DNA of 64,000 bases from contig JAUIKM010000006.1 of NCBI GenBank assembly GCA_030430495.1, positions 124,001 through 188,000 on the forward strand, read 5' to 3'. The stretch comes from a bacterium (GTDB taxonomy: Bacteria; Bacteroidota; Ignavibacteria; Kapaibacteriales; UBA7675). Below, in pieces: positions 1 to 64,000 of the stretch. The notes beneath the pieces are model-generated. The model was not told where the DNA came from. It was given only the letters and a program-made list of their open reading frames with translations, and did not search any database. A program made the translations under genes and the position numbers. Each line of letters begins with the position of its first letter. Position 1 is the stretch's first letter.

Positions 1-888
1 ATTCATCTCAATGCGCAGCGAGTGTTCGCTGACCGCCAGAATATCGCTGGTTTGCAGCTCCTCGCCGGCATCGATGCGCAGCGCCAGAACTTTCAGGACA
101 AAATTGCCGGGGCTGATATCGGCCGGGAGATTGACTTTCACAAAGTGCTGTTGGCGGTTCTGCTCGCAAACCTGGCGCACGCGCTCGCCGCCGGCAATGA
201 TGTCGCCGTCGCTGTCGAGTATCTGCCACGTGGCATCGAATGCGCTGATCAGCGGGGAGTTGTTGTAGGACTCAAAAAAGGCAAAAAAACCGTCGCTGAG
301 CATCGGGGTCACGTCGTCCGTAATGTGCGGCGTCACCGTGTAGCGTCCCTGCTGTTGCGCGATGGCGCTGGCCAGCAGGATGCCGGAAATGGAAAAGGGA
401 TAGGACCGGTAGTCTATCACCGAGACGCGGCGTCGGCGCGAAAGCTCGCGTTGCGCGAGTACATCGCGCACCAACACTTCCACCTCGTAGTCGCCGGGCG
501 GCAGTGAGTACACTTTCTGAATGTAGTCGAATTCGGCGTTGATGCCCTGGGTGGATGTGTACTCCGCCACGTCGAGCACGCGACTGACGGACTCCGTCCG
601 CAGGCGTTCGCCGGATGTGTCGCGCACGGAAATGCGTACCGTGAAGTTGGAGCGGAACGAGGACTCCTGTTTTTCGAACTGCAGCGACTGGTAGGGGACA
701 ACAACGTAGACGTCCACGCGATGCGCCTCGGCGCTGTCGCCGCGGAGCGAGATGACGTCGAGCAGAAAGCCGTGGCGTTGGTCGAGCGTTTCGCTGGATT
801 GCGCCCGCCCTTCGGTGGCGACAACGTGCAGCAGAACCAGCAGCCAGACCAGCGCAAACCTCCGATATGTCCGCCGCGCATTTTTCAT
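1..888 (-). CDS. GWxTD-like secreted protein, C-terminus outside the window
   Basis: An open frame runs without a stop from an ATG at 888 to the window edge, giving 296 residues. It starts with a signal peptide (basic MKNARRTYRR, then a hydrophobic FALVWLLVLLHVVA stretch and a likely cut near GRAQ). Residues of about 60-100 (VDVYVVVPYQSLQFEKQ, then alternating beta-rich sequence) resemble the N-terminal beta-sandwich of GWxTD-domain proteins, which are found in FCB-group bacteria next to surface and secretion genes. The diagnostic GWxTD motif would lie in the missing part, so the family is inferred. Function is unknown; export to the envelope is likely. Confidence 0.6.
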   Translation of the reverse strand, partial: MKNARRTYRRFALVWLLVLLHVVATEGRAQSSETLDQRHGFLLDVISLRGDSAEAHRVDVYVVVPYQSLQFEKQESSFRSNFTVRISVRDTSGERLRTESVSRVLDVAEYTSTQGINAEFDYIQKVYSLPPGDYEVEVLVRDVLAQRELSRRRRVSVIDYRSYPFSISGILLASAIAQQQGRYTVTPHITDDVTPMLSDGFFAFFESYNNSPLISAFDATWQILDSDGDIIAGGERVRQVCEQNRQQHFVKVNLPADISPGNFVLKVLALRIDAGEELQTSDILAVSEHSLRIEMN

Positions 889-949
889 CTGTGGTATAAT
901 CGATTGATTTTGGTCAATGTTGTGGTTTAACATCAAAAAAGCCACATAA

Positions 950-2275
950 TCAGCCGTCGCCGACGACGTGTGCAAACAGGTCGTATTCGGCGGCGTCATC
1001 GATTTCCGCCACGACAAAATCGCCGGGATTGAGTTTGCGTTCCGAACGCACAAACACCTCGTTGTCGACCTCGGGCGCGTCGTATTCCGTACGTCCGCGA
1101 TATTCCACGTCCAGCGGTTCGTCAATCAGGACTTTGACTTGTTTGCCGACGAGCAGATCGTTCTTTTCCATCGAGATTTCGCGCTGGATATCCATGACCG
1201 CAGCGCAGCGCCGTTGTTTTTCTTCGTCCGGGATTGGATCGCCGAGAATGTGAGCGACGGTATTGTCTTCCTGCGAGTATTCAAATACGCCGAGGCGATC
1301 AAAGCGCGTCCGGGCGACCCACTCGCACAGCTCGTCGAAGTGTTCCGGTTTTTCGGCGGGGTAGCCGCAGATGAGCGTCGTGCGCAGCGCGATGTCCGGC
1401 ACGGCGTCGCGGATTTCGGCAATGACGCGTTCCGTTGTATTGCGCGTGATGCCGCGTCGCATCGATTTCAACACGTCGGTTGAAATGTGCTGTAGCGGCA
1501 TGTCCAGGTAGTTGCAGATATTGCTGCGTTCGGCGATGACCGGCAGAATGTCTCGCGGAAATTTGCTCGGATAGGCGTACATCAGGCGGATCCACTCCAC
1601 GCCCTCTACGTCGCTCATGCGCTTGAGCAGGTCGGCCAGGCTGCGCTGTCCGCCAAGATCCAGGCCGTAGTAGGTCAGGTCCTGCGCGACGACGACGATT
1701 TCCTTGACGCCCTGTGACACGAGGTAGCGCACTTCGCGCACGATTTCATCGGCCGGGCGGGATTTGTGGCCGCCGCGCATCAGCGGAATGGCGCAGAACG
1801 AACAGGGATTGTCGCAGCCTTCGGAAATTTTCAGGTAGGCGTAGTGGCTCGGCGTCGTCAATACGCGCTCGCCCAGCAACTCGTACTTCAGGCTGGGGCG
1901 CAGCGTCTTGATGATTTCGCCGAAGGCCATGGTGCCGAAGACGTGGTCGATCTCCGGAATGTCCGCCTTTAACTCGCCGCCGTAGCGATCGGAAAGACAG
2001 CCCGCCACGATCAGCTTTTTGATCTTGCCTTCCGTGCGCAGCTTGCCCGCGTCCAGAATTGCATTGATGCTTTCTTCCTTGGCTATGTCGATAAAACCGC
2101 AGGTATTGATAATCAGCGCGTCGGCATTCTCCACATCGTCGACTAATTCTATCTGGTGGTGTTTGATGCCGCCCATGAGCGTCTCAGAATCGACAACATT
2201 CTTGCTGCATCCGAGGGTTATGACGGTAACCCGCCGAATTTCATCCGCAGAATCTGACTGTTGTTTGCTGTGCAT
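950..2275 (-). CDS. rimO: Ribosomal protein uS12 methylthiotransferase RimO
   Basis: Radical-SAM enzyme that adds a methylthio group to the conserved aspartate of ribosomal protein S12. The N-terminal methylthiotransferase domain begins with VTVITLGCSKNVVDSE, followed by the radical-SAM cluster motif CDNPCSFC (the CxxxCxxC that binds 4Fe-4S) and a C-terminal TRAM-like domain (QVKVLIDEPLDVEYRGR region). The length of 441 residues is normal for RimO. The frame can be extended to a TTG at 2320, but ATG 2275 places the conserved domain at the usual distance from the start. No operon partner is evident; the upstream gene is divergent. Confidence 0.93.
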   Translation of the reverse strand: MHSKQQSDSADEIRRVTVITLGCSKNVVDSETLMGGIKHHQIELVDDVENADALIINTCGFIDIAKEESINAILDAGKLRTEGKIKKLIVAGCLSDRYGGELKADIPEIDHVFGTMAFGEIIKTLRPSLKYELLGERVLTTPSHYAYLKISEGCDNPCSFCAIPLMRGGHKSRPADEIVREVRYLVSQGVKEIVVVAQDLTYYGLDLGGQRSLADLLKRMSDVEGVEWIRLMYAYPSKFPRDILPVIAERSNICNYLDMPLQHISTDVLKSMRRGITRNTTERVIAEIRDAVPDIALRTTLICGYPAEKPEHFDELCEWVARTRFDRLGVFEYSQEDNTVAHILGDPIPDEEKQRRCAAVMDIQREISMEKNDLLVGKQVKVLIDEPLDVEYRGRTEYDAPEVDNEVFVRSERKLNPGDFVVAEIDDAAEYDLFAHVVGDG

Positions 2276-2437
2276 GCGCTGAATCCGCTCAAGTGTTGGG
2301 AATGCTTCACTGGCCGACAAGCAGGAAGGCCGTTGAAAGGCGTCACGACGTTTGCAACAGCGTGTAATTTTAGGGCGGCACGACCGTCTGACGCTATCCT
2401 GAAATCAACGATGTGAATCCGACGCGGAGAAAATGGC

Positions 2438-2842
2438 GTGAACGTTCGCGCGAGTAGGTTGCTGACTCTCTACGGTCTGTTTGTGCTCATCACCGGCGTT
2501 TTCGGGTATATTGCCCAGGGCGACGACGCCACGCGCGCCGTTTACATCACGCTTGGATTGGGGCTGATTCTCCTCGTCATGGGAACAGCCCTGCGGAATG
2601 CCGCCGGCTCCTCTGCGGGAGTAACCTTTGGTCTGCTGCTGCTGACGATCGCCAATTGCGCTGTCAGCGGCGTGCGCGGCTGGATGGCGCATGCGGACGG
2701 GTCCAGCGAGCTGTTCCTGTGGAGCGCCATGCTGAGCATTGCGGTTCTGTTTGGACTCACACTCATCCGGCCGGTGGAGCGCGCCTGGAAACGCGCCCGG
2801 CAATTCGATCGGATCGTTGATTCGGATAACTCGCAAACGTGA
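2438..2842 (+). CDS. Small four-helix membrane protein
   Basis: Predicted integral membrane protein of 134 residues with about four hydrophobic segments (near residues 8-27, 33-53, 58-80 and 88-108) and a basic, polar C-terminus. A GTG start at 2438 is supported by GGAG about eight bases upstream. The pattern of short helices with a GYIAQGDD loop loosely recalls TMEM14/UPF0136-type proteins, but no family can be assigned. The gene ends 29 bases before the likely hslV start, on the same strand, so it may be cotranscribed with the HslVU protease. Confidence 0.65.
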
Positions 2843-2871
2843 AAGCACAACCTGAGCAGGAATTGAATAGT

Positions 2872-3441
2872 ATGGACTGGACAATGGACAGCAGGGAAAA
2901 TGAGCGCCGCCCGCGCACCCGTTCGACGACCGTCGTCGGCGTGATTCGCAACGGCAAGGCGGCCATCGGCGCAGACGGGCAGATTACGACCGGCAACACC
3001 ATCATGAAACACACGACCAAAAAACTGCGCCGCCTCTACAACGGCAAAGTAATGGTCGGTTTTGCCGGCGCTACCGCCGACGCATTTACCCTGTTGGAAC
3101 GGTTTGAAGAAAAACTCGAGTCCTTCAGCGGCGGGCTGCAACGCTCCGCCATCGAACTCGTCAAGGACTGGCGTACGGACCGCTACCTGCGCCGTCTGGA
3201 AGCGATGATGATCGCCATGAATTCCGAGCAGGCATTTGTGATTTCCGGCAACGGCGATGTGGTTGAAACCGACGACAACATCGTGGCGATCGGCTCCGGC
3301 GGCAGCTACGCCCTGGCCGCGGCGCGCGCGCTGGCGGAAAACACCGACATGTCCGCCGTCGATATCGTACGCAAATCGCTCGAAATCGCCGCCGATATCT
3401 GTATTTACACCAACCGCTCGATTACGGTCGAGGAAGTGTAA
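2872..3441 (+). CDS. hslV: ATP-dependent protease peptidase subunit HslV
   Basis: Proteolytic subunit of the HslVU (ClpYQ) cytoplasmic protease, an N-terminal-threonine hydrolase of the proteasome beta fold. The core matches the family: [19 protein letters not shown], then [15 protein letters not shown] and [15 protein letters not shown]. The catalytic threonine corresponds to Thr19 when translation starts at ATG 2872, leaving an 18-residue leader that must be removed to expose it. This start has AGGAA nine bases upstream. A GTG at 2839 in the same frame would make the leader longer still. hslU follows 68 bases downstream, the usual operon order. Confidence 0.93.
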
Positions 3442-3509
3442 TTCCCGGCCGGCCCGCCGCCGGTCTCCATTAAATTCCCAGAGAAAATTCAGTATCGAGA
3501 TACAGCAAT

Positions 3510-4910
3510 ATGACAGAAACAGCACTGGTGCAATCGACCGCCGCGGCGGACCAACTGACGCCCGGACAGATCGTTCGCGCACTGGACAAGTACATCATCG
3601 GCCAGGATTCCGCCAAGCGCTCCGTGGCTATCGCCCTGCGCAACCGTTGGCGGCGCCAGCAGGTGACGACAGAAATGCGCGATGAGATCGTGCCGAACAA
3701 CATCATCATGATCGGCCCGACGGGCGTCGGTAAAACCGAAATCGCCCGCCGCCTGGCCAAACTGGCCAATGCGCCTTTTATCAAGGTCGAAGCCACCAAG
3801 TACACCGAGGTCGGTTACGTCGGCCGCGACGTCGAGTCCATGATTCGCGATCTGGCCGAACTGGCCGTCAACCTCGTGCGCGCCGAAAAGACCGAAGAAG
3901 TACGCGAAAAAGCACAGCAGGCCGCTGAAGCGCGCATCCTCGACATCCTGATTCCGCCGATCAAACGGCGTACACCCGGCGTCGGATTCTCCGACGAGGA
4001 AAATGTCGTCGAGGAAAATGCCGCCACGCGCGAACGCTTCCGCGAACAACTGGAAAAAGGCGAGCTCGACGACCGCATGGTCGAACTGGACGTCGCCGTT
4101 GAACACAATCCGTCCATGCAGGTCTTTGGACCCGCCGGCCTGGAAGAAATGGGCATCAACCTGCAGGACATGTTCGGCAACATGTTCCCGAAGAAAAACA
4201 AAAAGCGCAAAGTCAAAATCTCCGAGGCCAAAATCATCCTGGCCGAAGAGGAAGCCCAGAAGTTGATCGACATGGATGCCGTCGTCAAGGAAGCGGTCAG
4301 ACGCGTGGAAAACAGCGGCATCGTGTTTATCGATGAAATCGATAAAGTCGCCGCGCCGGTCTCGGCGCGCGGCGGCAGCGGACCCGACGTCTCGCGTCAG
4401 GGCGTGCAGCGCGACCTGTTGCCGATCGTCGAGGGCAGTACGATTTCAACCAAATACGGCATGGTGAAAACCGATCACATTCTGTTTGTCGCCTCGGGCG
4501 CTTTCCACGTCGCCAAGCCGTCGGACCTGATTCCCGAGTTGCAGGGGCGTTTCCCGATTCGCGTGGAACTCAGCAGCCTGACCGAAGAGGATTTCTACAA
4601 AATCCTGACGGTGCCGCGCAATGCGCTGATTAAACAGTATCAGGCCATGCTGTCCTCGGAAGGCGTCGAGCTGGAATTCACCGATGACGCGATCCGCGCC
4701 ATCGCACGCACAGCCGCACACGTCAACCGCGAAGTTGTTAACATCGGTGCGCGGCGTCTGCACACTATTCTGACGACGCTGCTGGAAGACGTGCTCTTCG
4801 ATACGCCGGAAGTTATAGCGGAAGACAAAATTACCGTCGACGAGGCGATGGTGACCGAGCGCCTGCAGTCGATCGCCGAGAATCAGGATCTCAGCAAATA
4901 CATCCTGTAA
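3510..4910 (+). CDS. hslU: HslU, ATPase and unfoldase subunit of the HslVU protease
   Basis: AAA+ ATPase that unfolds substrates and threads them into HslV. Visible features are the Walker A motif GPTGVGKTE (near residue 70), the pore-loop motif GYVGRDVE, a long inserted I-domain (about residues 110-240), the Walker B motif VFIDEIDK and a C-terminus ending LSKYIL. In this family the last residues insert into HslV and activate it, and the ending here agrees with that. At 466 residues the length is typical. It is transcribed with hslV; a strong hairpin followed by a T-rich run lies just after the stop codon. Confidence 0.96.
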
Positions 4911-4942
4911 GCGCGCGGTTAAACAGCGGCTGAAGACATTTT

Positions 4943-4985
4943 CGACGCGTCTCCGCCCTCAGGGCTGAGGCGCGTCGCTGTTTTG
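4943..4985 (+). terminator. Probable intrinsic terminator after hslU
   Basis: CGACGCG (4943-4949) pairs with CGCGTCG (4971-4977), with an inner GCCCT/AGGGC stem, and is followed by CTGTTTTGC on the plus strand. It overlaps the 3' end of the convergent glycosyltransferase gene. Confidence 0.5.
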
Positions 4986-6110
4986 CAGCTGCAACACGCG
5001 GTCAGCCTGGGCCTGCCAGTTGAGTTGTTCGCGCGCCGCGTTGCACGCCGCGCGCAGAGAGTCCAGTTTCGGCGATTGCAGTAAAACTTCAACAAGCTCC
5101 GCCGCTTCACGCGCGCCGGCCTCCTGTTTAATCAGTGCGCCGATGCCGTGCTCTTCAATTGCGGCGCGCATCGCCGGCAGATCCGTCGCCAGTGTCGGGA
5201 TGCCCGCCATGCAGTATTCAAACATCTTGTTCGGCAACGCCAGCCGATAACTCAAAGTCGTCGCTTCTATCAGCGCCAGGCCGATGTCGGCCGCGGCCGT
5301 CCAGTGCGGCAGTTCGTCGTAGGGCAGCCGCCCGGTGAACAGCACCCGCTCCTCGAGTTGCAAGTCCGCCGCCAGTCGCCGAATCTCCGCCTCAAACGGT
5401 CCGTCCCCCACGATGCAGAGCGCGCAGTCCGGCAGGTACTGCAGCGCGCGCACAGCCAGGTCCAGTCCCTTCGCGCGGAACACGCCGCCCTGGTACAGCA
5501 GAATGTTCACGTCTTCCGCCAGTCCGAAGCGCGCGTGGATGGCGTTGTTCGGTGCGACGATGCGCCGCGGCGGCAGGTTCATCACGACCTCTGCGCGGCG
5601 GCCGCCATAGCGTTTGTGCAGCTCGTCGGCGTCGAGCGGACCCGAGACCATCACCGCGTCGCAGCGCGGATAAAAACGCTCCTCGGCCGCCTGAATGATT
5701 TTCTGGCGCAGGTCGTTCTGTTTAAGTGTGCCGAGGGCAAAGTACAGCTCGCGTGAGTCGTAGATCAGGCGGCTGCCGTGGCGCCGCGCCTGTCCGGCGG
5801 CGAGCGGCAGCGTAAAAACGTCCTCGGCCCAGTAGCACGCCGCGTTGATTCCCCTGAGTTTAAAACGCGCCTGCAGCAGGAAGGCGGGCCAGCGCTTAAA
5901 CAAACGACCGTCGCGGTCGCTCCGCACCGCCAGCAGCTCAATGTTCTCGCGCGCCAGCATCTGCCGGTCTTCATCGCTGCCGTAGGCGACGAGAACGACG
6001 CTCTTGCCGGCGTCGCGCAGCGTCCGCGCAATGTTTAACATGCGCGCATCGTTGACGGCCGATTGCAGCAGCAGGAGGACCGCGTCCACGCGGCGCACGC
6101 GCTCAATCAT
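4959..6110 (-). CDS. Glycosyltransferase family 4 protein
   Basis: Predicted GT-B-fold glycosyltransferase of 383 residues. The C-terminal half has the nucleotide-sugar-binding features of family GT4: LLYQGGVFRAKGLDLAV, CIVGDGPFEAEI, and PNKMFEYCMAGIPTLATD containing the acidic residue of the E-x7-E type motif. The N-terminal half carries the acceptor-side Rossmann fold. No signal peptide or membrane helix is seen, so it probably acts at the cytoplasmic face. Its start codon directly follows the stop of the upstream acyltransferase gene, so the two are probably translated together and may serve the same envelope polysaccharide. Donor and acceptor cannot be inferred. Confidence 0.8.
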   Translation of the reverse strand: MIERVRRVDAVLLLLQSAVNDARMLNIARTLRDAGKSVVLVAYGSDEDRQMLARENIELLAVRSDRDGRLFKRWPAFLLQARFKLRGINAACYWAEDVFTLPLAAGQARRHGSRLIYDSRELYFALGTLKQNDLRQKIIQAAEERFYPRCDAVMVSGPLDADELHKRYGGRRAEVVMNLPPRRIVAPNNAIHARFGLAEDVNILLYQGGVFRAKGLDLAVRALQYLPDCALCIVGDGPFEAEIRRLAADLQLEERVLFTGRLPYDELPHWTAAADIGLALIEATTLSYRLALPNKMFEYCMAGIPTLATDLPAMRAAIEEHGIGALIKQEAGAREAAELVEVLLQSPKLDSLRAACNAAREQLNWQAQADRVLQLQNSDAPQP

Positions 6111-7109
6111 TTAGGCGGGTTCTTGTTCAAAGTTGTAGTGGTAGGTGCTGCGCAGGATGCCGGCGGCGTTAAAGCGCTCCTTGAAGTTGATAAGACTCAG
6201 CGCCGGCGTCATCGGGTCGGGGTCGTTCGGCATCTGTGAGACTCCGATGTCCACCCATTCGTAGCCCTGCTCGGACGCCTGGCGCACCGTCTCGTACATA
6301 ATCAGGTAGATCGGCTTCAGGTGCTCGAACTCGTAGCGCAGCATGTTGTAAAAACACAGCACCACTTTGTTGTTGCACAGGAAAAGCAGCGAGCCGGCAA
6401 TGACCTCGTCGTCCAGGTAGACCAGCAGCAGGCGCAGATGTTCGGGCATCAGCTCCCGCAGGCGCAGCAGGTCTTCCAGCGAGTGCGTCGGCGTCGCGTT
6501 GCGCCGCGCTTTGTTTTCCAGCAGAATGGGATAAAAACTCTCGTAATCGTCGCTCTCGCGAATTGTTAACTTTTTCTCGCGCAGGACCTTGCGCACGGTT
6601 TTGCGCGCTGTTTTGTCGAAGTGGCGCAGGAAGTCATGGCCGTGTTTAAGGTCGATGGCGTGAGAGATATAGTGCAGCTCAAAACCGAATTTGCGGTAGA
6701 GCATGGCGTACTCGACGTGCTGCTGGTAGTCCACGCTGTAGATCAGCGGCGGCGGAATCATGTAGAGGTTGCGCCAGCCCGCTTCCCGTCCGTGCCGCAG
6801 CAGCCGGTCCACCAGCGCCAGGCTCTTTTCAAACGCCAGGTTTTTTGTGACGAGGGAGCCGTAGCTGGCCCCGACGGGCGACCAGTATTCGCGGCCATTG
6901 TCTTTCAGCCCGCCCGGCAGCAGCGCGATCAGTTTATCGCCCTCGTAAAACATCAGATGGTGGAACTCAAACCGTCCGGCGGCGTGGTAGTCCAGAAAAG
7001 CCTGCTTGTGAAACATCGTGCCGTTGTTGGATGCGTCGACAAATGCATCCCACTCGTCGCGCATGGAAGGATCGTACGGCCGTACCTTGATGGATTCGCT
7101 CATGGACAT
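6111..7109 (-). CDS. FemAB/GNAT-like acyltransferase
   Basis: Predicted 332-residue protein with a tandem GNAT-like fold of the FemAB/BioF2-like type. Supporting features are the N-terminal NNGTMFHKQAFLDYHAAGRF segment, a middle region with LLPGGLKDN and SPVGASYGSLV, a basic helix DKTARKTVRKVLREK, and the C-terminal GNAT-like block DEVIAGSLLFLCNNKVVLCF followed by DIGVSQ. Relatives transfer amino-acyl or acyl groups during peptidoglycan or surface-glycan assembly. The next gene, a GT4 glycosyltransferase, starts immediately after its stop codon, which supports a joint role in glycan decoration. ATG 7103 is an alternative start. The exact substrate is unknown. Confidence 0.7.
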   Translation of the reverse strand: MSMSESIKVRPYDPSMRDEWDAFVDASNNGTMFHKQAFLDYHAAGRFEFHHLMFYEGDKLIALLPGGLKDNGREYWSPVGASYGSLVTKNLAFEKSLALVDRLLRHGREAGWRNLYMIPPPLIYSVDYQQHVEYAMLYRKFGFELHYISHAIDLKHGHDFLRHFDKTARKTVRKVLREKKLTIRESDDYESFYPILLENKARRNATPTHSLEDLLRLRELMPEHLRLLLVYLDDEVIAGSLLFLCNNKVVLCFYNMLRYEFEHLKPIYLIMYETVRQASEQGYEWVDIGVSQMPNDPDPMTPALSLINFKERFNAAGILRSTYHYNFEQEPA

Positions 7110-7296
7110 TTCAGAATTGGAACAATTTTCTTAGTTTTTGCGCCGCCGGGTCCAATCGGAGTCGAGGCGCAGCGCAATGTGGACGGGCCGGATCTGCACG
7201 GCAGGTAACTGCGAAATTAACAAAACGCACGCAAATCACCGCCCCGCCAGGGCCAGGACTACGCAGGTTCGCGGTCTCCGCGCCCCCGGAACAACT

Positions 7297-7827
7297 ATGA
7301 AAGACGTCGTCATTTTTCTCGAAAAAACGCTCATGCGCTCCACCGAGACGCTGGCGGCTCTTTCAAAAGCCTACGAAGAGCACAATGCTGCCATCCTGGA
7401 CTACAACGCCCAGCTGCGTACCGCGCAGATTGACGCCCGCGTTCTGTCGACGGCGATGGCCGATGGAAAGTATCGCAAATTGTTTGAGGGACGCGTTCTT
7501 ACCCTGACAGAGTACGCCGGACGCTGCACCGCCGTGGCCGCTCGTTTTGAACGGGCCCGCCCGCAGTTGGACCGTTTTGTCAAACAACTGCGCGTTCAGG
7601 TGACGATGTTGCAGGCCCAGATTCGCTATCAGTACGACACCTTCGACAATCAGGAAATCGTCGATACAATCACCGCCAACATCCAGTCGCTCAGCAATTT
7701 GATAACAACCGTGAATGAAAAAATCAGCAAGTTTCAGGCCGATGCCATGATGCTGCGGGACCTGACGTCAAAACAGCGGTCGCTCCTGGCGGATTTGAAC
7801 AACTACGTCGATGCAATGCGCTCATGA
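7297..7827 (+). CDS. Coiled-coil protein of unknown function
   Basis: A 176-residue, almost entirely helical protein with no recognised domain. Heptad-like spacing runs through most of it, for example LSKAYEEHNAAILDYNAQLR and the C-terminal VNEKISKFQADAMMLRDL. There is no signal peptide, so it is probably cytoplasmic. ATG 7297 is chosen because the in-frame extension back to 7138 is low-complexity and lacks a plausible signal. The stop codon overlaps the start of the next gene (ATGA), so translation of the two is coupled although the partner is a very large exported protein. The role cannot be assigned. Confidence 0.65.
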   Translation: MKDVVIFLEKTLMRSTETLAALSKAYEEHNAAILDYNAQLRTAQIDARVLSTAMADGKYRKLFEGRVLTLTEYAGRCTAVAARFERARPQLDRFVKQLRVQVTMLQAQIRYQYDTFDNQEIVDTITANIQSLSNLITTVNEKISKFQADAMMLRDLTSKQRSLLADLNNYVDAMRS

Positions 7828-10800
7828 AAGTTCATGTTACTTCGGGGCAGTCTCCGGCTCCGCTCAGATCGATTTTTGCGTGGCCCGATTCCGCTTCGCG
7901 GCAGAGCGCTTTGCTTCGCAGCTTATACCAAACCCTTCTTGTTTGTTGTGCCGTTGTCGGCGCTCAGTCCGTGCTCAGTGCTCAGCCCGCCAGCCCGGCC
8001 AACTGGCTCTATCCCTACGGCGACGCCGCCGCTACGCGCGCGCAGCCCATCCCGAGTTTCGGCACGCAGGACTTTGACAACCTGGGCGTCAAATGGGATC
8101 GCACCGACGTCTACGGCGCTATCACGCCCCTCGTCGGCAACATCGTCAACAACGACAAACTCGACGCGACTTTTATCTGGGCGCCCAACGAACTGATCGC
8201 CGTGGTGGCGCAGGGCGGTACAAAAAAACTGATCCTCATCGGCGGCGACGGCAAACAGATTTCCATCTCGGATGTGCCCCCGACCGTGCGCCGTCCTTCC
8301 GTGCTGATCGACTCCAACGCCATTCTGCCGGATGTCTATACCGTCTTTCCGGTCATTATCGGGCTGGAAGTGGTCGAGAATCAGCCGGCCGATCCCGATC
8401 AGGGCGTCTCGGCCTACATCGCCGCCTACGACGCGGTCAACGACACCGTCTCGGTGATCAAACGCCTGACGCTGGACCTGCGCGAGTTTGATCCCAACCT
8501 GGCGGCCTCGATCACGCCGGTGTTCGGACGCAGCAGCGGCAATGAGATGATTATCTATGCCGCGGTCAACAACAGCCTGCCGATTGTTCAGTCGCCCAAT
8601 CCAATCGATCCGCCCTTTTTCCGGGGGCTGGCGCAGTTTAAAGCGCGCGATTTTGACTTTCCCTTTCCGCAGCCGGATATTCTCGACGACCCGCTCTTTC
8701 GCTATACGGTCGGGCCCATCGTGTCCTGGGCTCCGCCGTCGATCACGCCGTCCGGCGGCGACGTCTCATTGATTTTACCCGTGCGGCCCGATCCCAACGT
8801 CGGGCTCAGCAGCCCGCTGTTTCCCAGTTTCGGCATCAACCCCTCGCTGGCGGACGAACTCTACGTGTTTGACGTTCTGCTGACCGGCGCCGGCATGGCG
8901 CAGGGCTCCGGCTGGACCTCGGTCAACAGCATCCTGTCGACGAGTTCCGCGGGCGCGCAGGTGCGTTCGATGTCGATCGAACTGGAAGACGCCGGCGCCG
9001 GCGGCGCGCCGGCACAGTTCATCCTCGTGGCGGAAGAATACGACGCGCGGCGCGGCGCGGCGGGCATTCCCTCGCTGCACCTGCTCGACGCCGCCACCGG
9101 CCTGCAACTGACGCTGCCGCCGAGCCAGACCATCAACCCCGACTCCTCGTTTACGGGCCTGCGCGACCACATGTGGTCGATCGCCGTCGGCGACGTGGAC
9201 GGCCTGCCGGACGGAGTTCCCAACGATTTTTACCCGAATAATCCGGGCAATGAAATTGTCGTGACGCAGAGCACGCCCGAGCTGGCCGTGGCCGGCAACC
9301 GCCTTTCCGTGCTGCGCTACCGCACCGGGCCGCGCATCGCCAAGCCCAATCTGCTGAACGAGGAACTCTACTTTTTTGACACGCTCACCACGCAGGCGAT
9401 GAACGGCTGGGTGGCCTGCGTCAATGACTTTGACGGCGATCCGCTCGACGCCAAAGACGAAATATTTGTGGTCGACAACACGGCGGGCGTGCTCCGCGTT
9501 CTGCGCATGCGCAGCCCCGCATCGGCCGAGTTTTTCCAGGGCATGCCCTTCGACACGGTGTATGAGCGCAGTTTCAACGGCGAAGTCATTGAATCCGTTG
9601 TCGTCAGCGATATGGACGGCGACGGGCTGAACGACATCCTCGTCACGACGCAGCAGCGCCTCTACTGTATCGGCACGCCGATTTCAGCACGCCTGGTGAT
9701 AACCAATCCGCGGCGCGGCGATCCGCCGCCGGCGCAGCTCTGCCCGGGCGATATTTTACCGCTGCAATGGGACAACCTGCTGGGCGGTACGCCATTTGTG
9801 AACATCTATTTTCAGCCCTATTCCGGTGCGAACCCCAGCGGGGCGCGCATCCTGCTGAACGACCTGCCCGTGCCGAACACACAGGACAGCGAGGTATTTC
9901 AGGTTGACTTCGCCGCGCTGAACATCAGCGGCGAAGGGCGTTTCATCGTGCAGAGCACGGTCGAAGCCACGGTGATCGACAGTAGTGAAATCGTCAGCCT
10001 CGGCCTGCTCGACATCTCGCTCGACCTGCCGCTTGATCTGGACGTCTACCGCGCCGGCGATCTGCTGCCGCTGGCCGGCACGACGGACTGCGCCGACGAG
10101 GTGCTGCTGCAGATTTCAACCACCGGCAGCGTCAACACGGTCTGGAGCGATCTCGGCGTGACGCCCGTGCTGCCCGACGGCTCGTTTGCCACGACGGCGA
10201 CGATGCCCTGCCTGCCGTTTTTCCGCTGCCTGACGGCCGATCTGGATTCGATTGTGCGATTCCGCGCGGTGGCCGTCAATTTTGGACCGCCGGGCACGAC
10301 GGACACCTCGCAGGTGCGCACGGTCAAAGTAATTCCCGACAGTCTGGAAATCACGGCCGACCCGCCGCCCAATATCGTCTGTCCCGAGCGGCGTTTTGCG
10401 ATCCTGCCGCCGCAGCTGAGGCCTTGCGACGATCTGATTTTTGCGATTTCAACCGACGAGGGCGAAACCTTCCAACGCTTTGACACGATCGACGTGACGG
10501 CGGGTGAGTACCTCTGGATTATTCCGCCGGATCTGCCGGACACGGTGATCGTGCGTTTCTGCTGCGTCGACAACTGCGCGCGGACGGACATGCAGGTGCG
10601 CGGCACGACGCTGCGCTACGTGGACGTCGTTGCGCCGAATCCCTTCGATCCGGAAAACCCGGTGGCGGAGGCGTCCAAACCCGGTGTCAACGTCGTCTAC
10701 ACTGTGCCGCGCGCAATGGACGTCACAATTCGCATCGTCGACCAGGCTGAACGCGTCGTGGCGATACCCGTTAACAACGAAGCGCGCGAGCCGGGCCGAA

Positions 10801-10937
10801 CGTATTGCGACGCCTGGAACGGCATCCTCAAACGCGAAAATGCGGTCGCGCCGAACGGCATGTACTACATGATACTGGAGTTTTCCGACGGGTCGCGCGA
10901 GGTGTATCCGGTTTTTGTGGCCAAAGCATACCAGTAG
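7824..10937 (+). CDS. Large secreted protein with FG-GAP-like repeat and FlgD-like C-terminal domain
   Basis: A 1037-residue protein with a rather long basic N-region followed by a hydrophobic core (LLVCCAVVGAQSVLSA), indicating export. Most of it is beta-rich repeat sequence. Near residues 590-610 it has an FG-GAP/VCBS-like calcium loop, VVSDMDGDGLNDILVTT. The last hundred residues (from VVAPNPFDPENP to VYPVFVAKAYQ) form a FlgD-Ig-like C-terminal domain of the kind used as a T9SS sorting signal or attached to surface proteins in this group. It is probably secreted or cell-surface anchored. Translation is coupled to the upstream coiled-coil gene. Function is unknown; two-domain adhesion or structural roles are possible. 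Confidence 0.7.
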   Translation: MKVHVTSGQSPAPLRSIFAWPDSASRQSALLRSLYQTLLVCCAVVGAQSVLSAQPASPANWLYPYGDAAATRAQPIPSFGTQDFDNLGVKWDRTDVYGAITPLVGNIVNNDKLDATFIWAPNELIAVVAQGGTKKLILIGGDGKQISISDVPPTVRRPSVLIDSNAILPDVYTVFPVIIGLEVVENQPADPDQGVSAYIAAYDAVNDTVSVIKRLTLDLREFDPNLAASITPVFGRSSGNEMIIYAAVNNSLPIVQSPNPIDPPFFRGLAQFKARDFDFPFPQPDILDDPLFRYTVGPIVSWAPPSITPSGGDVSLILPVRPDPNVGLSSPLFPSFGINPSLADELYVFDVLLTGAGMAQGSGWTSVNSILSTSSAGAQVRSMSIELEDAGAGGAPAQFILVAEEYDARRGAAGIPSLHLLDAATGLQLTLPPSQTINPDSSFTGLRDHMWSIAVGDVDGLPDGVPNDFYPNNPGNEIVVTQSTPELAVAGNRLSVLRYRTGPRIAKPNLLNEELYFFDTLTTQAMNGWVACVNDFDGDPLDAKDEIFVVDNTAGVLRVLRMRSPASAEFFQGMPFDTVYERSFNGEVIESVVVSDMDGDGLNDILVTTQQRLYCIGTPISARLVITNPRRGDPPPAQLCPGDILPLQWDNLLGGTPFVNIYFQPYSGANPSGARILLNDLPVPNTQDSEVFQVDFAALNISGEGRFIVQSTVEATVIDSSEIVSLGLLDISLDLPLDLDVYRAGDLLPLAGTTDCADEVLLQISTTGSVNTVWSDLGVTPVLPDGSFATTATMPCLPFFRCLTADLDSIVRFRAVAVNFGPPGTTDTSQVRTVKVIPDSLEITADPPPNIVCPERRFAILPPQLRPCDDLIFAISTDEGETFQRFDTIDVTAGEYLWIIPPDLPDTVIVRFCCVDNCARTDMQVRGTTLRYVDVVAPNPFDPENPVAEASKPGVNVVYTVPRAMDVTIRIVDQAERVVAIPVNNEAREPGRTYCDAWNGILKRENAVAPNGMYYMILEFSDGSREVYPVFVAKAYQ

Positions 10938-10992
10938 TTTTGGTCCGGGCGAAGGTTAACGCGGGCGTGCGTTCTTAAACACGGGGTTTTGT

Positions 10993-11685
10993 ATGCGAAT
11001 TCTGGTGGTGGAAGACGAAAAAAAAGTCGCGAGTTTTATTAAACGCGGCCTGATGGAAGAACTGTACGCCGTCGACGTCGCGCACGACGGCGAGTCCGGC
11101 CTGGACATGGCGCGCGAACACGACTACGACTGCATCATCCTTGACGTCATGCTGCCAAAAAAAGACGGTTATACCTTTGTACAGGAATTTCGCGGCACGG
11201 GCAACACCACGCCGGTCCTGATGCTGACTGCGCGCGGCACGACGCAGGACCGCGTCACCGGCCTGGATCTGGGCGCCGACGACTATCTGCCCAAGCCTTT
11301 TCACTTTGAGGAACTGGCCGCACGCGTGCGCTCGCTGCTGCGCCGTTCGAGCACGGAAAAGTCGACGGTGCTGAAGTGCGGCGACCTCTCGCTCGACACC
11401 GTGACGCATCGCGCCTATCGCGGCGACAACGAAATTGAGCTGACCACCAAGGAATATTCACTGCTGGAATATTTAATGCGCAACAAGGACCGCGTGCTCT
11501 CGCGCAGTTTAATTATTCAGCACGTGTGGAGCTACAGCTTCGACACGGAGTCGAACATCATCGACGTGTACATTAAACGCATCCGCAAGAAAATCGGCGA
11601 CGACGAGGATCCGCGTTTGATCCAGAGCATCCGCGGCGTCGGTTACACCATGCGCGAACCAAAAGAGCCACAGAACGACGAGTGA
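10993..11685 (+). CDS. OmpR-family response regulator, orphan
   Basis: Two-component transcriptional regulator of 230 residues. The receiver domain has the acidic pair at residues 7-9, phosphoacceptor Asp51 (ILDVMLP), Thr79 and Lys101 (YLPKPF). The C-terminal winged-helix domain (about residues 130-223) carries LTTKEYSLLEYLMRN and IDVYIKRIRKKIGDD, typical of OmpR/PhoB. No histidine kinase gene is next to it: upstream is the large secreted protein and downstream a convergent methyltransferase. It may be cotranscribed with the upstream pair, 55 bases apart, or act with a kinase encoded elsewhere. Confidence 0.93.
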   Translation: MRILVVEDEKKVASFIKRGLMEELYAVDVAHDGESGLDMAREHDYDCIILDVMLPKKDGYTFVQEFRGTGNTTPVLMLTARGTTQDRVTGLDLGADDYLPKPFHFEELAARVRSLLRRSSTEKSTVLKCGDLSLDTVTHRAYRGDNEIELTTKEYSLLEYLMRNKDRVLSRSLIIQHVWSYSFDTESNIIDVYIKRIRKKIGDDEDPRLIQSIRGVGYTMREPKEPQNDE

Positions 11686-12501
11686 TCAGTTGTTTAAGTC
11701 GGTGTTAAACCGCCTGAAATCGGCGGCGTACAGGATCACGGCCGCGGCCGCGGCGGCGTTTAACGATCCGACATTCATGTTCATCGGGATAGCCGCAATT
11801 TCATCGGCCTGTGCAATCACCGGGTCCTGAATGCCGTTGTTTTCGCTGCCGATGACGATGATGTCATTTTGTGTGAATGTCATAAGCCGCACGGACCTGG
11901 CCAGCTTCGGGTGCTGTTCCGCGGCGACAATGCGCGCCCCTTTGGTTTGTTTAAGCGTTTGCAGCGCCAGGTCCAGATGTTCGACTTCGTAGAGCGGCAG
12001 TTTGAAGATTGAACCCATCGAGGTGCGCACGGCGCGCCGCAGGTAGGGCGAGGCGCTCTTGCCGTCTACGAGTAAAGATTGAACGCCGAAGGCCGCGCAG
12101 CTGCGCACGATGGCGCCGACATTCTCGGCGTTGATCATGGCGTCCAGCGCCACCGCCGGCAGTTTTATGTCGTTAAGCTCGCGGCGCGGCGGGCGATGTC
12201 CGACAGCCAGAATCGGCTGGTGTAGTTTAAAACCGACGAGTTCGTTCATGAGCGACGGAGAGGCGCAGTAAGCGCTCTTAACATGCCGGAATGTTAACAG
12301 GCCCTGGATGACCGAATAATCGTAAAACTTGCGCGCGGCCAGGATCGAATGAATTTTCACGTCCGATTCCAGCAATTGGCACACACAGGTCCGACCTTCG
12401 GCCAGAAAGAGCCCGGCCTGTTTGTGCCGCACGGGCGTGCCGCGTATGTCGCGGTACAATTCCACACGCGGGTCGTCGACTGATTCGATCAAGTTCGCCA
12501 A
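11686..12501 (-). CDS. SpoU/TrmH-family RNA 2'-O-methyltransferase
   Basis: SPOUT-fold methyltransferase, 271 residues, predicted to methylate a ribose 2'-hydroxyl in rRNA or tRNA using S-adenosylmethionine. The three family motifs are visible: NAENVGAIVRSCAAFG (motif 1, catalytic Arg), IIVIGSENNGI (motif 2) and IPMNMNVGSLNAAAAAAV (motif 3, the trefoil knot). The N-terminal part resembles the L30e-like substrate-binding domain seen in RlmB- and TsnR-type enzymes. The start appears to be a TTG at 12501, with GAGG a few bases upstream; there is no nearby in-frame ATG. The modified position cannot be inferred. Confidence 0.87.
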   Translation of the reverse strand: MANLIESVDDPRVELYRDIRGTPVRHKQAGLFLAEGRTCVCQLLESDVKIHSILAARKFYDYSVIQGLLTFRHVKSAYCASPSLMNELVGFKLHQPILAVGHRPPRRELNDIKLPAVALDAMINAENVGAIVRSCAAFGVQSLLVDGKSASPYLRRAVRTSMGSIFKLPLYEVEHLDLALQTLKQTKGARIVAAEQHPKLARSVRLMTFTQNDIIVIGSENNGIQDPVIAQADEIAAIPMNMNVGSLNAAAAAAVILYAADFRRFNTDLNN

Positions 12502-12664
12502 AACTGCCTCGGGGTTTGAATGTTTTGTTCTGTGTGACGAACAAAAGCGGATTTAAAAGAGGAGAGCAGCATGCGCTCCGATCAGCGGCCTTTGTTAATG
12601 CCGTGTCGCAAAATAGCGCTAGTTTTGCAGTCGGAGTACAACGGATTGGGAATGGGGGAAAAAC

Positions 12665-13024
12665 GTGGCGCAGAAAAGCAGGTTTGACAGCGATGAGTTC
12701 CGCGGGGCGATCGGCGATCGTCTCAAGGCGGTACAGCAGTCTTTTGACGACTATCAGAAGGCGGACTTTCCGGAGCGGACCCCGCAGTTTTTTTGTCTGG
12801 AGTTATGCGGCGAGGCGGGCGAGCTGGCCAACCTGCAGAAGAAGGAGTGGAAGGGACGCGATATTGCGGATGCGGACCTGGCGGACGAAGCGGCGGACGT
12901 CCTGATAGCGCTGATGAATTATTCCAATGCGCGCAAGCTGGATCTGGGGGCGGCGGTGGCGGCAAAGCTGGCCGTGATTGAGGCAAAACGGGCGGCCATG
13001 GCTGCGCGCGGGGAAACCTACTAA
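12665..13024 (+). CDS. MazG-like nucleotide pyrophosphohydrolase
   Basis: All-alpha NTP pyrophosphatase domain of 119 residues. The metal-binding helices are visible as EAGE in CGEAGELANLQKKEWKG and EAAD in DEAADVLIALMNYS, matching the ExxE...ExxD signature of the MazG/dUTPase superfamily. Such single-domain proteins hydrolyse non-canonical or excess nucleoside triphosphates to monophosphates. The GTG start has a purine-rich GGGGGAA just upstream. It is a single gene followed by a bidirectional terminator shared with the convergent rpmG. The substrate is unknown. Confidence 0.85.
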   Translation: MAQKSRFDSDEFRGAIGDRLKAVQQSFDDYQKADFPERTPQFFCLELCGEAGELANLQKKEWKGRDIADADLADEAADVLIALMNYSNARKLDLGAAVAAKLAVIEAKRAAMAARGETY

Positions 13025-13032
13025 AAACAAAA

Positions 13033-13069
13033 GCGACGTCCCACGCCTGTGGAACGCCGCCTGTTTTTT
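13033..13069. terminator. Bidirectional intrinsic terminator between mazG-like gene and rpmG
   Basis: The stem GCG-CGT-CCAC pairs with GTGG-ACG-CGC with single-base bulges (13033-13060). A TTTTTT run follows on the plus strand, and TTTTGTTTTT on the minus strand. Confidence 0.75.
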
Positions 13070-13094
13070 GCTGACAGGCAATCGTGCGGGACGA

Positions 13095-13277
13095 TCAGCG
13101 CGTTTCCTTATGCACCGTGTGACGACGCAGAAAAGGATTGTACTTCTTGACTTCCAGGCGATCCGGCGTATTCTGCTTGTTTTTCGATGTAGTGTAGCGC
13201 GATGCCGGTTTGCCTTCCTTTTTGGCTTCGGTGCACTCGACCGTAATCGTCTGACGTGCGCCTTTTTTCTTCGCCAT
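13095..13277 (-). CDS. rpmG: Large ribosomal subunit protein bL33
   Basis: Ribosomal protein L33 of 60 residues with the typical ITVECTEA beginning, the [20 protein letters not shown] core and a basic C-terminus. It has only one cysteine, so it lacks the two CxxC zinc-binding pairs and belongs to the zinc-independent (C-minus) form. It stands alone, divergent from folP, with no secE-nusG or rpmB neighbours in the window. Confidence 0.95.
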
Positions 13278-13376
13278 GACCTTTTATCCTCCGCTTAAAG
13301 CGTAACTATGCACTGATTTTAGACAAACTGAAATATACGGCTATTTGCAGAATCGGCAAAGAACTAAAAGGCGACT

Positions 13377-14249
13377 ATGCAGGAATCGGGGCAAAACGAT
13401 CCGGACGGGCAGCCGAACGGCATGCCAAACGGAATGATTGAAGGACTGAAGTTTCCGCGGATCATGGGCATTGTGAACGTGACGCCCGACTCATTTTCCG
13501 ACGGCGGTCTGTTCGTCACGGCGGCGGCATCGCGCGAACACGCGCTGCAATTGCTGGACGACGGCGCGGACATCGTCGACATCGGCGGCGAGAGCACGCG
13601 TCCCGGAGCGGCGGCGGTGGCCGAACACGTGGAATTTGAGCGCGTGGTGCCGCTGGTGCGCGCCGTACGACGCGCGCGGCCGGGGGCGGTGATCAGTGTG
13701 GACACGACCAAGTACGGCGTGGCGCGTGCGGCGCTGGACGCGGGCGCGACGATGATCAACGACGTGAGCGCGCTGCGGCGCGAGCCGCGCCTGGCGGACC
13801 TGGCGGCCGAATACAACGCCGACCTGGTGCTGATGCACAGCCGCGCCACGCCCGCCACGATGCAGGCCGCGCCGCACTACGAGGACGTCATAGCCGAAGT
13901 GACGGCGGAGCTGCAAACGGCGCTGGAGCAGGCGCGCGAACGCGGCGCGCGCAGACTGATTGCCGACGTGGGTATCGGCTTTGCCAAAACGGTCGATCAC
14001 AACCTGCAATTGCTGCGCGGGCATGCGCAGTTTCAGCGACTTGGCGTACCTTTGTTGCTCGGACTTTCGCGCAAGTCCTTCATCGGCAAACTGCTGGGGA
14101 TTAAAAACCCGCGCGAACGCGACGTGGCGAGCCTGGCGCTGCACCTGTTGCTGATCGGCAGCGGCGCGGCGATCATCCGCGTGCACGCCGTCGAGCCCTA
14201 CCGTCAGGCGGCGGCGCTGCTGCGCAGTCTGCAGACGGCGGGGACGTGA
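13377..14249 (+). CDS. folP: Dihydropteroate synthase
   Basis: Condenses 7,8-dihydropterin pyrophosphate with p-aminobenzoate in folate synthesis. The TIM-barrel signatures are present: IMGIVNVTPDSFSDGG (residues about 28-43), VDIGGESTRPGA with the pyrophosphate-binding loop, ISVDTTK, INDVSALR, LMHSRATPATMQ, a degenerate DVGIGFAK loop, and GLSRKSFIG plus IIRVHAVEP near the end. At 290 residues the length is normal; the first 25 residues are a low-complexity extension. The gene starts 44 bases upstream of the GAF-phosphatase gene, so the two may share a transcript. Confidence 0.95.
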   Translation: MQESGQNDPDGQPNGMPNGMIEGLKFPRIMGIVNVTPDSFSDGGLFVTAAASREHALQLLDDGADIVDIGGESTRPGAAAVAEHVEFERVVPLVRAVRRARPGAVISVDTTKYGVARAALDAGATMINDVSALRREPRLADLAAEYNADLVLMHSRATPATMQAAPHYEDVIAEVTAELQTALEQARERGARRLIADVGIGFAKTVDHNLQLLRGHAQFQRLGVPLLLGLSRKSFIGKLLGIKNPRERDVASLALHLLLIGSGAAIIRVHAVEPYRQAAALLRSLQTAGT

Positions 14250-14292
14250 AGCGCCCGACGACAAACACTCAACCCTTTTATGCGCTGAGCAC

Positions 14293-15996
14293 ATGAATAC
14301 CAGTTCCAACCTGATCAATCTCAAGTCGCTGTTTGATCTGAGCGCGACGCTGAACTCCTCGGAAGACGACGCCTTTATCCTGGGCTCCTCACTGCTGACG
14401 GTGATGGGCAAGCTACGCACGATGCAGGCCGTGGCGTTACAGCCGGTGGGCGACGACGCGGAAACGGCCGAGCGCTGGCGCATCAGCGTGGTCAAAGGCA
14501 AGCGATTTGATCCGGGCGAGCTGCATCTGGACGTGAGCGACAGGCGCATCCTGGACCCGGCCAACGAGCAGGACCGGGCGCTGTACGAGGCCGGCCTGCG
14601 CATCTGCGTGCCGGCGGCCTACAAGGCGCGCAACCTGGCTCTGCTCTGTTTCGGCGCCGGACTCGGCGGCAAGGAGTACTCGGGCGAGGAACTCGAATAC
14701 GTCTCGCTCGTCGGCACGCTGACGGCCACGGCGCTGCTGAAGGCCGACAACCTGCGCTCGCTGACGCGCGCCAAGCGCTATCTGGAGGGCAAGACGCAAC
14801 TGCTGACGACGCTCTTTGAGATCAGCCGCGAGTTTACGACGGTGCTGGACCAGGAGGAGATTGTGCGCCTGCTGACCTACCGGCTTATGGGCCAGCTGAT
14901 GGTCAGTCGTTTTGCGCTGTTCACGCGCACGGACAACGGCGCATTTGAACTGAGTCTCAATCGGCTGAAAATAACGCCGCAGCAGCGCCACATCGACGCG
15001 CTGCAGCGCCTGAACAGCATCGTCAACACGCAGCGCACGCAGCTGGAAGATGAGGCGCTGCAACACTTTGCGCACGAAGCAGACGCGGAGATGTTCGTGC
15101 CGATGCGCGTGCAGAAGGAGACAAAGGGCGTCCTGGTGGTCGGCCGCAAACTGAACCGCATGGCCTTTGAGGAACAGGATGAAAACTATCTGGAGGCGCT
15201 GGCAAACACGGCGATGAGCGCGCTGGAGAGTGCGCGCCTCTTCCGCGAGGAACTGGAGAAAAAGCGGCTGGAAGAAGAGCTGAATATCGCCCGCAAAATC
15301 CAGCAAGGCCTGCTGCCGGACGAAGTGCCGCAATACGATCGCGTTGAACTGGCCGCGCGCAACATTCCCTCAAAACAGGTCGGCGGCGACTACTTTGACA
15401 TCATTCCGCTGGACGAGGAGAACGTGCTGCTGGCGATAGCCGACGTCTCCGGCAAGTCGACGCCCGCCGCGCTGCTGATGGCCAACACACAGGCGGCTCT
15501 GCGCGCACTGGCCGGACTGGACCTGCCGCTGGCGGTCATGGTGGCGCGCATCAACGACCTGCTGGTGCAGAATACCAGTTCCGACAAATTCGTGACCTTT
15601 TTCTGCGGCCGTTTTAATATCCCCTCCCTGCGCATGATTTACGTCAACGCCGGCCACAACCCGCCGATGCTGCTGCGCGCCAACGGGGAGATGGAAGACC
15701 TGCGCGACGGCGGCATTATCCTGGGCGTGATGGAAGCGATAATGCCCTACGAGGAAGGCGTCGTCGACCTGCGCACAGGCGACACGCTGCTGATGTACAC
15801 CGACGGCGTTTCCGAGGCGCTGGACCGCGATGGGCGTGAGTTTACGGAGGCTCGTTTGCTGGATGTGCTCAAACGCTCACAGCATGAAACGGCGGACGTG
15901 CTGGTAAACAACATCCTGCTGGAAGTGGAGCGTCACTCCTACGGCGTCAACCAGAGCGACGACATCACCATGATAGCGCTGCACTGCCGCGACTGA
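14293..15996 (+). CDS. GAF-domain SpoIIE-type (PP2C) serine phosphatase
   Basis: Soluble signalling protein of 567 residues. Two GAF-like sensory domains occupy about residues 10-155 and 165-315. A helical linker ending in RKIQQGLLP leads into a SpoIIE/RsbU-type PP2C domain whose metal-binding aspartates lie in QVGGDYFD, IADVSGKS, YTDGVSEA and SDDITMIAL. Such phosphatases dephosphorylate STAS-domain antagonists in partner-switching pathways. A STAS/RsbW pair and a second SpoIIE phosphatase lie about 7 kb downstream, so a shared network is plausible but not shown. There is no membrane segment. Confidence 0.9.
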   Translation: MNTSSNLINLKSLFDLSATLNSSEDDAFILGSSLLTVMGKLRTMQAVALQPVGDDAETAERWRISVVKGKRFDPGELHLDVSDRRILDPANEQDRALYEAGLRICVPAAYKARNLALLCFGAGLGGKEYSGEELEYVSLVGTLTATALLKADNLRSLTRAKRYLEGKTQLLTTLFEISREFTTVLDQEEIVRLLTYRLMGQLMVSRFALFTRTDNGAFELSLNRLKITPQQRHIDALQRLNSIVNTQRTQLEDEALQHFAHEADAEMFVPMRVQKETKGVLVVGRKLNRMAFEEQDENYLEALANTAMSALESARLFREELEKKRLEEELNIARKIQQGLLPDEVPQYDRVELAARNIPSKQVGGDYFDIIPLDEENVLLAIADVSGKSTPAALLMANTQAALRALAGLDLPLAVMVARINDLLVQNTSSDKFVTFFCGRFNIPSLRMIYVNAGHNPPMLLRANGEMEDLRDGGIILGVMEAIMPYEEGVVDLRTGDTLLMYTDGVSEALDRDGREFTEARLLDVLKRSQHETADVLVNNILLEVERHSYGVNQSDDITMIALHCRD

Positions 15997-16035
15997 CGGC
16001 TGACATTGCCCGCCTGACCAAACAGCCTTTTCTGT

Positions 16036-16977
16036 TTAACCATCGAGCAGCAAGGTCTGCCAGGCTTCGTCTATGCGTCGTTGTTCGAGGAAAAGCGCTG
16101 CAATGCGGTGGAGAATCTGCTGTTGACGCTGGATCGAGTATTCGTCGCGGCGCGGCCAGAAGGCGGACAGAGCGCGCAGCGGATCGCCGACGCGCAGCTC
16201 AATCTCGTGGTCCTGGGGCTTGCCGTCCAGCGACTCGGTGAACTCGGTTTTTTGATCCGGGACGTCGGCCACGCCTGCAAGCATGCCGAGGTGGTTGCCG
16301 GTCAGGTAACGGCTGTTGCGGATGTAATCCGGCAGATTGTCGATGCCGATGCCGTTCCACGTCGGTTTGGGCAGTTCAAACACGGCGTCGCCGGAGGCGC
16401 GGCAGTAGAAGTTGTACCCCATGCGCGCCACGAGGTCCAGGCGCTGCGGGTCAATTTTGTCGTTCTCGTCATAAGCCGACTCGCTGACGTGGAAGCGCAC
16501 AACTTCACAGATCATCAGGTTGCCGGCGCCGGGTTTGCCGCCGGTATCGATGTGCTGCAGCAACTTGCATTCCAGCACAAAGGGGGACTCCGCCACGCCC
16601 GGCGGCGCCACATTGCGGCTGGGCAGGGGCGTCAGGCCGGACTTGACAAACTCATTTACGCCGCTGTCGTATTCGCTCGACGCGAGGGAAATCTGCTCGA
16701 CAATGGCAAAAGTGACGGCCGAAATGGTGCACTCGCCGGTTGCCAGGATATTGCGAAACGTGTCTTTGCTGCTGCCGTCGCGGCCGCGATAGGAGGGGCT
16801 GAAGACCACAACGGGCGGGTTGGAACCAAAGGCGTTAAAAAAGCTGAAAGGCGAGAGGTTGGGGGCGCCGTGTTCGTCGTGGGTCGCCACCAGGGCGATA
16901 GGTCGCGGTGCCACGCCGCTTAACAGGGTTCTGAAAACTTCTACCTGTGGACGTTCGGCGGGCTCAAAACTGCGCAT
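16036..16977 (-). CDS. Flavin reductase-like FMN-binding protein
   Basis: Split-barrel FMN-binding domain protein of 313 residues. The N-terminal VAPRPIALVATHDEHGAP, LSPFSFFNAFGSNPPVVVFS and the TGECTISAVTFA block are typical of the flavin reductase-like family (DIM6/NTAB type), which binds FMN and often reduces it with NAD(P)H. The C-terminal 100 residues, including GYNFYCRASGDAVFELP, are an extension commonly found in this subfamily. It is probably a cytoplasmic oxidoreductase; the partner monooxygenase or substrate is unknown. It is convergent with the phosphatase gene and appears to be a single-gene unit. Confidence 0.85.
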   Translation of the reverse strand: MRSFEPAERPQVEVFRTLLSGVAPRPIALVATHDEHGAPNLSPFSFFNAFGSNPPVVVFSPSYRGRDGSSKDTFRNILATGECTISAVTFAIVEQISLASSEYDSGVNEFVKSGLTPLPSRNVAPPGVAESPFVLECKLLQHIDTGGKPGAGNLMICEVVRFHVSESAYDENDKIDPQRLDLVARMGYNFYCRASGDAVFELPKPTWNGIGIDNLPDYIRNSRYLTGNHLGMLAGVADVPDQKTEFTESLDGKPQDHEIELRVGDPLRALSAFWPRRDEYSIQRQQQILHRIAALFLEQRRIDEAWQTLLLDG

Positions 16978-17245
16978 AACTTGTTAACATCGTACTTCTG
17001 CGTGTCCAAACTGCTCTTAAACGCCAAATATAAGGCTCTTTTTGCCAATAAGGGAAGTTTTCGTAATCTTTGCGGATTAATGAGCTGACGCGTTCATCCA
17101 CAATCAATCAGTGCCTTCCGGTTGCGCGCCGAGGCATCAGAGGAACGAGCCGCGCGAATTCCGGGACTTCGCTCCGTCAACTGTCTGCACCTGTTCTCGA
17201 CAACATTCAATTACGTGAGATCCATTTTCAGGAGTCGTATTCCAC

Positions 17246-17632
17246 ATGAGTGAAAAACTGGCTGGAAAAAGCGTGGTTGTCATTGAAGACAACGACGTGA
17301 TACGCGATCTGTTTGTCCTCCTGTTAAAGCGTCACGCCGCCAACATTCACCCATGCCGCTCCGGCAAGGAAGCGCTGGACATCCTCAAGAGCACACCCGC
17401 CGACATCGTTTTATGTGATATTATTCTGCCCGATCTGGAAGGAGTCGAAATTCTGCGGTCACTGCGTTCCTGGCCAATCAATGCAAAGGCCAAGGTCATC
17501 GCATTGACTGCTGTTGCCAACGCGGGCGACCGCGATCGTTTTCTGAAGCAAGGTTTCGACGGCTACATGCCGAAACCGATCAATCCTTCAACCTTCGTCG
17601 ACGAAATTCTCGCTATTGTCAATCAGTCCTGA
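17246..17632 (+). CDS. CheY-like single-domain response regulator
   Basis: Stand-alone receiver domain, 128 residues. Acidic residues Glu14/Asp15, phosphoacceptor Asp58 (VLCDIILPDLEGVE), Thr in ALTAVA and Lys in YMPKPINP are all present, so the domain should be phosphorylatable. There is no output domain. The gene lies 49 bases upstream of a sensor-kinase-like gene and is probably cotranscribed with it. Because that kinase lacks its phosphoacceptor histidine, the source of phosphate for this receiver is unclear; another kinase or a hybrid phosphorelay elsewhere may serve it. Confidence 0.92.
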   Translation: MSEKLAGKSVVVIEDNDVIRDLFVLLLKRHAANIHPCRSGKEALDILKSTPADIVLCDIILPDLEGVEILRSLRSWPINAKAKVIALTAVANAGDRDRFLKQGFDGYMPKPINPSTFVDEILAIVNQS

Positions 17633-17681
17633 AGATTTGCGCCCTGTGCGCCCGTTCAAGTGTACGAGCTTGGTGTAAACT

Positions 17682-19910
17682 ATGGAAAACTCCTTTGAAG
17701 CCGCTTTGCGTGAAGCGTCGCGAAAGCATGTTTCTCCGTACAATCTGCGCAGATCCTGGCCTGCCTTCCTGATCCTGATTCTGGCCGTGGCGGCCAGTTT
17801 TGCGGTCTACTACGTCGTGGACCGCACAGTGATTAACGACAACCGCAAAACCTATGAAAAAGCGGTCAGCTCACTTGACGCGCGCTTTTCGGCGGCGGTG
17901 GTGGAGCACGAAAACATCGTCAAGTCGATGCAGTCGCTCTACGAGATTTATCCCTTTGTGGTGCGCGATGTATTTGAGCTGTACGGCAGCATCGGTCCGC
18001 GCTCGTACAACTCCATCCAGAGCATTGGTTTTGCACCAGACATTCCGCGCGAACATCTCGGTGCGTTTTTGTACTACGCCCGCTCCGAGCGCTATCTCGA
18101 CTATGATTTTCATCCTCCGCTGATGGAGAATGAAACCGGGCGCGACACACTTTTTCCGGTTTTTTACCTGGTGCCGCTGGAGCGCAACAAAGAAGCGTTG
18201 CAGGGGTTTGACTTGTCGTCCGACCCGATGTTGCTCGCGACCCTGCGTCGAGCAGCATTGGAAGATCGCGTGGCGGCGTCGCCCTTCTACCAGGTGCGCA
18301 AACCCGATTCGCTTGGATTTATCCTGACGGCCTACGTCAGCGATGTTGAAGACTCCTCCTCCTCAGCCGGCATTCGCTCCCTTAATGTCACCGGTAATAT
18401 TTTCATCGAGGTGCTGGCGCGCGAGTTTTTCACCAATGCGGTGGGCGAGGGGACGCCGACGGATACGACTGTGGTCTTCGAATGCCTTGACAAACAGAAA
18501 GATGGCAGTGAGTTATCGGTATTCAGGTCGCGCAATTTTGAGGAAATCGGTTTTGATCACGAAGCGCTGTTCAACGAGGACAAGGCGCTGCACATCGCCG
18601 ATCGCGATCTGATAGTGCGCATAAAAACGATTCCAAACTTCGGCGGCGAGTTTTACAACAGCCTGCCGATTCTCTCATTGATCGGGGCTTTGATTTCCAG
18701 CGTGCTGCTGTTTCTGTTCGTCATCTCGATCAGAACGAGCCAGGCCCGCGCCCTTGACCTGGCCGACCGCATGACCACGGCCCAGCGCCGCATCGTCGAT
18801 TCGTCCAAGGACATGATCGGCGTGTACGACCTGGAAGGCGAGTGGAAAGGCATCAACCGCGCCATGGTCGACATTCTGGGCTACAGCCAGCAGGAGTTCG
18901 TCGGGACAAACGTATTCGACTATGTGATCGACGAAGATCGCGAGCAGATGCGCGCCGCGGTCAACAATGCCGCAAGCGAACAGAATGTGCACCTGGAAGT
19001 GCGAATGAAACACAAGAGCGGCGAGGTGCGCTGGATCAGTTGGAACAGTACCGTCTCGCGCGCCGACGCGCTGGTGTACTCAACCGGTCGCGACGTCACC
19101 GATCGCAAGTACGCCGAAAAACAGCTGGCCATCCAGGGACGCCAGGTGGAGCTGGCGCGTCAGTTCGCCGTTGAGTCCGAGTTGTACCAGATGCACTTCA
19201 TGCGGGACATCAGTTATTACTTCCGTAACTCGCTGACAAGCATAGTGGGGTATCTGCAGATGGTGACGGAGAAAATGTATCAGGACGAACAGCAGCGCGA
19301 CGAGTTCTCGGCCGTAGCCAAACGCAGCTCGGAAGAACTGCTGACGCGCGTGGACGACCTGATGGACGTGGCCCGCGTCGAACACCGCGGTCTCTCGCAG
19401 TTGCCGGAACAGCAGCGCCTGCCGATCCGTTCGACCTTCGAAGAAAGCGTCGACATGCTGCGGCACCAGACGGGCAAGGAAGTCAACATTCTGTTGGACG
19501 ACGCCATCAGCGACTCCTTCGCCATTCGCGTGAACCGCGAGTCATTCGACAAGATTCTGTCCGATCTGCTCGGTGCCGCTTCGTCGGGGCGCAGCGTGAT
19601 TGACGCGCACATTCTGGTGGAGGTGAACACCTTTGAAAACATCGCGGAAATTCAGATGTTGATCAAGGCCACGCCGAAATCGCAGCGCATGCTCGACATT
19701 TACAAGGGAGCAACGGACGTATCGCTGATCGAACATTTGCAAAATGACGAAGACGATATAATATTCCGGCTGGCCACCAGCGCTTCGGTCATTCGCATGT
19801 TCCAGGGCATGGTGGTGGTCGATTCGCTGGACGAAGAGAACATCGTCATGTCGATCAACCTTCCTTGCCGTGAAATGCCGACCGATGTCGGCGCGGTTGA
19901 TTCTGATTGA
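17682..19910 (+). CDS. CHASE-PAS sensor with degenerate histidine kinase core
   Basis: Membrane sensor of 742 residues. TM1 (about 25-50) and TM2 (about 327-350) flank a periplasmic CHASE domain, recognised by RDTLFPVFYLVPLERNKEAL followed by GFDLSSDP. A PAS domain covers about 370-475 (DMIGVYDLEG to STGRDVTDRK). The kinase core is altered: where the H-box normally has H-E-x-R-x-P, the sequence reads DISYYFRNSL, placing Tyr512 at the phosphoacceptor position. In the ATPase region the N-box asparagine is replaced (DLLGAA, Ala632), and no DxGxG motif is found. It is therefore probably a pseudokinase that signals by conformation. The gene follows a CheY-like receiver and precedes a DUF4920 lipoprotein gene. 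Confidence 0.88.
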   Translation: MENSFEAALREASRKHVSPYNLRRSWPAFLILILAVAASFAVYYVVDRTVINDNRKTYEKAVSSLDARFSAAVVEHENIVKSMQSLYEIYPFVVRDVFELYGSIGPRSYNSIQSIGFAPDIPREHLGAFLYYARSERYLDYDFHPPLMENETGRDTLFPVFYLVPLERNKEALQGFDLSSDPMLLATLRRAALEDRVAASPFYQVRKPDSLGFILTAYVSDVEDSSSSAGIRSLNVTGNIFIEVLAREFFTNAVGEGTPTDTTVVFECLDKQKDGSELSVFRSRNFEEIGFDHEALFNEDKALHIADRDLIVRIKTIPNFGGEFYNSLPILSLIGALISSVLLFLFVISIRTSQARALDLADRMTTAQRRIVDSSKDMIGVYDLEGEWKGINRAMVDILGYSQQEFVGTNVFDYVIDEDREQMRAAVNNAASEQNVHLEVRMKHKSGEVRWISWNSTVSRADALVYSTGRDVTDRKYAEKQLAIQGRQVELARQFAVESELYQMHFMRDISYYFRNSLTSIVGYLQMVTEKMYQDEQQRDEFSAVAKRSSEELLTRVDDLMDVARVEHRGLSQLPEQQRLPIRSTFEESVDMLRHQTGKEVNILLDDAISDSFAIRVNRESFDKILSDLLGAASSGRSVIDAHILVEVNTFENIAEIQMLIKATPKSQRMLDIYKGATDVSLIEHLQNDEDDIIFRLATSASVIRMFQGMVVVDSLDEENIVMSINLPCREMPTDVGAVDSD

Positions 19911-19946
19911 TCAATGCAGCAGCAGGACCTGGAGGAAGAGGCAGCG

Positions 19947-20585
19947 ATGTTAATTCACAAACCACTCAACCAACATATGGAGCCGAAAGTGAGAAGCGTA
20001 TCTTTATGCGGACTGCTGCTGACCGCGCTCTTGATTGGAAATATGTCGTGCGGCAGCAAGGCATATCAAAACGACAACGTCGAACACGAATCCGCAACGA
20101 TGTCCGCTGTCGAAGAACCGCCGGCGGACAACGCGGAGTCAATGGATGATACGGAAGCCGGGCAAGCCGGGAATGCGCCTGCCGGCGCCGATTCCGACGC
20201 TCGCATTTACGGCGCACAGCCGACGCTTGCGAGTCAGCCGGCGCTCGGCCTGCGCGAAGCCATCGAACGCACCAGCGCCGGGGAGGAGACGATCCGCCTG
20301 CACGGCGAAGTAGTCGATGTTTGCCGGAAGAAAGGCTGCTGGATGATGCTGCGCGACGGCGCGGACGAAGTGCGCGTGACGTTCAAGGATTACGGCTTTT
20401 TTGTGCCCGTCGATCTTTCCGGCTCCGAGGTAACCGTCGAAGGCGTCCTGCAGTCCAAAGTGCTGACGGAAGCCGAAGCGCGGCACTACGCCGAAGACGC
20501 CGGGTCCACGCCGCAGGAAATCGCGGCTATCGTAGGAGATCAGACTGAATACTCCTTTGTCGCGACCAGCGTGCAGGTCAATTAA
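19947..20585 (+). CDS. DUF4920 lipoprotein
   Basis: Predicted exported lipoprotein, 212 residues from ATG 19947, which has a strong GGAGGAAGAGG just upstream. ATG 19977 would give a more usual signal peptide length. A hydrophobic LLLTALLIG segment ends in NMSC, a lipobox-like site of the relaxed kind seen in Bacteroidota. A low-complexity acidic linker follows, then a DUF4920 domain (about residues 90-212) with LHGEVVDVCRKKGCWMML, VTFKDYGFFVPVD and ARHYAEDAG. DUF4920 resembles OB-fold domains of periplasmic proteins; its role is unknown. It sits between the pseudokinase and a membrane phosphatase gene, so an envelope-stress or redox input to that network is possible. Confidence 0.8.
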   Translation: MLIHKPLNQHMEPKVRSVSLCGLLLTALLIGNMSCGSKAYQNDNVEHESATMSAVEEPPADNAESMDDTEAGQAGNAPAGADSDARIYGAQPTLASQPALGLREAIERTSAGEETIRLHGEVVDVCRKKGCWMMLRDGADEVRVTFKDYGFFVPVDLSGSEVTVEGVLQSKVLTEAEARHYAEDAGSTPQEIAAIVGDQTEYSFVATSVQVN

Positions 20586-20727
20586 CAGATTGCCGCGGCG
20601 CGTCCGCGTTGACGTGCCGTACTTTCTGCTGCGCACGTGAGAAGTCCGGCGTCGGGCTGGAACTTTCCGCGCGCCGTGCCGTAGGGGAAAGCCGGAATTT
20701 TTCAGCGTTCAAACGAGAAATGCATTG

Positions 20728-22881
20728 ATGACGCAGCAGTCGATCCGGCAAATTTTCCATCGACCGCGCTTTCGCCTGGCTGCTTTCCTGGCGCTGGCGG
20801 GCGCTGGAATTCTGGCGCTGCAATTCTTTTTTCTGGCACACGGCGACTCCTCCGTGCGGCTGAGCGCCGCCGAGCAGATCGTGCACGCACTCATCACCGT
20901 CGTGACGCTCCTCTCTCTTGCCGGACTTGCTTTACTGATACACCGACCGGAAACGCAATTCGGCAGTCCTTCCGAGACATTTCGACGTGCAAGTTCATAC
21001 AGCGTACTGGGTTCGCTCGGCATTCTGCTGATTATCGGCTGTCTCAGCGTCTGGGACATCGGCGGTCAGTCGGCGGCGGGCCTTGGCACCTGTCTGCTGG
21101 TGACGCTGCTGGGCGTGCCGATGCTTCTGCTCTCGCTGCGCCAACTCTACTGGCTCGATCGCCTGGCGCAGTTGCGTCCGCACAAATACTCGCGCCGTGT
21201 GCGCGCCATCATTTTTGGCGGCGCCGGACTTGTCATGTTCGTCGAAGTGTTGCGCTCGGCCAACATGCCCAGCGTGGGTACGCTCAGCGCCATCCTCGTG
21301 GCCGTCATCGCGATTGCGACGCTCTTTTCGGGTTGGCGTCGCGCCTGGCTTAGTTCACTCAGCAAGAGCGAGAAATACAAAGGTTTTGCCGTTTCCTTTC
21401 TGGGATCGGTACTGTCCGTCTGCATTCTGGTGCTGCTGAACAGCGGCAGCTCGGACGCCGGCACGGTGCTGCGCCGCGTGCTGCCGGGAGCGGACGTGCT
21501 GACGACATTGATTTTTGTGCTGGTGTGCCTCAACTATGCGCGCATCAGCATTGTATTGTTGCTGTCCCTGCCCACGGCCGGCGTGATGGACCGCCGCCTG
21601 CGGGAGGTGCGCGCGCTGGCGACGCTGAGCCGGAACATTACGCACGTCAACGACTCGGGCGAACTGATGCGTTCGGTGGCGATCATGGTGCGGGACGTAT
21701 GCGGTGCTCAAGCTGTCTGGATCGAACGAATCGATCAGAAAAAGGAAATCAGCTACGCTCTGGGCATCAAGCGCAATGCGCTCAAACGCCTGTACAAGGG
21801 CGGTCACCTGCAGTCGCTGCTGGACGCGGAAAAGTACTGTTTCCACGCCGACGATCTGGACAAACTGCCGCAGCTGCAGGACTTGCGTCTGGACTCCGCC
21901 CGCAACATCCGCTCGCTCATGGTTGCGCCGCTGATGCAGGACCGCAAGATTGTCGGAGCGCTCTTTGCCGGTCATCCGGACGAATTTGTTTTTGAGCACG
22001 AGGACGTCGCTCTGTTGACGGCTTTTGCGGACACGGTCAGCATCGCGCTCGAAAACGCCTGGCTCTTTGAGAAGTCGATGAAGTCGGAGCGCTACAAAAG
22101 TCAAATGCGCGTGGCGCACGATGTACAGCGCAAGCTGCTGCCCGAGAGCGTGCCGCGCGTGGCAGGGCTCGATATTGCCGCCTATTCCTCTCCGGCCTAC
22201 GAGGTCGGCGGCGATTACTACGACTTTGTGCGACTGGCCGACGACCGTCTGTGCGCGGTTGTGGCGGACGTCTCCGGCAAGGGTATTTCGGCCGCTTTTT
22301 ACATGGCTGAAATCAAGGGCATCGTGCTTGCGTTGGCGCCCGAGTGCGGTTCACCCGGTGAGCTGGTTTGCAAGGTCAACAAGGCCGTGCACGGCTCGAT
22401 GGAAAAGCGGTCGTTTATCACGATGATCGCCGTGGCCTGGGATCCACACGCCGCCGAGCTGAGCCTCGTGCGCGCCGGACACACGCCGCTGTTGATCCAT
22501 CAGGACGGGCGCACGCAAACCTACACGCCCAAAGGCCTGGGCGTCGGACTCGTCGGACCCGGAATTTTTGATTCCGCCCTGCAGGAGATGACGCTTGACG
22601 TTCATCCGGGCGACAAGGTTCTGCTGTTCACGGACGGCGTGAACGAAGTCCACAATGAGGACAAGGGTGAGTTGGGGCTGGAGCGCCTCAAGGACATTTT
22701 GTCGGAACACGATAATTTCAAGGCTGAAAGCCTGCTGGGCCGTATCGTTCGCCTGGTTGCGGAATTCGGCGGAGAGGTGTTGCAGCACGACGATGTGACC
22801 GTCGTAACGATGATTTTTGGCGAGGGTGTGGGACAGGAGGCAAATCGCGACCGCAAACAAGCTGAGGCGGTTGTGAATTAA
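20728..22881 (+). CDS. Multi-pass membrane GAF-SpoIIE (PP2C) phosphatase
   Basis: Protein of 717 residues. The first 290 residues contain about eight hydrophobic segments, for example FLALAGAGILALQFFFLAH and GILLIIGCLSVWDIG, a membrane module without an obvious family. A GAF domain (about 295-450) follows, then a SpoIIE/RsbU-type PP2C domain from VAHDVQRKLLPESVP to the end, with metal-site motifs YEVGGDYYD, VADVSGKG, FTDGVNEV and HDDVTVV. It probably dephosphorylates a STAS antagonist; a STAS gene begins 78 bases downstream. A TTG at 20725 is the alternative start. It is the likely membrane input of the local partner-switching module. Confidence 0.9.
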   Translation: MTQQSIRQIFHRPRFRLAAFLALAGAGILALQFFFLAHGDSSVRLSAAEQIVHALITVVTLLSLAGLALLIHRPETQFGSPSETFRRASSYSVLGSLGILLIIGCLSVWDIGGQSAAGLGTCLLVTLLGVPMLLLSLRQLYWLDRLAQLRPHKYSRRVRAIIFGGAGLVMFVEVLRSANMPSVGTLSAILVAVIAIATLFSGWRRAWLSSLSKSEKYKGFAVSFLGSVLSVCILVLLNSGSSDAGTVLRRVLPGADVLTTLIFVLVCLNYARISIVLLLSLPTAGVMDRRLREVRALATLSRNITHVNDSGELMRSVAIMVRDVCGAQAVWIERIDQKKEISYALGIKRNALKRLYKGGHLQSLLDAEKYCFHADDLDKLPQLQDLRLDSARNIRSLMVAPLMQDRKIVGALFAGHPDEFVFEHEDVALLTAFADTVSIALENAWLFEKSMKSERYKSQMRVAHDVQRKLLPESVPRVAGLDIAAYSSPAYEVGGDYYDFVRLADDRLCAVVADVSGKGISAAFYMAEIKGIVLALAPECGSPGELVCKVNKAVHGSMEKRSFITMIAVAWDPHAAELSLVRAGHTPLLIHQDGRTQTYTPKGLGVGLVGPGIFDSALQEMTLDVHPGDKVLLFTDGVNEVHNEDKGELGLERLKDILSEHDNFKAESLLGRIVRLVAEFGGEVLQHDDVTVVTMIFGEGVGQEANRDRKQAEAVVN

Positions 22882-22959
22882 CGCGGTGCGACCGTATATT
22901 GCGGGTTCGCACCCAGTCACATGGGATAACTGGATTCATTCTCGTTCAGGCCGCATGCT

Positions 22960-23385
22960 ATGAGCAATTTTTCAATATCCGTTCGTAATCACGATCTGGC
23001 GACCGTCCTGCACATCAGTGGATTCCTTGATGCGCATACGGCCCCGCAACTGGAAAGCCGGCTCGAAAGTCTGATCAAGGACGGCGTCTACAAACTCGTC
23101 GTAAATTTCGACGAGTTGGATTACATCAGCAGCGCCGGCCTTGGTGTTTTTATGGTGTTTATTGAAGAGGTCCGCAGCAACGAGGGCGATATTAAACTCG
23201 TTCAAATGAAACCAAAAGTCTTTACTGTCTTTGACCTTCTTGGTTTTCCGATGCTCTTCGACATTCTCGACAACGAAGATGAAGCTTTTGTCCGGTTCAG
23301 CGAAAAAGGCGGCAGCCAGGACTCGTCGTCGGACGCGGAACAGGATGTAAATGATTCCAGTGAGATTCGGCGGGGCCCGCAATAG
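22960..23385 (+). CDS. STAS-domain anti-sigma factor antagonist
   Basis: SpoIIAA/RsbV-like protein of 141 residues. The STAS domain (residues 1-110) has ISGFLDAHTAPQLE and the phospho-site region DYISSAGLGVF; Ser58 aligns with the serine phosphorylated by RsbW-type kinases. The C-terminal 30 residues are a polar, Asp/Ser-rich tail not found in the short classical antagonists. In partner switching the unphosphorylated form binds the anti-sigma kinase. The RsbW-like gene starts three bases after its stop codon, and a SpoIIE phosphatase gene lies directly upstream, forming a complete switching unit. Confidence 0.93.
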   Translation: MSNFSISVRNHDLATVLHISGFLDAHTAPQLESRLESLIKDGVYKLVVNFDELDYISSAGLGVFMVFIEEVRSNEGDIKLVQMKPKVFTVFDLLGFPMLFDILDNEDEAFVRFSEKGGSQDSSSDAEQDVNDSSEIRRGPQ

Positions 23386-23388
23386 ACG

Positions 23389-23823
23389 ATGGCTGCATTT
23401 AAACCAAATCGCATTTGTGTTCCCGGCAGTACGTCCGAGCTGCACCGCGTTCGCGCCTTTGTTGAAGCGCGCGCCCGGCAGTGCGGCGTTGGCGAACAGG
23501 GCGTCTACAATATTACTCTGGCCGTGGACGAGGCCTGTTCCAACGTTATCCGCCACGCGTACAAACACGATCAGGGCCGCGAGTTCTGCGTCACGATCGA
23601 GATCAACGACAACGAACTGATCATCGAAATTTCCGACAGCGGCGACGCCTTTGACCCGATGACTATCCGCACGCCGAACATGAAGGAATACTTTGAGAAT
23701 TTTCGTCACGGCGGACTGGGCATCAGCATTATCCGCCGCGTGGTCGATAAAATCGAATACCTGCCTGCGAGCGCCGGCCGTCCGTTTAACATTTTGAAGT
23801 TGATAAAATCCCTCCGCGATTGA
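23389..23823 (+). CDS. RsbW/SpoIIAB-like serine kinase (anti-sigma factor type)
   Basis: GHKL-fold ATPase of 144 residues. The N-box is TLAVDEACSNVIRHAY, the G1 box is ISDSGDAFDP and the G2 region is HGGLGISIIRRVVD, so ATP binding should be intact. Relatives phosphorylate a STAS antagonist and bind a target sigma factor or other partner. It is encoded three bases after the STAS gene. No sigma factor is encoded nearby, so its downstream target is unknown; some members control enzymes or secondary-messenger proteins instead of sigma factors. Confidence 0.92.
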   Translation: MAAFKPNRICVPGSTSELHRVRAFVEARARQCGVGEQGVYNITLAVDEACSNVIRHAYKHDQGREFCVTIEINDNELIIEISDSGDAFDPMTIRTPNMKEYFENFRHGGLGISIIRRVVDKIEYLPASAGRPFNILKLIKSLRD

Positions 23824-24661
23824 GTTGTTTGTTTAAGTTTTGCCGTTTTTTCACCCGACGTTTCTCCTGGGATGTTTAAGCTTTGGGCTGTACTTCGCTC
23901 TCCATTCTAAACTGTTCAACTAGTGCTGTTGTGTTTGTTGCCTGAGGCTTGGGCGCTTCGCTCTCCATTTCATACTGTTTGACGTGTACTTTTTACTTGA
24001 GGCTTGAGCGCTTCGCCGTCGAAGACTTCCGGCTTGCTTTTTCTTTTTGTTCGTCAGTGAGAGCGAGGTTAATAGCCGGTCAGTCCGTAGGTGAATTCAA
24101 TTGTGCCGGTATTTCCGGTGATCGTCGGAGCCTGCCTGCTCAACCAAAAAACTGCCAACGGCCAAGTTTTTGCGGAGGTCTTTGGCGCAAGGACGTTGCA
24201 GGCTTGTGCTGAAACAAAGAAGTCGTCGCGCGACGCGTCTGGAGAAAGTTAAACGGCCCGTGCCGCACCTCTGCTGAAAAGCGGATGGGCTGGGAGCACG
24301 TGCAACTCAAAAAAGTGGCAAGGTGGTGGAGGGGGGCCGGTTGATCACGCAGGAGTGCGTTTAATTCGAAATTTCGCCCGCTTAACAGCCAATTCGTGCC
24401 GTTGAAACTTTTTGCCTTTTTTAGTTCAAAACTGACCGGAAATTGGCGGATATGTGGTCCGAGTATTGCCGTTATTGCAGCTGTGCGTTCTTCGATTACG
24501 ACGCATTTGGCTCGTGGCATTTGGGTACCCGTACTTTCTTTGCGATGTAGATCACCAGGTTTGAAATCAGCAGCTTTGCCACAATATAACAAGCACAAAT
24601 GTTAAATGAAGAGACGTGCGTCGTGCTTGACGTTTCAATTTGACGCCGCCGCCACTACCCC
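23824..24661. other. Long gene-poor stretch between rsbW-like gene and lolD-like gene
   Basis: No convincing gene is seen in these 838 bases. The first 240 bases hold two diverged copies of a sequence containing CTTCGCTCTCCATT (near 23893 and 23957) followed by a terminator-like hairpin repeat at 23998-24057. A short minus-strand frame ending at 24069 reads like the C-terminus of a beta-barrel protein and may be a gene remnant. The rest has no recognisable coding pattern. Confidence 0.5.
23998..24057 (+). repeat. Terminator-like hairpin repeat, copy 1
   Basis: Begins TGAGGCTTGAGCGCTTC. GCCG (24015-24018) pairs with CGGC (24030-24033) and GAAG with CTTC inside, followed by TTGC, a T-rich run and TTGTTCGTCA. 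Same plan as the copies at 41361, 41530, 47258 and 56887. On the plus strand it follows the RsbW-like gene and could end that transcript. Confidence 0.65.
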
Positions 24662-25378
24662 TTAAATTCCATTCCCCGGAACTTCCATCGTCGCAGCGCC
24701 CTTGCCCAGCCGCAAAACTCTGTCCGCCTGCTGCGCCAGCTCCTGGTCGTGAGTGGCGACAAGAAAGGCCTGGTGATATTCGCGTCGCACGCGCTGCAAA
24801 AGTTCAATGAGACGACGGCTGTTGGCCGCGTCCAGATTGCCGGTGGGTTCGTCCGCAAACACAACGCTGGGTTTGTTGATCAGCGCGCGCGCTACCGAAA
24901 CGCGCTGTTGCTCGCCGCCGGAAAGCAATACCGGTCGCTGGTCTTTGCGATCAGCCAAGCCAACCTCGTCCAGCAGCGCGAGAGCGCCGGCCTGCGCCTC
25001 GCGACGCGACATGCCCGCAATCAACGCCGGCATCATTACATTCTCAATGGCCGAAAACTCGGGCAGAAGGTGGTGAAATTGAAAGATGTAACCGATGTGC
25101 CGATTGCGCGCCGCGGCGAGTTTCTCGTCGCTCAGTTTGGCCAGATTCTGCATGGAATTTGAGCTATCTCGCAGAAATACGTCGCCGGCGTCCGGGCTGT
25201 CAAGGCCGCCCAGAATGTGCAGCAGCGTGCTTTTGCCCGCACCGGAAGGGCCGACAACCGCCACCATCTCGCCTTCGCCCAGCTCCAGCGAAACATCCTT
25301 CAAAACGGTGATGCCCTGCCCGGCGGCAGTGCTGAACGTCTTCGTCAGACCGCGGGCCTGCAAAACAGCTTTACTCAT
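24662..25378 (-). CDS. lolD: LolD-like ABC transporter ATPase
   Basis: ABC ATPase of 238 residues from the LolD/MacB/FtsE group. Motifs: Walker A GPSGAGKSTLL (near residue 43), Q-loop FQFHHLLPEFSA with the NVMMPAL continuation typical of LolD, signature LSGGEQQR, Walker B VVFADEPTGNLD and H-loop ATHDQEL. It would pair with a LolC/E-like permease to release lipoproteins from the inner membrane, consistent with the several lipoproteins in this window, but no permease gene is adjacent. It starts about 19 bases after the end of pheS, so it is probably the last gene of the infC-rpmI-rplT-pheS transcript. Confidence 0.85.
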   Translation of the reverse strand: MSKAVLQARGLTKTFSTAAGQGITVLKDVSLELGEGEMVAVVGPSGAGKSTLLHILGGLDSPDAGDVFLRDSSNSMQNLAKLSDEKLAAARNRHIGYIFQFHHLLPEFSAIENVMMPALIAGMSRREAQAGALALLDEVGLADRKDQRPVLLSGGEQQRVSVARALINKPSVVFADEPTGNLDAANSRRLIELLQRVRREYHQAFLVATHDQELAQQADRVLRLGKGAATMEVPGNGI

Positions 25379-25397
25379 TGGACAGGAATCCGCTTTG

Positions 25398-26396
25398 TCA
25401 GGTCAGTTGATGCAGAACGCGAATGTCGTTTTCGTAGAGCATGCGGATGTCCGTGATCTTGCGGCGCGGCATGATCAGGCGTTCGATGCCGAAACCAAAG
25501 GCAAAACCCGAATACTCCTCGGGATCGATGTCGCAGTTGCGCAGCACGTTCGGGTGAACCATGCCGCAGCCCGCAAGCTCGATCCAGCGTGCACCGCGCG
25601 CGTCGTCGACGAATACATCAACCTCGGCGCTGGGCTCCGTGAAAGGGAAGAAGGAGGGACGCAGCCGAAATTTCAGCGACGGATCCTGAAACAGCTCGCT
25701 GAAGAAGGTGTAGAGCGTGCCCTTCAGGTCGGCCATGGAAACCTTGCGGTCCACGTACAGGCCTTCGACCTGATGGAATTCGGCCAGGTGCGTAGCGTCG
25801 GTCGCCTCATTGCGGTAGACGCGGCCCGGCACGATGCAGCGAATCGGCGGCTTGCGCGACTGCATGAGACGGATCTGGACCGGTGAGGTATGCGTGCGCA
25901 ATACCAGATTCCGGTTTTCATCCTTGACGAAAAAAGTGTCCTGCATGTCCCGCGCCGGATGGTTGGGCGGGAAATTCAGATCGTCAAAATTGTGCTTTTC
26001 GTCCTCGATCTCGGGGCCCTCGGCCGCGTCAAAACCGAGTGCGCTGAAAATGCGCGTGATTTCGCGGATCATCGCGTTGGTGGGGTGCTGCGCACCGATG
26101 TAAGGGCGGCGGCCTGGAAGCGTCACGTCGACGGTCTGCGCATCGTCAGCCTCGCGTTTGAAGGCCTGCATCGCCGCGTCAAACGACTCGGTCACCCAGT
26201 TCTTCAGTTCGTTCAGCGCTTTGCCGACAGCCGCTTTTTCTTCTCGCGGTACGGCTTTGAACTCCTGCGTCAGGGCGTTCAAACTGCCTTTTTTAACGAG
26301 GTGTTTCAGTCGAAATGCCTCGGCGCTGTCAAGGTCATTGATCGTCGCCAGATCGGCCTCTATTGCCTGCCGCAATGCAGCAATGTTATCGAGCAT
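25398..26396 (-). CDS. pheS: Phenylalanine-tRNA ligase alpha subunit
   Basis: Class II aminoacyl-tRNA synthetase alpha chain, 332 residues. The N-terminal coiled coil is followed by the catalytic core with motif 2 (RVYRNEATDATHLAEFHQVE, Phe/ATP site), FTEPSAEVDVF and WIELAGCGMVHPNVL, and motif 3 GFAFGFGIERLIM. The enzyme normally works as an alpha2-beta2 tetramer. The pheT gene for the beta chain is not downstream, where a lolD-like gene is found instead, so pheT must lie elsewhere. Confidence 0.96.
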   Translation of the reverse strand: MLDNIAALRQAIEADLATINDLDSAEAFRLKHLVKKGSLNALTQEFKAVPREEKAAVGKALNELKNWVTESFDAAMQAFKREADDAQTVDVTLPGRRPYIGAQHPTNAMIREITRIFSALGFDAAEGPEIEDEKHNFDDLNFPPNHPARDMQDTFFVKDENRNLVLRTHTSPVQIRLMQSRKPPIRCIVPGRVYRNEATDATHLAEFHQVEGLYVDRKVSMADLKGTLYTFFSELFQDPSLKFRLRPSFFPFTEPSAEVDVFVDDARGARWIELAGCGMVHPNVLRNCDIDPEEYSGFAFGFGIERLIMPRRKITDIRMLYENDIRVLHQLT

Positions 26397-26497
26397 CCGT
26401 TTTACTCCGTCGAGTGGGTGGAGTCCTTAAGAAAAAACGGCGCGATCAATCCCGTGGGACAGTCGCGCCGTCGTGCAATTCACCGTGCAGTCGGGGA

Positions 26498-26845
26498 TCA
26501 GCTTTTGACGGCTGCAACCAGTTGGCTGAAGGCCTGCGGCTGATTGGCGGCCAGGTCGGCCAGGATCTTGCGATTGATCAGGATGTTGTTGTTTTTCAGA
26601 TCGTTGATCAAACGCGAGTAGGTTGTACCGTTCAGACGCGCAGCGGCGTTGATACGAATGATCCACAAGCGGCGAAACTCGCGTTTGCGCGCGCGGCGGT
26701 CGCGGTACTGGTACAGCAGCGCTTTTTCGATGTGGTTCTTGGCGACGGTCCAGACGTTTTTACGCAGACCCCAGTAGCCGCGCGCCAGTTTGAGCATCTT
26801 TTTGCGGCGCGCCCTTGAAGCTACTTTGTTCTTTGAACGAGGCAT
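26498..26845 (-). CDS. rplT: Large ribosomal subunit protein bL20
   Basis: bL20 of 115 residues with the conserved basic N-terminus ([20 protein letters not shown]), [17 protein letters not shown] and the C-terminal [17 protein letters not shown]. It binds 23S rRNA early in assembly. Position between rpmI and pheS in the infC operon is the classical arrangement. In other bacteria bL20 represses this operon by binding its mRNA; the 125-base gap upstream holds a small palindrome (ATGAAC/GTTCAT) but no clear bL20 site could be recognised. Confidence 0.97.
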
Positions 26846-26970
26846 AAGTAATCCCTGAGTTTGTGTTTACAGATTTTGTGAACTGTCGTGGGCTCCGACG
26901 CATCTGTACGACGCACTGGCGTCGCCGCATGAACATGCAGTTCATGCGCGCCGGCTACCGCAACTAACGA

Positions 26971-27168
26971 TCAGGCCATGCAGAGCAAGCGCTTGACGCG
27001 CGGCTCATCGGCCGGGTGCAGTACCGTATCGTGACGAAGATCGCGTTTGCGTTTGCGACTTTTCTTCGTCAGGATGTGGCTGCGAAAAGCCTTCTGGCGT
27101 TTCAGCTTGCCGGTGGCGGTTTTTTTGAACCGCTTCTTGGCCGAGCTGTTTGTTCTCATTTTAGGCAT
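26971..27168 (-). CDS. rpmI: Large ribosomal subunit protein bL35
   Basis: bL35 of 65 residues, highly basic, with the start [17 protein letters not shown] and the conserved [19 protein letters not shown] core. The family usually has 64-66 residues. Encoded between infC and rplT, 49 bases after infC, as in most bacteria. Confidence 0.97.
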
Positions 27169-27217
27169 AACAGCACCAGTTAATTAGAGGGTAAAACGCT
27201 GCGTAGGGGAGCGCCGA

Positions 27218-27889
27218 TTATTCAGCGTCATCTCCGTCGGCATCGTCGTTTGATTCAGCAGGCGCGTGGGCCTGCTTTGTATTGCCGCTGCCCGCTTCTT
27301 TTTCGGGCTTCGGTTTTTTCTTGATTTTCGTTTTGTCGGGCGCGACGATTACCGAGCAGTTCGGACCTTCCATCTTGATTGGCTGGTCCACCTTGGAAAT
27401 GTCGGCCAGGGCATTGATAAAGCGCTCAATGACGGCTCTGCCCAAATCTTTGTGTACAATTTCGCGGCCGCGGAAAAATACCGTGGCTTTGACCTTGTTG
27501 CCTTCTTCCAGGAATTCGCGGGCGTGACGCGTTTTAAAGTCAAAGTCGTGCGTGTCGACGCCGAGTTTAAAGCGAATTTCCTTCAGTTGCTGCTGGTGCT
27601 GGCTTTTCTTCTGTGCTTTTTCGCGTTTCTGCTGTTCGTAGCGGTACTTGCCGAAATCAATGATCTTGCACACCGGCGGGCTGGCCTGAGGTGCAATTTC
27701 AACAAGATCGAGTCCGCGTTCGCGGGCAATTTTCAGCGCCGCCAGCGGCGACATAATGCCGACCATTTCTCCATCGACATCGATAACGCGAATTTGTGGT
27801 ACGCGGATACGCTCGTTAATGCGTACGCGCGGTTCCTGGCGAATTGGTTGACGACGGCCTCGTGGGCCTCTGCTGCGCGGTCTTCCCAA
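27218..27889 (-). CDS. infC: Translation initiation factor IF-3
   Basis: IF-3 of 223 residues. The N-domain begins at INERIRVPQIRVIDVDGE and includes LVEIAPQASPPVCKIIDFGK; the C-domain has KEIRFKLGVDTHDFDFK and FRGREIVHKDLG. A long charged tail of about 50 residues (Lys/Glu then Asp/Ala-rich) follows the folded part. The frame has no ATG in the N-terminal region: an in-frame stop lies 15 bases before a TTG at 27889, so initiation must occur at a non-AUG codon, probably that TTG. In other bacteria a rare infC start codon is the basis of autoregulation. First gene of the infC-rpmI-rplT-pheS-lolD cluster. Confidence 0.95.
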   Translation of the reverse strand: MGRPRSRGPRGRRQPIRQEPRVRINERIRVPQIRVIDVDGEMVGIMSPLAALKIARERGLDLVEIAPQASPPVCKIIDFGKYRYEQQKREKAQKKSQHQQQLKEIRFKLGVDTHDFDFKTRHAREFLEEGNKVKATVFFRGREIVHKDLGRAVIERFINALADISKVDQPIKMEGPNCSVIVAPDKTKIKKKPKPEKEAGSGNTKQAHAPAESNDDADGDDAE

Positions 27890-27919
27890 AGATGTCCCGT
27901 TTCGTTAATGAGTAAATCA

Positions 27920-27955
27920 GTGAAAAATAGGGCTCAACCCGAATATTAGGGTTGA
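27920..27955 (-). promoter_or_regulatory. Possible leader hairpin or attenuator upstream of infC
   Basis: TCAACCC pairs with GGGTTGA (27934-27940 with 27949-27955). On the minus strand the stem is followed, after a few bases, by TATTTTTC, and it lies about 45 bases before the infC start. This could be an attenuator or simply a weak terminator. Confidence 0.35.
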
Positions 27956-28054
27956 ATCTACAAATATCGCACTCCGCCGAATTCCTTGCAATAAGGCACC
28001 CTGTCAAATTTTCGGCCAGGCGGGCCCGATGCTGCCGGTCACGTTGGTGCGAAA

Positions 28055-28094
28055 CAAAAAAAGAACCGGCAAGAGTCAGTTCTCTTGCCGGTTC
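28055..28094 (-). terminator. Strong intrinsic terminator after the T9SS cargo gene
   Basis: A perfect 13-base stem, GAACCGGCAAGAG (28063-28075) with its complement at 28082-28094, and a six-base loop. On the minus strand it is followed by a run of seven T (complement of 28056-28062), just after the stop codon of the cargo gene at 28132. Confidence 0.85.
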
Positions 28095-28131
28095 TCTTTA
28101 TTTGTGTGGTCTGAAAATCGACCACGAAATT

Positions 28132-28854
28132 TTAACGTTTCACGACGAATTTTTTGCTCAGCAGGCGCTGGTTGTCGACCGTCAAGGTGTAGAAGTACAC
28201 GCCGGGATTGTAGCCCGTGACATCAAGCAGCGTCGAACCGCGAACCGCCGTCACCGGAATCGTCGCGATTTCATTGCCGAACAGGTTGTGCACTGTCACT
28301 TGAGCGTTGGAGAACGACCCTGGAATCTCAAAGCTGAGTTCAACCGATTCGATCGCCGGGGAGGGGAAGGAGGTCAGTTGCGGCGCCACAATTCCGCTGC
28401 CGAATTCGTCCACATCAGTTGCCGTTTCGCCGATTTCAAAGATGAAGCGCGTCGTAACAATCTTATCAGGTTCATCGACCGGGAAGAATTCAAAGCGAAC
28501 AACCGCTTTCCCGGAGACGCCGTTGGGGTTGATGTGCGCCGAGAAGAGGTCCGTGGACTCGCTGGGCATAAGGCGAACGGTGCCCGACTCAACGATCGTG
28601 GGCGGGAAACACTGATCCCAGCAGAAGTAGATGTCCTGGCCCTCCATTTTCTCCTCGACAAACATGCGGACTTTAATGTCCAACTGTGTGTCGCCGGAGT
28701 TTCTGACGGGAAGTTCACCTTCCACGTCAAATTCTTCTGCGTCGCTTTGAATCGTGTGCGGACCGGCAAACAGGAATATGCTCTGTGCCTGGGCGGTCGC
28801 GGTTCCCACCGCAACAACTAACATGGCCGCTAAAAAGAGTCGCGCTAACTTCAT
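28132..28854 (-). CDS. Secreted protein with T9SS type A sorting domain
   Basis: Predicted exported protein of 240 residues: a clear signal peptide (MKLARLFLAAMLVVAVGTATAQA) is followed by a beta-sandwich-like domain, residues about 25-150. The C-terminal 80 residues match a type A T9SS sorting domain: SFPSPAIESVELSFEIPG, VTVHNLFGNEIATI and GVYFYTLTVDNQRLLSKKF. It should be exported by Sec, then carried across the outer membrane by the T9SS, with PorU cleaving the C-terminal domain. A strong GGAGGGG ribosome site lies upstream and a strong terminator downstream. The N-terminal domain has no recognised function. Confidence 0.85.
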   Translation of the reverse strand: MKLARLFLAAMLVVAVGTATAQAQSIFLFAGPHTIQSDAEEFDVEGELPVRNSGDTQLDIKVRMFVEEKMEGQDIYFCWDQCFPPTIVESGTVRLMPSESTDLFSAHINPNGVSGKAVVRFEFFPVDEPDKIVTTRFIFEIGETATDVDEFGSGIVAPQLTSFPSPAIESVELSFEIPGSFSNAQVTVHNLFGNEIATIPVTAVRGSTLLDVTGYNPGVYFYTLTVDNQRLLSKKFVVKR

Positions 28855-29269
28855 CGTTCTACCCCTCCGGATGTATTTGTATTCAAATATTGTTCAAAGC
28901 TCGTGATAATCGCTACCGTACATTTTTGGTACGATTGCGCGAAAGATACGGAAAAACTCCTGCTTATACAAGCGCCAAAAGTCAAAGATTGGGAACTTGT
29001 TACGGGCCGATTGCGTATGAGTTTCCAAATTTGTAGTACGGAACAAATAATGCTAATTTCCGCTACCATATTGGCTTCGGGCCGTATACACGGCGGATGC
29101 CGATTTTGTTCCCGGCCGGACAATTTTTCGCGTATTGTGATCCGGGCTATGCTGGATGATTGAACCACAGCGCCGCCGTACTCTCGACCGCCGGTCTGTC
29201 AACCAGCATTTGTACGACATTGATTCAGACGCAAAAACACAATACAATATTCGTATCTGGAGGATTGAC
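28855..29269. other. Divergent intergenic region
   Basis: No gene is seen between the divergent cargo and TlpA-like genes. The region should hold promoters for both. A GGAGGGG ribosome site is visible for the minus-strand gene and GGAGG for the plus-strand gene, but no clear promoter consensus was recognised. Confidence 0.5.
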
Positions 29270-29806
29270 ATGATGCACCTGAAGCGTTCGATTGCGCTGA
29301 GCTGTTGCATTGCGCTGGCCCTGTTGGTAACCGCCGGCTATGCCGACGACGCGGACAGCCAGGCCACCAAGTCCATGCCGAAAGTTGTCGTAAAAGACCT
29401 GAGCGGCAAGAATTTCAATACGGAAAACATCAAGAACGACGGCAAGCCGATTATCGTCAGCTTTTGGGCCACATGGTGCAAACCCTGCATTCTCGAGCTT
29501 TCCACGATTCACGATGAATTCCCCGACTGGCAGGAAGAAACCGGCGTCAAGCTCGTGGCCATCTCGGTGGATGATGCGCGGACCAGCCGCAAAGTCAAGC
29601 CCTTCATCAACGGCCGCGGGTGGGAATACGATGTCTACATCGACGAAAATGCCGACCTGAAACGCGCCATGCACGTCAATGCCGTCCCGCACACCTTTGT
29701 GCTGAATGCCAATCGCGAGGTCGTGTACGAACACACGTCCTATGCTCCCGGCGACGAATTGAAACTTCTCGAAGTCGTCCGCAAAGTCAAAGCGGGCGAG
29801 TTGTAA
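29270..29806 (+). CDS. TlpA-like periplasmic thioredoxin
   Basis: Exported thioredoxin-fold protein, 178 residues. The start at ATG 29270 has GGAGG about six bases upstream; the longer frame from 29156 lacks such a site. A signal peptide (MMHLKRSIALSCCIALALLVTAGYA) precedes the redox motif FWATWCKPC and VPHTFVLNANREVV, with the cis-proline of the thioredoxin fold. The family reduces or exchanges disulfides in the periplasm. It precedes an outer-membrane barrel gene and two Omp28-type genes with CxxC motifs, suggesting that it services disulfide-containing surface proteins. Confidence 0.85.
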   Translation: MMHLKRSIALSCCIALALLVTAGYADDADSQATKSMPKVVVKDLSGKNFNTENIKNDGKPIIVSFWATWCKPCILELSTIHDEFPDWQEETGVKLVAISVDDARTSRKVKPFINGRGWEYDVYIDENADLKRAMHVNAVPHTFVLNANREVVYEHTSYAPGDELKLLEVVRKVKAGEL

Positions 29807-29947
29807 TTTGCATGGAAGGCTGAACACCATCGGCCTCCGGGCCGTTGTCGGCCCACCGGCGTGAATATCCGGGCGGCGCGTCTCTGCGCCGCTCGTTCAT
29901 CTTCTATCAGTTTGACAGTTGTTGTTTAACCGTGTGCAGGCAGGCAA

Positions 29948-31645
29948 ATGTACAAGTTCGCTATCGCCGCTCTCTTTGGGGCGGCGATCGTTTTTCCGGC
30001 TGTTGCTCCCTCTCAGGATCTTCCCGTTAACCTCGGTTCCGTTCACGGCGATCTGCAAAGTGACGCGCAGTATTACATCAATGATGCTGAGACCGGCGCG
30101 GAACAGGTCGACGAGGAAATGCGACTTAATGGATACGTCAATCTGATTTACACGCTCGGTAGTTTCAGCGCCGGTGCGCGCTACGAAGCGTATCTCAATC
30201 CCATTTTGGGTTTTGATGATCGCTATGCCGACGGACAGGGCTTTGCGTACCGCTATGCCACATATAGCTCGGATTTTATCGACGTAACAGCGGGCGATTT
30301 CTACGAGCAGTTCGGCAGTGGACTCATCCTGCGCGCCTACGAGGAGCGCTTGCTCGGTTTCGACAACGCAATTGACGGCTTGCGCGTCAAGCTGCGGCCC
30401 GATGACAATATCACAATCACGGGCCTGATCGGAAGGCAGCGCAGTTTCTGGAACAAAAGCGAGGGTATCATCCGCGGGCTCGATCTCGACATTGATGCCA
30501 GCAGCCTCTTCGGCGATGACGGCGATGTCGTTCTTTTGCTCGGCGGAAGCATGGTCAGCCGTTTTCAGGCCGACGACGATCCGCTCTACATTCTACCGGA
30601 AAACGTGGCGTCCTTTGCCGGGCGTGCCACTTTGGGCATCGGCGGCTTCAACCTCTACACTGAGTATGCGTTCAAGTCCAACGATCCGTCGGCCACCGAT
30701 GTGTACTTCTTTCCGGGCGATACCGCTACGCCGCTGTCAAACCCCTCCAACTACTCCTATAATGAAGGCAACGGTCTGTATGTGTCGACCAGTTACTCCG
30801 AACGCGGACTGGGCCTCTCGCTGAGCGCCAAACGAGTCGACAAAATGGATTCGCGCGGTGATCGCGCGGCAACGGCCAACAACCTGAATCTTAACTTCCT
30901 GCCGCCGCAGAGTCAAACGCATACGGAGCGCCTTGTGACGCTGTTTCCCTATGCTACTCAGGCCAATGGTGAAATCGGCGTGCAGGGGAGTGTGGTGTTT
31001 AACATTCCGCGCGGCGACGGCATAGGCGGTCGCTATGGAACCGATATTTCACTCGAATACGCGCGTATGCATCCGCTGGAGCGCACACCGATCGATACTT
31101 TTACGTACGAAACCGGCTTTTTTGACGCCGGCCGCAGGCTGTTCGACGATTTTAACATCAAGTTCAGCCGCCGCATCGACAAAGATTTGAAAGTTAACCT
31201 CGGTTACTTCCGCATTGCCTACAACAAGGATATTATCGAGGGTAAACCCAACGGCAGCTACGGTGTAATAACGAGTAATATTATCACGTCGGAAATCACG
31301 TATAAAATCACGCCGGTCAATTCACTTCGCGCCGAGTTGCAATACGCAATTTCCAGCCAGGAATTCGACGGCGAACCCGAATCGGGAGACTGGGCATTTG
31401 CGCTGGTCGAACTTGCGCTGGCGCCCAACTGGTTCTTTTCGATTTCCGACGAGTACAACCTGGGACACGAAGACAAGAAAAAACGCATCCACTATCTGGG
31501 GGTCAACGCAACCTACGTTCAGGGACCGCATCGCCTTCAGTTAAACTTCGCTCGTCAGCGCGAGGGGATTGTCTGCGTCGGTGGTGTGTGCCGTAACGTT
31601 CCCGCAGCCACGGGTTTGCTGTTGACGCTGGCCAGCAGCTTCTGA
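29948..31645 (+). CDS. DUF6029-like outer-membrane beta-barrel protein
   Basis: A 565-residue protein with signal peptide (MYKFAIAALFGAAIVFPAVA) followed by alternating amphipathic beta-strands with aromatic girdles to the end, typical of a large outer-membrane barrel. The start of the mature protein (GDLQSDAQYYINDAETGAEQ, then EEMRLNGYVNLIYTLGSFS and YEAYLNPILGFD) resembles DUF6029 proteins of Bacteroidota. The C-terminus, ATGLLLTLASSF, ends in phenylalanine, consistent with BAM-dependent insertion. The physiological role is unknown. It lies between the TlpA-like gene and an Omp28 lipoprotein gene on the same strand, possibly in one transcript. Confidence 0.7.
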   Translation: MYKFAIAALFGAAIVFPAVAPSQDLPVNLGSVHGDLQSDAQYYINDAETGAEQVDEEMRLNGYVNLIYTLGSFSAGARYEAYLNPILGFDDRYADGQGFAYRYATYSSDFIDVTAGDFYEQFGSGLILRAYEERLLGFDNAIDGLRVKLRPDDNITITGLIGRQRSFWNKSEGIIRGLDLDIDASSLFGDDGDVVLLLGGSMVSRFQADDDPLYILPENVASFAGRATLGIGGFNLYTEYAFKSNDPSATDVYFFPGDTATPLSNPSNYSYNEGNGLYVSTSYSERGLGLSLSAKRVDKMDSRGDRAATANNLNLNFLPPQSQTHTERLVTLFPYATQANGEIGVQGSVVFNIPRGDGIGGRYGTDISLEYARMHPLERTPIDTFTYETGFFDAGRRLFDDFNIKFSRRIDKDLKVNLGYFRIAYNKDIIEGKPNGSYGVITSNIITSEITYKITPVNSLRAELQYAISSQEFDGEPESGDWAFALVELALAPNWFFSISDEYNLGHEDKKKRIHYLGVNATYVQGPHRLQLNFARQREGIVCVGGVCRNVPAATGLLLTLASSF

Positions 31646-31743
31646 TTCCTGACTGCAACCCATTTTTGTTTGTCGTAGCGTTTGATGTTGAGCTGCCCTT
31701 AATACACTAGAATTCGACGAATCTAACACATGGTCGGGCTGAT

Positions 31744-32610
31744 ATGTTGAAGCAACAAAAACTTATCGTTGGTCTTATCGCAACCGTGTTTCTGCTGGGC
31801 GCCTGTGATGAAGTGAACGGTCCCTATCGCGATCCGGACAGTTACGGCAATTCCGGCGGTCCCGTCGGCGATCGTGTGCAAAAGATCCTGCTGGAGGAAT
31901 TCACCGGTTTCCGCTGTCGGACCTGTCCGGCGGCAACGGAAATTGCGGCTGATATCAAAGCCCGCAACGAAGACCAGGTGATTCTCATTTCCGTGCACTC
32001 CGGCTTCTTTGCGGAGACCGGCAGCGGCAGTTCACCTTTCACCTACGATTTCAGAACGCCGGTTGGCGATCAACTCGACGACAAGTTTGACGTTAACGCG
32101 CCCGGTACGCCGAATGCGCTGATCAATCGTTCCGACTTCAACAATTCCAAAGTCGTAGGTCCCGGAGACTGGCGCTCATCGGTTAACTCTCTGCTGGAGC
32201 AGGAAGCCCCGATGACGATTGAGGTCTCCAGCGACTACAATGATGCTACCAACACCGTCAGCGTGGATGCTACGGTCACGTACTTTGAAAATGGCGGCGC
32301 CAACGACTACATCGCTGTCTACCTGATTGAAAATAACTTCGTGCAGGTACAGGTGGATGAACGCAAAACCCCGAACATCGTGGAAAACTATGTTCACCAG
32401 CACGTGCTGCGCGCTTCCTTTAATGGAACCTGGGGCGAGCCTGTTGCCGCAGCAGCTGCCTCGGCGGGCGACGAAATCGAAAAGTCCTGGACTCTGACGA
32501 TTAATCCGGACGAATGGAACCCCGACGAACTGGAAGTGGTCGTCATGGTGCACGATTTTCAGGGAACGGATCGCATCCTGCAGGTCGAAGCGGCCCACGT
32601 GGGAGAGTAA
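31744..32610 (+). CDS. Omp28-related lipoprotein with thioredoxin-like CxxC motif
   Basis: A 288-residue lipoprotein: signal LIVGLIATVFLLGAC with a good lipobox (LGAC). The mature part begins with a thioredoxin-like Omp28-type domain carrying LLEEFTGFRCRTCPAATE, in which the CxxC pair could form a redox site or a structural disulfide; then a beta-rich region to the end (VVMVHDFQGTDRILQVEAAH). Omp28-like proteins are outer-membrane-associated proteins of Bacteroidota of unclear function. A second Omp28-like gene lies 282 bases downstream, fused to a T9SS sorting domain, so the pair may represent the anchored and the secreted version of one activity. Confidence 0.8.
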   Translation: MLKQQKLIVGLIATVFLLGACDEVNGPYRDPDSYGNSGGPVGDRVQKILLEEFTGFRCRTCPAATEIAADIKARNEDQVILISVHSGFFAETGSGSSPFTYDFRTPVGDQLDDKFDVNAPGTPNALINRSDFNNSKVVGPGDWRSSVNSLLEQEAPMTIEVSSDYNDATNTVSVDATVTYFENGGANDYIAVYLIENNFVQVQVDERKTPNIVENYVHQHVLRASFNGTWGEPVAAAAASAGDEIEKSWTLTINPDEWNPDELEVVVMVHDFQGTDRILQVEAAHVGE

Positions 32611-32892
32611 AGCCATCCGTTGCTGCCGTTATTTGTTATCAGCGGGTAGGACAAAAAGGGGAAACATTGTACACCACTTGCAAGTGTGCAACATTTATCC
32701 TTATTTTTCTGCTTGGAGCAAGTGGGGCTGCTTCAAATTTCCGATTTAACTTGATTACTGACCTTATCGTCACTGCATAAATCGGAGCAACGCTTCCATA
32801 CACACACACTGAAAAATTCGGAAGCGAACTACAACCTTCGAACACGTCTTTGACATGTATTATTTCTTTATCTAAAAATGGAGTTTCTGACA

Positions 32893-35382
32893 ATGCGCAG
32901 AATTTCTACCTTTTTGTTAGTGGTTGCTGCCGGCTTCATCGCATGGAGCAGTTCAGCAGTTGCAGCCGATCGCGTTGCACTGGTTGAAGAATTCAACAGC
33001 GCCACCTGCCCTCCTTGCGTACCCGCAACGGAAGTATTAAATGAGCTCGTCGATTATCGCGAGGGTGTCCTGTCCGTCCGCATGCACATGTGGTGGCCGC
33101 AGCCCAACGATCCCTGGCAGAATCGCGACGCAGCGCGCGGCGACATGGGTCGTACGCGTATCGCTTATTATGACACCGATGGTCAGTACGGCATTCCCTA
33201 CGGCTGGGTTGGCGGTCAGCAGAACCCCAACATGCAGCAGATGGACGTCACAGAAACGGCTATCAACACAGTCAAAGCCAATGCCACGCCGGTAACCATG
33301 TCTGTGACGGAAGATCGCAGCGACATGGAAAACATTAAAGTTTCGGTTCAGGTTGATTCCGAAGCCGGCGCCAACCTGGGTACCGTCAAACTGCACGTGG
33401 TTGTGGTTGCACGCAAAGTGCTGCTGCCGGACCTGCCTACGACGTTGCCTGGTCACAATGGCGAACTCCTGCACACAGACGTTGCCCTCGATATGCTTCC
33501 GACGCCTGCCGGCACGGAAATTACGATCGAACCGGCTTCCTCCAACACCTACGACTTTACGTACTCGTTGAACTACGATGAGTTGGCTCCGCAGGACGAA
33601 ATCTACGTGGTTGCTTTTGTTCAAAGCGACTTTACGCACGAAATCTTCCAGGCTGCTTCGAACATCGAAGGCCACGAGCTCAACGCTGAGTGGGTCGGCA
33701 ACCCGATGGTTCGCCTGACCTCCGAAACGCCGCAGGTTACGCGCACGTTCAACGTGATCAACGACGACGACCACGCCGTCATGGCTGAAGTTCGCTCGGT
33801 CAACCTGCCCGAAGGCGTTACGGTTCAGCTGTCGCCGGAATCCTTCACGATGGAAGCGGGCGCTACGCAGGTTGTTGAAGCCGTGTACACCTACTCCGGA
33901 TCGGAAGCTTTCCTGGAAGGTTCGCTGATCGAAGTTCGCGCCGTATTGCCCGAAGATTACGCTCCGGGTGAAGTTGCCGACCTCGAAATTCTCGAGCCGC
34001 AAATATTTGCCGGCACACCGGACGTTATTGTCTGGACGGGTCTGAACGCCTATGCCGCTTCGATCTATCGCAACGCTACGCTTGAGCAAATCCCGGAATA
34101 CGCCGGCAAGAGCATCGCTGTTCTGGCTACCTCGGAAAACATGACGGCCTTTGGCGACGACATTGAGAAACACGTCCTGCCGCTGCGTTTTGACCCGCAG
34201 GTCATCACGGGCGAACAGCGCGTTCTCAACAACTACTGGCTGTCCAACGTTCAGCGCTGGCTGGTTCAGGGCAAACGCATTGCAGTCTTCTCGCACTTCT
34301 CGGCCGGCGCCTCTCTGAGCACGCCGACGCCTGATGGTCTCGAGCCGACGCGCGCGTTCTTTGCCACGACGCTCGGTGTGAACTTCAACACGGCTCCGCT
34401 GCAGCGCTATCAGCTTAATCAGGGCGGCGGTGCCTCAATCAGCGGTTTTGCGATCAATGGTGTCGCCAACGATGAAATCGGCGACGGCATCACTGTTGCT
34501 CAGGCCAACCAGTACAGCCAGCAATCGTGGCCGACTTTCGATCCGTTCACGGATCAGATGTCGATCGGTTCGGGTCCGGCTGAAGCCTGTTTCTACACGG
34601 ACAATGCGATGGCCAACGTTGCCGCCGTTAAAGCCGTAATCGGTCAGGCCAAAGGTAAAATTTACTATGGCGGCTTCGGCATGGAAGCGCTGGCCAACGT
34701 GAACGATCGCGTGAACATTATGTCGCGCGTCCTGAACTGGTTGTCGACCGACGCCGCTGAGGGTCCGGTTATCGAAGCTGAAATCGAACTTGACTTCGGC
34801 AACGTCTACCCGGGTCAAACCAAAGTTGAATCCTACGAGATTCGCAACACGGGTTCGGAAACGCTGGTTATCTCCGACATCTCGATCGAAGACGACTTCT
34901 TCAGCGTGAACAACGTTTCTCTGCCGATGAACATCGAGCCGAACTCGTCCGCTATGATCGATGTCAGCTTCACGGGTGAAGCCGGTGTTGAAAAAGAATA
35001 CGCAGCCTTCATGTTCATCTCGTCGAACGCTTCCAACAGCGAATCCTGGTTCGTTGACCTGACCGCTACGACGGACCTCACGGTCTCCAGCGTTGCGGAC
35101 AACAAAGCGCAAAACGACATGCTCACGCTGCGCACGGTGCAGAATCCGTTCTACGGCAGCACGATGGTCGAGTACGCTCTGACCTCGCCTGCAGCTCAGA
35201 ACGTGACGATCTCCGTCTTCAACCTGGCCGGTCAGGAAGTTGCTCAGCTTGCGAACGGCATCCTGGCTCCGGGTTCGTACTCGACGCAGTTCGACGCTAC
35301 GGATCTGCCGGGCGGTACCTACTTCATCGTGATGGAATCCGGCGAACAGTCGATCACTGTTCCCGCCGTCAACACGAAGTAA
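32893..35382 (+). CDS. Omp28-like T9SS cargo protein with Ig-like domains
   Basis: An 829-residue protein. ATG 32893 is preferred over ATG 32878 because GGAG lies at the right distance and the signal peptide MRRISTFLLVVAAGFIAWSSS follows directly. Next comes an Omp28/thioredoxin-like domain with LVEEFNSATCPPCVPATEVL, then a long unassigned middle region, an ASH/choice-of-anchor D-like domain near residues 635-730 (LDFGNVYPGQTKVE, IRNTGSETLVISDISI), and a T9SS type A sorting domain at the end (PFYGSTMVEYALTS, FNLAGQEVAQLANG, GGTYFIVMESG). Codon choice (many GCT, GTT, AAC, GAA) differs from neighbours and suggests strong expression. It is probably abundant on the surface or in the medium. Confidence 0.85.
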   Translation: MRRISTFLLVVAAGFIAWSSSAVAADRVALVEEFNSATCPPCVPATEVLNELVDYREGVLSVRMHMWWPQPNDPWQNRDAARGDMGRTRIAYYDTDGQYGIPYGWVGGQQNPNMQQMDVTETAINTVKANATPVTMSVTEDRSDMENIKVSVQVDSEAGANLGTVKLHVVVVARKVLLPDLPTTLPGHNGELLHTDVALDMLPTPAGTEITIEPASSNTYDFTYSLNYDELAPQDEIYVVAFVQSDFTHEIFQAASNIEGHELNAEWVGNPMVRLTSETPQVTRTFNVINDDDHAVMAEVRSVNLPEGVTVQLSPESFTMEAGATQVVEAVYTYSGSEAFLEGSLIEVRAVLPEDYAPGEVADLEILEPQIFAGTPDVIVWTGLNAYAASIYRNATLEQIPEYAGKSIAVLATSENMTAFGDDIEKHVLPLRFDPQVITGEQRVLNNYWLSNVQRWLVQGKRIAVFSHFSAGASLSTPTPDGLEPTRAFFATTLGVNFNTAPLQRYQLNQGGGASISGFAINGVANDEIGDGITVAQANQYSQQSWPTFDPFTDQMSIGSGPAEACFYTDNAMANVAAVKAVIGQAKGKIYYGGFGMEALANVNDRVNIMSRVLNWLSTDAAEGPVIEAEIELDFGNVYPGQTKVESYEIRNTGSETLVISDISIEDDFFSVNNVSLPMNIEPNSSAMIDVSFTGEAGVEKEYAAFMFISSNASNSESWFVDLTATTDLTVSSVADNKAQNDMLTLRTVQNPFYGSTMVEYALTSPAAQNVTISVFNLAGQEVAQLANGILAPGSYSTQFDATDLPGGTYFIVMESGEQSITVPAVNTK

Positions 35383-36060
35383 TCAGCCGGTGCATCAGTA
35401 CTCCTGATGCCCACTGAGTCAGATATACACAAGGCCGGACCTGTATTGGGTCCGGCCTTGTTGTTTGTTCGACCATGGTCTGCGACGGCGTCGCAAAGGC
35501 GCAGTGACGGCCATTCGTGACAATCCCATGAACTTTGAGTCTTTGGACAGTTGAAGTCTCAATGCGTCCTGTTTTTGTCGCTCGGTCGCGCCTTCGTGGC
35601 GATTGAAATTCAGTGGTAAACAAAAGACAAACAAAGGAGTGCGGCGCTGTAACGCAAAGCCGCAAATCCGGTTTACTAGGTGCAAGCACGCACACGACCA
35701 GCGTGGAACTTGTGCACGGGAGATTCGGTTGACAATGCCAGATTGCGGCCGGTAACAGTCGATACAGGCGGACCCGAATCCCGGAAAAAAACAGCCATTG
35801 TTACCTATGTACAAAGTGCTTCAAGTTTGTCAAGCCAGTTCCGCTTACGGCAGGTCAGTCAGTTTTCCCTTGACTCATTGTGCCGATAACGCGTAAATTG
35901 GACGAAATTTACCAACAAAACGGGCCCGTCTATCGCACATACTGCTACCCTGTTAATATCCGCAATGTTTGACAGCTATCGGTAATACACGTCTGCCAGG
36001 AGCAGAGCGCCTTACCGTAGATATCGCGCACGACCTCATTTAAGTCGATAAAGGACGATT
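35383..36060. other. Intergenic region with terminator and repeat modules before the PorU gene
   Basis: No convincing gene in 678 bases. It holds a strong terminator (35430-35470), a GGCGTCGCAAAGGCGCAG module (35487) similar to one at 41491, and a hairpin GTGCGGC/GCCGCA near 35639-35664 that follows a run of AAACAAAAGACAAACAAAGG. The last 150 bases probably carry the promoter of the PorU gene, preceded by an AAGGACG ribosome site. Confidence 0.5.
35430..35470 (+). terminator. Intrinsic terminator after the Omp28-like cargo gene
   Basis: A 12-base stem, CAAGGCCGGACC (35430-35441) with GGTCCGGCCTTG (35449-35460), seven-base loop, followed by TTGTTTGTTC. Confidence 0.8.
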
Positions 36061-39000
36061 ATGCGGACATTATTGGTTGCGGTTGCGATGGCATCGGCCT
36101 TCCTGCCTTGCCTCGTACACACCGTTTCTGCCTCTGACAATGCCTGGTCCGGCCAGGGGGTGTCGATCGTTGAATCGAGTCAGCACCGCCTCGTGCTGGA
36201 ATACACGCCCAAAATTATCTCCCTGGACACTCTGTACAGCGGCGGAATGATTCAGGTCCGACCGAATATCATTGGTACGGACATCAATCAGGCTGCCGGC
36301 GGTCAGACCGCCTATGTTTTCCAGCTGCCGATTGCCGTGCCGGATGAAGGCATGTTTGCGATAAGAACGATTAACGCCGTTTCGGTGCGTTCCTGCGCCG
36401 CCGGACTTGCAGCCTGGCCGCAAGAGTCGGCCGACGAAATGGCGGCGAAGACTGGCGCTGACGAAGTTCTTTCCTCCAAATCCTGGGCGGACATCAAGTA
36501 CCTCGGGGTTGCACGCGACCTGCACGTCGCCGGACTGCGCTTTGTAGCTGCTCGCTACAACGCCGCAGCGGGTACAACCGAAATTCCCACGTCGATTCAG
36601 GTGGAAATCGACTTCATGGCCGGCAAGGTCGCGGCATCGACGGCGCAGTCACCGCGCTCCATGTTCCGCGTCGTTAACGCAGATGCGGCCGCCTCCTGGC
36701 GCGTTCAGCCGACGAAACTGCCCGGAAGTCTGCAGAAGGGCGGTACCGATCGCCTCGCAGCCGATGCAAGCACTTTTCTCCGCGTCGGCGTTGATGAGCA
36801 AGGCATCTATTCCATCAGCGCGCAGCGCCTGAGTGAAGCCGGAATTGTCGTAGCGCCGGGCGACGTGCCCACGATCAAACTTTACGGTCACGGAGGCAGG
36901 GAGCTGCCGGAAGCCGTCAGTGACGCGCTTTCAAACGAATTGATCGAACAGCCGCTCATCGTCAAAACGAACGGCAGCGGAGAACTTGAGTCGATCGTCT
37001 TCTATGGCGCGTCCGCGCATGGATTTGAATACGACGGTCAGGACTTCCGCCACTTCATCAACCACTACTCCAATCGCAATTACTACATCCTCGCTATCGG
37101 CGGCAGCGCCGGCCTTCGTGCCGAAAGCGTTACCCCGCCCTCCGGTCAGCCCGTGCATACGCCCGACTTTTACATTCATCGGATGTATGATGAGCAGGAA
37201 CTGAATAATCCCTACACGCCGGGTTCCGGCCGCCGCTGGCTGGGCCGTACCGTCGACCAGAATATTCCCGCGACCTATTTTCCGCGCATTGAAAACCTGC
37301 TGAATCAGGGCGACGTGCTGTTCCGCTATATGCTGGGGCACAAGTCCTCGTCCAACGGACGTTTTGACATTCGTTTTGGCCAGCAGGAAATCGGCAATAT
37401 GCCGCTGGAGTCAATTGCGACGACATCTTATCAGGTTGCGCGCCTCGTTGAGCGCGAAGTTTCCGTGCCCGCGTCTTCGCTGACCGGCGCGGCCGAGATG
37501 CAATTCGACTATTCAAACACCACGCAGAATCAGGCTGCTTTCGGCTATGTGGACTGGTTTGAGATTCACTATCCGCGGCCTTTCCGCGCGATTGACAATT
37601 CAATCGAGTTTTTCTCCGACCAGCAGAAACCGGGCCTAACCCACTACAACATTTCCGGCTTTTCCGGCAGCATCCTTGGTTTTGACGTCACGGACCGCGC
37701 GCGCCCGCAGCTGCTGCTCAACCAGTCCAGCACCGGCGGCGCCATGGTGTTCAACGCCAATTCCAATCCAACTGAGCCGGCGCGGTACTTTGTCAGCGGT
37801 CAGACGCGCAATGTGGCCTCGCTGGATCGCATTGAGTGGTCCGACCTGCGGGAGTCCGACCTGGCCGCCGATTACGTGATTATTACGCACCGCGACCTGC
37901 TGGAAAGCGCCCGCGAGTTCAAAGCCTATCGCGAGTCCCGCAGTTCGCTCAATATCGCCATTGTCACGACCGATCAGTTGTACAACGAATACGCCTGCGG
38001 AATGCCCGATCCGACCGCCTTGCGCGACTTCCTGGCGCATGCGATGGCCGACTGGAGCGTCAAACCGCGCTATGCACTCATGTGGGGCGACGGGCACTAC
38101 GACTACCGCAGCATCAATACGACGCAGCAGAACCTCGTGCCGACCTTTCAGTCGCTCGATCTTGAAGATGTCCTGCACGCCGTCAATACGACCTACCTGA
38201 CCGAAGACTACTTCGTGATGGTCGTCGGCGACGACGCGCTGGTGGACATCGCACTCGGCCGCATCCCGGTGACTTCCAACTCTCAGGGTTCCATCTATAC
38301 TGAAAAACTCGAACACTACGAACGCGAATCCTCAATCTCAAACTGGCGCACGACAATCACGCTGATCGCCGATGATTCTCAGGCCGAAGTGACGCGCCCC
38401 GGTGACGGTTCGCTGCACACGACGCAGTCCGAGCGACTTGCAGGCCTGATTCCTTCATCGATGAAACTGCGCAAAATTTACCTGCCGGATTACCCGACGG
38501 AGAACATTCCCGGCGGCCGCCGCAAGCCGAAGGTGACCCAGGACATCGTTTCCTCCGTCAACAGCGGCACACTCCTGCTCAACTGGATCGGACACGGAAA
38601 TCCGCGCGTCTGGGCGCACGAGCAAATCTTCGAGAAAGATGAAACGATTGCGCTCTTTCAGAACAACGACAAGCCTTTTTTCCTGACGGCGGCGACCTGT
38701 GACTTTGGTCGTTTTGACGACCCCTCGCGCCAGAGCGGCGCTGAAGATCTTCTGTTCAAGGAGAACGGCGGCGCCATTGGTATCTTCTCGTCGGCACGGA
38801 CGGTGTACGCCAATCAGAATGCGCGCATCAACGAGACCTTTTACGGGCTGCTGTTCGACGATACTTCAGGCCGCCAGTTTACGTGCGGCGAGGTGCTGTT
38901 TCACGTCAAACAGGAACGCACCGGAACCAACGACCGCAAGTTCTACCTGCTGGGCGACCCGGCGATGAACATCCTCATTCCGCAGGCGCGAGTTTACATC

Positions 39001-40062
39001 AGCAAAATCAACGGGATTGACCTTTCCGAAGGTACGTCACCGCGTTTGCAGGCGCTCTCTACCGTCGAGATCGAAGGTTATGTGGCCGTTCCCGGCAGCG
39101 ACGATGTCGACAACACCTTCAACGGCTCGATTGTGCTGAATCTGCACGACAGCGACATCGAAAAGGAAGTGACGGACACCGACCAGGAGCGCACCAAACA
39201 CGACTTCAGTCTGGTCGGCGGCATCCTCAACGTCAGCGGGGCGGAAGTGCTCAACGGGCGCTTCAAAGCCTCGATCGTCGTGCCCAAAGACATCAGTTTC
39301 TCGGATGAAAACGGCCGCCTCTACGGCTATGCCTTCAACGAATCGGCTACGCGTTTCGCCAAAGGTTCCACACAGCAATTTACCGTCGGTGGCATCACGA
39401 CCGACGTCGGCGACGACAACGACGGTCCTCTGATCGACATTTATCTCGATAACCGTACCTTTGTACCGGGCGACTACGTCCAGCCCGTTCCGCTCTTGAT
39501 TGTCGACCTGGCGGACGCCACCGGCATCAATGCCACCGGATTGGGCATCGGGCACGATATTCAGGCCTGGATGGACGATTCGCCCGAAACGATCAACCTG
39601 ACCGGCGCTTATACCGTGTCGCTGGACAACTTCCGCACCGGTACGGCCGAGCAGGAACTATTTGATTTGGAATGCGGCGACCACAGCGTGCGCGTGCGCG
39701 CCTGGGACGTCTTCAATAATTTCTCGGAAAGCGAGACCTTTTTCCGGATCCCGTGTGGTGATGGCATCCGCCTGGATGAAGTCGGCGCTTTCCCCAATCC
39801 CTTTCAGCAGGAAACGAAGTTTGTCTTCCGGCACAGTGCGCCGGAAGCTGTTGCTACTTCAGTTGAGATTTATACAACAGATGGAATGCGCGTGCGTCAA
39901 CTTGAAGTTGCGAGCGCTTCCAGAACGGACGAACTTATCTGGGACGGCCGCGATGACGAGGGCAACCTCATGCCGACGGGTTCCTATTTGTTCAGGTTGC
40001 AGGTTCGGGCTGCGGACGGCAGCAGTGGAGATTACACCGGCCAGGTGTTGATTATTCGCTAG
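36061..40062 (+). CDS. porU: PorU-like type IX secretion sortase (peptidase C25)
   Basis: A 1333-residue protein with signal peptide and a gingipain-type (C25) cysteine peptidase core. Catalytic candidates are His845 in NWIGHGNPRVW and Cys880 in LTAATCDFGRFD. YVIITHRDLLESAREFKAYR and MWGDGHYDYR are typical of the family, as is LGRIPVTSN. The C-terminal part has an Ig-like region and a FlgD-like domain (FPNPFQQETKFVF to YLFRLQVRAADG). In the T9SS, PorU removes the C-terminal sorting domain of cargo and attaches it to anionic LPS at the cell surface. The PorV-like gene follows 54 bases downstream, which supports the assignment over an ordinary secreted C25 peptidase. Confidence 0.9.
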   Translation: MRTLLVAVAMASAFLPCLVHTVSASDNAWSGQGVSIVESSQHRLVLEYTPKIISLDTLYSGGMIQVRPNIIGTDINQAAGGQTAYVFQLPIAVPDEGMFAIRTINAVSVRSCAAGLAAWPQESADEMAAKTGADEVLSSKSWADIKYLGVARDLHVAGLRFVAARYNAAAGTTEIPTSIQVEIDFMAGKVAASTAQSPRSMFRVVNADAAASWRVQPTKLPGSLQKGGTDRLAADASTFLRVGVDEQGIYSISAQRLSEAGIVVAPGDVPTIKLYGHGGRELPEAVSDALSNELIEQPLIVKTNGSGELESIVFYGASAHGFEYDGQDFRHFINHYSNRNYYILAIGGSAGLRAESVTPPSGQPVHTPDFYIHRMYDEQELNNPYTPGSGRRWLGRTVDQNIPATYFPRIENLLNQGDVLFRYMLGHKSSSNGRFDIRFGQQEIGNMPLESIATTSYQVARLVEREVSVPASSLTGAAEMQFDYSNTTQNQAAFGYVDWFEIHYPRPFRAIDNSIEFFSDQQKPGLTHYNISGFSGSILGFDVTDRARPQLLLNQSSTGGAMVFNANSNPTEPARYFVSGQTRNVASLDRIEWSDLRESDLAADYVIITHRDLLESAREFKAYRESRSSLNIAIVTTDQLYNEYACGMPDPTALRDFLAHAMADWSVKPRYALMWGDGHYDYRSINTTQQNLVPTFQSLDLEDVLHAVNTTYLTEDYFVMVVGDDALVDIALGRIPVTSNSQGSIYTEKLEHYERESSISNWRTTITLIADDSQAEVTRPGDGSLHTTQSERLAGLIPSSMKLRKIYLPDYPTENIPGGRRKPKVTQDIVSSVNSGTLLLNWIGHGNPRVWAHEQIFEKDETIALFQNNDKPFFLTAATCDFGRFDDPSRQSGAEDLLFKENGGAIGIFSSARTVYANQNARINETFYGLLFDDTSGRQFTCGEVLFHVKQERTGTNDRKFYLLGDPAMNILIPQARVYISKINGIDLSEGTSPRLQALSTVEIEGYVAVPGSDDVDNTFNGSIVLNLHDSDIEKEVTDTDQERTKHDFSLVGGILNVSGAEVLNGRFKASIVVPKDISFSDENGRLYGYAFNESATRFAKGSTQQFTVGGITTDVGDDNDGPLIDIYLDNRTFVPGDYVQPVPLLIVDLADATGINATGLGIGHDIQAWMDDSPETINLTGAYTVSLDNFRTGTAEQELFDLECGDHSVRVRAWDVFNNFSESETFFRIPCGDGIRLDEVGAFPNPFQQETKFVFRHSAPEAVATSVEIYTTDGMRVRQLEVASASRTDELIWDGRDDEGNLMPTGSYLFRLQVRAADGSSGDYTGQVLIIR

Positions 40063-40116
40063 GACCCCGATAGACTTCAAGATTGCAGATTGTTTCCTTT
40101 TTCAGGAGTTAAGTGA

Positions 40117-41196
40117 ATGCTGCGAAAAAATCTCATCCCAAAAGCCATCGTGGTGATGCTCATGCTGGGATTCGGTGCAAAAGATGCATTGGCGCAAGCC
40201 GGCGGCGCCGCCGTTCCGTTCTTGCTCATCGCACCCAACTCTCGTTCGAGCGCCATGGGCGATGCCGGGACGGGAATCGCCGACGATTTGAATGCCATTT
40301 TCTGGAACCCGGGCGGTCTCGCTTTTCAGTACGACAGGCAAGTCTCACTGTCCTTCTCCAAATGGCTGCCGCAGTTTAATGCGGATCTCTTCTACAGCTA
40401 TGCTGCTTACGGCCAGTACGTTGAGGAACTGGAGGGCTATGTCGCCGCCAACTTCATCCTCATGAACCTGGGGCAGTTTACGCGCACATCGGTCGATGGG
40501 CGCATCCTCGGCACCTTCCGCTCCAATGAGTTTTCGCTGGGGCTTACCTACGCTACTCAGCTGGGCAACGACTTTGGTTTCGGAACGCAGTTCCGCTACA
40601 TTCAGTCCAACCTGGCCGAAGGCGCCAACGCGCAGGGCACGGGATCCGGTACCGGCATCTCCGTCGGGTTTGACCTCGGTATCCTCTGGGCGCCCGAAAA
40701 ACTCGACCTGTTTGGCGTTGACCTCGACGACAAACTGTCGCTTGGGTTTAACCTGCAGAACGTCGGTCCCAGCGTTACCTACAACGAAGAGTCCGATCCG
40801 CTGCCCACGATGCTGCGCCTTGGCCTTGGACTTAACGTTGTGCGCGATGAATTCAACGACCTGATCCTGGCCGTCGACGTTGCCAAACTGCTTGTGCGTC
40901 GCGATGAATTCGGCGCCGACCGTATTCCGAAGTCCTTTGTCACGGCCTGGGAAACCGGCGGCGTGGAGCTTTCGCTTGGAGCGGAATACTGGTACGAGCA
41001 GGTCTTTGCTCTGCGCGCCGGCTACTTTACGGAGCCTTCGCGCATCGGCGATCGCCAATACCTGACCTTTGGCGCGGGCGTCCGTTTTGAGCTGTTCCAG
41101 CTGGACTTCAGCTTTATCAGCCCGGTTGAGGAAAACCACCCGCTTGCCAATACGATGCGTTTTACGCTGTTGGTGGACTGGGGCCGCGAGCAGTAA
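40117..41196 (+). CDS. porV: PorV-like T9SS outer-membrane shuttle protein
   Basis: A 359-residue outer-membrane protein with signal peptide (cut after ALA-Q). Diagnostic PorV/FadL-like sequence follows the cut: FLLIAPNSRSSAMGDAGTG then DLNAIFWNPGGLAF. The remaining sequence is a beta-barrel of about 14 strands, ending in RFTLLVDWGREQ. PorV carries cargo from the SprA translocon to PorU. The AGGAG ribosome site at 40104 and the neighbouring PorU gene support the start and role. A terminator with a 12-base stem follows the gene. Confidence 0.92.
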   Translation: MLRKNLIPKAIVVMLMLGFGAKDALAQAGGAAVPFLLIAPNSRSSAMGDAGTGIADDLNAIFWNPGGLAFQYDRQVSLSFSKWLPQFNADLFYSYAAYGQYVEELEGYVAANFILMNLGQFTRTSVDGRILGTFRSNEFSLGLTYATQLGNDFGFGTQFRYIQSNLAEGANAQGTGSGTGISVGFDLGILWAPEKLDLFGVDLDDKLSLGFNLQNVGPSVTYNEESDPLPTMLRLGLGLNVVRDEFNDLILAVDVAKLLVRRDEFGADRIPKSFVTAWETGGVELSLGAEYWYEQVFALRAGYFTEPSRIGDRQYLTFGAGVRFELFQLDFSFISPVEENHPLANTMRFTLLVDWGREQ

Positions 41197-41226
41197 ACGC
41201 CCGCATCCTGTCCTTGAAAATTACAG

Positions 41227-41293
41227 AGACCTGTTAAGCCCGGGAATTACCTTGGAGAATGTTTGTCCCGACTTAACAGGTCTTTTGTATTTT
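41227..41293 (+). terminator. Terminator after the PorV gene
   Basis: AGACCTGTTAAG (41227-41238) pairs perfectly with CTTAACAGGTCT (41272-41283), enclosing a 33-base loop, followed by TTTGTATTTT. Confidence 0.7.
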
Positions 41294-41360
41294 AAACATC
41301 CGCGCTTCCACCATCAGCGCATGCTTGCCGGAATCAATCGCGGTATTTTACACTGTTCTC

Positions 41361-41422
41361 TGAGGCGCTTTGCCGCCTCTCATTTCATTCGGCGGCAGGC
41401 TTCCTTGCACTTTTGTTTGTCA
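41361..41422 (+). repeat. Terminator-like hairpin repeat, copy 2
   Basis: Begins TGAGGCGCTTTGCC, with stem GCCGCC (41372-41377)/GGCGGC (41391-41396), then a GGCTTCCTTGC segment and TTTTGTTTGTCA. It lies 165 bases downstream of the PorV gene on the same strand. Confidence 0.6.
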
Positions 41423-41529
41423 TTCGATTAGAAGTCCCAGGTCATCGAGTCCGCGTCAATCCACGTGTACGCGCGTCTGGAATCCGGTTATTGCGTCGCA
41501 AACGGCAGTGCCGCGGAGCTTGATCCACA

Positions 41530-41580
41530 GTGACAAACAAAAGAAAAAAGCAAGCCCGTCTTCGGGCGAAGCGCTCAGAC
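41530..41580 (-). repeat. Terminator-like hairpin repeat, copy 3
   Basis: Read on the minus strand: GAGCGCTTC, stem GCCCG/CGGGC with an AAGA loop (41554-41567), then TTGC, a TTTTTTCTTTTG run and TTTGTCA. It begins four bases after the PH-domain gene ends and would make a good terminator for it. Confidence 0.7.
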
Positions 41581-41583
41581 AGG

Positions 41584-42147
41584 TCAACTGCTCAGAGCTT
41601 CGAAAAGTCCATCCAACAGCACGCGCGTCATCGCCGAAGTCACCGGGTGCTCCAGGTCGGCATCCGCCTCCAACGCGGCGATTTTGTTAATGCGTTTGAC
41701 GTCGCCCTCAAGTTCGATCTCATCGAGTCTGTTTAAGTGTTTCAGGCGTCGAATAACATATTCGGCCGCCGCGCCGGCATCGCGGAAACCGCGGTCGAAG
41801 CTGATGACTCTTTTGTCTTTTGTCCTGATTGTCACGCCCTGGCGGTGATATTTTAAGTACGTGATGGCATTAAACTCAATCGCCGTCGTGCGGAACATGC
41901 GCATGCGAACGCGCTGTTCGTTAATCTCCAGAAAAGAGCGGAAGGAAAAGGTGGCAAGCACGATAAACCCGAGCACAAAAAGCGTGAATATCAGAGCGCC
42001 CCAGTTGATATCCGCAGCATACATGAACAGCGCACCGGCCGCGAACACAACAGTTCCGACGCAGAGGAGAACCCTGACCAAACGGCTCGGGCCAAAACGC
42101 ACCGTCGGTCCGGTGTTTAAGTCATTGTTCGATCCAGGCTTTGCCAT
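41584..42147 (-). CDS. Membrane protein with bacterial PH-like domain (paralogue 1)
   Basis: A 187-residue protein: two membrane helices near residues 24-43 and 50-68, then a PH-like beta domain (FRSFLEINEQRVRMRMFRTT, ITYLKYHRQGVTIRTKDK) and a helical end. FRDAGAAAEYVIRRLKHLN and the EIELEGDVKRI stretch closely match the next gene upstream, so the two are tandem paralogues. This topology recalls YdbT-type bPH membrane proteins, whose roles are poorly known. The 30-base spacing from its paralogue suggests one transcript. The function is not known. Confidence 0.7.
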   Translation of the reverse strand: MAKPGSNNDLNTGPTVRFGPSRLVRVLLCVGTVVFAAGALFMYAADINWGALIFTLFVLGFIVLATFSFRSFLEINEQRVRMRMFRTTAIEFNAITYLKYHRQGVTIRTKDKRVISFDRGFRDAGAAAEYVIRRLKHLNRLDEIELEGDVKRINKIAALEADADLEHPVTSAMTRVLLDGLFEALSS

Positions 42148-42177
42148 GCCTTTGCGCCTGCCTATTGTCTTGTGCTG

Positions 42178-42738
42178 TTAACGACTCTGCTGATTGCCGG
42201 TGTCGTCGGAGTGTGTTAAAAATTTGCCGAGGAATCTGTGCTGCAGTCGCGTCTGAAAGTGAATGTGGTCTTTGTGGTCGGCCACCGCCGCAATTTTCTC
42301 AGTGTCGCCATACAGTTCAACCGCGTCGAGCAGGCCGAGGTCGTTCAGTCTGTGAATCACGTATTCTGCGGCAGCGCCGGCATCTGTCCAGGCCGCGTTG
42401 ATGTACACCAATTTTCTGTTGTTCTGGATGACGGCGAGTCCGTTGTACGTTAGCGATATCTTGGTGACTGTTTTGAAATCGATCCTGGTCTTGTGACCGG
42501 AAAGTTTCAGAGATACTGATTCAGGCGTGATCCGTACGTATCCTATTCTGTTAATGATAATGACAATGATACCCAACAAAACCAGCGGCGGAACCAGGTA
42601 CACTACTGGACGTTGCGCAATATCGGTGAAAATAAACAAGCCGGATGTGACTACGGTGAGCAGCATCACAAGCATGACGAATATGGAGTAAGTCGTTTTG
42701 CGCAAAACAAACTTCTGCTCCGGTGGGGAAGGGCGCAT
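42178..42738 (-). CDS. Membrane protein with bacterial PH-like domain (paralogue 2)
   Basis: A 186-residue protein with two membrane helices (about residues 17-39 and 46-63), a PH-like beta domain (YVRITPESVSLKLSG, ISLTYNGLAVIQNNRK) and a C-terminal helical segment. WTDAGAAAEYVIHRLNDLG matches the corresponding segment of the gene downstream at 41584, showing a tandem duplication; outside this segment the two have diverged. It lies 36 bases downstream of the ABC exporter gene on the same strand, so the three may form one operon. Confidence 0.7.
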   Translation of the reverse strand: MRPSPPEQKFVLRKTTYSIFVMLVMLLTVVTSGLFIFTDIAQRPVVYLVPPLVLLGIIVIIINRIGYVRITPESVSLKLSGHKTRIDFKTVTKISLTYNGLAVIQNNRKLVYINAAWTDAGAAAEYVIHRLNDLGLLDAVELYGDTEKIAAVADHKDHIHFQTRLQHRFLGKFLTHSDDTGNQQSR

Positions 42739-42774
42739 TATTATGTCCGGTTGTGTGTTAACATGCGGGATGAT

Positions 42775-44586
42775 CTACATCCGTGAGATCTCTTCCTGCA
42801 GCAGCTGCTTCTGGTACATGTCGGCGTAAAGGCCGTCGTGTTCCAGCAGTTCGGCATGTGAGCCGCTTTCGGCTACGCGGCCGTCGTCCAGGACAATGAT
42901 CTTGTCGGCGTTTTTGACCGAGGATATGCGGTGTGCTATAATAATTCCCGTGCGCTGCTGCACCACCGCGTCCAGTCCGCGCAGGATGCGTTCTTCCGTG
43001 TCCGTGTCGACGGCGGAGAGGGCGTCGTCAAAGGCCAGAATGACCGGTTTGCGCACGATGGCGCGCGCGATTGAGGTGCGCTGTTTCTGACCGCCCGAGA
43101 GCGTGATGCCGCGTTCGCCGACGAGCGTGTCCCAGCCCTTTTCAAAGTTGTCGACTTCGTCGCTCAGCTGGGCGATGCCGGCGGCTTCCATCACCTCGTC
43201 CATGGAGGCGTCGGGACGGCCAAAACGAATGTTCTCGGCGATTGTCGTGGAAAACAGGAAGGATTCCTGCGGCACAACCGCAATGCTGGAGCGCAGCACT
43301 TCCAGCGGGTAGTCGCGCACGTCGCGGCCGCCGACGAGCACCTGGCCGTCGTTGACGTCGTAGAGGCGCGTCAGCAGGCGGATGAGCGTCGTTTTGCCGC
43401 TTCCCGTTGCACCGACGATGCCGAGCGTCTGTCCGGCTTCAAGCGTGAAACTCACGTCTTTGAGCACCTGCGCACTGTCTTCCTGATAGGCAAAACTGAC
43501 GTTGCGGAATTCAATCGAACCGGCCTCGGCGTCGAGTTTCGCCTCGCGGTCGCGGCCGTCCTGAATGTCGACGTCCAGATCAAAAATGCGACCGAGGCGC
43601 CCCATTGAGGCGGAGGCGCGCTGGATGATGTTGATGACCCAGCCGATCGAAATCACCGGCCATATCAGGAAGGTGACGTACATGAAAAACTGCGTCAGCT
43701 CGCCGATCGTGGCCTCGCCGCTGATAGCCATGCCGCCGCCGGCAAGGAGAATGATGACGTGCGCCGCGCCGATCAATACGACCATGAGCGGCATCATCAA
43801 TCCCTGGATTTTTACGAGTGAAATATTGCGGTCGAGGTATTTGCGACTCTGTTTGCCGAATTCGTCTTTTTCGTGTTCTTCGCGCGTGAAGGAGCGCACA
43901 ACGCGCACGCCGGAGAGATTCTCCTGAGTGGTCGTTGTCAGCGCTCCGTACTGCTCCTGCACGCTGCGGAACAGGACGTGGACTTTTTTGCCGATCCAGT
44001 AAGTGACGAGCGACACGAGCGGCAGGGGAATCAGTGTGTAAAGTGTCAGCATCGGGCTGGCGATGATCATCATGACGATCGCGAAGAGGCCGCGCGTCAA
44101 GGTGTTGGCCGAGTACATGATCGCCGGACCGAGAAACTCGCGCGTGGCGGAGATGTCGTTGGTGCCCAGCGCCATCAGCTCGCCGGTGGACGTCTGCTGG
44201 ATGGCGCGCATCGGCAGCGTCTCCAGTTTGCCGAGCAGGTCGCGCCGCAGTTCGTATTCGATGCGCCTTGAGGCGACGATGATCGTGCGCCGCGTGTAGT
44301 ACATAAAGACGCCCGAAAATGCCGCCGTGCCCAGAAAAGCCGCCACGTGCCACAACACGTCGGTATACATGGCCGCATTGAATCCCTCGCGCTCTATCAG
44401 ATCGATCGTATCGCCGATGATGCGCGGGCCGAGGATGGCGGCAACATTGGACAGAGTGACAAACACAAACCCAAAGAAGATGATCTTTGAATGGCGCTTG
44501 AGGTAAGGTTTCAGGCGGCGTAGTTCTTGCATAGCGGCGTCCGGGCTGGAAAATGCGCCGCGCGCTGTTTTGCGCGCGGACGGCAT
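42775..44586 (-). CDS. ABC exporter, fused membrane and ATPase domains
   Basis: Half-transporter of 603 residues from ATG 44586 (an in-frame ATG at 44532 is equally possible, and the frame runs open to 44706). Six membrane helices occupy about residues 35-310. The ATPase domain has Walker [16 protein letters not shown]-loop [12 protein letters not shown], signature LSGGQKQR, Walker [14 protein letters not shown] and H-loop [13 protein letters not shown]. It would act as a homo- or heterodimer exporting lipids, peptides or drugs; the family is MsbA/MdlB-like. Asp instead of Glu after the Walker B Asp (FDDALSAVD) suggests a non-canonical nucleotide site, as found in one half of some heterodimers. 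The substrate is unknown. Confidence 0.88.
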
Positions 44587-44833
44587 TGTTGACGAGCGGT
44601 GCGGCGGATTAGTGAAGCGTCCCGCAATTTCGTCCGCCTGCGCACACTGCGCCGGGAGGCGCGTTCGCAGCCGCGGACTCGCTCCTGTGCGGCGCGTGGC
44701 TGCCATGGGCCCGAGCGGCGCGGCGGGACTTGTGCTTGTGCGGCGGGCCGAGAGACTGAGGGCTGCGGGACTCGAGACGGGCTCGGGACTCGGAGACTTT
44801 GGTCTGTGTGACGAACAAAAAGCTCATAAAAAA

Positions 44834-44855
44834 GGCCCACCCGCATGGGTGAGCC
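44834..44855 (-). terminator. Intrinsic terminator after the aldolase gene
   Basis: GGC-CACCC pairs with GGGTG-GCC around a GCAT loop with one mismatch. On the minus strand it is followed by TTTTTTA. Just beyond comes TTTTTGTTCGTCACACAG, a tail shared with the hairpin repeat family and with 12529-12545. Confidence 0.8.
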
Positions 44856-44893
44856 GATCTTGTCAAAACTTAAACACGCGTCGCCGATTTGCG

Positions 44894-45943
44894 TCAGGCG
44901 ATCGTGACGTCGTCGGAGAGATACACGTCCTGGATGAGGTTGAGCAGTTGGACGCCTTCGTCCATCGGGCGCTGGAAGGCCTTGCGGCCGGAGATCAGGC
45001 CCATGCCGCCGGCGCGTTTGTTAATCACCGCCGTTGCCGCCGCGTCCTGGAAGTCGTTGCTGCCGGAAGCACCGCCGCTGTTAATTAAACCGACGCGCCC
45101 CATGTAGCAGTTGGCCACCTGATAGCGACACATGTCGATCGGGTGGTCGCTGCAGAGCTGGTCGTACATGGCCGGATGTGTTTTGCCGAATTTCAGCGCC
45201 GTAAAACCGCCGTTGGTCTCGGGCAATTTCTGTTTAATAATATCGGCGTGAATCGTGACGCCCAGGTGGTTGGCCTGGCCGGTCAGGTCCGCCGCGGTGT
45301 GGTAGTCTTTATCGGCCTTAAACGCATTGTTGCGCGTGTAACACCACAGGATTGTGGCCATGCCGAGCTCGTGCGCATGGGCGAATGCCTTGGCAATATC
45401 CACAATCTGGCGGCTGCTTTCTTCCGAGCCGAAATAGATCGTGGCGCCGATAGCCGCCGCGCCCATGTCGCAGGCCTGCTGCACGGTGCCGAAGAGTTGC
45501 TGATCGTATTTGTTCGGGTAGGTCAGCAGTTCGTTGTGATTGATTTTTACGACAAATGGAATTTTGTGGGCGTATTTGCGCGCGGTAATGCCCAGCACGC
45601 CAAAGGTGGAAGCCACGGCGTTGCAGCCGCCTTCGATCGCCAGTTTAACAATATTTTCGGGGTCAAAATAGGCCGGATTCGGCGCAAAACTGGCGCCCGC
45701 CGTGTGTTCGATGCCCTGGTCCACGGGCAGGATGGAAACGTAGCCCGTGCCGCCCAGGCGGCCGGCGTCCATGATGCGCTGCAGGTTGACCAGCACGCGG
45801 TTGCTGCGGTCCGAATAGGTGAACACCTTGTCGACGCTGTCGGCCGAAGGCAGATGCAGACTGGCTTTGTCAATGGTCCGGCACGTGTGCGCGAGCAGAT
45901 GGTCGGCGCGGTCGCCAAGCAGTTCCGTTATGCGGTCGATCAT
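44894..45943 (-). CDS. fbaB: Class I fructose-bisphosphate aldolase (DhnA type)
   Basis: Cytoplasmic Schiff-base aldolase of 349 residues for cleaving fructose 1,6-bisphosphate in glycolysis. The archaeal/bacterial DhnA-type features include [32 protein letters not shown], a catalytic-lysine candidate in [14 protein letters not shown], and [17 protein letters not shown] with the phosphate-binding residues, then [16 protein letters not shown] 45943 is preferred: GAGG lies eight bases upstream, and the longer frame to 46201 is not conserved-looking. A terminator follows the gene. It stands alone among unrelated genes. Confidence 0.93.
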
Positions 45944-46155
45944 GATGCGGCCTCGGGAAATCCTGGATTCAAAAGTCGAATTGTAATTTTGTTTGTTTTC
46001 CGGCCGCAATTTACGAAAAGTGGCGCGGATGGCGTGCAATCGGACGGAGCCAAAGTCGCGCCGACGAATCCGGCGGTCGCCGGCAGTGGAAGTATGGCCC
46101 GCATTCGCTAGATTTGCGCCAGGCCGATTTTTGTTCAATTCCGCCGCGAATCCGC

Positions 46156-47232
46156 ATGAAGATCTTCTCGACGATCCTGCTGTTGCTGGCCGTTGGTGCA
46201 AACATCATGCCGCTTGTTCGCCGCGACGAGTGGTGGATCCGCGCTTTCGATTTTCCGCGATATCTGCTGCTGCTGGTTCTGCTTGCCTGCACCCTGCTGT
46301 TTATCTGCTGCGGGCCGTCGGACTTGCTCGTCTTTGTTGCGATTTTGTTAACCGCCGTAGCGGCGGCGTTGTATCAGCTTGTTACCTTGTTTCCCTATAC
46401 GCGCCTGGCGACCCTGGAAGCGCCTTCGGCCGCTACCAAAAGCAGGGACGCAGATTCACTTTCAATTCTGGTGGCCAACGTCTTGATGAACAATCGCAAT
46501 ACGGGCGGTCTGCTGGAGATTGTTAAACGCGAGCAGCCCGACATGCTGCTGCTGCTGGAACCCGACGAGTGGTGGGATGACCAACTGCCGGAGCTGCGAG
46601 AGATGTTTAAGTGGCGCATCTCCGACCTGCGCGACAATCTCTACGGCATGGCGCTGTATTCACGCCTCGAGTTGATTGAACCGCGCGTGGAATACCTGCT
46701 CAAAAAGGATATTCCCTCGATTCATTGTCGTGTTAAACTGCGCAGCGGGCGCATATTCAGGCTGTACTGCTTGCATCCCGAGCCGCCGGCGCCGGGCGAG
46801 GCCGACAGTTCCGCTCCGCGCGACGCCGAGTTGTTAATGTGCGGCAAACGCATTCGCGAGCGGTCTGAAGCAGCCATAGTGGCGGGCGACCTGAACGACG
46901 TGGCCTGGTCGCATTCAAACGATTTGTTTCAGAAGGTCAGCGGTCTTTTGGACCCGCGCAAGGGCCGCGGCGCGTTTAACACTTTTGACGCTCTGCGCTG
47001 GTGGCTTCGCTGGCCGCTCGACCACGTGTTTCACACTTCGGACTTTGCGGTTGCGGACCTGCGCCGGCTTGAACACTTCGGGTCTGATCACTTTCCGATA
47101 TTTATTCAATTGCAATACCTGATGGATTCCGACGAGGCGGAGGACATTCCGCCGCCGGACTCCGAGGAGCGCGACGAGGCTGACGAAATCGTGGGCCGTG
47201 GCATGGACCACGTCAGTGAGGAGGAAGACTGA
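46156..47232 (+). CDS. Membrane-anchored endonuclease/exonuclease/phosphatase-fold protein
   Basis: A 358-residue protein. Three membrane helices in the first 85 residues are followed by a DNase I-like (EEP) domain: [15 protein letters not shown], the metal-binding Glu in [21 protein letters not shown], the catalytic [12 protein letters not shown] and the final GSDHFPI, each matching family motifs. The catalytic domain probably faces the periplasm or outside. Relatives cleave phosphodiester or phospho-lipid substrates; the actual one is unknown. The C-terminal 35 residues are strongly acidic. TTG 46114 is an alternative start. A hairpin repeat follows the gene. Confidence 0.85.
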
Positions 47233-47257
47233 ACGACGTGTTTTATGTGCTGCCACA

Positions 47258-47314
47258 TGAGGCATGAGCACTTCGCCCCTGCTGCGCGTGGCTTGTTTGT
47301 TCTCTTGTTTGTCA
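47258..47314 (+). repeat. Terminator-like hairpin repeat, copy 4
   Basis: Begins TGAGGCATGAGCACTTC, has only a weak GCC/GGC stem, then GGCTTGTTTGTTCTCTTG and TTTGTCA. The flanks match the other copies well although the stem has decayed. It lies 25 bases after the EEP-fold gene. Confidence 0.5.
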
Positions 47315-47389
47315 GCGGGGGAGAAGCGATTGACCGACGGATTGTGTGGTTTTATGGCCGGCGAACCGGAGTGTTGTGGGCGGACCGAG

Positions 47390-48340
47390 TTAAGTGAAAA
47401 ACTCCCGCGCGCGCCGCGTGATTTCCGGCCAGGATTGCGGAAACCAGTGCCCGCAGCGTGGATCGACTTCGATTTGGTGTTGAATATTATAGGTCTTCAG
47501 TCTGGCTGCAAAGGCCGCCACCGCCGCCACATTGTTTTGATCCAGTCCGCCCAGCGCAAAAAAGATTTTCACCCCGCGTGCCGCGGCGGCGGCTATTCCT
47601 TCGTCGCTCAGCGAGGGAATGAGCGGGCACAAAACGAGGCAGTTGCTCGTGCTCGTCTTATTGCTGATTACGTATTGAAGAGCCAGTTTGCCGCCCTGTG
47701 AAAATCCGCCGAAAACGCTGTTGCGAAACAGGACGTTTTGCATGTTGGTGCGGTCTTCGAGCGCGGCGGTAATGTCCTGTCCGGCGCGGGCCCCATCGTG
47801 CCACGACGGATTGCCGGGCGATTCCAGCACTGTGGAGCCGGGGTAAACGCAGATGTAGTTGTTGTCGAGTGTTTCTGTATGCCAGTGTTGGCGGAAAAAT
47901 TGCGTTGTTTCACCCAAACCGTGCAGACCCACGAAGAGCGGGAAGTCGGCATTTTGCGCGGCTTGCGGCGGACGAGTGACAATCGGCGAGTTGTTAAACT
48001 CCTTTTCGTCGCGCTCGCGTCGGGACCTCCACTCGGCGAGGAGTGCGTCGAGTCGGCCGGAAGCCAGTATCGGTTTAAACACGGAGTTGAAGGCGCTGTT
48101 TAATGTTTCTTTGCTGAACCAGCAGCCCTTGGTTTCCAGAACATCCCGGAATAGTTTGACCGCTTGATCGAATTGCTTCAAACCGGAGTTGATTGCGGCA
48201 AAAATCAGTGTTGTGTGGAAGTGATTGTGCGGTAAAAGCTCCGCAAACTTGTTCGCGAGTGGAAGCGCTTCATTGTATCTCTGCTCCATTAACAGTTGGT
48301 TGATGCGTGCAAACAGTTCACCGGGATTTTCGGAAGCCAT
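47390..48340 (-). CDS. TPR-like N-terminus fused to an alpha/beta-hydrolase
   Basis: A 316-residue protein. Residues 1-90 form helical hairpins with TPR-like spacing (NQLLMEQRYNEALPLANKFA). Residues 125-316 form a small carboxylesterase/phospholipase-like hydrolase: LFVGLHGLGETTQFF (oxyanion hole), nucleophile Ser in GGFSQGGKLAL, Asp in FALGGLDQNN and His in DPRCGHWFPQSW, completing the triad. No signal peptide is evident, so it is probably cytoplasmic. The helical part may bind a partner protein. Substrate and pathway are unknown; it appears to be a single gene. Confidence 0.75.
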   Translation of the reverse strand: MASENPGELFARINQLLMEQRYNEALPLANKFAELLPHNHFHTTLIFAAINSGLKQFDQAVKLFRDVLETKGCWFSKETLNSAFNSVFKPILASGRLDALLAEWRSRRERDEKEFNNSPIVTRPPQAAQNADFPLFVGLHGLGETTQFFRQHWHTETLDNNYICVYPGSTVLESPGNPSWHDGARAGQDITAALEDRTNMQNVLFRNSVFGGFSQGGKLALQYVISNKTSTSNCLVLCPLIPSLSDEGIAAAAARGVKIFFALGGLDQNNVAAVAAFAARLKTYNIQHQIEVDPRCGHWFPQSWPEITRRAREFFT

Positions 48341-48408
48341 GCAGTAAGTTCCGGAAAATGTTGAGCACGATGGCTTGATTTGTCATCGTGCTCAATTCTA
48401 CAATAATG

Positions 48409-48777
48409 TTATATCTCGGCGTGCCAAAGATTACCTTCTTTGTCAAACCACATCAAACCCGTTTTACCCATGTGGTCGAAGTTCACATAGGCGCCATCCG
48501 TATAAGCCGTTGAGCCATTTATTGTCATGCTGACTGGTTCTTCTGGCATTACGAGGTAAGAGGCGCCTGCCGGCAAATTCACAAAAACCTCGTCGGAAGC
48601 TGAGAAAAATTGAAAGGAAACTTCGCCTTCATAAGGTTGAGTTTGCGGGCAGCCATTTGTAAAGGTAACGGTTGTCGGATCGGATGAAAGACTCTCCGAT
48701 TGGCTAATCAGAAAAGCAGTTGTGGTGACGAGCAGGACCGTTTTTAGTCCGTATCGTTTTGCAAGAGCAGAAAGCAT
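48409..48777 (-). CDS. Small exported protein of unknown function
   Basis: A 122-residue protein with a signal peptide (KTVLLVTTTAFLISQSESLS). The mature part is beta-rich with two aspartate/glycine turns (TFTNGCPQTQPYEG, YVNFDHMGKTGLMWFDKEG) and no recognised domain or sorting signal. It may be periplasmic. It lies 68 bases downstream of the hydrolase gene end on the same strand but is read after a gap that has no clear terminator, so cotranscription is uncertain. No function can be proposed. Confidence 0.5.
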   Translation of the reverse strand: MLSALAKRYGLKTVLLVTTTAFLISQSESLSSDPTTVTFTNGCPQTQPYEGEVSFQFFSASDEVFVNLPAGASYLVMPEEPVSMTINGSTAYTDGAYVNFDHMGKTGLMWFDKEGNLWHAEI

Positions 48778-49141
48778 TCGTACAAATCCCTGGATAGTGA
48801 TAGAACTGATTAATTGAGAAAAACTGTGGTAGTTGTTTTGATGTTATGCTGAAAAGTAACCGATTCCAAAGATAGCCAGTTTTGGGAGATTGCCAAAGAT
48901 ATTATGTCAAATCAGATCAGGTCAGCCTCAAGGAACTGAAGTGAATAGTAATTCGGCATGTGAAAAAAGCCGTCAATTGTACTTCATGCAGGAATTGTTT
49001 GAACAGAACTATGTGTGATTGTTGAGTATTGTCGGCCCGAACCATGCATTAAAAAAACGCACCGCTCCAAACCCGGAGGGCCCGAAGCGGTGCGCTTTTG
49101 AACATCAATCTGCGCTGTGAGTTGTTAACTCAGTACAGAAG
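48778..49141. other. Intergenic region upstream of a small exported protein
   Basis: A 364-base region holding the terminator of the gene at 49142 (49051-49094) and the upstream region of the gene at 48777. No other feature is seen. Confidence 0.5.
49051..49094 (-). terminator. Intrinsic terminator after the duplicated T9SS cargo gene
   Basis: CGCACCGCT (49058-49066) pairs with AGCGGTGCG (49086-49094). On the minus strand a run of seven T (complement of 49051-49057) follows. Confidence 0.85.
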
Positions 49142-51919
49142 TCATCGAACCACCGAGAACGGCAGCGACTGAACATTGCCGTCGGCCGTGCGGATGCGCA
49201 GGAAGTACGCGCCGTTAACCAGCGAACGCACGTCGAAGTTCAGCGTCTGTTCGCCGGCGCTGAAGTTCACCGCGCCATGCGAATAGACTACTTCACCGCG
49301 GCTGTTAACCACATCGAAGTTCCAGACGCCCGCGTCAATAACATTGAAGTCGAGCGAGATTGTGCTGGCGGCCGGATTCGGCTTCAGCAGGTACACACTC
49401 GTTTCATCGTCTTCAATGACCGGAACCGTCTGGCCGGCCTCTTCACAGCAATATTGGATAGTCAACTCGGCCCAGTCGACGCTGGTGTCGTCCTGGATGT
49501 AGAAGTCGAGCGTGCCGTCCAGCAGCGATGGCAGGATGCTGGTGGCATTGCCGCCGGGCAGGTTGCCCAGATCGATCGAGATGATCGTACCCGGCTGACT
49601 TACCCAGGTGACGCCCGCAAGCGTACCGATGCGCGAACCCCAGATGGTCACGCCGTCCTGTACAAACACGATGCCGTCGTTCCAGCTCAGACCCGAACTG
49701 TTGGTGCGAACGCGAATGTCAAGCTGCGCGCCGACAATGCAGCAACCGGCGTTGCGCAATTCGGTTAACACATCCGTGAAGGTATGTGCAAAGTGGCGGT
49801 CGTTGCTGGAGTTGTCAAAACCGACGATCGGCGAGCGTCCCGCCAGGAAGTCGCGAAGTTCGTCGCTGGGGCTAGCCGGCGGTACGTCGGCGTCGGGATT
49901 GAAGTCATCCATTTCGCCGGCGAGTTCGCTGGTTTCCATCACATCGGCGCAGATGGGAACGTTGCCGAAGTCGAGGTTTTCCACCGCCGTGTTGGACGAT
50001 ACCTCAACAACGTAGCGACCTGAAGCCGGGAAGGTCTGCGCCCAGCCGGTTTGTTGTGTTTCATACACAATCCAGGTTGCATATTCCAGATCGCTGAATT
50101 TGTAGTCGCCGTTGCCGTCGGTCGTGGTAGTCATCGTTTCGCCGGTTGTGCGGTTAACAATGACAATTTCCCAGTCGGCAATGCCGGGTTCGCCCGGATC
50201 GCGCACGCCGTCACAATCCGTGTCTTCGAATTTTGTTCCGCAGAGCGAGCCGCTCTCGATTAAACAGAAGACTTCCAGATATTCGCCGCAGTTGACCCAG
50301 GTCTGGGTTTCGGCATCGAAGTACTCAAACAGAATGTTGAAGCTTTGGCTCGTGCCGCCGTCGATGCAGTAGATGCCGAGATTGTTCTCACCTTCACCAA
50401 GTGTGTGTTCAACGACAATCTGTTTGCCGTTAATCGAATACGTGTGGCTGCCGTCACCGCTGTACGTAATAGTAACATCTTCATCGGTAAGGACGGTCAT
50501 GCGAACCTGCTCGTAGTTGCAGGGCCAGCCATCGGCCACGTCGACGAAGAATTCGAAGCAGCACGGGCCTTCATCGCCGGCGTTGTCGTAGCGGGGACTG
50601 AGGTATTCGCAGCAGTCCGGTTCACAGCAGTATTCCACGCGCAGTTCCACCCAGTCGATTTGTGTGTCGTCCTGGATGTAGAAATCCAGTGTGCCGTCGT
50701 GCAGCGAAGGCAGAATGCTGGTGCCGCGGTTCTCAAGCAGGTCGCCGAGGTCGAGTTTAAGCGTCGTTGCCGGCTGGTTCTGCCAGTTGGTACCGCCCAG
50801 AAGGTTGGACAGGCGATTGTAGTAAATCACCTCGCCGTCCTGAACAAAACCGATGCCGTCGTTGTGGCTCAGGCTCGAACTGTTCGTTTTCATGTGGATA
50901 GTTAAACAAGCGGCCACCAGGCAACAATTGTCCATGCCGAAGTCGGTAAAACTGTGTGCAAAAAAGCGGTCGTTATTGCTGTCGTCAAAACCGGCCAGAG
51001 TGCGTCCTTTAAGGAACTCGGCCAGTTCCGGGCTGAGCGATGCGGGCGGTACGTCCGCGCCGGGCGCAAAGTCGTCTTTTTCACCAGCCAGATATGTTGC
51101 AACCGTGCGTTCTTCGGCCGTGCAGGTTGGAATATTGCCGAAATCGAGATTTTCGATTATCTCTCCTTCGCTCAATTCGACAAAGTAGCGACCCGCAGTC
51201 GGCGCGGTCTGGGCCCAACCGTCCATTTGCACTTCGTAGACAAACCAGGGAGCCAGATCAAGTGCCGAGAACTTGTAGTTGCCGTTTTCATCCGTCGTGG
51301 TTGAGAGCAGCGTGCCGTTCTCCTGGTTGTAGATCTTAATGGTCCAATCCGGGATGCCGGGTTCGCCTTCGTCGCGAATGCCGTTGCAGTTGGCGTCGAG
51401 GAATTTTGTGCCGCAAAGCGAAGCGTCGCTTATGCTGCAATACAGTTTAATATCATCTTTGCACTCGACCCACTGCTGCCTGTCTGCATCGCAATACGCA
51501 AAGACGGCTGTGTAGCACGCCGTGGGGCCGTCAATGCACAGGGTTCCAAGGAATACTTCTTCACCGGCGTTGGGTACGCCGGTCCAGGTGACTTCATTGC
51601 CGTTAATCTCTGGCGTCCAGTCGGCATTGTCCACCGTCATCATTACGGCTTCTCCCTGGATAGTGATGCGCGCTTTATCTACATTGCAATCGAACTCATC
51701 GTCGAAGGCAATATAGATGTCGAAGCAGCAGTCGCCTTGATCCGAGTTTTCATAGCGAAACTCAATGTTTTCGCAGCAGTCGCCGTCGTCCGCATTTGCA
51801 TAAAGATCGCCGAATAAAAGAGGTGTTAACATCAGTACAATGGCGAGCGGAAACAATAGTCGAGTCCGTGCTGGTCTGTGGAAATGAAGGTGGTTGTTAA
51901 CAAATTCTGACAAGTTCAT
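49142..51919 (-). CDS. Cysteine-rich secreted protein with duplicated SdrD_B-like module and T9SS sorting domain
   Basis: A 925-residue exported protein from ATG 51919, which has GGAG upstream; ATG 51952 is less likely. The signal segment is FPLAIVLMLTPLLFG. Two copies of a roughly 390-residue module follow. Each starts with a CC-rich unit (DCCENIEFRYEN, again as DCCEYLSPRYDN), continues with an SdrD_B-like domain (CGTKFLDANCNGIRDEGEPG and CGTKFEDTDCDGVRDPGEPG), and ends with a beta domain containing GTLDFYIQDDT. A type A T9SS sorting domain closes the protein (LKPNPAASTISLDFNV, NGAYFLRIRTADG). It is probably a surface structural or adhesive protein, stiffened by disulfides. Confidence 0.85.
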   Translation of the reverse strand: MNLSEFVNNHLHFHRPARTRLLFPLAIVLMLTPLLFGDLYANADDGDCCENIEFRYENSDQGDCCFDIYIAFDDEFDCNVDKARITIQGEAVMMTVDNADWTPEINGNEVTWTGVPNAGEEVFLGTLCIDGPTACYTAVFAYCDADRQQWVECKDDIKLYCSISDASLCGTKFLDANCNGIRDEGEPGIPDWTIKIYNQENGTLLSTTTDENGNYKFSALDLAPWFVYEVQMDGWAQTAPTAGRYFVELSEGEIIENLDFGNIPTCTAEERTVATYLAGEKDDFAPGADVPPASLSPELAEFLKGRTLAGFDDSNNDRFFAHSFTDFGMDNCCLVAACLTIHMKTNSSSLSHNDGIGFVQDGEVIYYNRLSNLLGGTNWQNQPATTLKLDLGDLLENRGTSILPSLHDGTLDFYIQDDTQIDWVELRVEYCCEPDCCEYLSPRYDNAGDEGPCCFEFFVDVADGWPCNYEQVRMTVLTDEDVTITYSGDGSHTYSINGKQIVVEHTLGEGENNLGIYCIDGGTSQSFNILFEYFDAETQTWVNCGEYLEVFCLIESGSLCGTKFEDTDCDGVRDPGEPGIADWEIVIVNRTTGETMTTTTDGNGDYKFSDLEYATWIVYETQQTGWAQTFPASGRYVVEVSSNTAVENLDFGNVPICADVMETSELAGEMDDFNPDADVPPASPSDELRDFLAGRSPIVGFDNSSNDRHFAHTFTDVLTELRNAGCCIVGAQLDIRVRTNSSGLSWNDGIVFVQDGVTIWGSRIGTLAGVTWVSQPGTIISIDLGNLPGGNATSILPSLLDGTLDFYIQDDTSVDWAELTIQYCCEEAGQTVPVIEDDETSVYLLKPNPAASTISLDFNVIDAGVWNFDVVNSRGEVVYSHGAVNFSAGEQTLNFDVRSLVNGAYFLRIRTADGNVQSLPFSVVR

Positions 51920-51952
51920 TTTGACTCCAAAGTTCAGGTAATGCAGGGACAA

Positions 51953-52766
51953 AAGAATCCCTGGTCTGCTGTTAAAAGCAAACTGATTTGTTTAATGATA
52001 AATTGCTGTAGCGACGCATTGCGCCGCAGGCATGAATGATGGTACTGAGACACAACTGTTTGAACCACAGCACAGCCTAAGACCCGAAGAAACACCGGGT
52101 TGCTCCCGGATTGTTGCTTAGGTTCTTCGGACTAAACACTGTTGCGTCCGCTGTACAAGTGCACCGGCCTGTGGTTCTCAGATTATATCATGAGATTCCC
52201 GGTTGAACAGTCGCATTCTGTGTTTGACCGCGGTACTATTGAACATAGTGGCAGTACACCGGATCAAAAGGCGCTGCAATCGGGCTGCATGGCTGTAATG
52301 GTACTCGCAAGAGTTGGGCGATCACGAATCGAGGGGGGGCGACCAAGACTTGAGCTACTGGTGGTCGGCGTGAATATCCGTGTAAAGTGGTTGCTGGTAG
52401 ATCAGCCTCCTGTTAATTGACGTTGAACATTTGTCAAAGCGGGACACCGAATTTCGAGGGTGAATATAGTGCTTCGATGTCAGTTTGACAAGTAAAATAG
52501 TTGTTGAGTCTAAATTAATTTTCTTGTGAATGCAGGCTGTGGATGTCGAAATTTCGTCATGCGATTGAGGGAGATGATTTCTGCAGACAAATACACAATC
52601 GTGGCAGTCTCGGATAAATGGCTGGAACTGCACAATCCCGGCTGGTCATGGCAGACTCCGCAATATTACAGGCGCGACGATCATCTGCGAGGGGGTCGCC
52701 GCACAATATTGCCCGGGTTCCAGGGCCTTGTGTCCGGGCCGTCAAGTACCGGACTGGGTGTTAATA
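51953..52766. other. Long intergenic region with a potential pseudoknot
   Basis: No convincing gene in 814 bases. The most notable element is a set of three perfect complementary segments at 52075-52130 that could fold as a pseudoknot. The sequence AGGCGCTGCAATC at about 52270 resembles modules near 35641 and 56941. Small open frames here have no sensible start site or composition. Confidence 0.5.
52075..52130. ncRNA. Candidate structured RNA (possible pseudoknot)
   Basis: CCTAAG (52076-52081) is complementary to CTTAGG (52117-52122), and CCGAAGAA (52084-52091) to TTCTTCGG (52123-52130); the order a-b-a'-b' makes an H-type pseudoknot. A hairpin CCGGG/CCCGG (52095-52109) is nested inside. The RNA could be made from either strand. 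No known RNA family was recognised. Confidence 0.35.
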
Positions 52767-53852
52767 TCAATAGTGTCGATCGGTCAGCTGTAGTTTGCGC
52801 CCTTTGCACAAGTGTCGTAGTGTCCTGGTCGCTGAGCCGTTTAGTATCTGTGACTGTCGGGGAAGAACAAGCTCATTCCCGCTTCTGACTTCCTGCTCAA
52901 AACAATCGAGATTAAACACTGTCGTGTCGGCAATGTTTGTTATAGCGGTCTGCGTCAAAAATGCCTGATGACTCGTGATTAACACATTCTTGAAGGTCAT
53001 CAGCCGCGCAATTGTGTCGTCCTGCAGAATGTCGTCCGAGTGATCTTCAAAAAACAGCCCTTCTTCCTCTTCGTACACATCCATGCCAAAGGAGCCGATT
53101 CGCCGCGACTTGAGCGCGTCAATGACGGCTTTGGTGTGCACGAGGCCGCCGCGACTTGTGTTGATTAACATGACGCCAGGTTTCATCTGCGCAATGGCAT
53201 TTGCATCGATAATGTAGCGCGTCGACTCCGAGAGCGGGACGTGAAGTGTAATGATGTCCGACTCGGCGCACAACTCGCGCATGTCCACGAATCGCACATC
53301 GTATTTGTCCACGAGTTGTTGATTTGCTGCCTGGTCAAATGCAAGCAGGCGGCATCCAAAGCCGTGCAGGATTTTGGCGACTACTTCACCTATTTTTCCC
53401 GTACCGACAATTCCAACTGTTTTGCCGTTCATATCAAAACCCACCAGGCCATCGAGCGAGAAGTTTAACTCCATGACACGGTTGTGGGCGCGGATTAACT
53501 TGCGGTTCAACGCCAGCATGAGCGCGACGGTGTGTTCGGCCACAGCGTAGGGCGAGTAGGCCGGCACACGTGCGACGGCAATGCCCAATTCCTGCGCGCG
53601 GCTGATGTCGACATGGTTAAAACCTGCCGAGCGCAAAGCCAGAAACCTGACTCCAAGGGCATGCAGTTGCTCCAGAACTTCACCATTGGCATCGTCGCCG
53701 GCAAATACGCAGGCGGCGTCGCATCCCTGCGCCAGCGGCGTTGAGGACCTGGTCAGGCGAGTTTCCAGAAACAGCAGATCGTGTTTGTTGTCGTTGGCGC
53801 GGATCAGGAAGTCGCGCTCAAATTTGTGGGTGCTGTAGACTGCTGTGCGCAT
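52767..53852 (-). CDS. ldhA: D-lactate dehydrogenase / D-2-hydroxyacid dehydrogenase
   Basis: NAD-dependent D-2-hydroxyacid dehydrogenase of 361 residues, interconverting pyruvate and D-lactate. ATG 53852 gives the usual beginning MRTAVYSTHKFERDF. The NAD site is TVGIVGTGKIGEVVAKIL, the catalytic Arg lies in LINTSRGG, the Glu in the DVYEEEEGLFFED region and the His in LITSHQAFLTQTA, typical of D-LDH rather than other members. The C-terminal 40 residues extend beyond the family's usual end. It is a single-gene unit; the long intergenic region downstream holds a potential structured RNA. Confidence 0.9.
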   Translation of the reverse strand: MRTAVYSTHKFERDFLIRANDNKHDLLFLETRLTRSSTPLAQGCDAACVFAGDDANGEVLEQLHALGVRFLALRSAGFNHVDISRAQELGIAVARVPAYSPYAVAEHTVALMLALNRKLIRAHNRVMELNFSLDGLVGFDMNGKTVGIVGTGKIGEVVAKILHGFGCRLLAFDQAANQQLVDKYDVRFVDMRELCAESDIITLHVPLSESTRYIIDANAIAQMKPGVMLINTSRGGLVHTKAVIDALKSRRIGSFGMDVYEEEEGLFFEDHSDDILQDDTIARLMTFKNVLITSHQAFLTQTAITNIADTTVFNLDCFEQEVRSGNELVLPRQSQILNGSATRTLRHLCKGRKLQLTDRHY

Positions 53853-54102
53853 GAAGGGGTTCTCCGGGGATTTGTTTAAGCCGCAAGCGGGCGAAGTTCT
53901 GGCAGCAGTATGCAAGTTAAGTGGCGGAGTTCTCTAAAGATATGATCTTTGTCATGATATGGAGGCCGGAGTCGAAAGAGATTGCCGGCATTTGCGGCAT
54001 CGAGAGCTTGCCGCTGATTGATTGTGGCTGTACACGCAACTTTGAAACAAATCGTTAAGAAATTGACATTAACCGCACAGACAAAGTTGTCGGAACATCC
54101 TC

Positions 54103-54582
54103 ATGAACTTCACACGTTATTTCCGCGATTCAAGCGCGATGCTTGAAAAACTCACTGCGGATATCACCGAGGAACACGCCGGTAAGTTTCTCAATGATCG
54201 AGTCAACAACATCAAGTGGCATAAGGGGCATATCGCCCTGACTCGCGTGTACTTCCTTGAGCGCTGGAACACGGATTTGAATCCACAGCGTTTTTTCGGT
54301 CAGAGCGAGCGGAAACTATTCGACCGCGGCGGCACACCGCCGAGAAATCCGGACGAGTATCCGACGCTGGAACGTTTGAGGGGCGTTATACGGCAAGTCG
54401 ACGAAGCGTGGTCGGTTCAGCTTGAAACCTTCACCGAAGTTGAGCTCCAACGACCACACAGTCGCACGAGCGATGAAAGTTTACAGGACCTGCTGGTGTT
54501 TTTGTTAACACATGAGGCTTATCACTGCGGGCAGGTTGGGTTGGTGCGGGCTGGCATCGGTTATCCAGGTGTTTTTGGATGA
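54103..54582 (+). CDS. DinB-fold protein
   Basis: A 159-residue four-helix-bundle protein of the DinB/YfiT-like superfamily. Metal-ligand histidines are visible in IKWHKGHIAL and the C-terminal LLTHEAYHCGQVG, spaced as in the family, in which three histidines bind a divalent metal. Members include thiol transferases and many of unknown role. No partner gene is adjacent; it stands alone between divergent and convergent neighbours, so its substrate cannot be inferred. Confidence 0.8.
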   Translation: MNFTRYFRDSSAMLEKLTADITEEHAGKFLNDRVNNIKWHKGHIALTRVYFLERWNTDLNPQRFFGQSERKLFDRGGTPPRNPDEYPTLERLRGVIRQVDEAWSVQLETFTEVELQRPHSRTSDESLQDLLVFLLTHEAYHCGQVGLVRAGIGYPGVFG

Positions 54583-54737
54583 GAAACAAGTTGCCTGTTC
54601 TGGTTTGAATACTTCAACCGAGGGTGAGTCTCCTGAATTCTGAATTCAACCCGTGATCGCCATTCACTGAACACTGTGATCTTCCTGGTCTGCAACATGC
54701 TGTCACGACGGGTTTATCCCTTTCATTCTGCAAAAAC

Positions 54738-54765
54738 AGCCGTCCGAACTATTGCCCGGACGGCT
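54738..54765 (-). terminator. Intrinsic terminator after the phospholipase-like gene
   Basis: AGCCGTCCG (54738-54746) pairs with CGGACGGCT (54757-54765). On the minus strand it is followed by GTTTTTGC. Confidence 0.75.
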
Positions 54766-54796
54766 TTGCATAAAGACTGGCCATTGAGGCGGACGA

Positions 54797-56623
54797 CTAT
54801 TTAAATGGATGGCCTGTAAGCAGATTCTGATAGACCTCTGCTTGTTGTTTGATATTCCAGTAAGCCAGATTGCCCAGCAAATTCGCCTGGGCCTCATTCA
54901 ACTGAATCAATTTGCCTTTGTTCTGATGGAACACCTGAACGTTCGGAAATCCGCCAAGACCATGGGTGCTGTTGTCAAACGCCGTTTTAACATCACCGGT
55001 CAGGTTGTCGGTCCAGTTTGTCGAAGAACCGACAATTGTCAGTTTTATCTGGACATTGAAGTAAGCCTTGATGCCGAAAAGGGGATTATCGACTACGTTC
55101 AGAACGAGATCGACGCTTGTCGGTCCGTCGTCAACTTGTTTAAGTCTGGCAATGACCTCGTCAAGCATCGTTGTCGCTGTCGTTTCGCCATCTAAAATTG
55201 TATTGTCGAAGACCTGGCGATTGACTGTGTCCTCTATCCAAATGACGTTGACGAAGTTTTCTGTGTCGCCATTTGACTGCTTCTTTGGATCCATTGCATC
55301 AGCATCGATCAGTTTTCCGCCGAACAGTACCGCAATCTGATTATATCCGAAAACCTTCTGTTTCCACCCGAATTCTGATGTATCGATATGGAAGTCGCCG
55401 CCATTCACGGGAGGATAATATGACATTTCGCTGATGAAAACGGCGATGTATTTAACCTGTCGCGCCAGCAACGGCGCTACGCCGGTGTTCTCGATGATGC
55501 CGCCATCACCGAAGTCATAATTCGTCGACTTGAGAACGTTGTTTTCGAGGTTGGAATCTGTCGGGTTCCAATACTTGAAGTTTGGAAAAAAGATGTCGAG
55601 TATGCGAGCGTCACCCGACTGAGCCTCTTTGCCGAGCGCCGACCCACTGGTGCCGACCGGTTGCTGCAGTTCAAAGCGATACAAATTTGAGGCTTTAACA
55701 AATCCCTTGCTGTCGGTGTCGCTGTCTGCAGTTGAGTTGAAACCAAAGGGTTCCACATACGCGCCGCCGATCTTTTGGCCGCCCTCGACCACGTCTGTTA
55801 ACTCGGAAGAAATGCGGCCGGCATAGAGCGGTGTGAACTCGAATGGATAGACATTCGTGAGCGAGCCTTTTTTCTGCGGTTTGGCCAGCAAGGTCGTATT
55901 CATAATGTAAAACGGGCGGTCGGCATTCAGCGTCATGAAAGCCTCTACTTCCATTTTGTTGCGCCCGGCGATTTTCTCGGCCTGTTGCCCTGTGGTCGTA
56001 AAGAACTTTCTCCATTTTATCTGCGGATTGTCGGCGTCGAATGCCGGCGAATCTACTCCAAATGGCCGCATGAACATTGCGCCGATTGCCATTGTGTAGA
56101 CCTGACGTTGAGGAACAGAGAGCATCCAGGTTTTGTTGAACCGGAGGCTTTCATAGGCCAGTATCTCGGTGACGATCGGGCAATTGCAGGTAGCGCGCGC
56201 CAGCGTTCCATCGGCCGTGCTTTCCAACACCGACGCGGGTATATCGGCGGGATCGGAATAGTGACTGCCCAGCAGACTGTTTGGATCATTCTGCGGATTG
56301 TACATATACGCCGCTGTGCCCCAGGTGCCGCCGGATACGCCGGAGATGTATCCGATTTCCGGAATCAAGCCAAGTTCTTCGAGGGCATTCAGGTAACCCG
56401 CAATCAAGGCGATACTGACGGTGCCGCCGCCCGAAAAACAGATGCCGCGCTCGGGACGGTTTGAGTTCGCGTCGAAATAGGCATCATCGCCGGTTATTTC
56501 CGGAAACTGGAAGTCTGCCGCCTCGGTATTCCATGTCTTGACGTTGTACCTGGAAAGTGTGCCGGATCCGGATTCCGGTGATGCGTTTTGTCCTGATTCT
56601 TCAGGATCTTGAGAGTTGATCAT
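54797..56623 (-). CDS. cPLA2/patatin-like phospholipase
   Basis: A 608-residue protein with a lipid-acyl-hydrolase core resembling the cytosolic phospholipase A2 / patatin group. RGICFSGGGTVSIALIAGY carries the glycine-rich oxyanion loop; the nucleophile is the serine of GYISGVSGGTWGT, and the dyad aspartate is likely in YDFGDGGIIENTG. The GVSGGTW form of the nucleophile elbow is closer to cPLA2 than to ordinary bacterial patatins. There is no signal peptide and the first 30 residues are polar, so it is probably cytoplasmic. ATG 56623 is chosen; TTG 56632 is possible. The biological substrate is unknown; toxin-like or membrane-remodelling roles are possible. Confidence 0.8.
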   Translation of the reverse strand: MINSQDPEESGQNASPESGSGTLSRYNVKTWNTEAADFQFPEITGDDAYFDANSNRPERGICFSGGGTVSIALIAGYLNALEELGLIPEIGYISGVSGGTWGTAAYMYNPQNDPNSLLGSHYSDPADIPASVLESTADGTLARATCNCPIVTEILAYESLRFNKTWMLSVPQRQVYTMAIGAMFMRPFGVDSPAFDADNPQIKWRKFFTTTGQQAEKIAGRNKMEVEAFMTLNADRPFYIMNTTLLAKPQKKGSLTNVYPFEFTPLYAGRISSELTDVVEGGQKIGGAYVEPFGFNSTADSDTDSKGFVKASNLYRFELQQPVGTSGSALGKEAQSGDARILDIFFPNFKYWNPTDSNLENNVLKSTNYDFGDGGIIENTGVAPLLARQVKYIAVFISEMSYYPPVNGGDFHIDTSEFGWKQKVFGYNQIAVLFGGKLIDADAMDPKKQSNGDTENFVNVIWIEDTVNRQVFDNTILDGETTATTMLDEVIARLKQVDDGPTSVDLVLNVVDNPLFGIKAYFNVQIKLTIVGSSTNWTDNLTGDVKTAFDNSTHGLGGFPNVQVFHQNKGKLIQLNEAQANLLGNLAYWNIKQQAEVYQNLLTGHPFK

Positions 56624-56886
56624 TGTTCTCAACAGATTGGTTGGTAAAAGAAAAAGTGGAATAACAAGCTACAAAAAATCATTGAATAGCCGTTAAACAA
56701 CAACCTTGTTAACAAAGCCGAATGGCCCGCGGTGCGGGGCAGGTCGTCGATGATATCCACTATCTGACGGTGGGGCAGATTAGGGAGACAGTGTCGATTG
56801 TTTTAAGTGCAAACTACAATATCAACATGTGGATCGACATGCGGACAACACGGGGAAGTCTATCGATTTCAAACCCACCAACATCC

Positions 56887-56926
56887 AAAACCAAAAAGCA
56901 AGCCTGTCTGCAGGCGAAGCGCTCAA
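56887..56926 (-). repeat. Terminator-like hairpin repeat, copy 5
   Basis: Read on the minus strand: TTGAGCGCTTC, stem GCCTG/CAGGC (56902-56915) with loop, then TTGCTTTTTGGTTTT. Same plan as the copies at 23998, 41361, 41530 and 47258. It lies 136 bases after the tRNA-Leu gene. Confidence 0.65.
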
Positions 56927-57012
56927 CAAGCGAGCCGGAAACGGCGCTGCAATCAAGTGAAGTTTAAATCCGGTGAGACTTAATCCGGTTGGCGAGTGAA
57001 ATGCCCCCAAAT

Positions 57013-57044
57013 AAAAAAGCCCTGCAAACCGGAGTCTGCAAGGC
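57013..57044 (-). terminator. Intrinsic terminator after tRNA-Leu
   Basis: GCCCTGCA (57019-57026) pairs with TGCAAGGC (57037-57044) including one G-T pair. A TTTTTTA run follows on the minus strand. Confidence 0.8.
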
Positions 57045-57061
57045 CTTGAGATTGAGTTGCG

Positions 57062-57144
57062 TGCGGAAGGCGGGACTTGAACCCGCACGTCAATTAAGAC
57101 ACCACCCCCTCAAGATGGCGCGTCTGCCATTCCGCCACTTCCGC
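57062..57144 (-). tRNA. tRNA-Leu (anticodon GAG)
   Basis: An 83-nucleotide tRNA. Acceptor arms GCGGAAG and CTTCCGC pair, followed by discriminator A. The anticodon stem CCATC/GGTGG holds the loop TTGAGGG with anticodon GAG, reading CUC and CUU. The T-arm is GCGGGTTCAAGTCCCGC, and the variable arm is long, as expected for leucine. CCA is not encoded and must be added after transcription. It lies just downstream of the PorZ-like gene on the same strand and has its own terminator. Confidence 0.95.
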
Positions 57145-57206
57145 AAGTGGATAGCCTTAAAATTACGGAAATTTTGATTTTCCGCAATACATGTGGATAA
57201 TTTTTT

Positions 57207-59516
57207 TTAGCGGCGAATCAGAACCGCCTTCGTCTGTCCCGCCTCCGACAGCGTCTCCGAGAAACTCGAGATAATATACACGCCGCTGGGTGCGGGCTGC
57301 CCGCGTTCGTCCAGACCGTCCCAGATAACAGTGCGCGAGTTTAATGCGCTCAGTGAACGAACCAGCATGCCGTCAAGCGTGCTTACCTTGACCGTGCTCT
57401 GCTCCGCCAGGCCGTCGATCACCAGCTCGTCGTCCTCGGTGGGGATGTAGGGCTGCGGATAACATCGCAGGTCGCTGAAGTCGGGATTGGCGCGTACCGA
57501 CAGCGTCTGTACGCAGGAAAGGCCGTCGTCCGTGCCCATGTACACCCGTCCGCTGTTCGGGTCGTTGGCCAGCGATAAAACCTCGTTGCTCACCAGCGGT
57601 GAGTTGCGCGTCGTGATCTGCGCCAGTACCTCCGTGCCGTCGTCATTGATAACCCAGACGCCGTTGTTTGTGGCCACCCACTTGTTGTTCACCGGGTCCA
57701 CCATGATGTCGTTAACAAACTGTCCGGCCAGATCCGTAATCGAACGCAGGAAGATGCGGTCGCCCGTCAACACGGCGAAGGGATTGGCGATGACGTACAG
57801 ATTGCGCGCACTGCCGATCCAGACCTGATCGCTCAGGTCGACTTCCACCGTCGTCTGTGAGTTTTCCTGCAGCGGTGAGTTGCTGGTGTTAAGCGTGCCG
57901 AAGACGTCGTCCGAGCTCGCCGCGCGGTCAAAGCGCTCGTTGAAGTACCACAGGCCGCGGTCCGCGTCGCCGCCGATCCACTTGGTGCCGGAAGCGTCGA
58001 TCGACAGAAAAAGCATATCGATCTCGCGGTTGATATTGAAGGTCTCAAAACCGGCCGTTTCCGACCAGGAGACCAGGCGGTCGCCGTCTTTGTTAAGCAG
58101 CCAGGTGTAGCCGCGGAATTCGTCGCGTTTAATATCGCCCAGCAGCACAAAACTTGGGTTGTTGCTGTCGAAGCCCTGCAGCGGCGAGTTTTGCTCGTCA
58201 AACAGATCAATCTGCGGCGGAGACTGCGGGCCGAAGCGATATGCGCCGTTGCCCCAGGAACCGGCCCAGACCGAGCCGTCGTTCATCGCCTGAATGCGAT
58301 AGATGTCGTTGCTTTCGATTTCCTCGCGCGTCGTGCGCGTGAAGTTTTCCCAGGCGCCGTCGATCAGGCGATACACGCCCGAGCCGGCAGGATGTGCGCT
58401 GGCGCACCACAGCACGCCGCTTTCGTCCACCGTCAGGTCGCGGAAGCGGTTGCCCGCCGGCGTGTTCGGCGCGACGGGCGGATTGGCCTGCGTCTGTGCG
58501 TCGAGCGTGAATGCGCCGATTGTGCTCGTAAGAATGTGCAGCTCGTCGACGCCGTCGCGGCGCAGCGTGTCCACCGACGCAAAGGCGCGCGCCAGGTCGT
58601 TGTTGCCGTAGTACACGCCGCCCTCAATATTGCGAATGTCGAAGGGCGTCATGGCAAACAGCTCGCCGTTGATGACGGTCATGCTGTTGACTTCCAGCTC
58701 AATCTCCCTGACTTCAACAAAAGCGCCGTCCTCAAAACGCAGGATGCGATTGGCGTTTGAAACGTGAACGACGCCGTTTAACACCGTGACGTCCGTGACG
58801 AGAGGGTCGTCGAAACCGACGGCAAACATTTCCCAGTTGGCGGGGTTGGACGGGAAGGCAAAAAACTGCGGCGTCAGCTCGGCGCGTATAACGCCGACGG
58901 ACGTCGCGCCCCAGATTACGTTGTCGATAATCATCATCTGCCGTACCGAAATTTCGCGCTGGCCGGCAAAGTTTGTAATCGTCGAGGGAAACGTCCGCGT
59001 CGCGCGGTCGAACAGCACCATGCCGAAGTCCGTCGCCACGATCACAACCTCGGGTGTAAACAAAAAGTCGTTGACCGTGACGGAAGGAAAGTCGTCCGAG
59101 TTGTCGTTGATGTCGCGGATGTTAATCCACTGCTCGCCGTCCCAGATGTCGACAAATCCATTCACGCTGCCGGCGTAGACGAAGTTTTCAACCGGATCGA
59201 CTTTCAGCGCCGTGATGTTAAGTTCGCTGAGCGCGTCGATATTGCGGTACTCTCGGTACGCATCCGTCCGCGAGTCATGGCTGAAGACGCCGCCGGAAGT
59301 GGCGAACCAGGTCAGCCCATCGGCGTCGGTATCCGCCGCGCGGACATCCACCATCGACGAATAGGTTATCCACTCGTCGAGGCGCACCTGCGCTGAAACG
59401 CGAGACGCGGCGACAAACAAGAGAATCAGGCAAATGAAAGGGAAAGACGTCCTGAACAAACGCGGATATCCGGCGACCCTGCGCCGCTTAACAAACCTGC
59501 AAGAGGAGGCGGTCAT
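57207..59516 (-). CDS. porZ: PorZ-like T9SS surface protein (two-propeller)
   Basis: A 769-residue exported protein from ATG 59516, with signal SFPFICLILLFVAASRVSAQ. The mature protein starts VRLDEWITYSSMVDVRAAD, as in PorZ, and continues with beta-propeller repeats of the two-component-regulator type (LTWFATSGGVFSHDSRTD, VYAGSVNGFVDIWDG, GTKWIGGDADRGLWYF). The last 85 residues form an Ig-like C-terminal domain (RCYPQPYIPTEDDELVIDG to VYIISSFSE). PorZ is part of the T9SS attachment complex with PorU, PorV and PorQ and helps supply anionic LPS. A FlgD-like ending on a different two-propeller surface protein is the alternative. It is encoded 16-23 kb away from the PorU-PorV pair. Confidence 0.8.
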   Translation of the reverse strand: MTASSCRFVKRRRVAGYPRLFRTSFPFICLILLFVAASRVSAQVRLDEWITYSSMVDVRAADTDADGLTWFATSGGVFSHDSRTDAYREYRNIDALSELNITALKVDPVENFVYAGSVNGFVDIWDGEQWINIRDINDNSDDFPSVTVNDFLFTPEVVIVATDFGMVLFDRATRTFPSTITNFAGQREISVRQMMIIDNVIWGATSVGVIRAELTPQFFAFPSNPANWEMFAVGFDDPLVTDVTVLNGVVHVSNANRILRFEDGAFVEVREIELEVNSMTVINGELFAMTPFDIRNIEGGVYYGNNDLARAFASVDTLRRDGVDELHILTSTIGAFTLDAQTQANPPVAPNTPAGNRFRDLTVDESGVLWCASAHPAGSGVYRLIDGAWENFTRTTREEIESNDIYRIQAMNDGSVWAGSWGNGAYRFGPQSPPQIDLFDEQNSPLQGFDSNNPSFVLLGDIKRDEFRGYTWLLNKDGDRLVSWSETAGFETFNINREIDMLFLSIDASGTKWIGGDADRGLWYFNERFDRAASSDDVFGTLNTSNSPLQENSQTTVEVDLSDQVWIGSARNLYVIANPFAVLTGDRIFLRSITDLAGQFVNDIMVDPVNNKWVATNNGVWVINDDGTEVLAQITTRNSPLVSNEVLSLANDPNSGRVYMGTDDGLSCVQTLSVRANPDFSDLRCYPQPYIPTEDDELVIDGLAEQSTVKVSTLDGMLVRSLSALNSRTVIWDGLDERGQPAPSGVYIISSFSETLSEAGQTKAVLIRR

Positions 59517-59652
59517 ACTGTCCAACCTTTAACATAGTATTCAGCGCCGTGCGCCGACGCCGCAAACGATTAAACAATCGGAACAAAGTGAATAGGCCGT
59601 TCCCCGCGTAAAACACTGTAAAGTGCGCTTTGTATCGGCGCGTTAACACGTA

Positions 59653-60162
59653 TTACTCGTCGCCCGCCGGCGGCAGTTTTTCGAAAAGCGAGGCCATTTC
59701 TATCGCCGCCATCGCCGCTTCAAACCCTTTGTTGCCGGCCTTGGTTCCGGCGCGTTCGATCGCCTGTTCGATCGTGTCCGTCGTCAATATGCCCAATAAA
59801 CACGGCGTTCCGCTCTCCGTTGCCGCCGCCGCCACGCCGTTGGCCGCCGTGCCCGCCACATAGTCGAAGTGCGGCGTAGCGCCGCGGATAACCGCGCCCA
59901 GGACGATGACCGCGTCGTAATCACGACTCTGAGCCAGCCTGTCCGTCAGCATCGGCAGCTCAAAACTGCCCGGGCAGTAGACGATCGTCACGTCGTCGCG
60001 TTTGGCGCCGTGACGGTAGAGCGCATCCAGCGCGCCTTCCACAAGCCGGTCTACGATAAACTCATTCCAGCGCGCCACGGCCAGCGCAAAACGTTTGCCC
60101 GCGGCGTTGAAATCGCCTTCGATTACGCGGGGAAGTCCGTGGGTATGATGCGATAGAGGCAT
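59653..60162 (-). CDS. ribH: 6,7-dimethyl-8-ribityllumazine synthase
   Basis: Penultimate enzyme of riboflavin synthesis, 169 residues, forming lumazine from an aminopyrimidinedione and dihydroxybutanone phosphate. Matching regions are ARWNEFIVDRLVEGAL, YCPGSFELPMLTDRLA, VLGAVIRGATPHFDYV and PCLLGILTTDTIEQAIERAG; the His in TPHFDYV is the usual catalytic residue. No other rib gene or FMN riboswitch was recognised nearby. The PHP gene upstream on the same strand is about 100 bases away. Confidence 0.95.
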   Translation of the reverse strand: MPLSHHTHGLPRVIEGDFNAAGKRFALAVARWNEFIVDRLVEGALDALYRHGAKRDDVTIVYCPGSFELPMLTDRLAQSRDYDAVIVLGAVIRGATPHFDYVAGTAANGVAAAATESGTPCLLGILTTDTIEQAIERAGTKAGNKGFEAAMAAIEMASLFEKLPPAGDE

Positions 60163-60261
60163 GGTCCGCTCCGATGGATTGGCCGGCTGGCCCTTGGTCG
60201 TTACTGGAAAAAGTTGGTCTGCAAAAATTGGCGGAAAGAGTCATTTCCGCAAGGTAAAATT

Positions 60262-61113
60262 TCAGTTACTGCGTTCGGCGGCGCGCTCGCGCAGGCGCTC
60301 GAGCATCGTGATCGGCACCGTGAAAGTACCCAGATTGCGCTCGTCAAAAGGCCGTGAACCGTGGTAGTCGCTGCCGCCCGACATCAGCAGTTTGTAGGCG
60401 TGCGCCAGCCCGGCGTACTTCTGCTGCAGGCGGCGGCTGTGACTGGGATGCACGATCTCCACGCCGTCCAGCCCGCTCTGGATCATCTCGTAGAAGAATT
60501 TGTTGCGCAGGGTTTTGCCGGGGTGCGCCAGCACCGCCACGCCGCCGCTTTTGCGCGCCAGATCGCAGGCTTCCTGCGCCGAAAAACTCCACTTGGGCAC
60601 GTAGGCCGGCCGCCGCTCCGCCAGGTACTCCACAAAAGCGCGCCGCACGGTTGTGACGTGACCGCGCGCCACCATTTCCTGCGCCACGTGCACGCGCCCC
60701 GCGCTGCCGCCGGCACGGTCGAAAATGTCGTCCTGTTTGATCGTCAGGCCCAGCGCGTTGAGTTTGACGGCGATGTCGCGGATGCGTTGTTCGCGCGCTT
60801 CGTCGCAGCGTTTGATGTGGGCGCGCAGCGCAGCGGCGTCGGGATCGACAAAATACCCCAGGATATGCGTTTCGCCCTGCGGCTGAACACAGGAAAACTC
60901 GATGCCCGGCACACATTCGATGCCGAGGTCGCGCGCGGCTGTCTGTGCTTCCTCCACGCCGCCGACCGTATCGTGATCGGTGACGGCAATTGCCTTCAGG
61001 CCGCGCTGCGCCGCTTTGTGCACCAGTTCGGTCGGACTGAGCATGCCGTCCGACACGGTGGTATGCATATGCAGGTCTGCGCGTTCTTCGCCTTCCAGCA
61101 GGGGATTTATCAC
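60262..61113 (-). CDS. PHP-domain phosphoesterase (RNase AM/YciV type)
   Basis: A 283-residue metal-dependent phosphoesterase. PHP metal ligands are visible in ADLHMHTTVSDG (HxH), AVTDHDTVGG, GIEFSC, VLAHPGK and the C-terminal GGSDYHG. The arrangement matches the YciV/TrpH group, which acts as a 3',5'-nucleotide phosphatase or 5'-3' exoribonuclease on short RNA. The start appears to be a GTG at 61113. It lies 79 bases after proS on the same strand, so cotranscription is possible. Confidence 0.87.
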   Translation of the reverse strand: MINPLLEGEERADLHMHTTVSDGMLSPTELVHKAAQRGLKAIAVTDHDTVGGVEEAQTAARDLGIECVPGIEFSCVQPQGETHILGYFVDPDAAALRAHIKRCDEAREQRIRDIAVKLNALGLTIKQDDIFDRAGGSAGRVHVAQEMVARGHVTTVRRAFVEYLAERRPAYVPKWSFSAQEACDLARKSGGVAVLAHPGKTLRNKFFYEMIQSGLDGVEIVHPSHSRRLQQKYAGLAHAYKLLMSGGSDYHGSRPFDERNLGTFTVPITMLERLRERAAERSN

Positions 61114-61192
61114 CGGTTTTGTGTTTCCTTGACTTCTGATGACTGTTCTGTTTGTCGCCGTGTTTCAGGCGCGCAGCGCGCGGCTGCGCCGC

Positions 61193-62905
61193 TTATGACG
61201 CGGCGAGGAGTTTGCGGACGGCTTCCAGCGCGTTCTCGCGGGCTGTCAGCTCGCGCTCGCCGGTTTTGCGGCTTTTGACTTCCACCTGGCCGTTGTCAAG
61301 ATTCTTGTCGCCGACGACGAGCTGCACGGGGAAACCGAGCAGGTCGGCGTCTTTGAACTTGACGCCGGGCGAGGCCGGACGATCGTCGTAGAGCACCTTC
61401 AGTCCGGCGGCTTGCAGCTCGGCTTCCAGTTCCTCACAGGCGGCGCGCACGGTCTCCGACTTTTTGGTATTCATGCCGACAATCTGCACGTCGTAGGGCG
61501 TCAGCGCCGCGTTCCAGCGGATGCCCAGTTCGTCGTGGTTCTGCTCGATAAAGCAGGCTACGATGCGTTCGACGCCGATGCCGTAGCTGCCCATGATGAT
61601 CGGGTGTTCGCGGCCGTTTTCATCCAGGAAGACCGCGTTGAGCGCTTTGGAGTATTTTGTGCCCAGCTTGAAAATGTGGCCGATCTCAATGGCGCGCACC
61701 ACGCGCAGCCTGGGGCCGTCCGGGCCGCCGACGCGCTCGCCTTCCCGCACGACGCGCAGGTCGTGCCAGGACTCAATCGTTGCGTCGCGCTCCAGATCGA
61801 TGTTGCGGTAGTGCTGCCCGTCCTCGTTTGCGCCGCTCACCAGGCCGTTGACGCCTTTCAGGCGCAGGTCGGCGATGACGCGCATTTTGGGGTTTTTGAG
61901 GCCGATCGGCCCGATCGATCCGCCGTGCGCGCCGGTATTGGCCAGGAGTTCGTTTTCTTCGGCGGGGCGGAACTGCGTCGTGTCCAGCGCGCGCGCCAGT
62001 TTCTCCTCGTTCAGTTCGTCATTGCCGCACATGAGGATCAGCAGGGGCTCGCCGCCGGCGATGTAAACGACGGACTTGGCGCAGCGCTCCTCGGGGATGC
62101 CGTGTTTCTCAATCAGGTCGTTGATCGTTTTGGCTGCCGGAGTTGCAAATTTTTCGATGGCGTCGTCGCCGGGCACGCGTTCAATCGGCGGCGTCCAGGA
62201 TGTGGCCACTTCGATGTTCGCGGCGTAGGAGTTGTCCTCGGCCAGCGCGCAGGTGTCTTCGCCGTGGTCGGACTCGACCATAAATTCCTGCGAACCGCTG
62301 CCGCCCATCGCGCCGGAAGACGCGCCGACGGAGAAGAAGTTCAGGCCGCAGCGCGTAAAGATGCGCTCGTAGGCCAGGCGGTGTTTTTCATAACCCGCGT
62401 CCAGTCCTTCCGGCGTGGCGTCCAGCGTGTAGGAATCTTTCATCACAAACTGGCGGCCGCGCAGCACGCCCGAGCGCGGGCGCGGCTCGTTGCGGAACTT
62501 CGTCTGGATCTGGTACCAGATCTGCGGCAGATCCTTGTAGGACTTGATGTGCTGGCGCGCGTGGTAGGCGATGATCTCCTCGTGCGTCGGCGCAAGCACC
62601 AGGCCTTCGCGGTTTTTGATGTGGAAGAGCACGTCGTCCATCTCCGCCACGCGGCCGGTCTGCTCCCAGATTTCAATCGGGTTGAGCGCCGGCAGATGGA
62701 ATTCCTGGCCGCCGATGGCGTCCATTTCCTCGCGCAGGATCTGCATGACTTTTTTGACGACGGCATAACCGAGCGGCAGGAAGGAGTACACGCCGGAAGC
62801 CAGCGAGCGCGCCATCCCGGCACGAATCATCAGTTGATGTGAGGGAATCTGAGCCTCGGAAGGTACTTCCTTCAAGGTGGGGATAAAGGTCGTTGAATAA
62901 CGCAT
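61193..62905 (-). CDS. proS: Proline-tRNA ligase, bacterial type with editing domain
   Basis: Class II synthetase of 570 residues. The catalytic core has motif 1 SGVYSFLPLGYAVVKKV, motif 2 KFRNEPRPRSGVLRGRQF and motif 3 GSYGIGVERIVACFIEQ. The insertion (about residues 225-390) is the trans-editing INS domain, with KSVVYIAGGEPLLILM and GSIGPIGLKNP, that clears Ala-tRNAPro. A C-terminal anticodon-binding domain follows (YDVQIVGMNTKKSETVRAAC). This is the long E. coli-like form rather than the eukaryote-like one. Confidence 0.96.
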   Translation of the reverse strand: MRYSTTFIPTLKEVPSEAQIPSHQLMIRAGMARSLASGVYSFLPLGYAVVKKVMQILREEMDAIGGQEFHLPALNPIEIWEQTGRVAEMDDVLFHIKNREGLVLAPTHEEIIAYHARQHIKSYKDLPQIWYQIQTKFRNEPRPRSGVLRGRQFVMKDSYTLDATPEGLDAGYEKHRLAYERIFTRCGLNFFSVGASSGAMGGSGSQEFMVESDHGEDTCALAEDNSYAANIEVATSWTPPIERVPGDDAIEKFATPAAKTINDLIEKHGIPEERCAKSVVYIAGGEPLLILMCGNDELNEEKLARALDTTQFRPAEENELLANTGAHGGSIGPIGLKNPKMRVIADLRLKGVNGLVSGANEDGQHYRNIDLERDATIESWHDLRVVREGERVGGPDGPRLRVVRAIEIGHIFKLGTKYSKALNAVFLDENGREHPIIMGSYGIGVERIVACFIEQNHDELGIRWNAALTPYDVQIVGMNTKKSETVRAACEELEAELQAAGLKVLYDDRPASPGVKFKDADLLGFPVQLVVGDKNLDNGQVEVKSRKTGERELTARENALEAVRKLLAAS

Positions 62906-63023
62906 GGCCGATGTATAACGGACTGGTTAAAGTGAGCTGAAATCGCTTACTGCAAGTCCGCAAGATAAGGCTTTTTTTCGGCACGGAGTGGGAAGCGAAG
63001 GGGCGCGCGGCGGCGGAACGCGT

Positions 63024-64000
63024 TCAGATGCGGTTTTCAAGGATGCGCACCAGCGCGTTTTGCAACACGATCAGCGGGTCTTCCGGTGTCGATTTCAGGC
63101 GCATCTCCGCCTCCGCCAGGGCGCGCAGCGCGTTCTCCACGCTCGCCGGCGGAAAGACGTTCAGCGCGTCCAGGTAGTCCGGCACAAAAAAGGGACTGAT
63201 GCCCACCGCGCCCGCCAGCTGGTATTTGTCGCGGCTCAGGCGTTGAGCGTCGCCCAGCTTCCACAGAATTGTAAAGTAGCGCGCCAGCATCGTGATGATC
63301 ATCAGCTCCTGCCGCGCCATCGTGACCATGCGTTCCATGATGCGCAGCGCCGCCACGGCGTCGCCGCGGCCGATGGCTTTTTGCAGCTCAAACACGTTCC
63401 AGGTTTTGGACGCGCCGGTGATGGCCGCTATGTCATCGCGCGTGATCTCGCGTTTCTCGCCGACGTAGGTCAGCACTTTGTCGACTTCCGCCGCCAGGGC
63501 GCGCAGCGAGGCGCCGGTCTGGGTGAGCAGCAGCTCACAGGCTTCGGGCTCGATTTTGGCGCCGAAGGACTTGACGCGTTTGGCGACCCACGACGGCAGC
63601 TCGCGGTCGTAGGGTTTGCGGAATTCAATCCACTCGCCGTTTTCGACGATGAGATTCCAGGGGAAACGCGCGTTCTTGAGTTTTTTCTGGCCCTTGGCCT
63701 TCTGTTTGGCGTTGCGCAGCTCCGCGCTGACGCCGTTCAATGATGGCACGGAGGCCTGTAGAATGAGGAAAAGCGACTGAGGCGGACGAGCAAGAAATTT
63801 GGAAAGAGGGCTGTTTTTGTCGCTCTTTTTACCGCCGCGGCCGCCGGCAATCTTGTCGAAGTGGCGCACGCTGACCGTACGGCGCTCCGCCATCATCGGG
63901 AACGCTCCGGCGCGTTCCACCAGCTCCTCGGCGCTGACTTCATTGCCGTCCAGCACCTCAAAGTCAAACGCCGCTATTTCCGGCGTAATCAGTTTGTTGA
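63024..64000 (-). CDS. holA: DNA polymerase III delta subunit, N-terminus outside the window
   Basis: Clamp-loader delta subunit, which opens the beta clamp for loading. The frame remains open to the window edge and reads ...AAFDFEVLDGNEVSAEELVE, the segment that follows the Walker-like N-domain in HolA. Further family features are AGAFPMMAERRTVSVRHF, LTQTGASLRALAAEVDKV and the helical C-terminal collar ending ALVRILENRI. About 325 residues are visible, so only a short N-terminal part is missing. The family is degenerate in sequence but the order of blocks is convincing. Confidence 0.88.
   Translation of the reverse strand, partial: NKLITPEIAAFDFEVLDGNEVSAEELVERAGAFPMMAERRTVSVRHFDKIAGGRGGKKSDKNSPLSKFLARPPQSLFLILQASVPSLNGVSAELRNAKQKAKGQKKLKNARFPWNLIVENGEWIEFRKPYDRELPSWVAKRVKSFGAKIEPEACELLLTQTGASLRALAAEVDKVLTYVGEKREITRDDIAAITGASKTWNVFELQKAIGRGDAVAALRIMERMVTMARQELMIITMLARYFTILWKLGDAQRLSRDKYQLAGAVGISPFFVPDYLDALNVFPPASVENALRALAEAEMRLKSTPEDPLIVLQNALVRILENRI

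Follow-up and report, generated by a model that had tools for sequence, protein, structure and literature searches.

In the window, by which we mean the whole 64,000-nucleotide stretch of DNA analysed, one gene encodes pHK, a pseudo-histidine kinase of the DivL and PhyT kind rather than a representative of a new category. The family of pHK has been kept together with a small partner, a single-domain response regulator, across a bacterial order, which suggests that pHK acts by taking hold of that partner and probably switching it off. Our preferred reading is that a kinase-dead sensor docks on the receiver and lowers receiver phosphorylation; taken as a whole, we hold it tentatively, a little short of calling it probable. 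Comparison with relatives showed the loss of the kinase features, apparent purifying selection, and the parallel conservation and decay of the putative docking face and the receiver.

Domain organization and lost motifs of pHK

The first-pass annotation of this DNA had described a sensor with CHASE and PAS domains and two membrane helices that lacked the motifs of a working histidine kinase, and the profile searches and structure models bore out this architecture. The features of the gene are as follows.

17682..19910, + strand: pHK, CHASE-PAS-DHp-degenerate CA pseudo-histidine kinase, 742 aa (AlphaFold2 pLDDT 84.9)
18000..18506, + strand: CHASE extracytoplasmic sensor domain, residues 107-275 (Pfam PF03924, E 4.7e-18)
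18852..19061, + strand: PAS domain, residues 391-460 (PF08447, E 1.4e-14)
19194..19385, + strand: HisKA/DHp domain without phosphoacceptor His, residues 505-568 (PF00512, E 1.1e-7)
19215..19217, + strand: Tyr512 codon at the H-box His position (alignment with relatives)
19404..19886, + strand: degenerate CA domain, residues 575-735 (Bergerat-type fold without N, G1 and G2 boxes)

The reading frame, which had been reported as intact, indeed opened with ATG and ran for 742 codons in which internal stops were absent. The AlphaFold2 model placed the CHASE module between two predicted long helices, which begin at residues 26 and 323. The model of the sensor region (residues 51-317) best matched the CHASE domain of Xanthomonas PcrK (6k62; Z 23.9, rmsd 3.0, 242 aligned). 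As a separate observation, the segment that joins the second membrane helix to PAS (around TSQARALDLADRMTTAQRRIVD; residues 340-379, window 18699-18818) was the most conserved stretch of the family, with A357, A361, T365, Q368-I371, D377 and I379 invariant in 59 pHK members, receiver-less ones included.

The DHp region scored 32.3 bits against a cut-off of 26.9 for PF00512, which places it among the HisKA-type DHp domains, and its helical hairpin was seen both in the full-length model and in the model of residues 480-742 alone. Tyr512, in DISYYFRNSL, aligned column for column with the H-box histidine of relatives (DLSHNLRNAL and similar), as the first-pass annotation had proposed; Pfam and the orthologue alignment both placed the H-box at 512 and not elsewhere in the protein. 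The claim that Ala632 replaces the N-box asparagine was upheld by alignment with the canonical kinase PDB 7z8n (GAA vs GNA), and the reported loss of the ATP-binding motifs agreed with the lack of any HATPase_c match to pHK in Pfam at E up to 10. With neither a phosphoacceptor histidine nor an HATPase_c match, pHK is, as judged from its sequence, not a catalytically competent HisKA kinase.

Residues 480-742 folded alone gave a pLDDT of 90, and the fold of the CA domain was compared with the CA domains of WalK/YycG, VicK-like and ThkA proteins (Z about 13.6-13.9, rmsd about 3, 142-146 aligned). In the predicted structure, the ATP motifs of the CA domain are gone and its fold is kept. The degenerate domain also had conserved residues of its own, including D689 in 71/71 members reaching the column, N649 in 61 and G709 in 64 (residues 649, 689 and 709 at 19626-19628, 19746-19748 and 19806-19808). 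D689 lay near the expected position of the ATP lid and G2 box. These conserved residues suggest a new use of the domain.

An order-wide family that has repeatedly changed its H-box residue

The family set comprised 73 non-redundant sequences, most of them full-length, drawn from a search of 61 related genomes and from named genomes that were scanned as well; the relatives from the named genomes were nearly all Candidatus Kapaibacterium, Kapabacteria, Ignavibacteria or Bacteroidetes MAGs. The CHASE-PAS-HisKA family of pHK was found throughout the order. HisKA matched 56 of the 59 members scanned and HATPase_c matched none of them, and the loss of the ATP site extended to an outgroup from another order (L120, L122, L130). 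By these profile results, the whole family, and not the window protein alone, is without a recognisable ATP site. The loss seen in the window protein is thus not peculiar to it, being apparently family-wide for the ATP motifs, with His still present in 43/73 members.

The H-box column (n=73) contained H 43, F 14, R 6, Q 3, D 3, Y 2, L 1 and E 1. The first-pass annotation had asked after tyrosine in homologues; the three nearest relatives carried Phe at 512 and another lineage carried Tyr or Phe, so the replacement of histidine is shared and Tyr itself, with its 2/73, is not conserved. A sequencing error at codon 512 is unlikely in view of the same residues. No close homologue had His, and the His-bearing members stood at only about 30-38% identity to the window protein, their usual motif being HQLRN or HKLRN. 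As a control, the 30 best other HisKA domains that this genome encodes were read at the same column by fixed offset, and 29 showed His; the exception, L171, was a one-residue offset error with its His visible. Tyr512 is therefore not a chance reading. An acidic residue at H+1 was found in 2/73 family members vs 28/30 of the other kinases of the same genome (fixed offset), and H+4 was N or T in 64/73, the exceptions being the receiver-less family f4 (S, D, Q) and G008. A phosphoacceptor moved to H+1 in G034, G014 and f26 (TDHLRD, SQHFRT) was considered and was unsupported, since the flanking R and L keep the helix register.

On a tree of 66 rows built without the H-box columns, the state of the His column changed at least six times (Y, F, R, D, E, Q). 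L118 (Leu), a fragment omitted from this tree, fell inside the His clade in an earlier tree. Parsimony cannot fix the direction of these changes; loss is the natural direction because the domain is homologous to other HisKA domains.

Selection was estimated from close pairs of His-less members, and the nearest relative of the window protein, at 49% identity, is too distant for this test. The dN/dS was 0.04-0.065 for L092, L101 and L136 (Phe), 0.106 for the L098-L109 pair (Phe), with dS near saturation, and 0.117 for the L108-L112 pair (Tyr and Phe); it was low in the CA domain too, in close pairs of three His-less groups. These ratios indicate that the His-less relatives are under strong purifying selection and that the protein is maintained after the loss of His. 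The earlier claim that the window protein is kept by selection is supported by the dN/dS of 0.04-0.12 in its His-less relatives, and the protein itself is probably under selection by analogy with them. The loss of catalytic motifs alone would suit a decaying pseudogene product or a sequencing artefact, an explanation that we regard as scarcely credible, given the intact frame, the Phe at 512 in the nearest relatives and the low dN/dS of other His-less members, CA domain included.

The partner receiver and the conserved face of the DHp domain

Two further features bear on the partner of pHK.

17246..17632, + strand: single-domain response regulator, 128 aa, with D58, T88 and K110 (PF00072, E 4.9e-22)
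19224..19250, + strand: R515 (H+3), N516 (H+4), T519 (H+7) and G523 (H+11), the alpha1 face of pHK that is conserved in receiver-adjacent members

A receiver of the same family was encoded upstream of pHK, at a distance of no more than about 100 bp, in 49 members, the L110 receiver being recognised by profile search. E14, D15, D58, T88 and K110 were invariant in 45 aligned orthologues adjacent to pHK, the residues expected of a receiver, and the protein resembled DivK (1m5t, E 1.8e-15) among several near-equal matches. The first-pass annotation had named this adjacent CheY-like receiver or the downstream phosphatase as the possible partner of pHK. The comparison of genomes supports the receiver, conserved as it is beside pHK, as the partner and makes the phosphatase an unlikely one. 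Only in the window's family, f10 and f5 were STAS and RsbW-like proteins and the downstream PP2C phosphatase (20725-22881) neighbours of pHK. Most families do not have the phosphatase next to pHK, and for this reason it was rejected, as a general rule, as the conserved partner.

The surroundings of the pair varied. Two GAF-SpoIIE phosphatases, STAS and the RsbW-like ATPase form a partner-switching set at window 14293-15996 and 20725-23823, and their gene order was conserved in the window's family, f10 and f5. A DUF4920 protein was encoded directly downstream of pHK at 19914-20585, and again in G002 and G011, not in G001. In most lineages, a cluster upstream of the pair encoded an OmpA-family protein along with other large proteins, some of which had signal-peptide-like starts; the OmpA-family protein just upstream of the receiver or sensor was Pfam-checked at L072, L102 and L105 and similarity-clustered in 42. 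A search for a conserved third gene did not find this cluster at the window's own locus. The gene arrangement of the window is lineage-specific and is not to be used for inferring function. A second, different receiver-domain gene lay immediately downstream of the sensor in L092, L096, L097, L099, L100, L108, L112 and L136; no second response regulator was conserved beside the pair across families.

In five genomes of f6, the receiver was encoded away from pHK and was recognised at E 1e-40 to 1e-47 vs a background of about 1e-22 to 1e-27. It had stayed with the OmpA-family cluster, adjoining the OmpA-family gene in G023, and the sensor lay elsewhere. D58 was present in the three f6 receivers read, and R/N/T on the alpha1 of pHK were also kept there. 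No receiver of this family rose above background in the nine pHK-less genomes of the order tested outside genus g10. That genus of f8 (8 genomes, L182-L189) has lost pHK and kept the receiver, and D58 was replaced by Asn in 8/8, with T88 and K110 kept; in L187 and L189, the receiver adjoined the same flavin-reductase-like gene as in the window. The D58N pattern is confined to one genus and is probably one event. It would suit a receiver that has its own output and for which phosphorylation is of consequence only in the presence of pHK. The survival of this receiver without its phosphosite suggests that pHK acts upstream of the receiver, on its phosphorylation.

The conservation of the alpha1 face followed the receiver. 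In the receiver-adjacent members, R515 was present in 49/49, N or T at 516 in 48/49, T519 in 48/49 with one Ser, and G523 in 49/49. In f4, f5, G060 and G280, where the receiver is absent genome-wide and pHK is kept, this face drifts: T519 has become V, I, F or S in most receiver-less pHKs (G034 and G014 of f4 retain it), and N516 has become S, D or Q in f4. Column identity in the H-box region stood at 0.59 when a receiver was adjacent and at 0.40 when none was; for CHASE (0.34 vs 0.37) and CA (0.27 vs 0.28) it did not differ. The group without still included the f6 genomes, whose receiver is unlinked. An independent-pair sign test on the tree had only four receiver losses to draw on and cannot reach 0.05. 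As evidence of coevolution, the way in which the docking face and the receiver are kept or decay together is a consistent pattern, not a statistically proven one.

Proposed mechanism, alternatives and comparison with known systems

In the mechanism that we favour, the membrane sensor, with CHASE outside and PAS inside, would dock through its DHp domain onto the single-domain receiver encoded upstream. pHK would be unable to phosphorylate this receiver, because it is without a recognisable ATP-binding site, the acidic residue after the His position, and His itself; presumably the receiver gets its phosphate from another kinase or from acetyl phosphate. The sensor would most likely then remove the receiver phosphate through Asn516, which occupies H+4, the position of the HisKA phosphatase residue (Asn or Thr), under the control of the CHASE/PAS signal. 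Docking, and a phosphatase rather than a passive reading of the receiver, we infer from the pattern of conserved residues. In the HisKA proteins tested, CrdS and HK853, an acidic H+1 was needed only for the kinase and Asn/Thr at H+4 only for the phosphatase, and CrdS H371A still shortened the half-life of CrdA~P from 53.5 min without enzyme to 2.6 min, so that most of the phosphatase activity of CrdS outlasted the removal of His (PMC3510030). The loss of the acidic H+1 together with the retention of H+4, in 48/49 members beside the receiver, is the signature expected of a phosphatase-only sensor. Against a phosphatase, removal of His abolished the phosphatase activity of PleC, as cited in PMC3510030, and G008 keeps the receiver and has Asp at H+4, a residue that killed the phosphatase activity of CrdS (PMC3510030). 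H+4 alone is no proof either, because DivL keeps Thr at this position and is without phosphatase activity (PMC4211667). The more far-reaching proposal, that the order-wide CHASE family is a dedicated ATP- and His-independent phosphatase of one single-domain receiver whose phosphate comes from elsewhere, seems to us possible though somewhat doubtful. If true, the family would form a two-component system that runs one way, with the cognate sensor acting solely to remove phosphate.

The main and serious rival to the phosphatase is a passive reader, in which pHK would bind the phosphorylated receiver unchanged and inform another protein, reversing the direction of signalling, with CHASE/PAS tuning the response. 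DivL, with its H-box Tyr, binds DivK~P and is neither kinase nor phosphatase, and its R553 (H+3) and T557 (H+7) are needed for this binding (PMC4211667); R515 and T519 of pHK occupy the same positions, pHK matches DivL 4q20 at E 6.9e-5, and the receiver has DivK among its near-equal matches. Several results pull the other way. Genus g10 keeps the receiver after the loss of pHK, so the receiver seems to have another output; DivL retains Glu at H+1 and weak ATP binding, whereas in the pHK family neither the acidic residue nor any recognisable ATP motif is left; and no candidate protein for pHK to control emerged. On balance we consider such a reader rather unlikely, though not by much. The first-pass annotation had proposed that pHK regulates its partner by conformation; this remains one of the two leading mechanisms, and the conservation fits a receiver phosphatase at least as well.

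His is kept in 37/49 receiver-adjacent members, none of which, among those scanned, has an ATP site, and this retention indicates that those lineages make some use of His. A phosphotransferase of the PhyT, ChpT or Spo0B type, in which the His-bearing relatives relay phosphate between the receiver and another regulator and the Tyr offshoot in the window only docks, would account for it. PhyT uses its His to pass phosphate from a single-domain receiver on to PhyR (PMC5898713), and the HQLRN and HKLRN motifs share the spacing of its HRxxN. A PhyT-like relay is possible, by analogy, in the His-bearing relatives. As an explanation of pHK it is quite unlikely: the window protein has no phosphoacceptor His, the His state changed at least four times within receiver-bearing lineages without loss of the receiver, and the pair has no conserved second regulator beside it. 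That f4, f5, G060 and G280 keep pHK without an orthologous receiver argues for some receiver-independent role, such as a scaffold or heterodimer partner acting on another histidine kinase in the manner of RetS and GacS, with the receiver secondary. The kinase region of RetS was among the fold matches (Z 13.2), as were many ordinary kinases. The most constrained DHp surface tracks the receiver, however, and no kinase linked to pHK emerged as a candidate partner, so we judge this explanation improbable.

The conservation pattern suggests that the pair needs the receiver Asp, the docking face and the H+4 residue, and not the His, the ATP site or the acidic H+1. One family in a single order presents all stages, with His kept, His lost, the receiver lost and the sensor lost, and these natural variants make signalling by a histidine-kinase scaffold without kinase chemistry directly testable. 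A search of the literature on histidine kinases of Kapabacteria found nothing relevant. Well-studied pseudo-histidine kinases are few, and those found in the literature, DivL and PhyT, are alphaproteobacterial.

ChpT and Spo0B have a histidine-kinase-like dimer fold, as does pHK, and the CA-like domain of ChpT was found to contain no ATP. Unlike the window protein, both depend on His. They are not known to have a membrane sensor, and neither a Spo0B nor a ChpT structure was among the fold matches listed for pHK. CrdS and HK853 (H-E/D-x-x-T/N) share with pHK the Asn/Thr at H+4, the kinase-specific H+1 being dispensable for their phosphatase; unlike pHK, they are complete bifunctional kinases with His and an ATP site.

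PhyT (formerly PhyP), of the general stress response of Sphingomonas melonis, is membrane-anchored like pHK and likewise combines a putative periplasmic sensor with a degenerate ATPase domain. Both proteins have a non-acidic residue after the His position, Asn at H+4 and a single-domain receiver with which they pair. PhyT needs His for phosphotransfer, whereas the window protein has none; the DHp motif subclass of PhyT (HRxxN) differs from that of pHK, and no PhyR-like regulator is linked to pHK.

DivL of Caulobacter crescentus (PDB 4q20), the nearest Tyr-bearing relative with a solved structure, resembles pHK in its H-box Tyr, its HisKA-type DHp with PAS input and its single-domain receiver partner, DivK, and its docking residues Arg at H+3 and Thr at H+7 recur in pHK. 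The similarity of pHK to 4q20 is limited to the DHp region, so pHK is not a DivL orthologue. DivL has multiple PAS domains, in contrast to the CHASE domain, two membrane helices and single PAS of pHK; DivL keeps Glu at H+1 and weak ATP binding, whereas the CA domain of pHK has no HATPase_c match and its acidic H+1 is gone. Also unlike DivL, the pHK family appears to have lost His repeatedly within one order, and the Tyr itself is unconserved (Y, F, R, D, E, Q).
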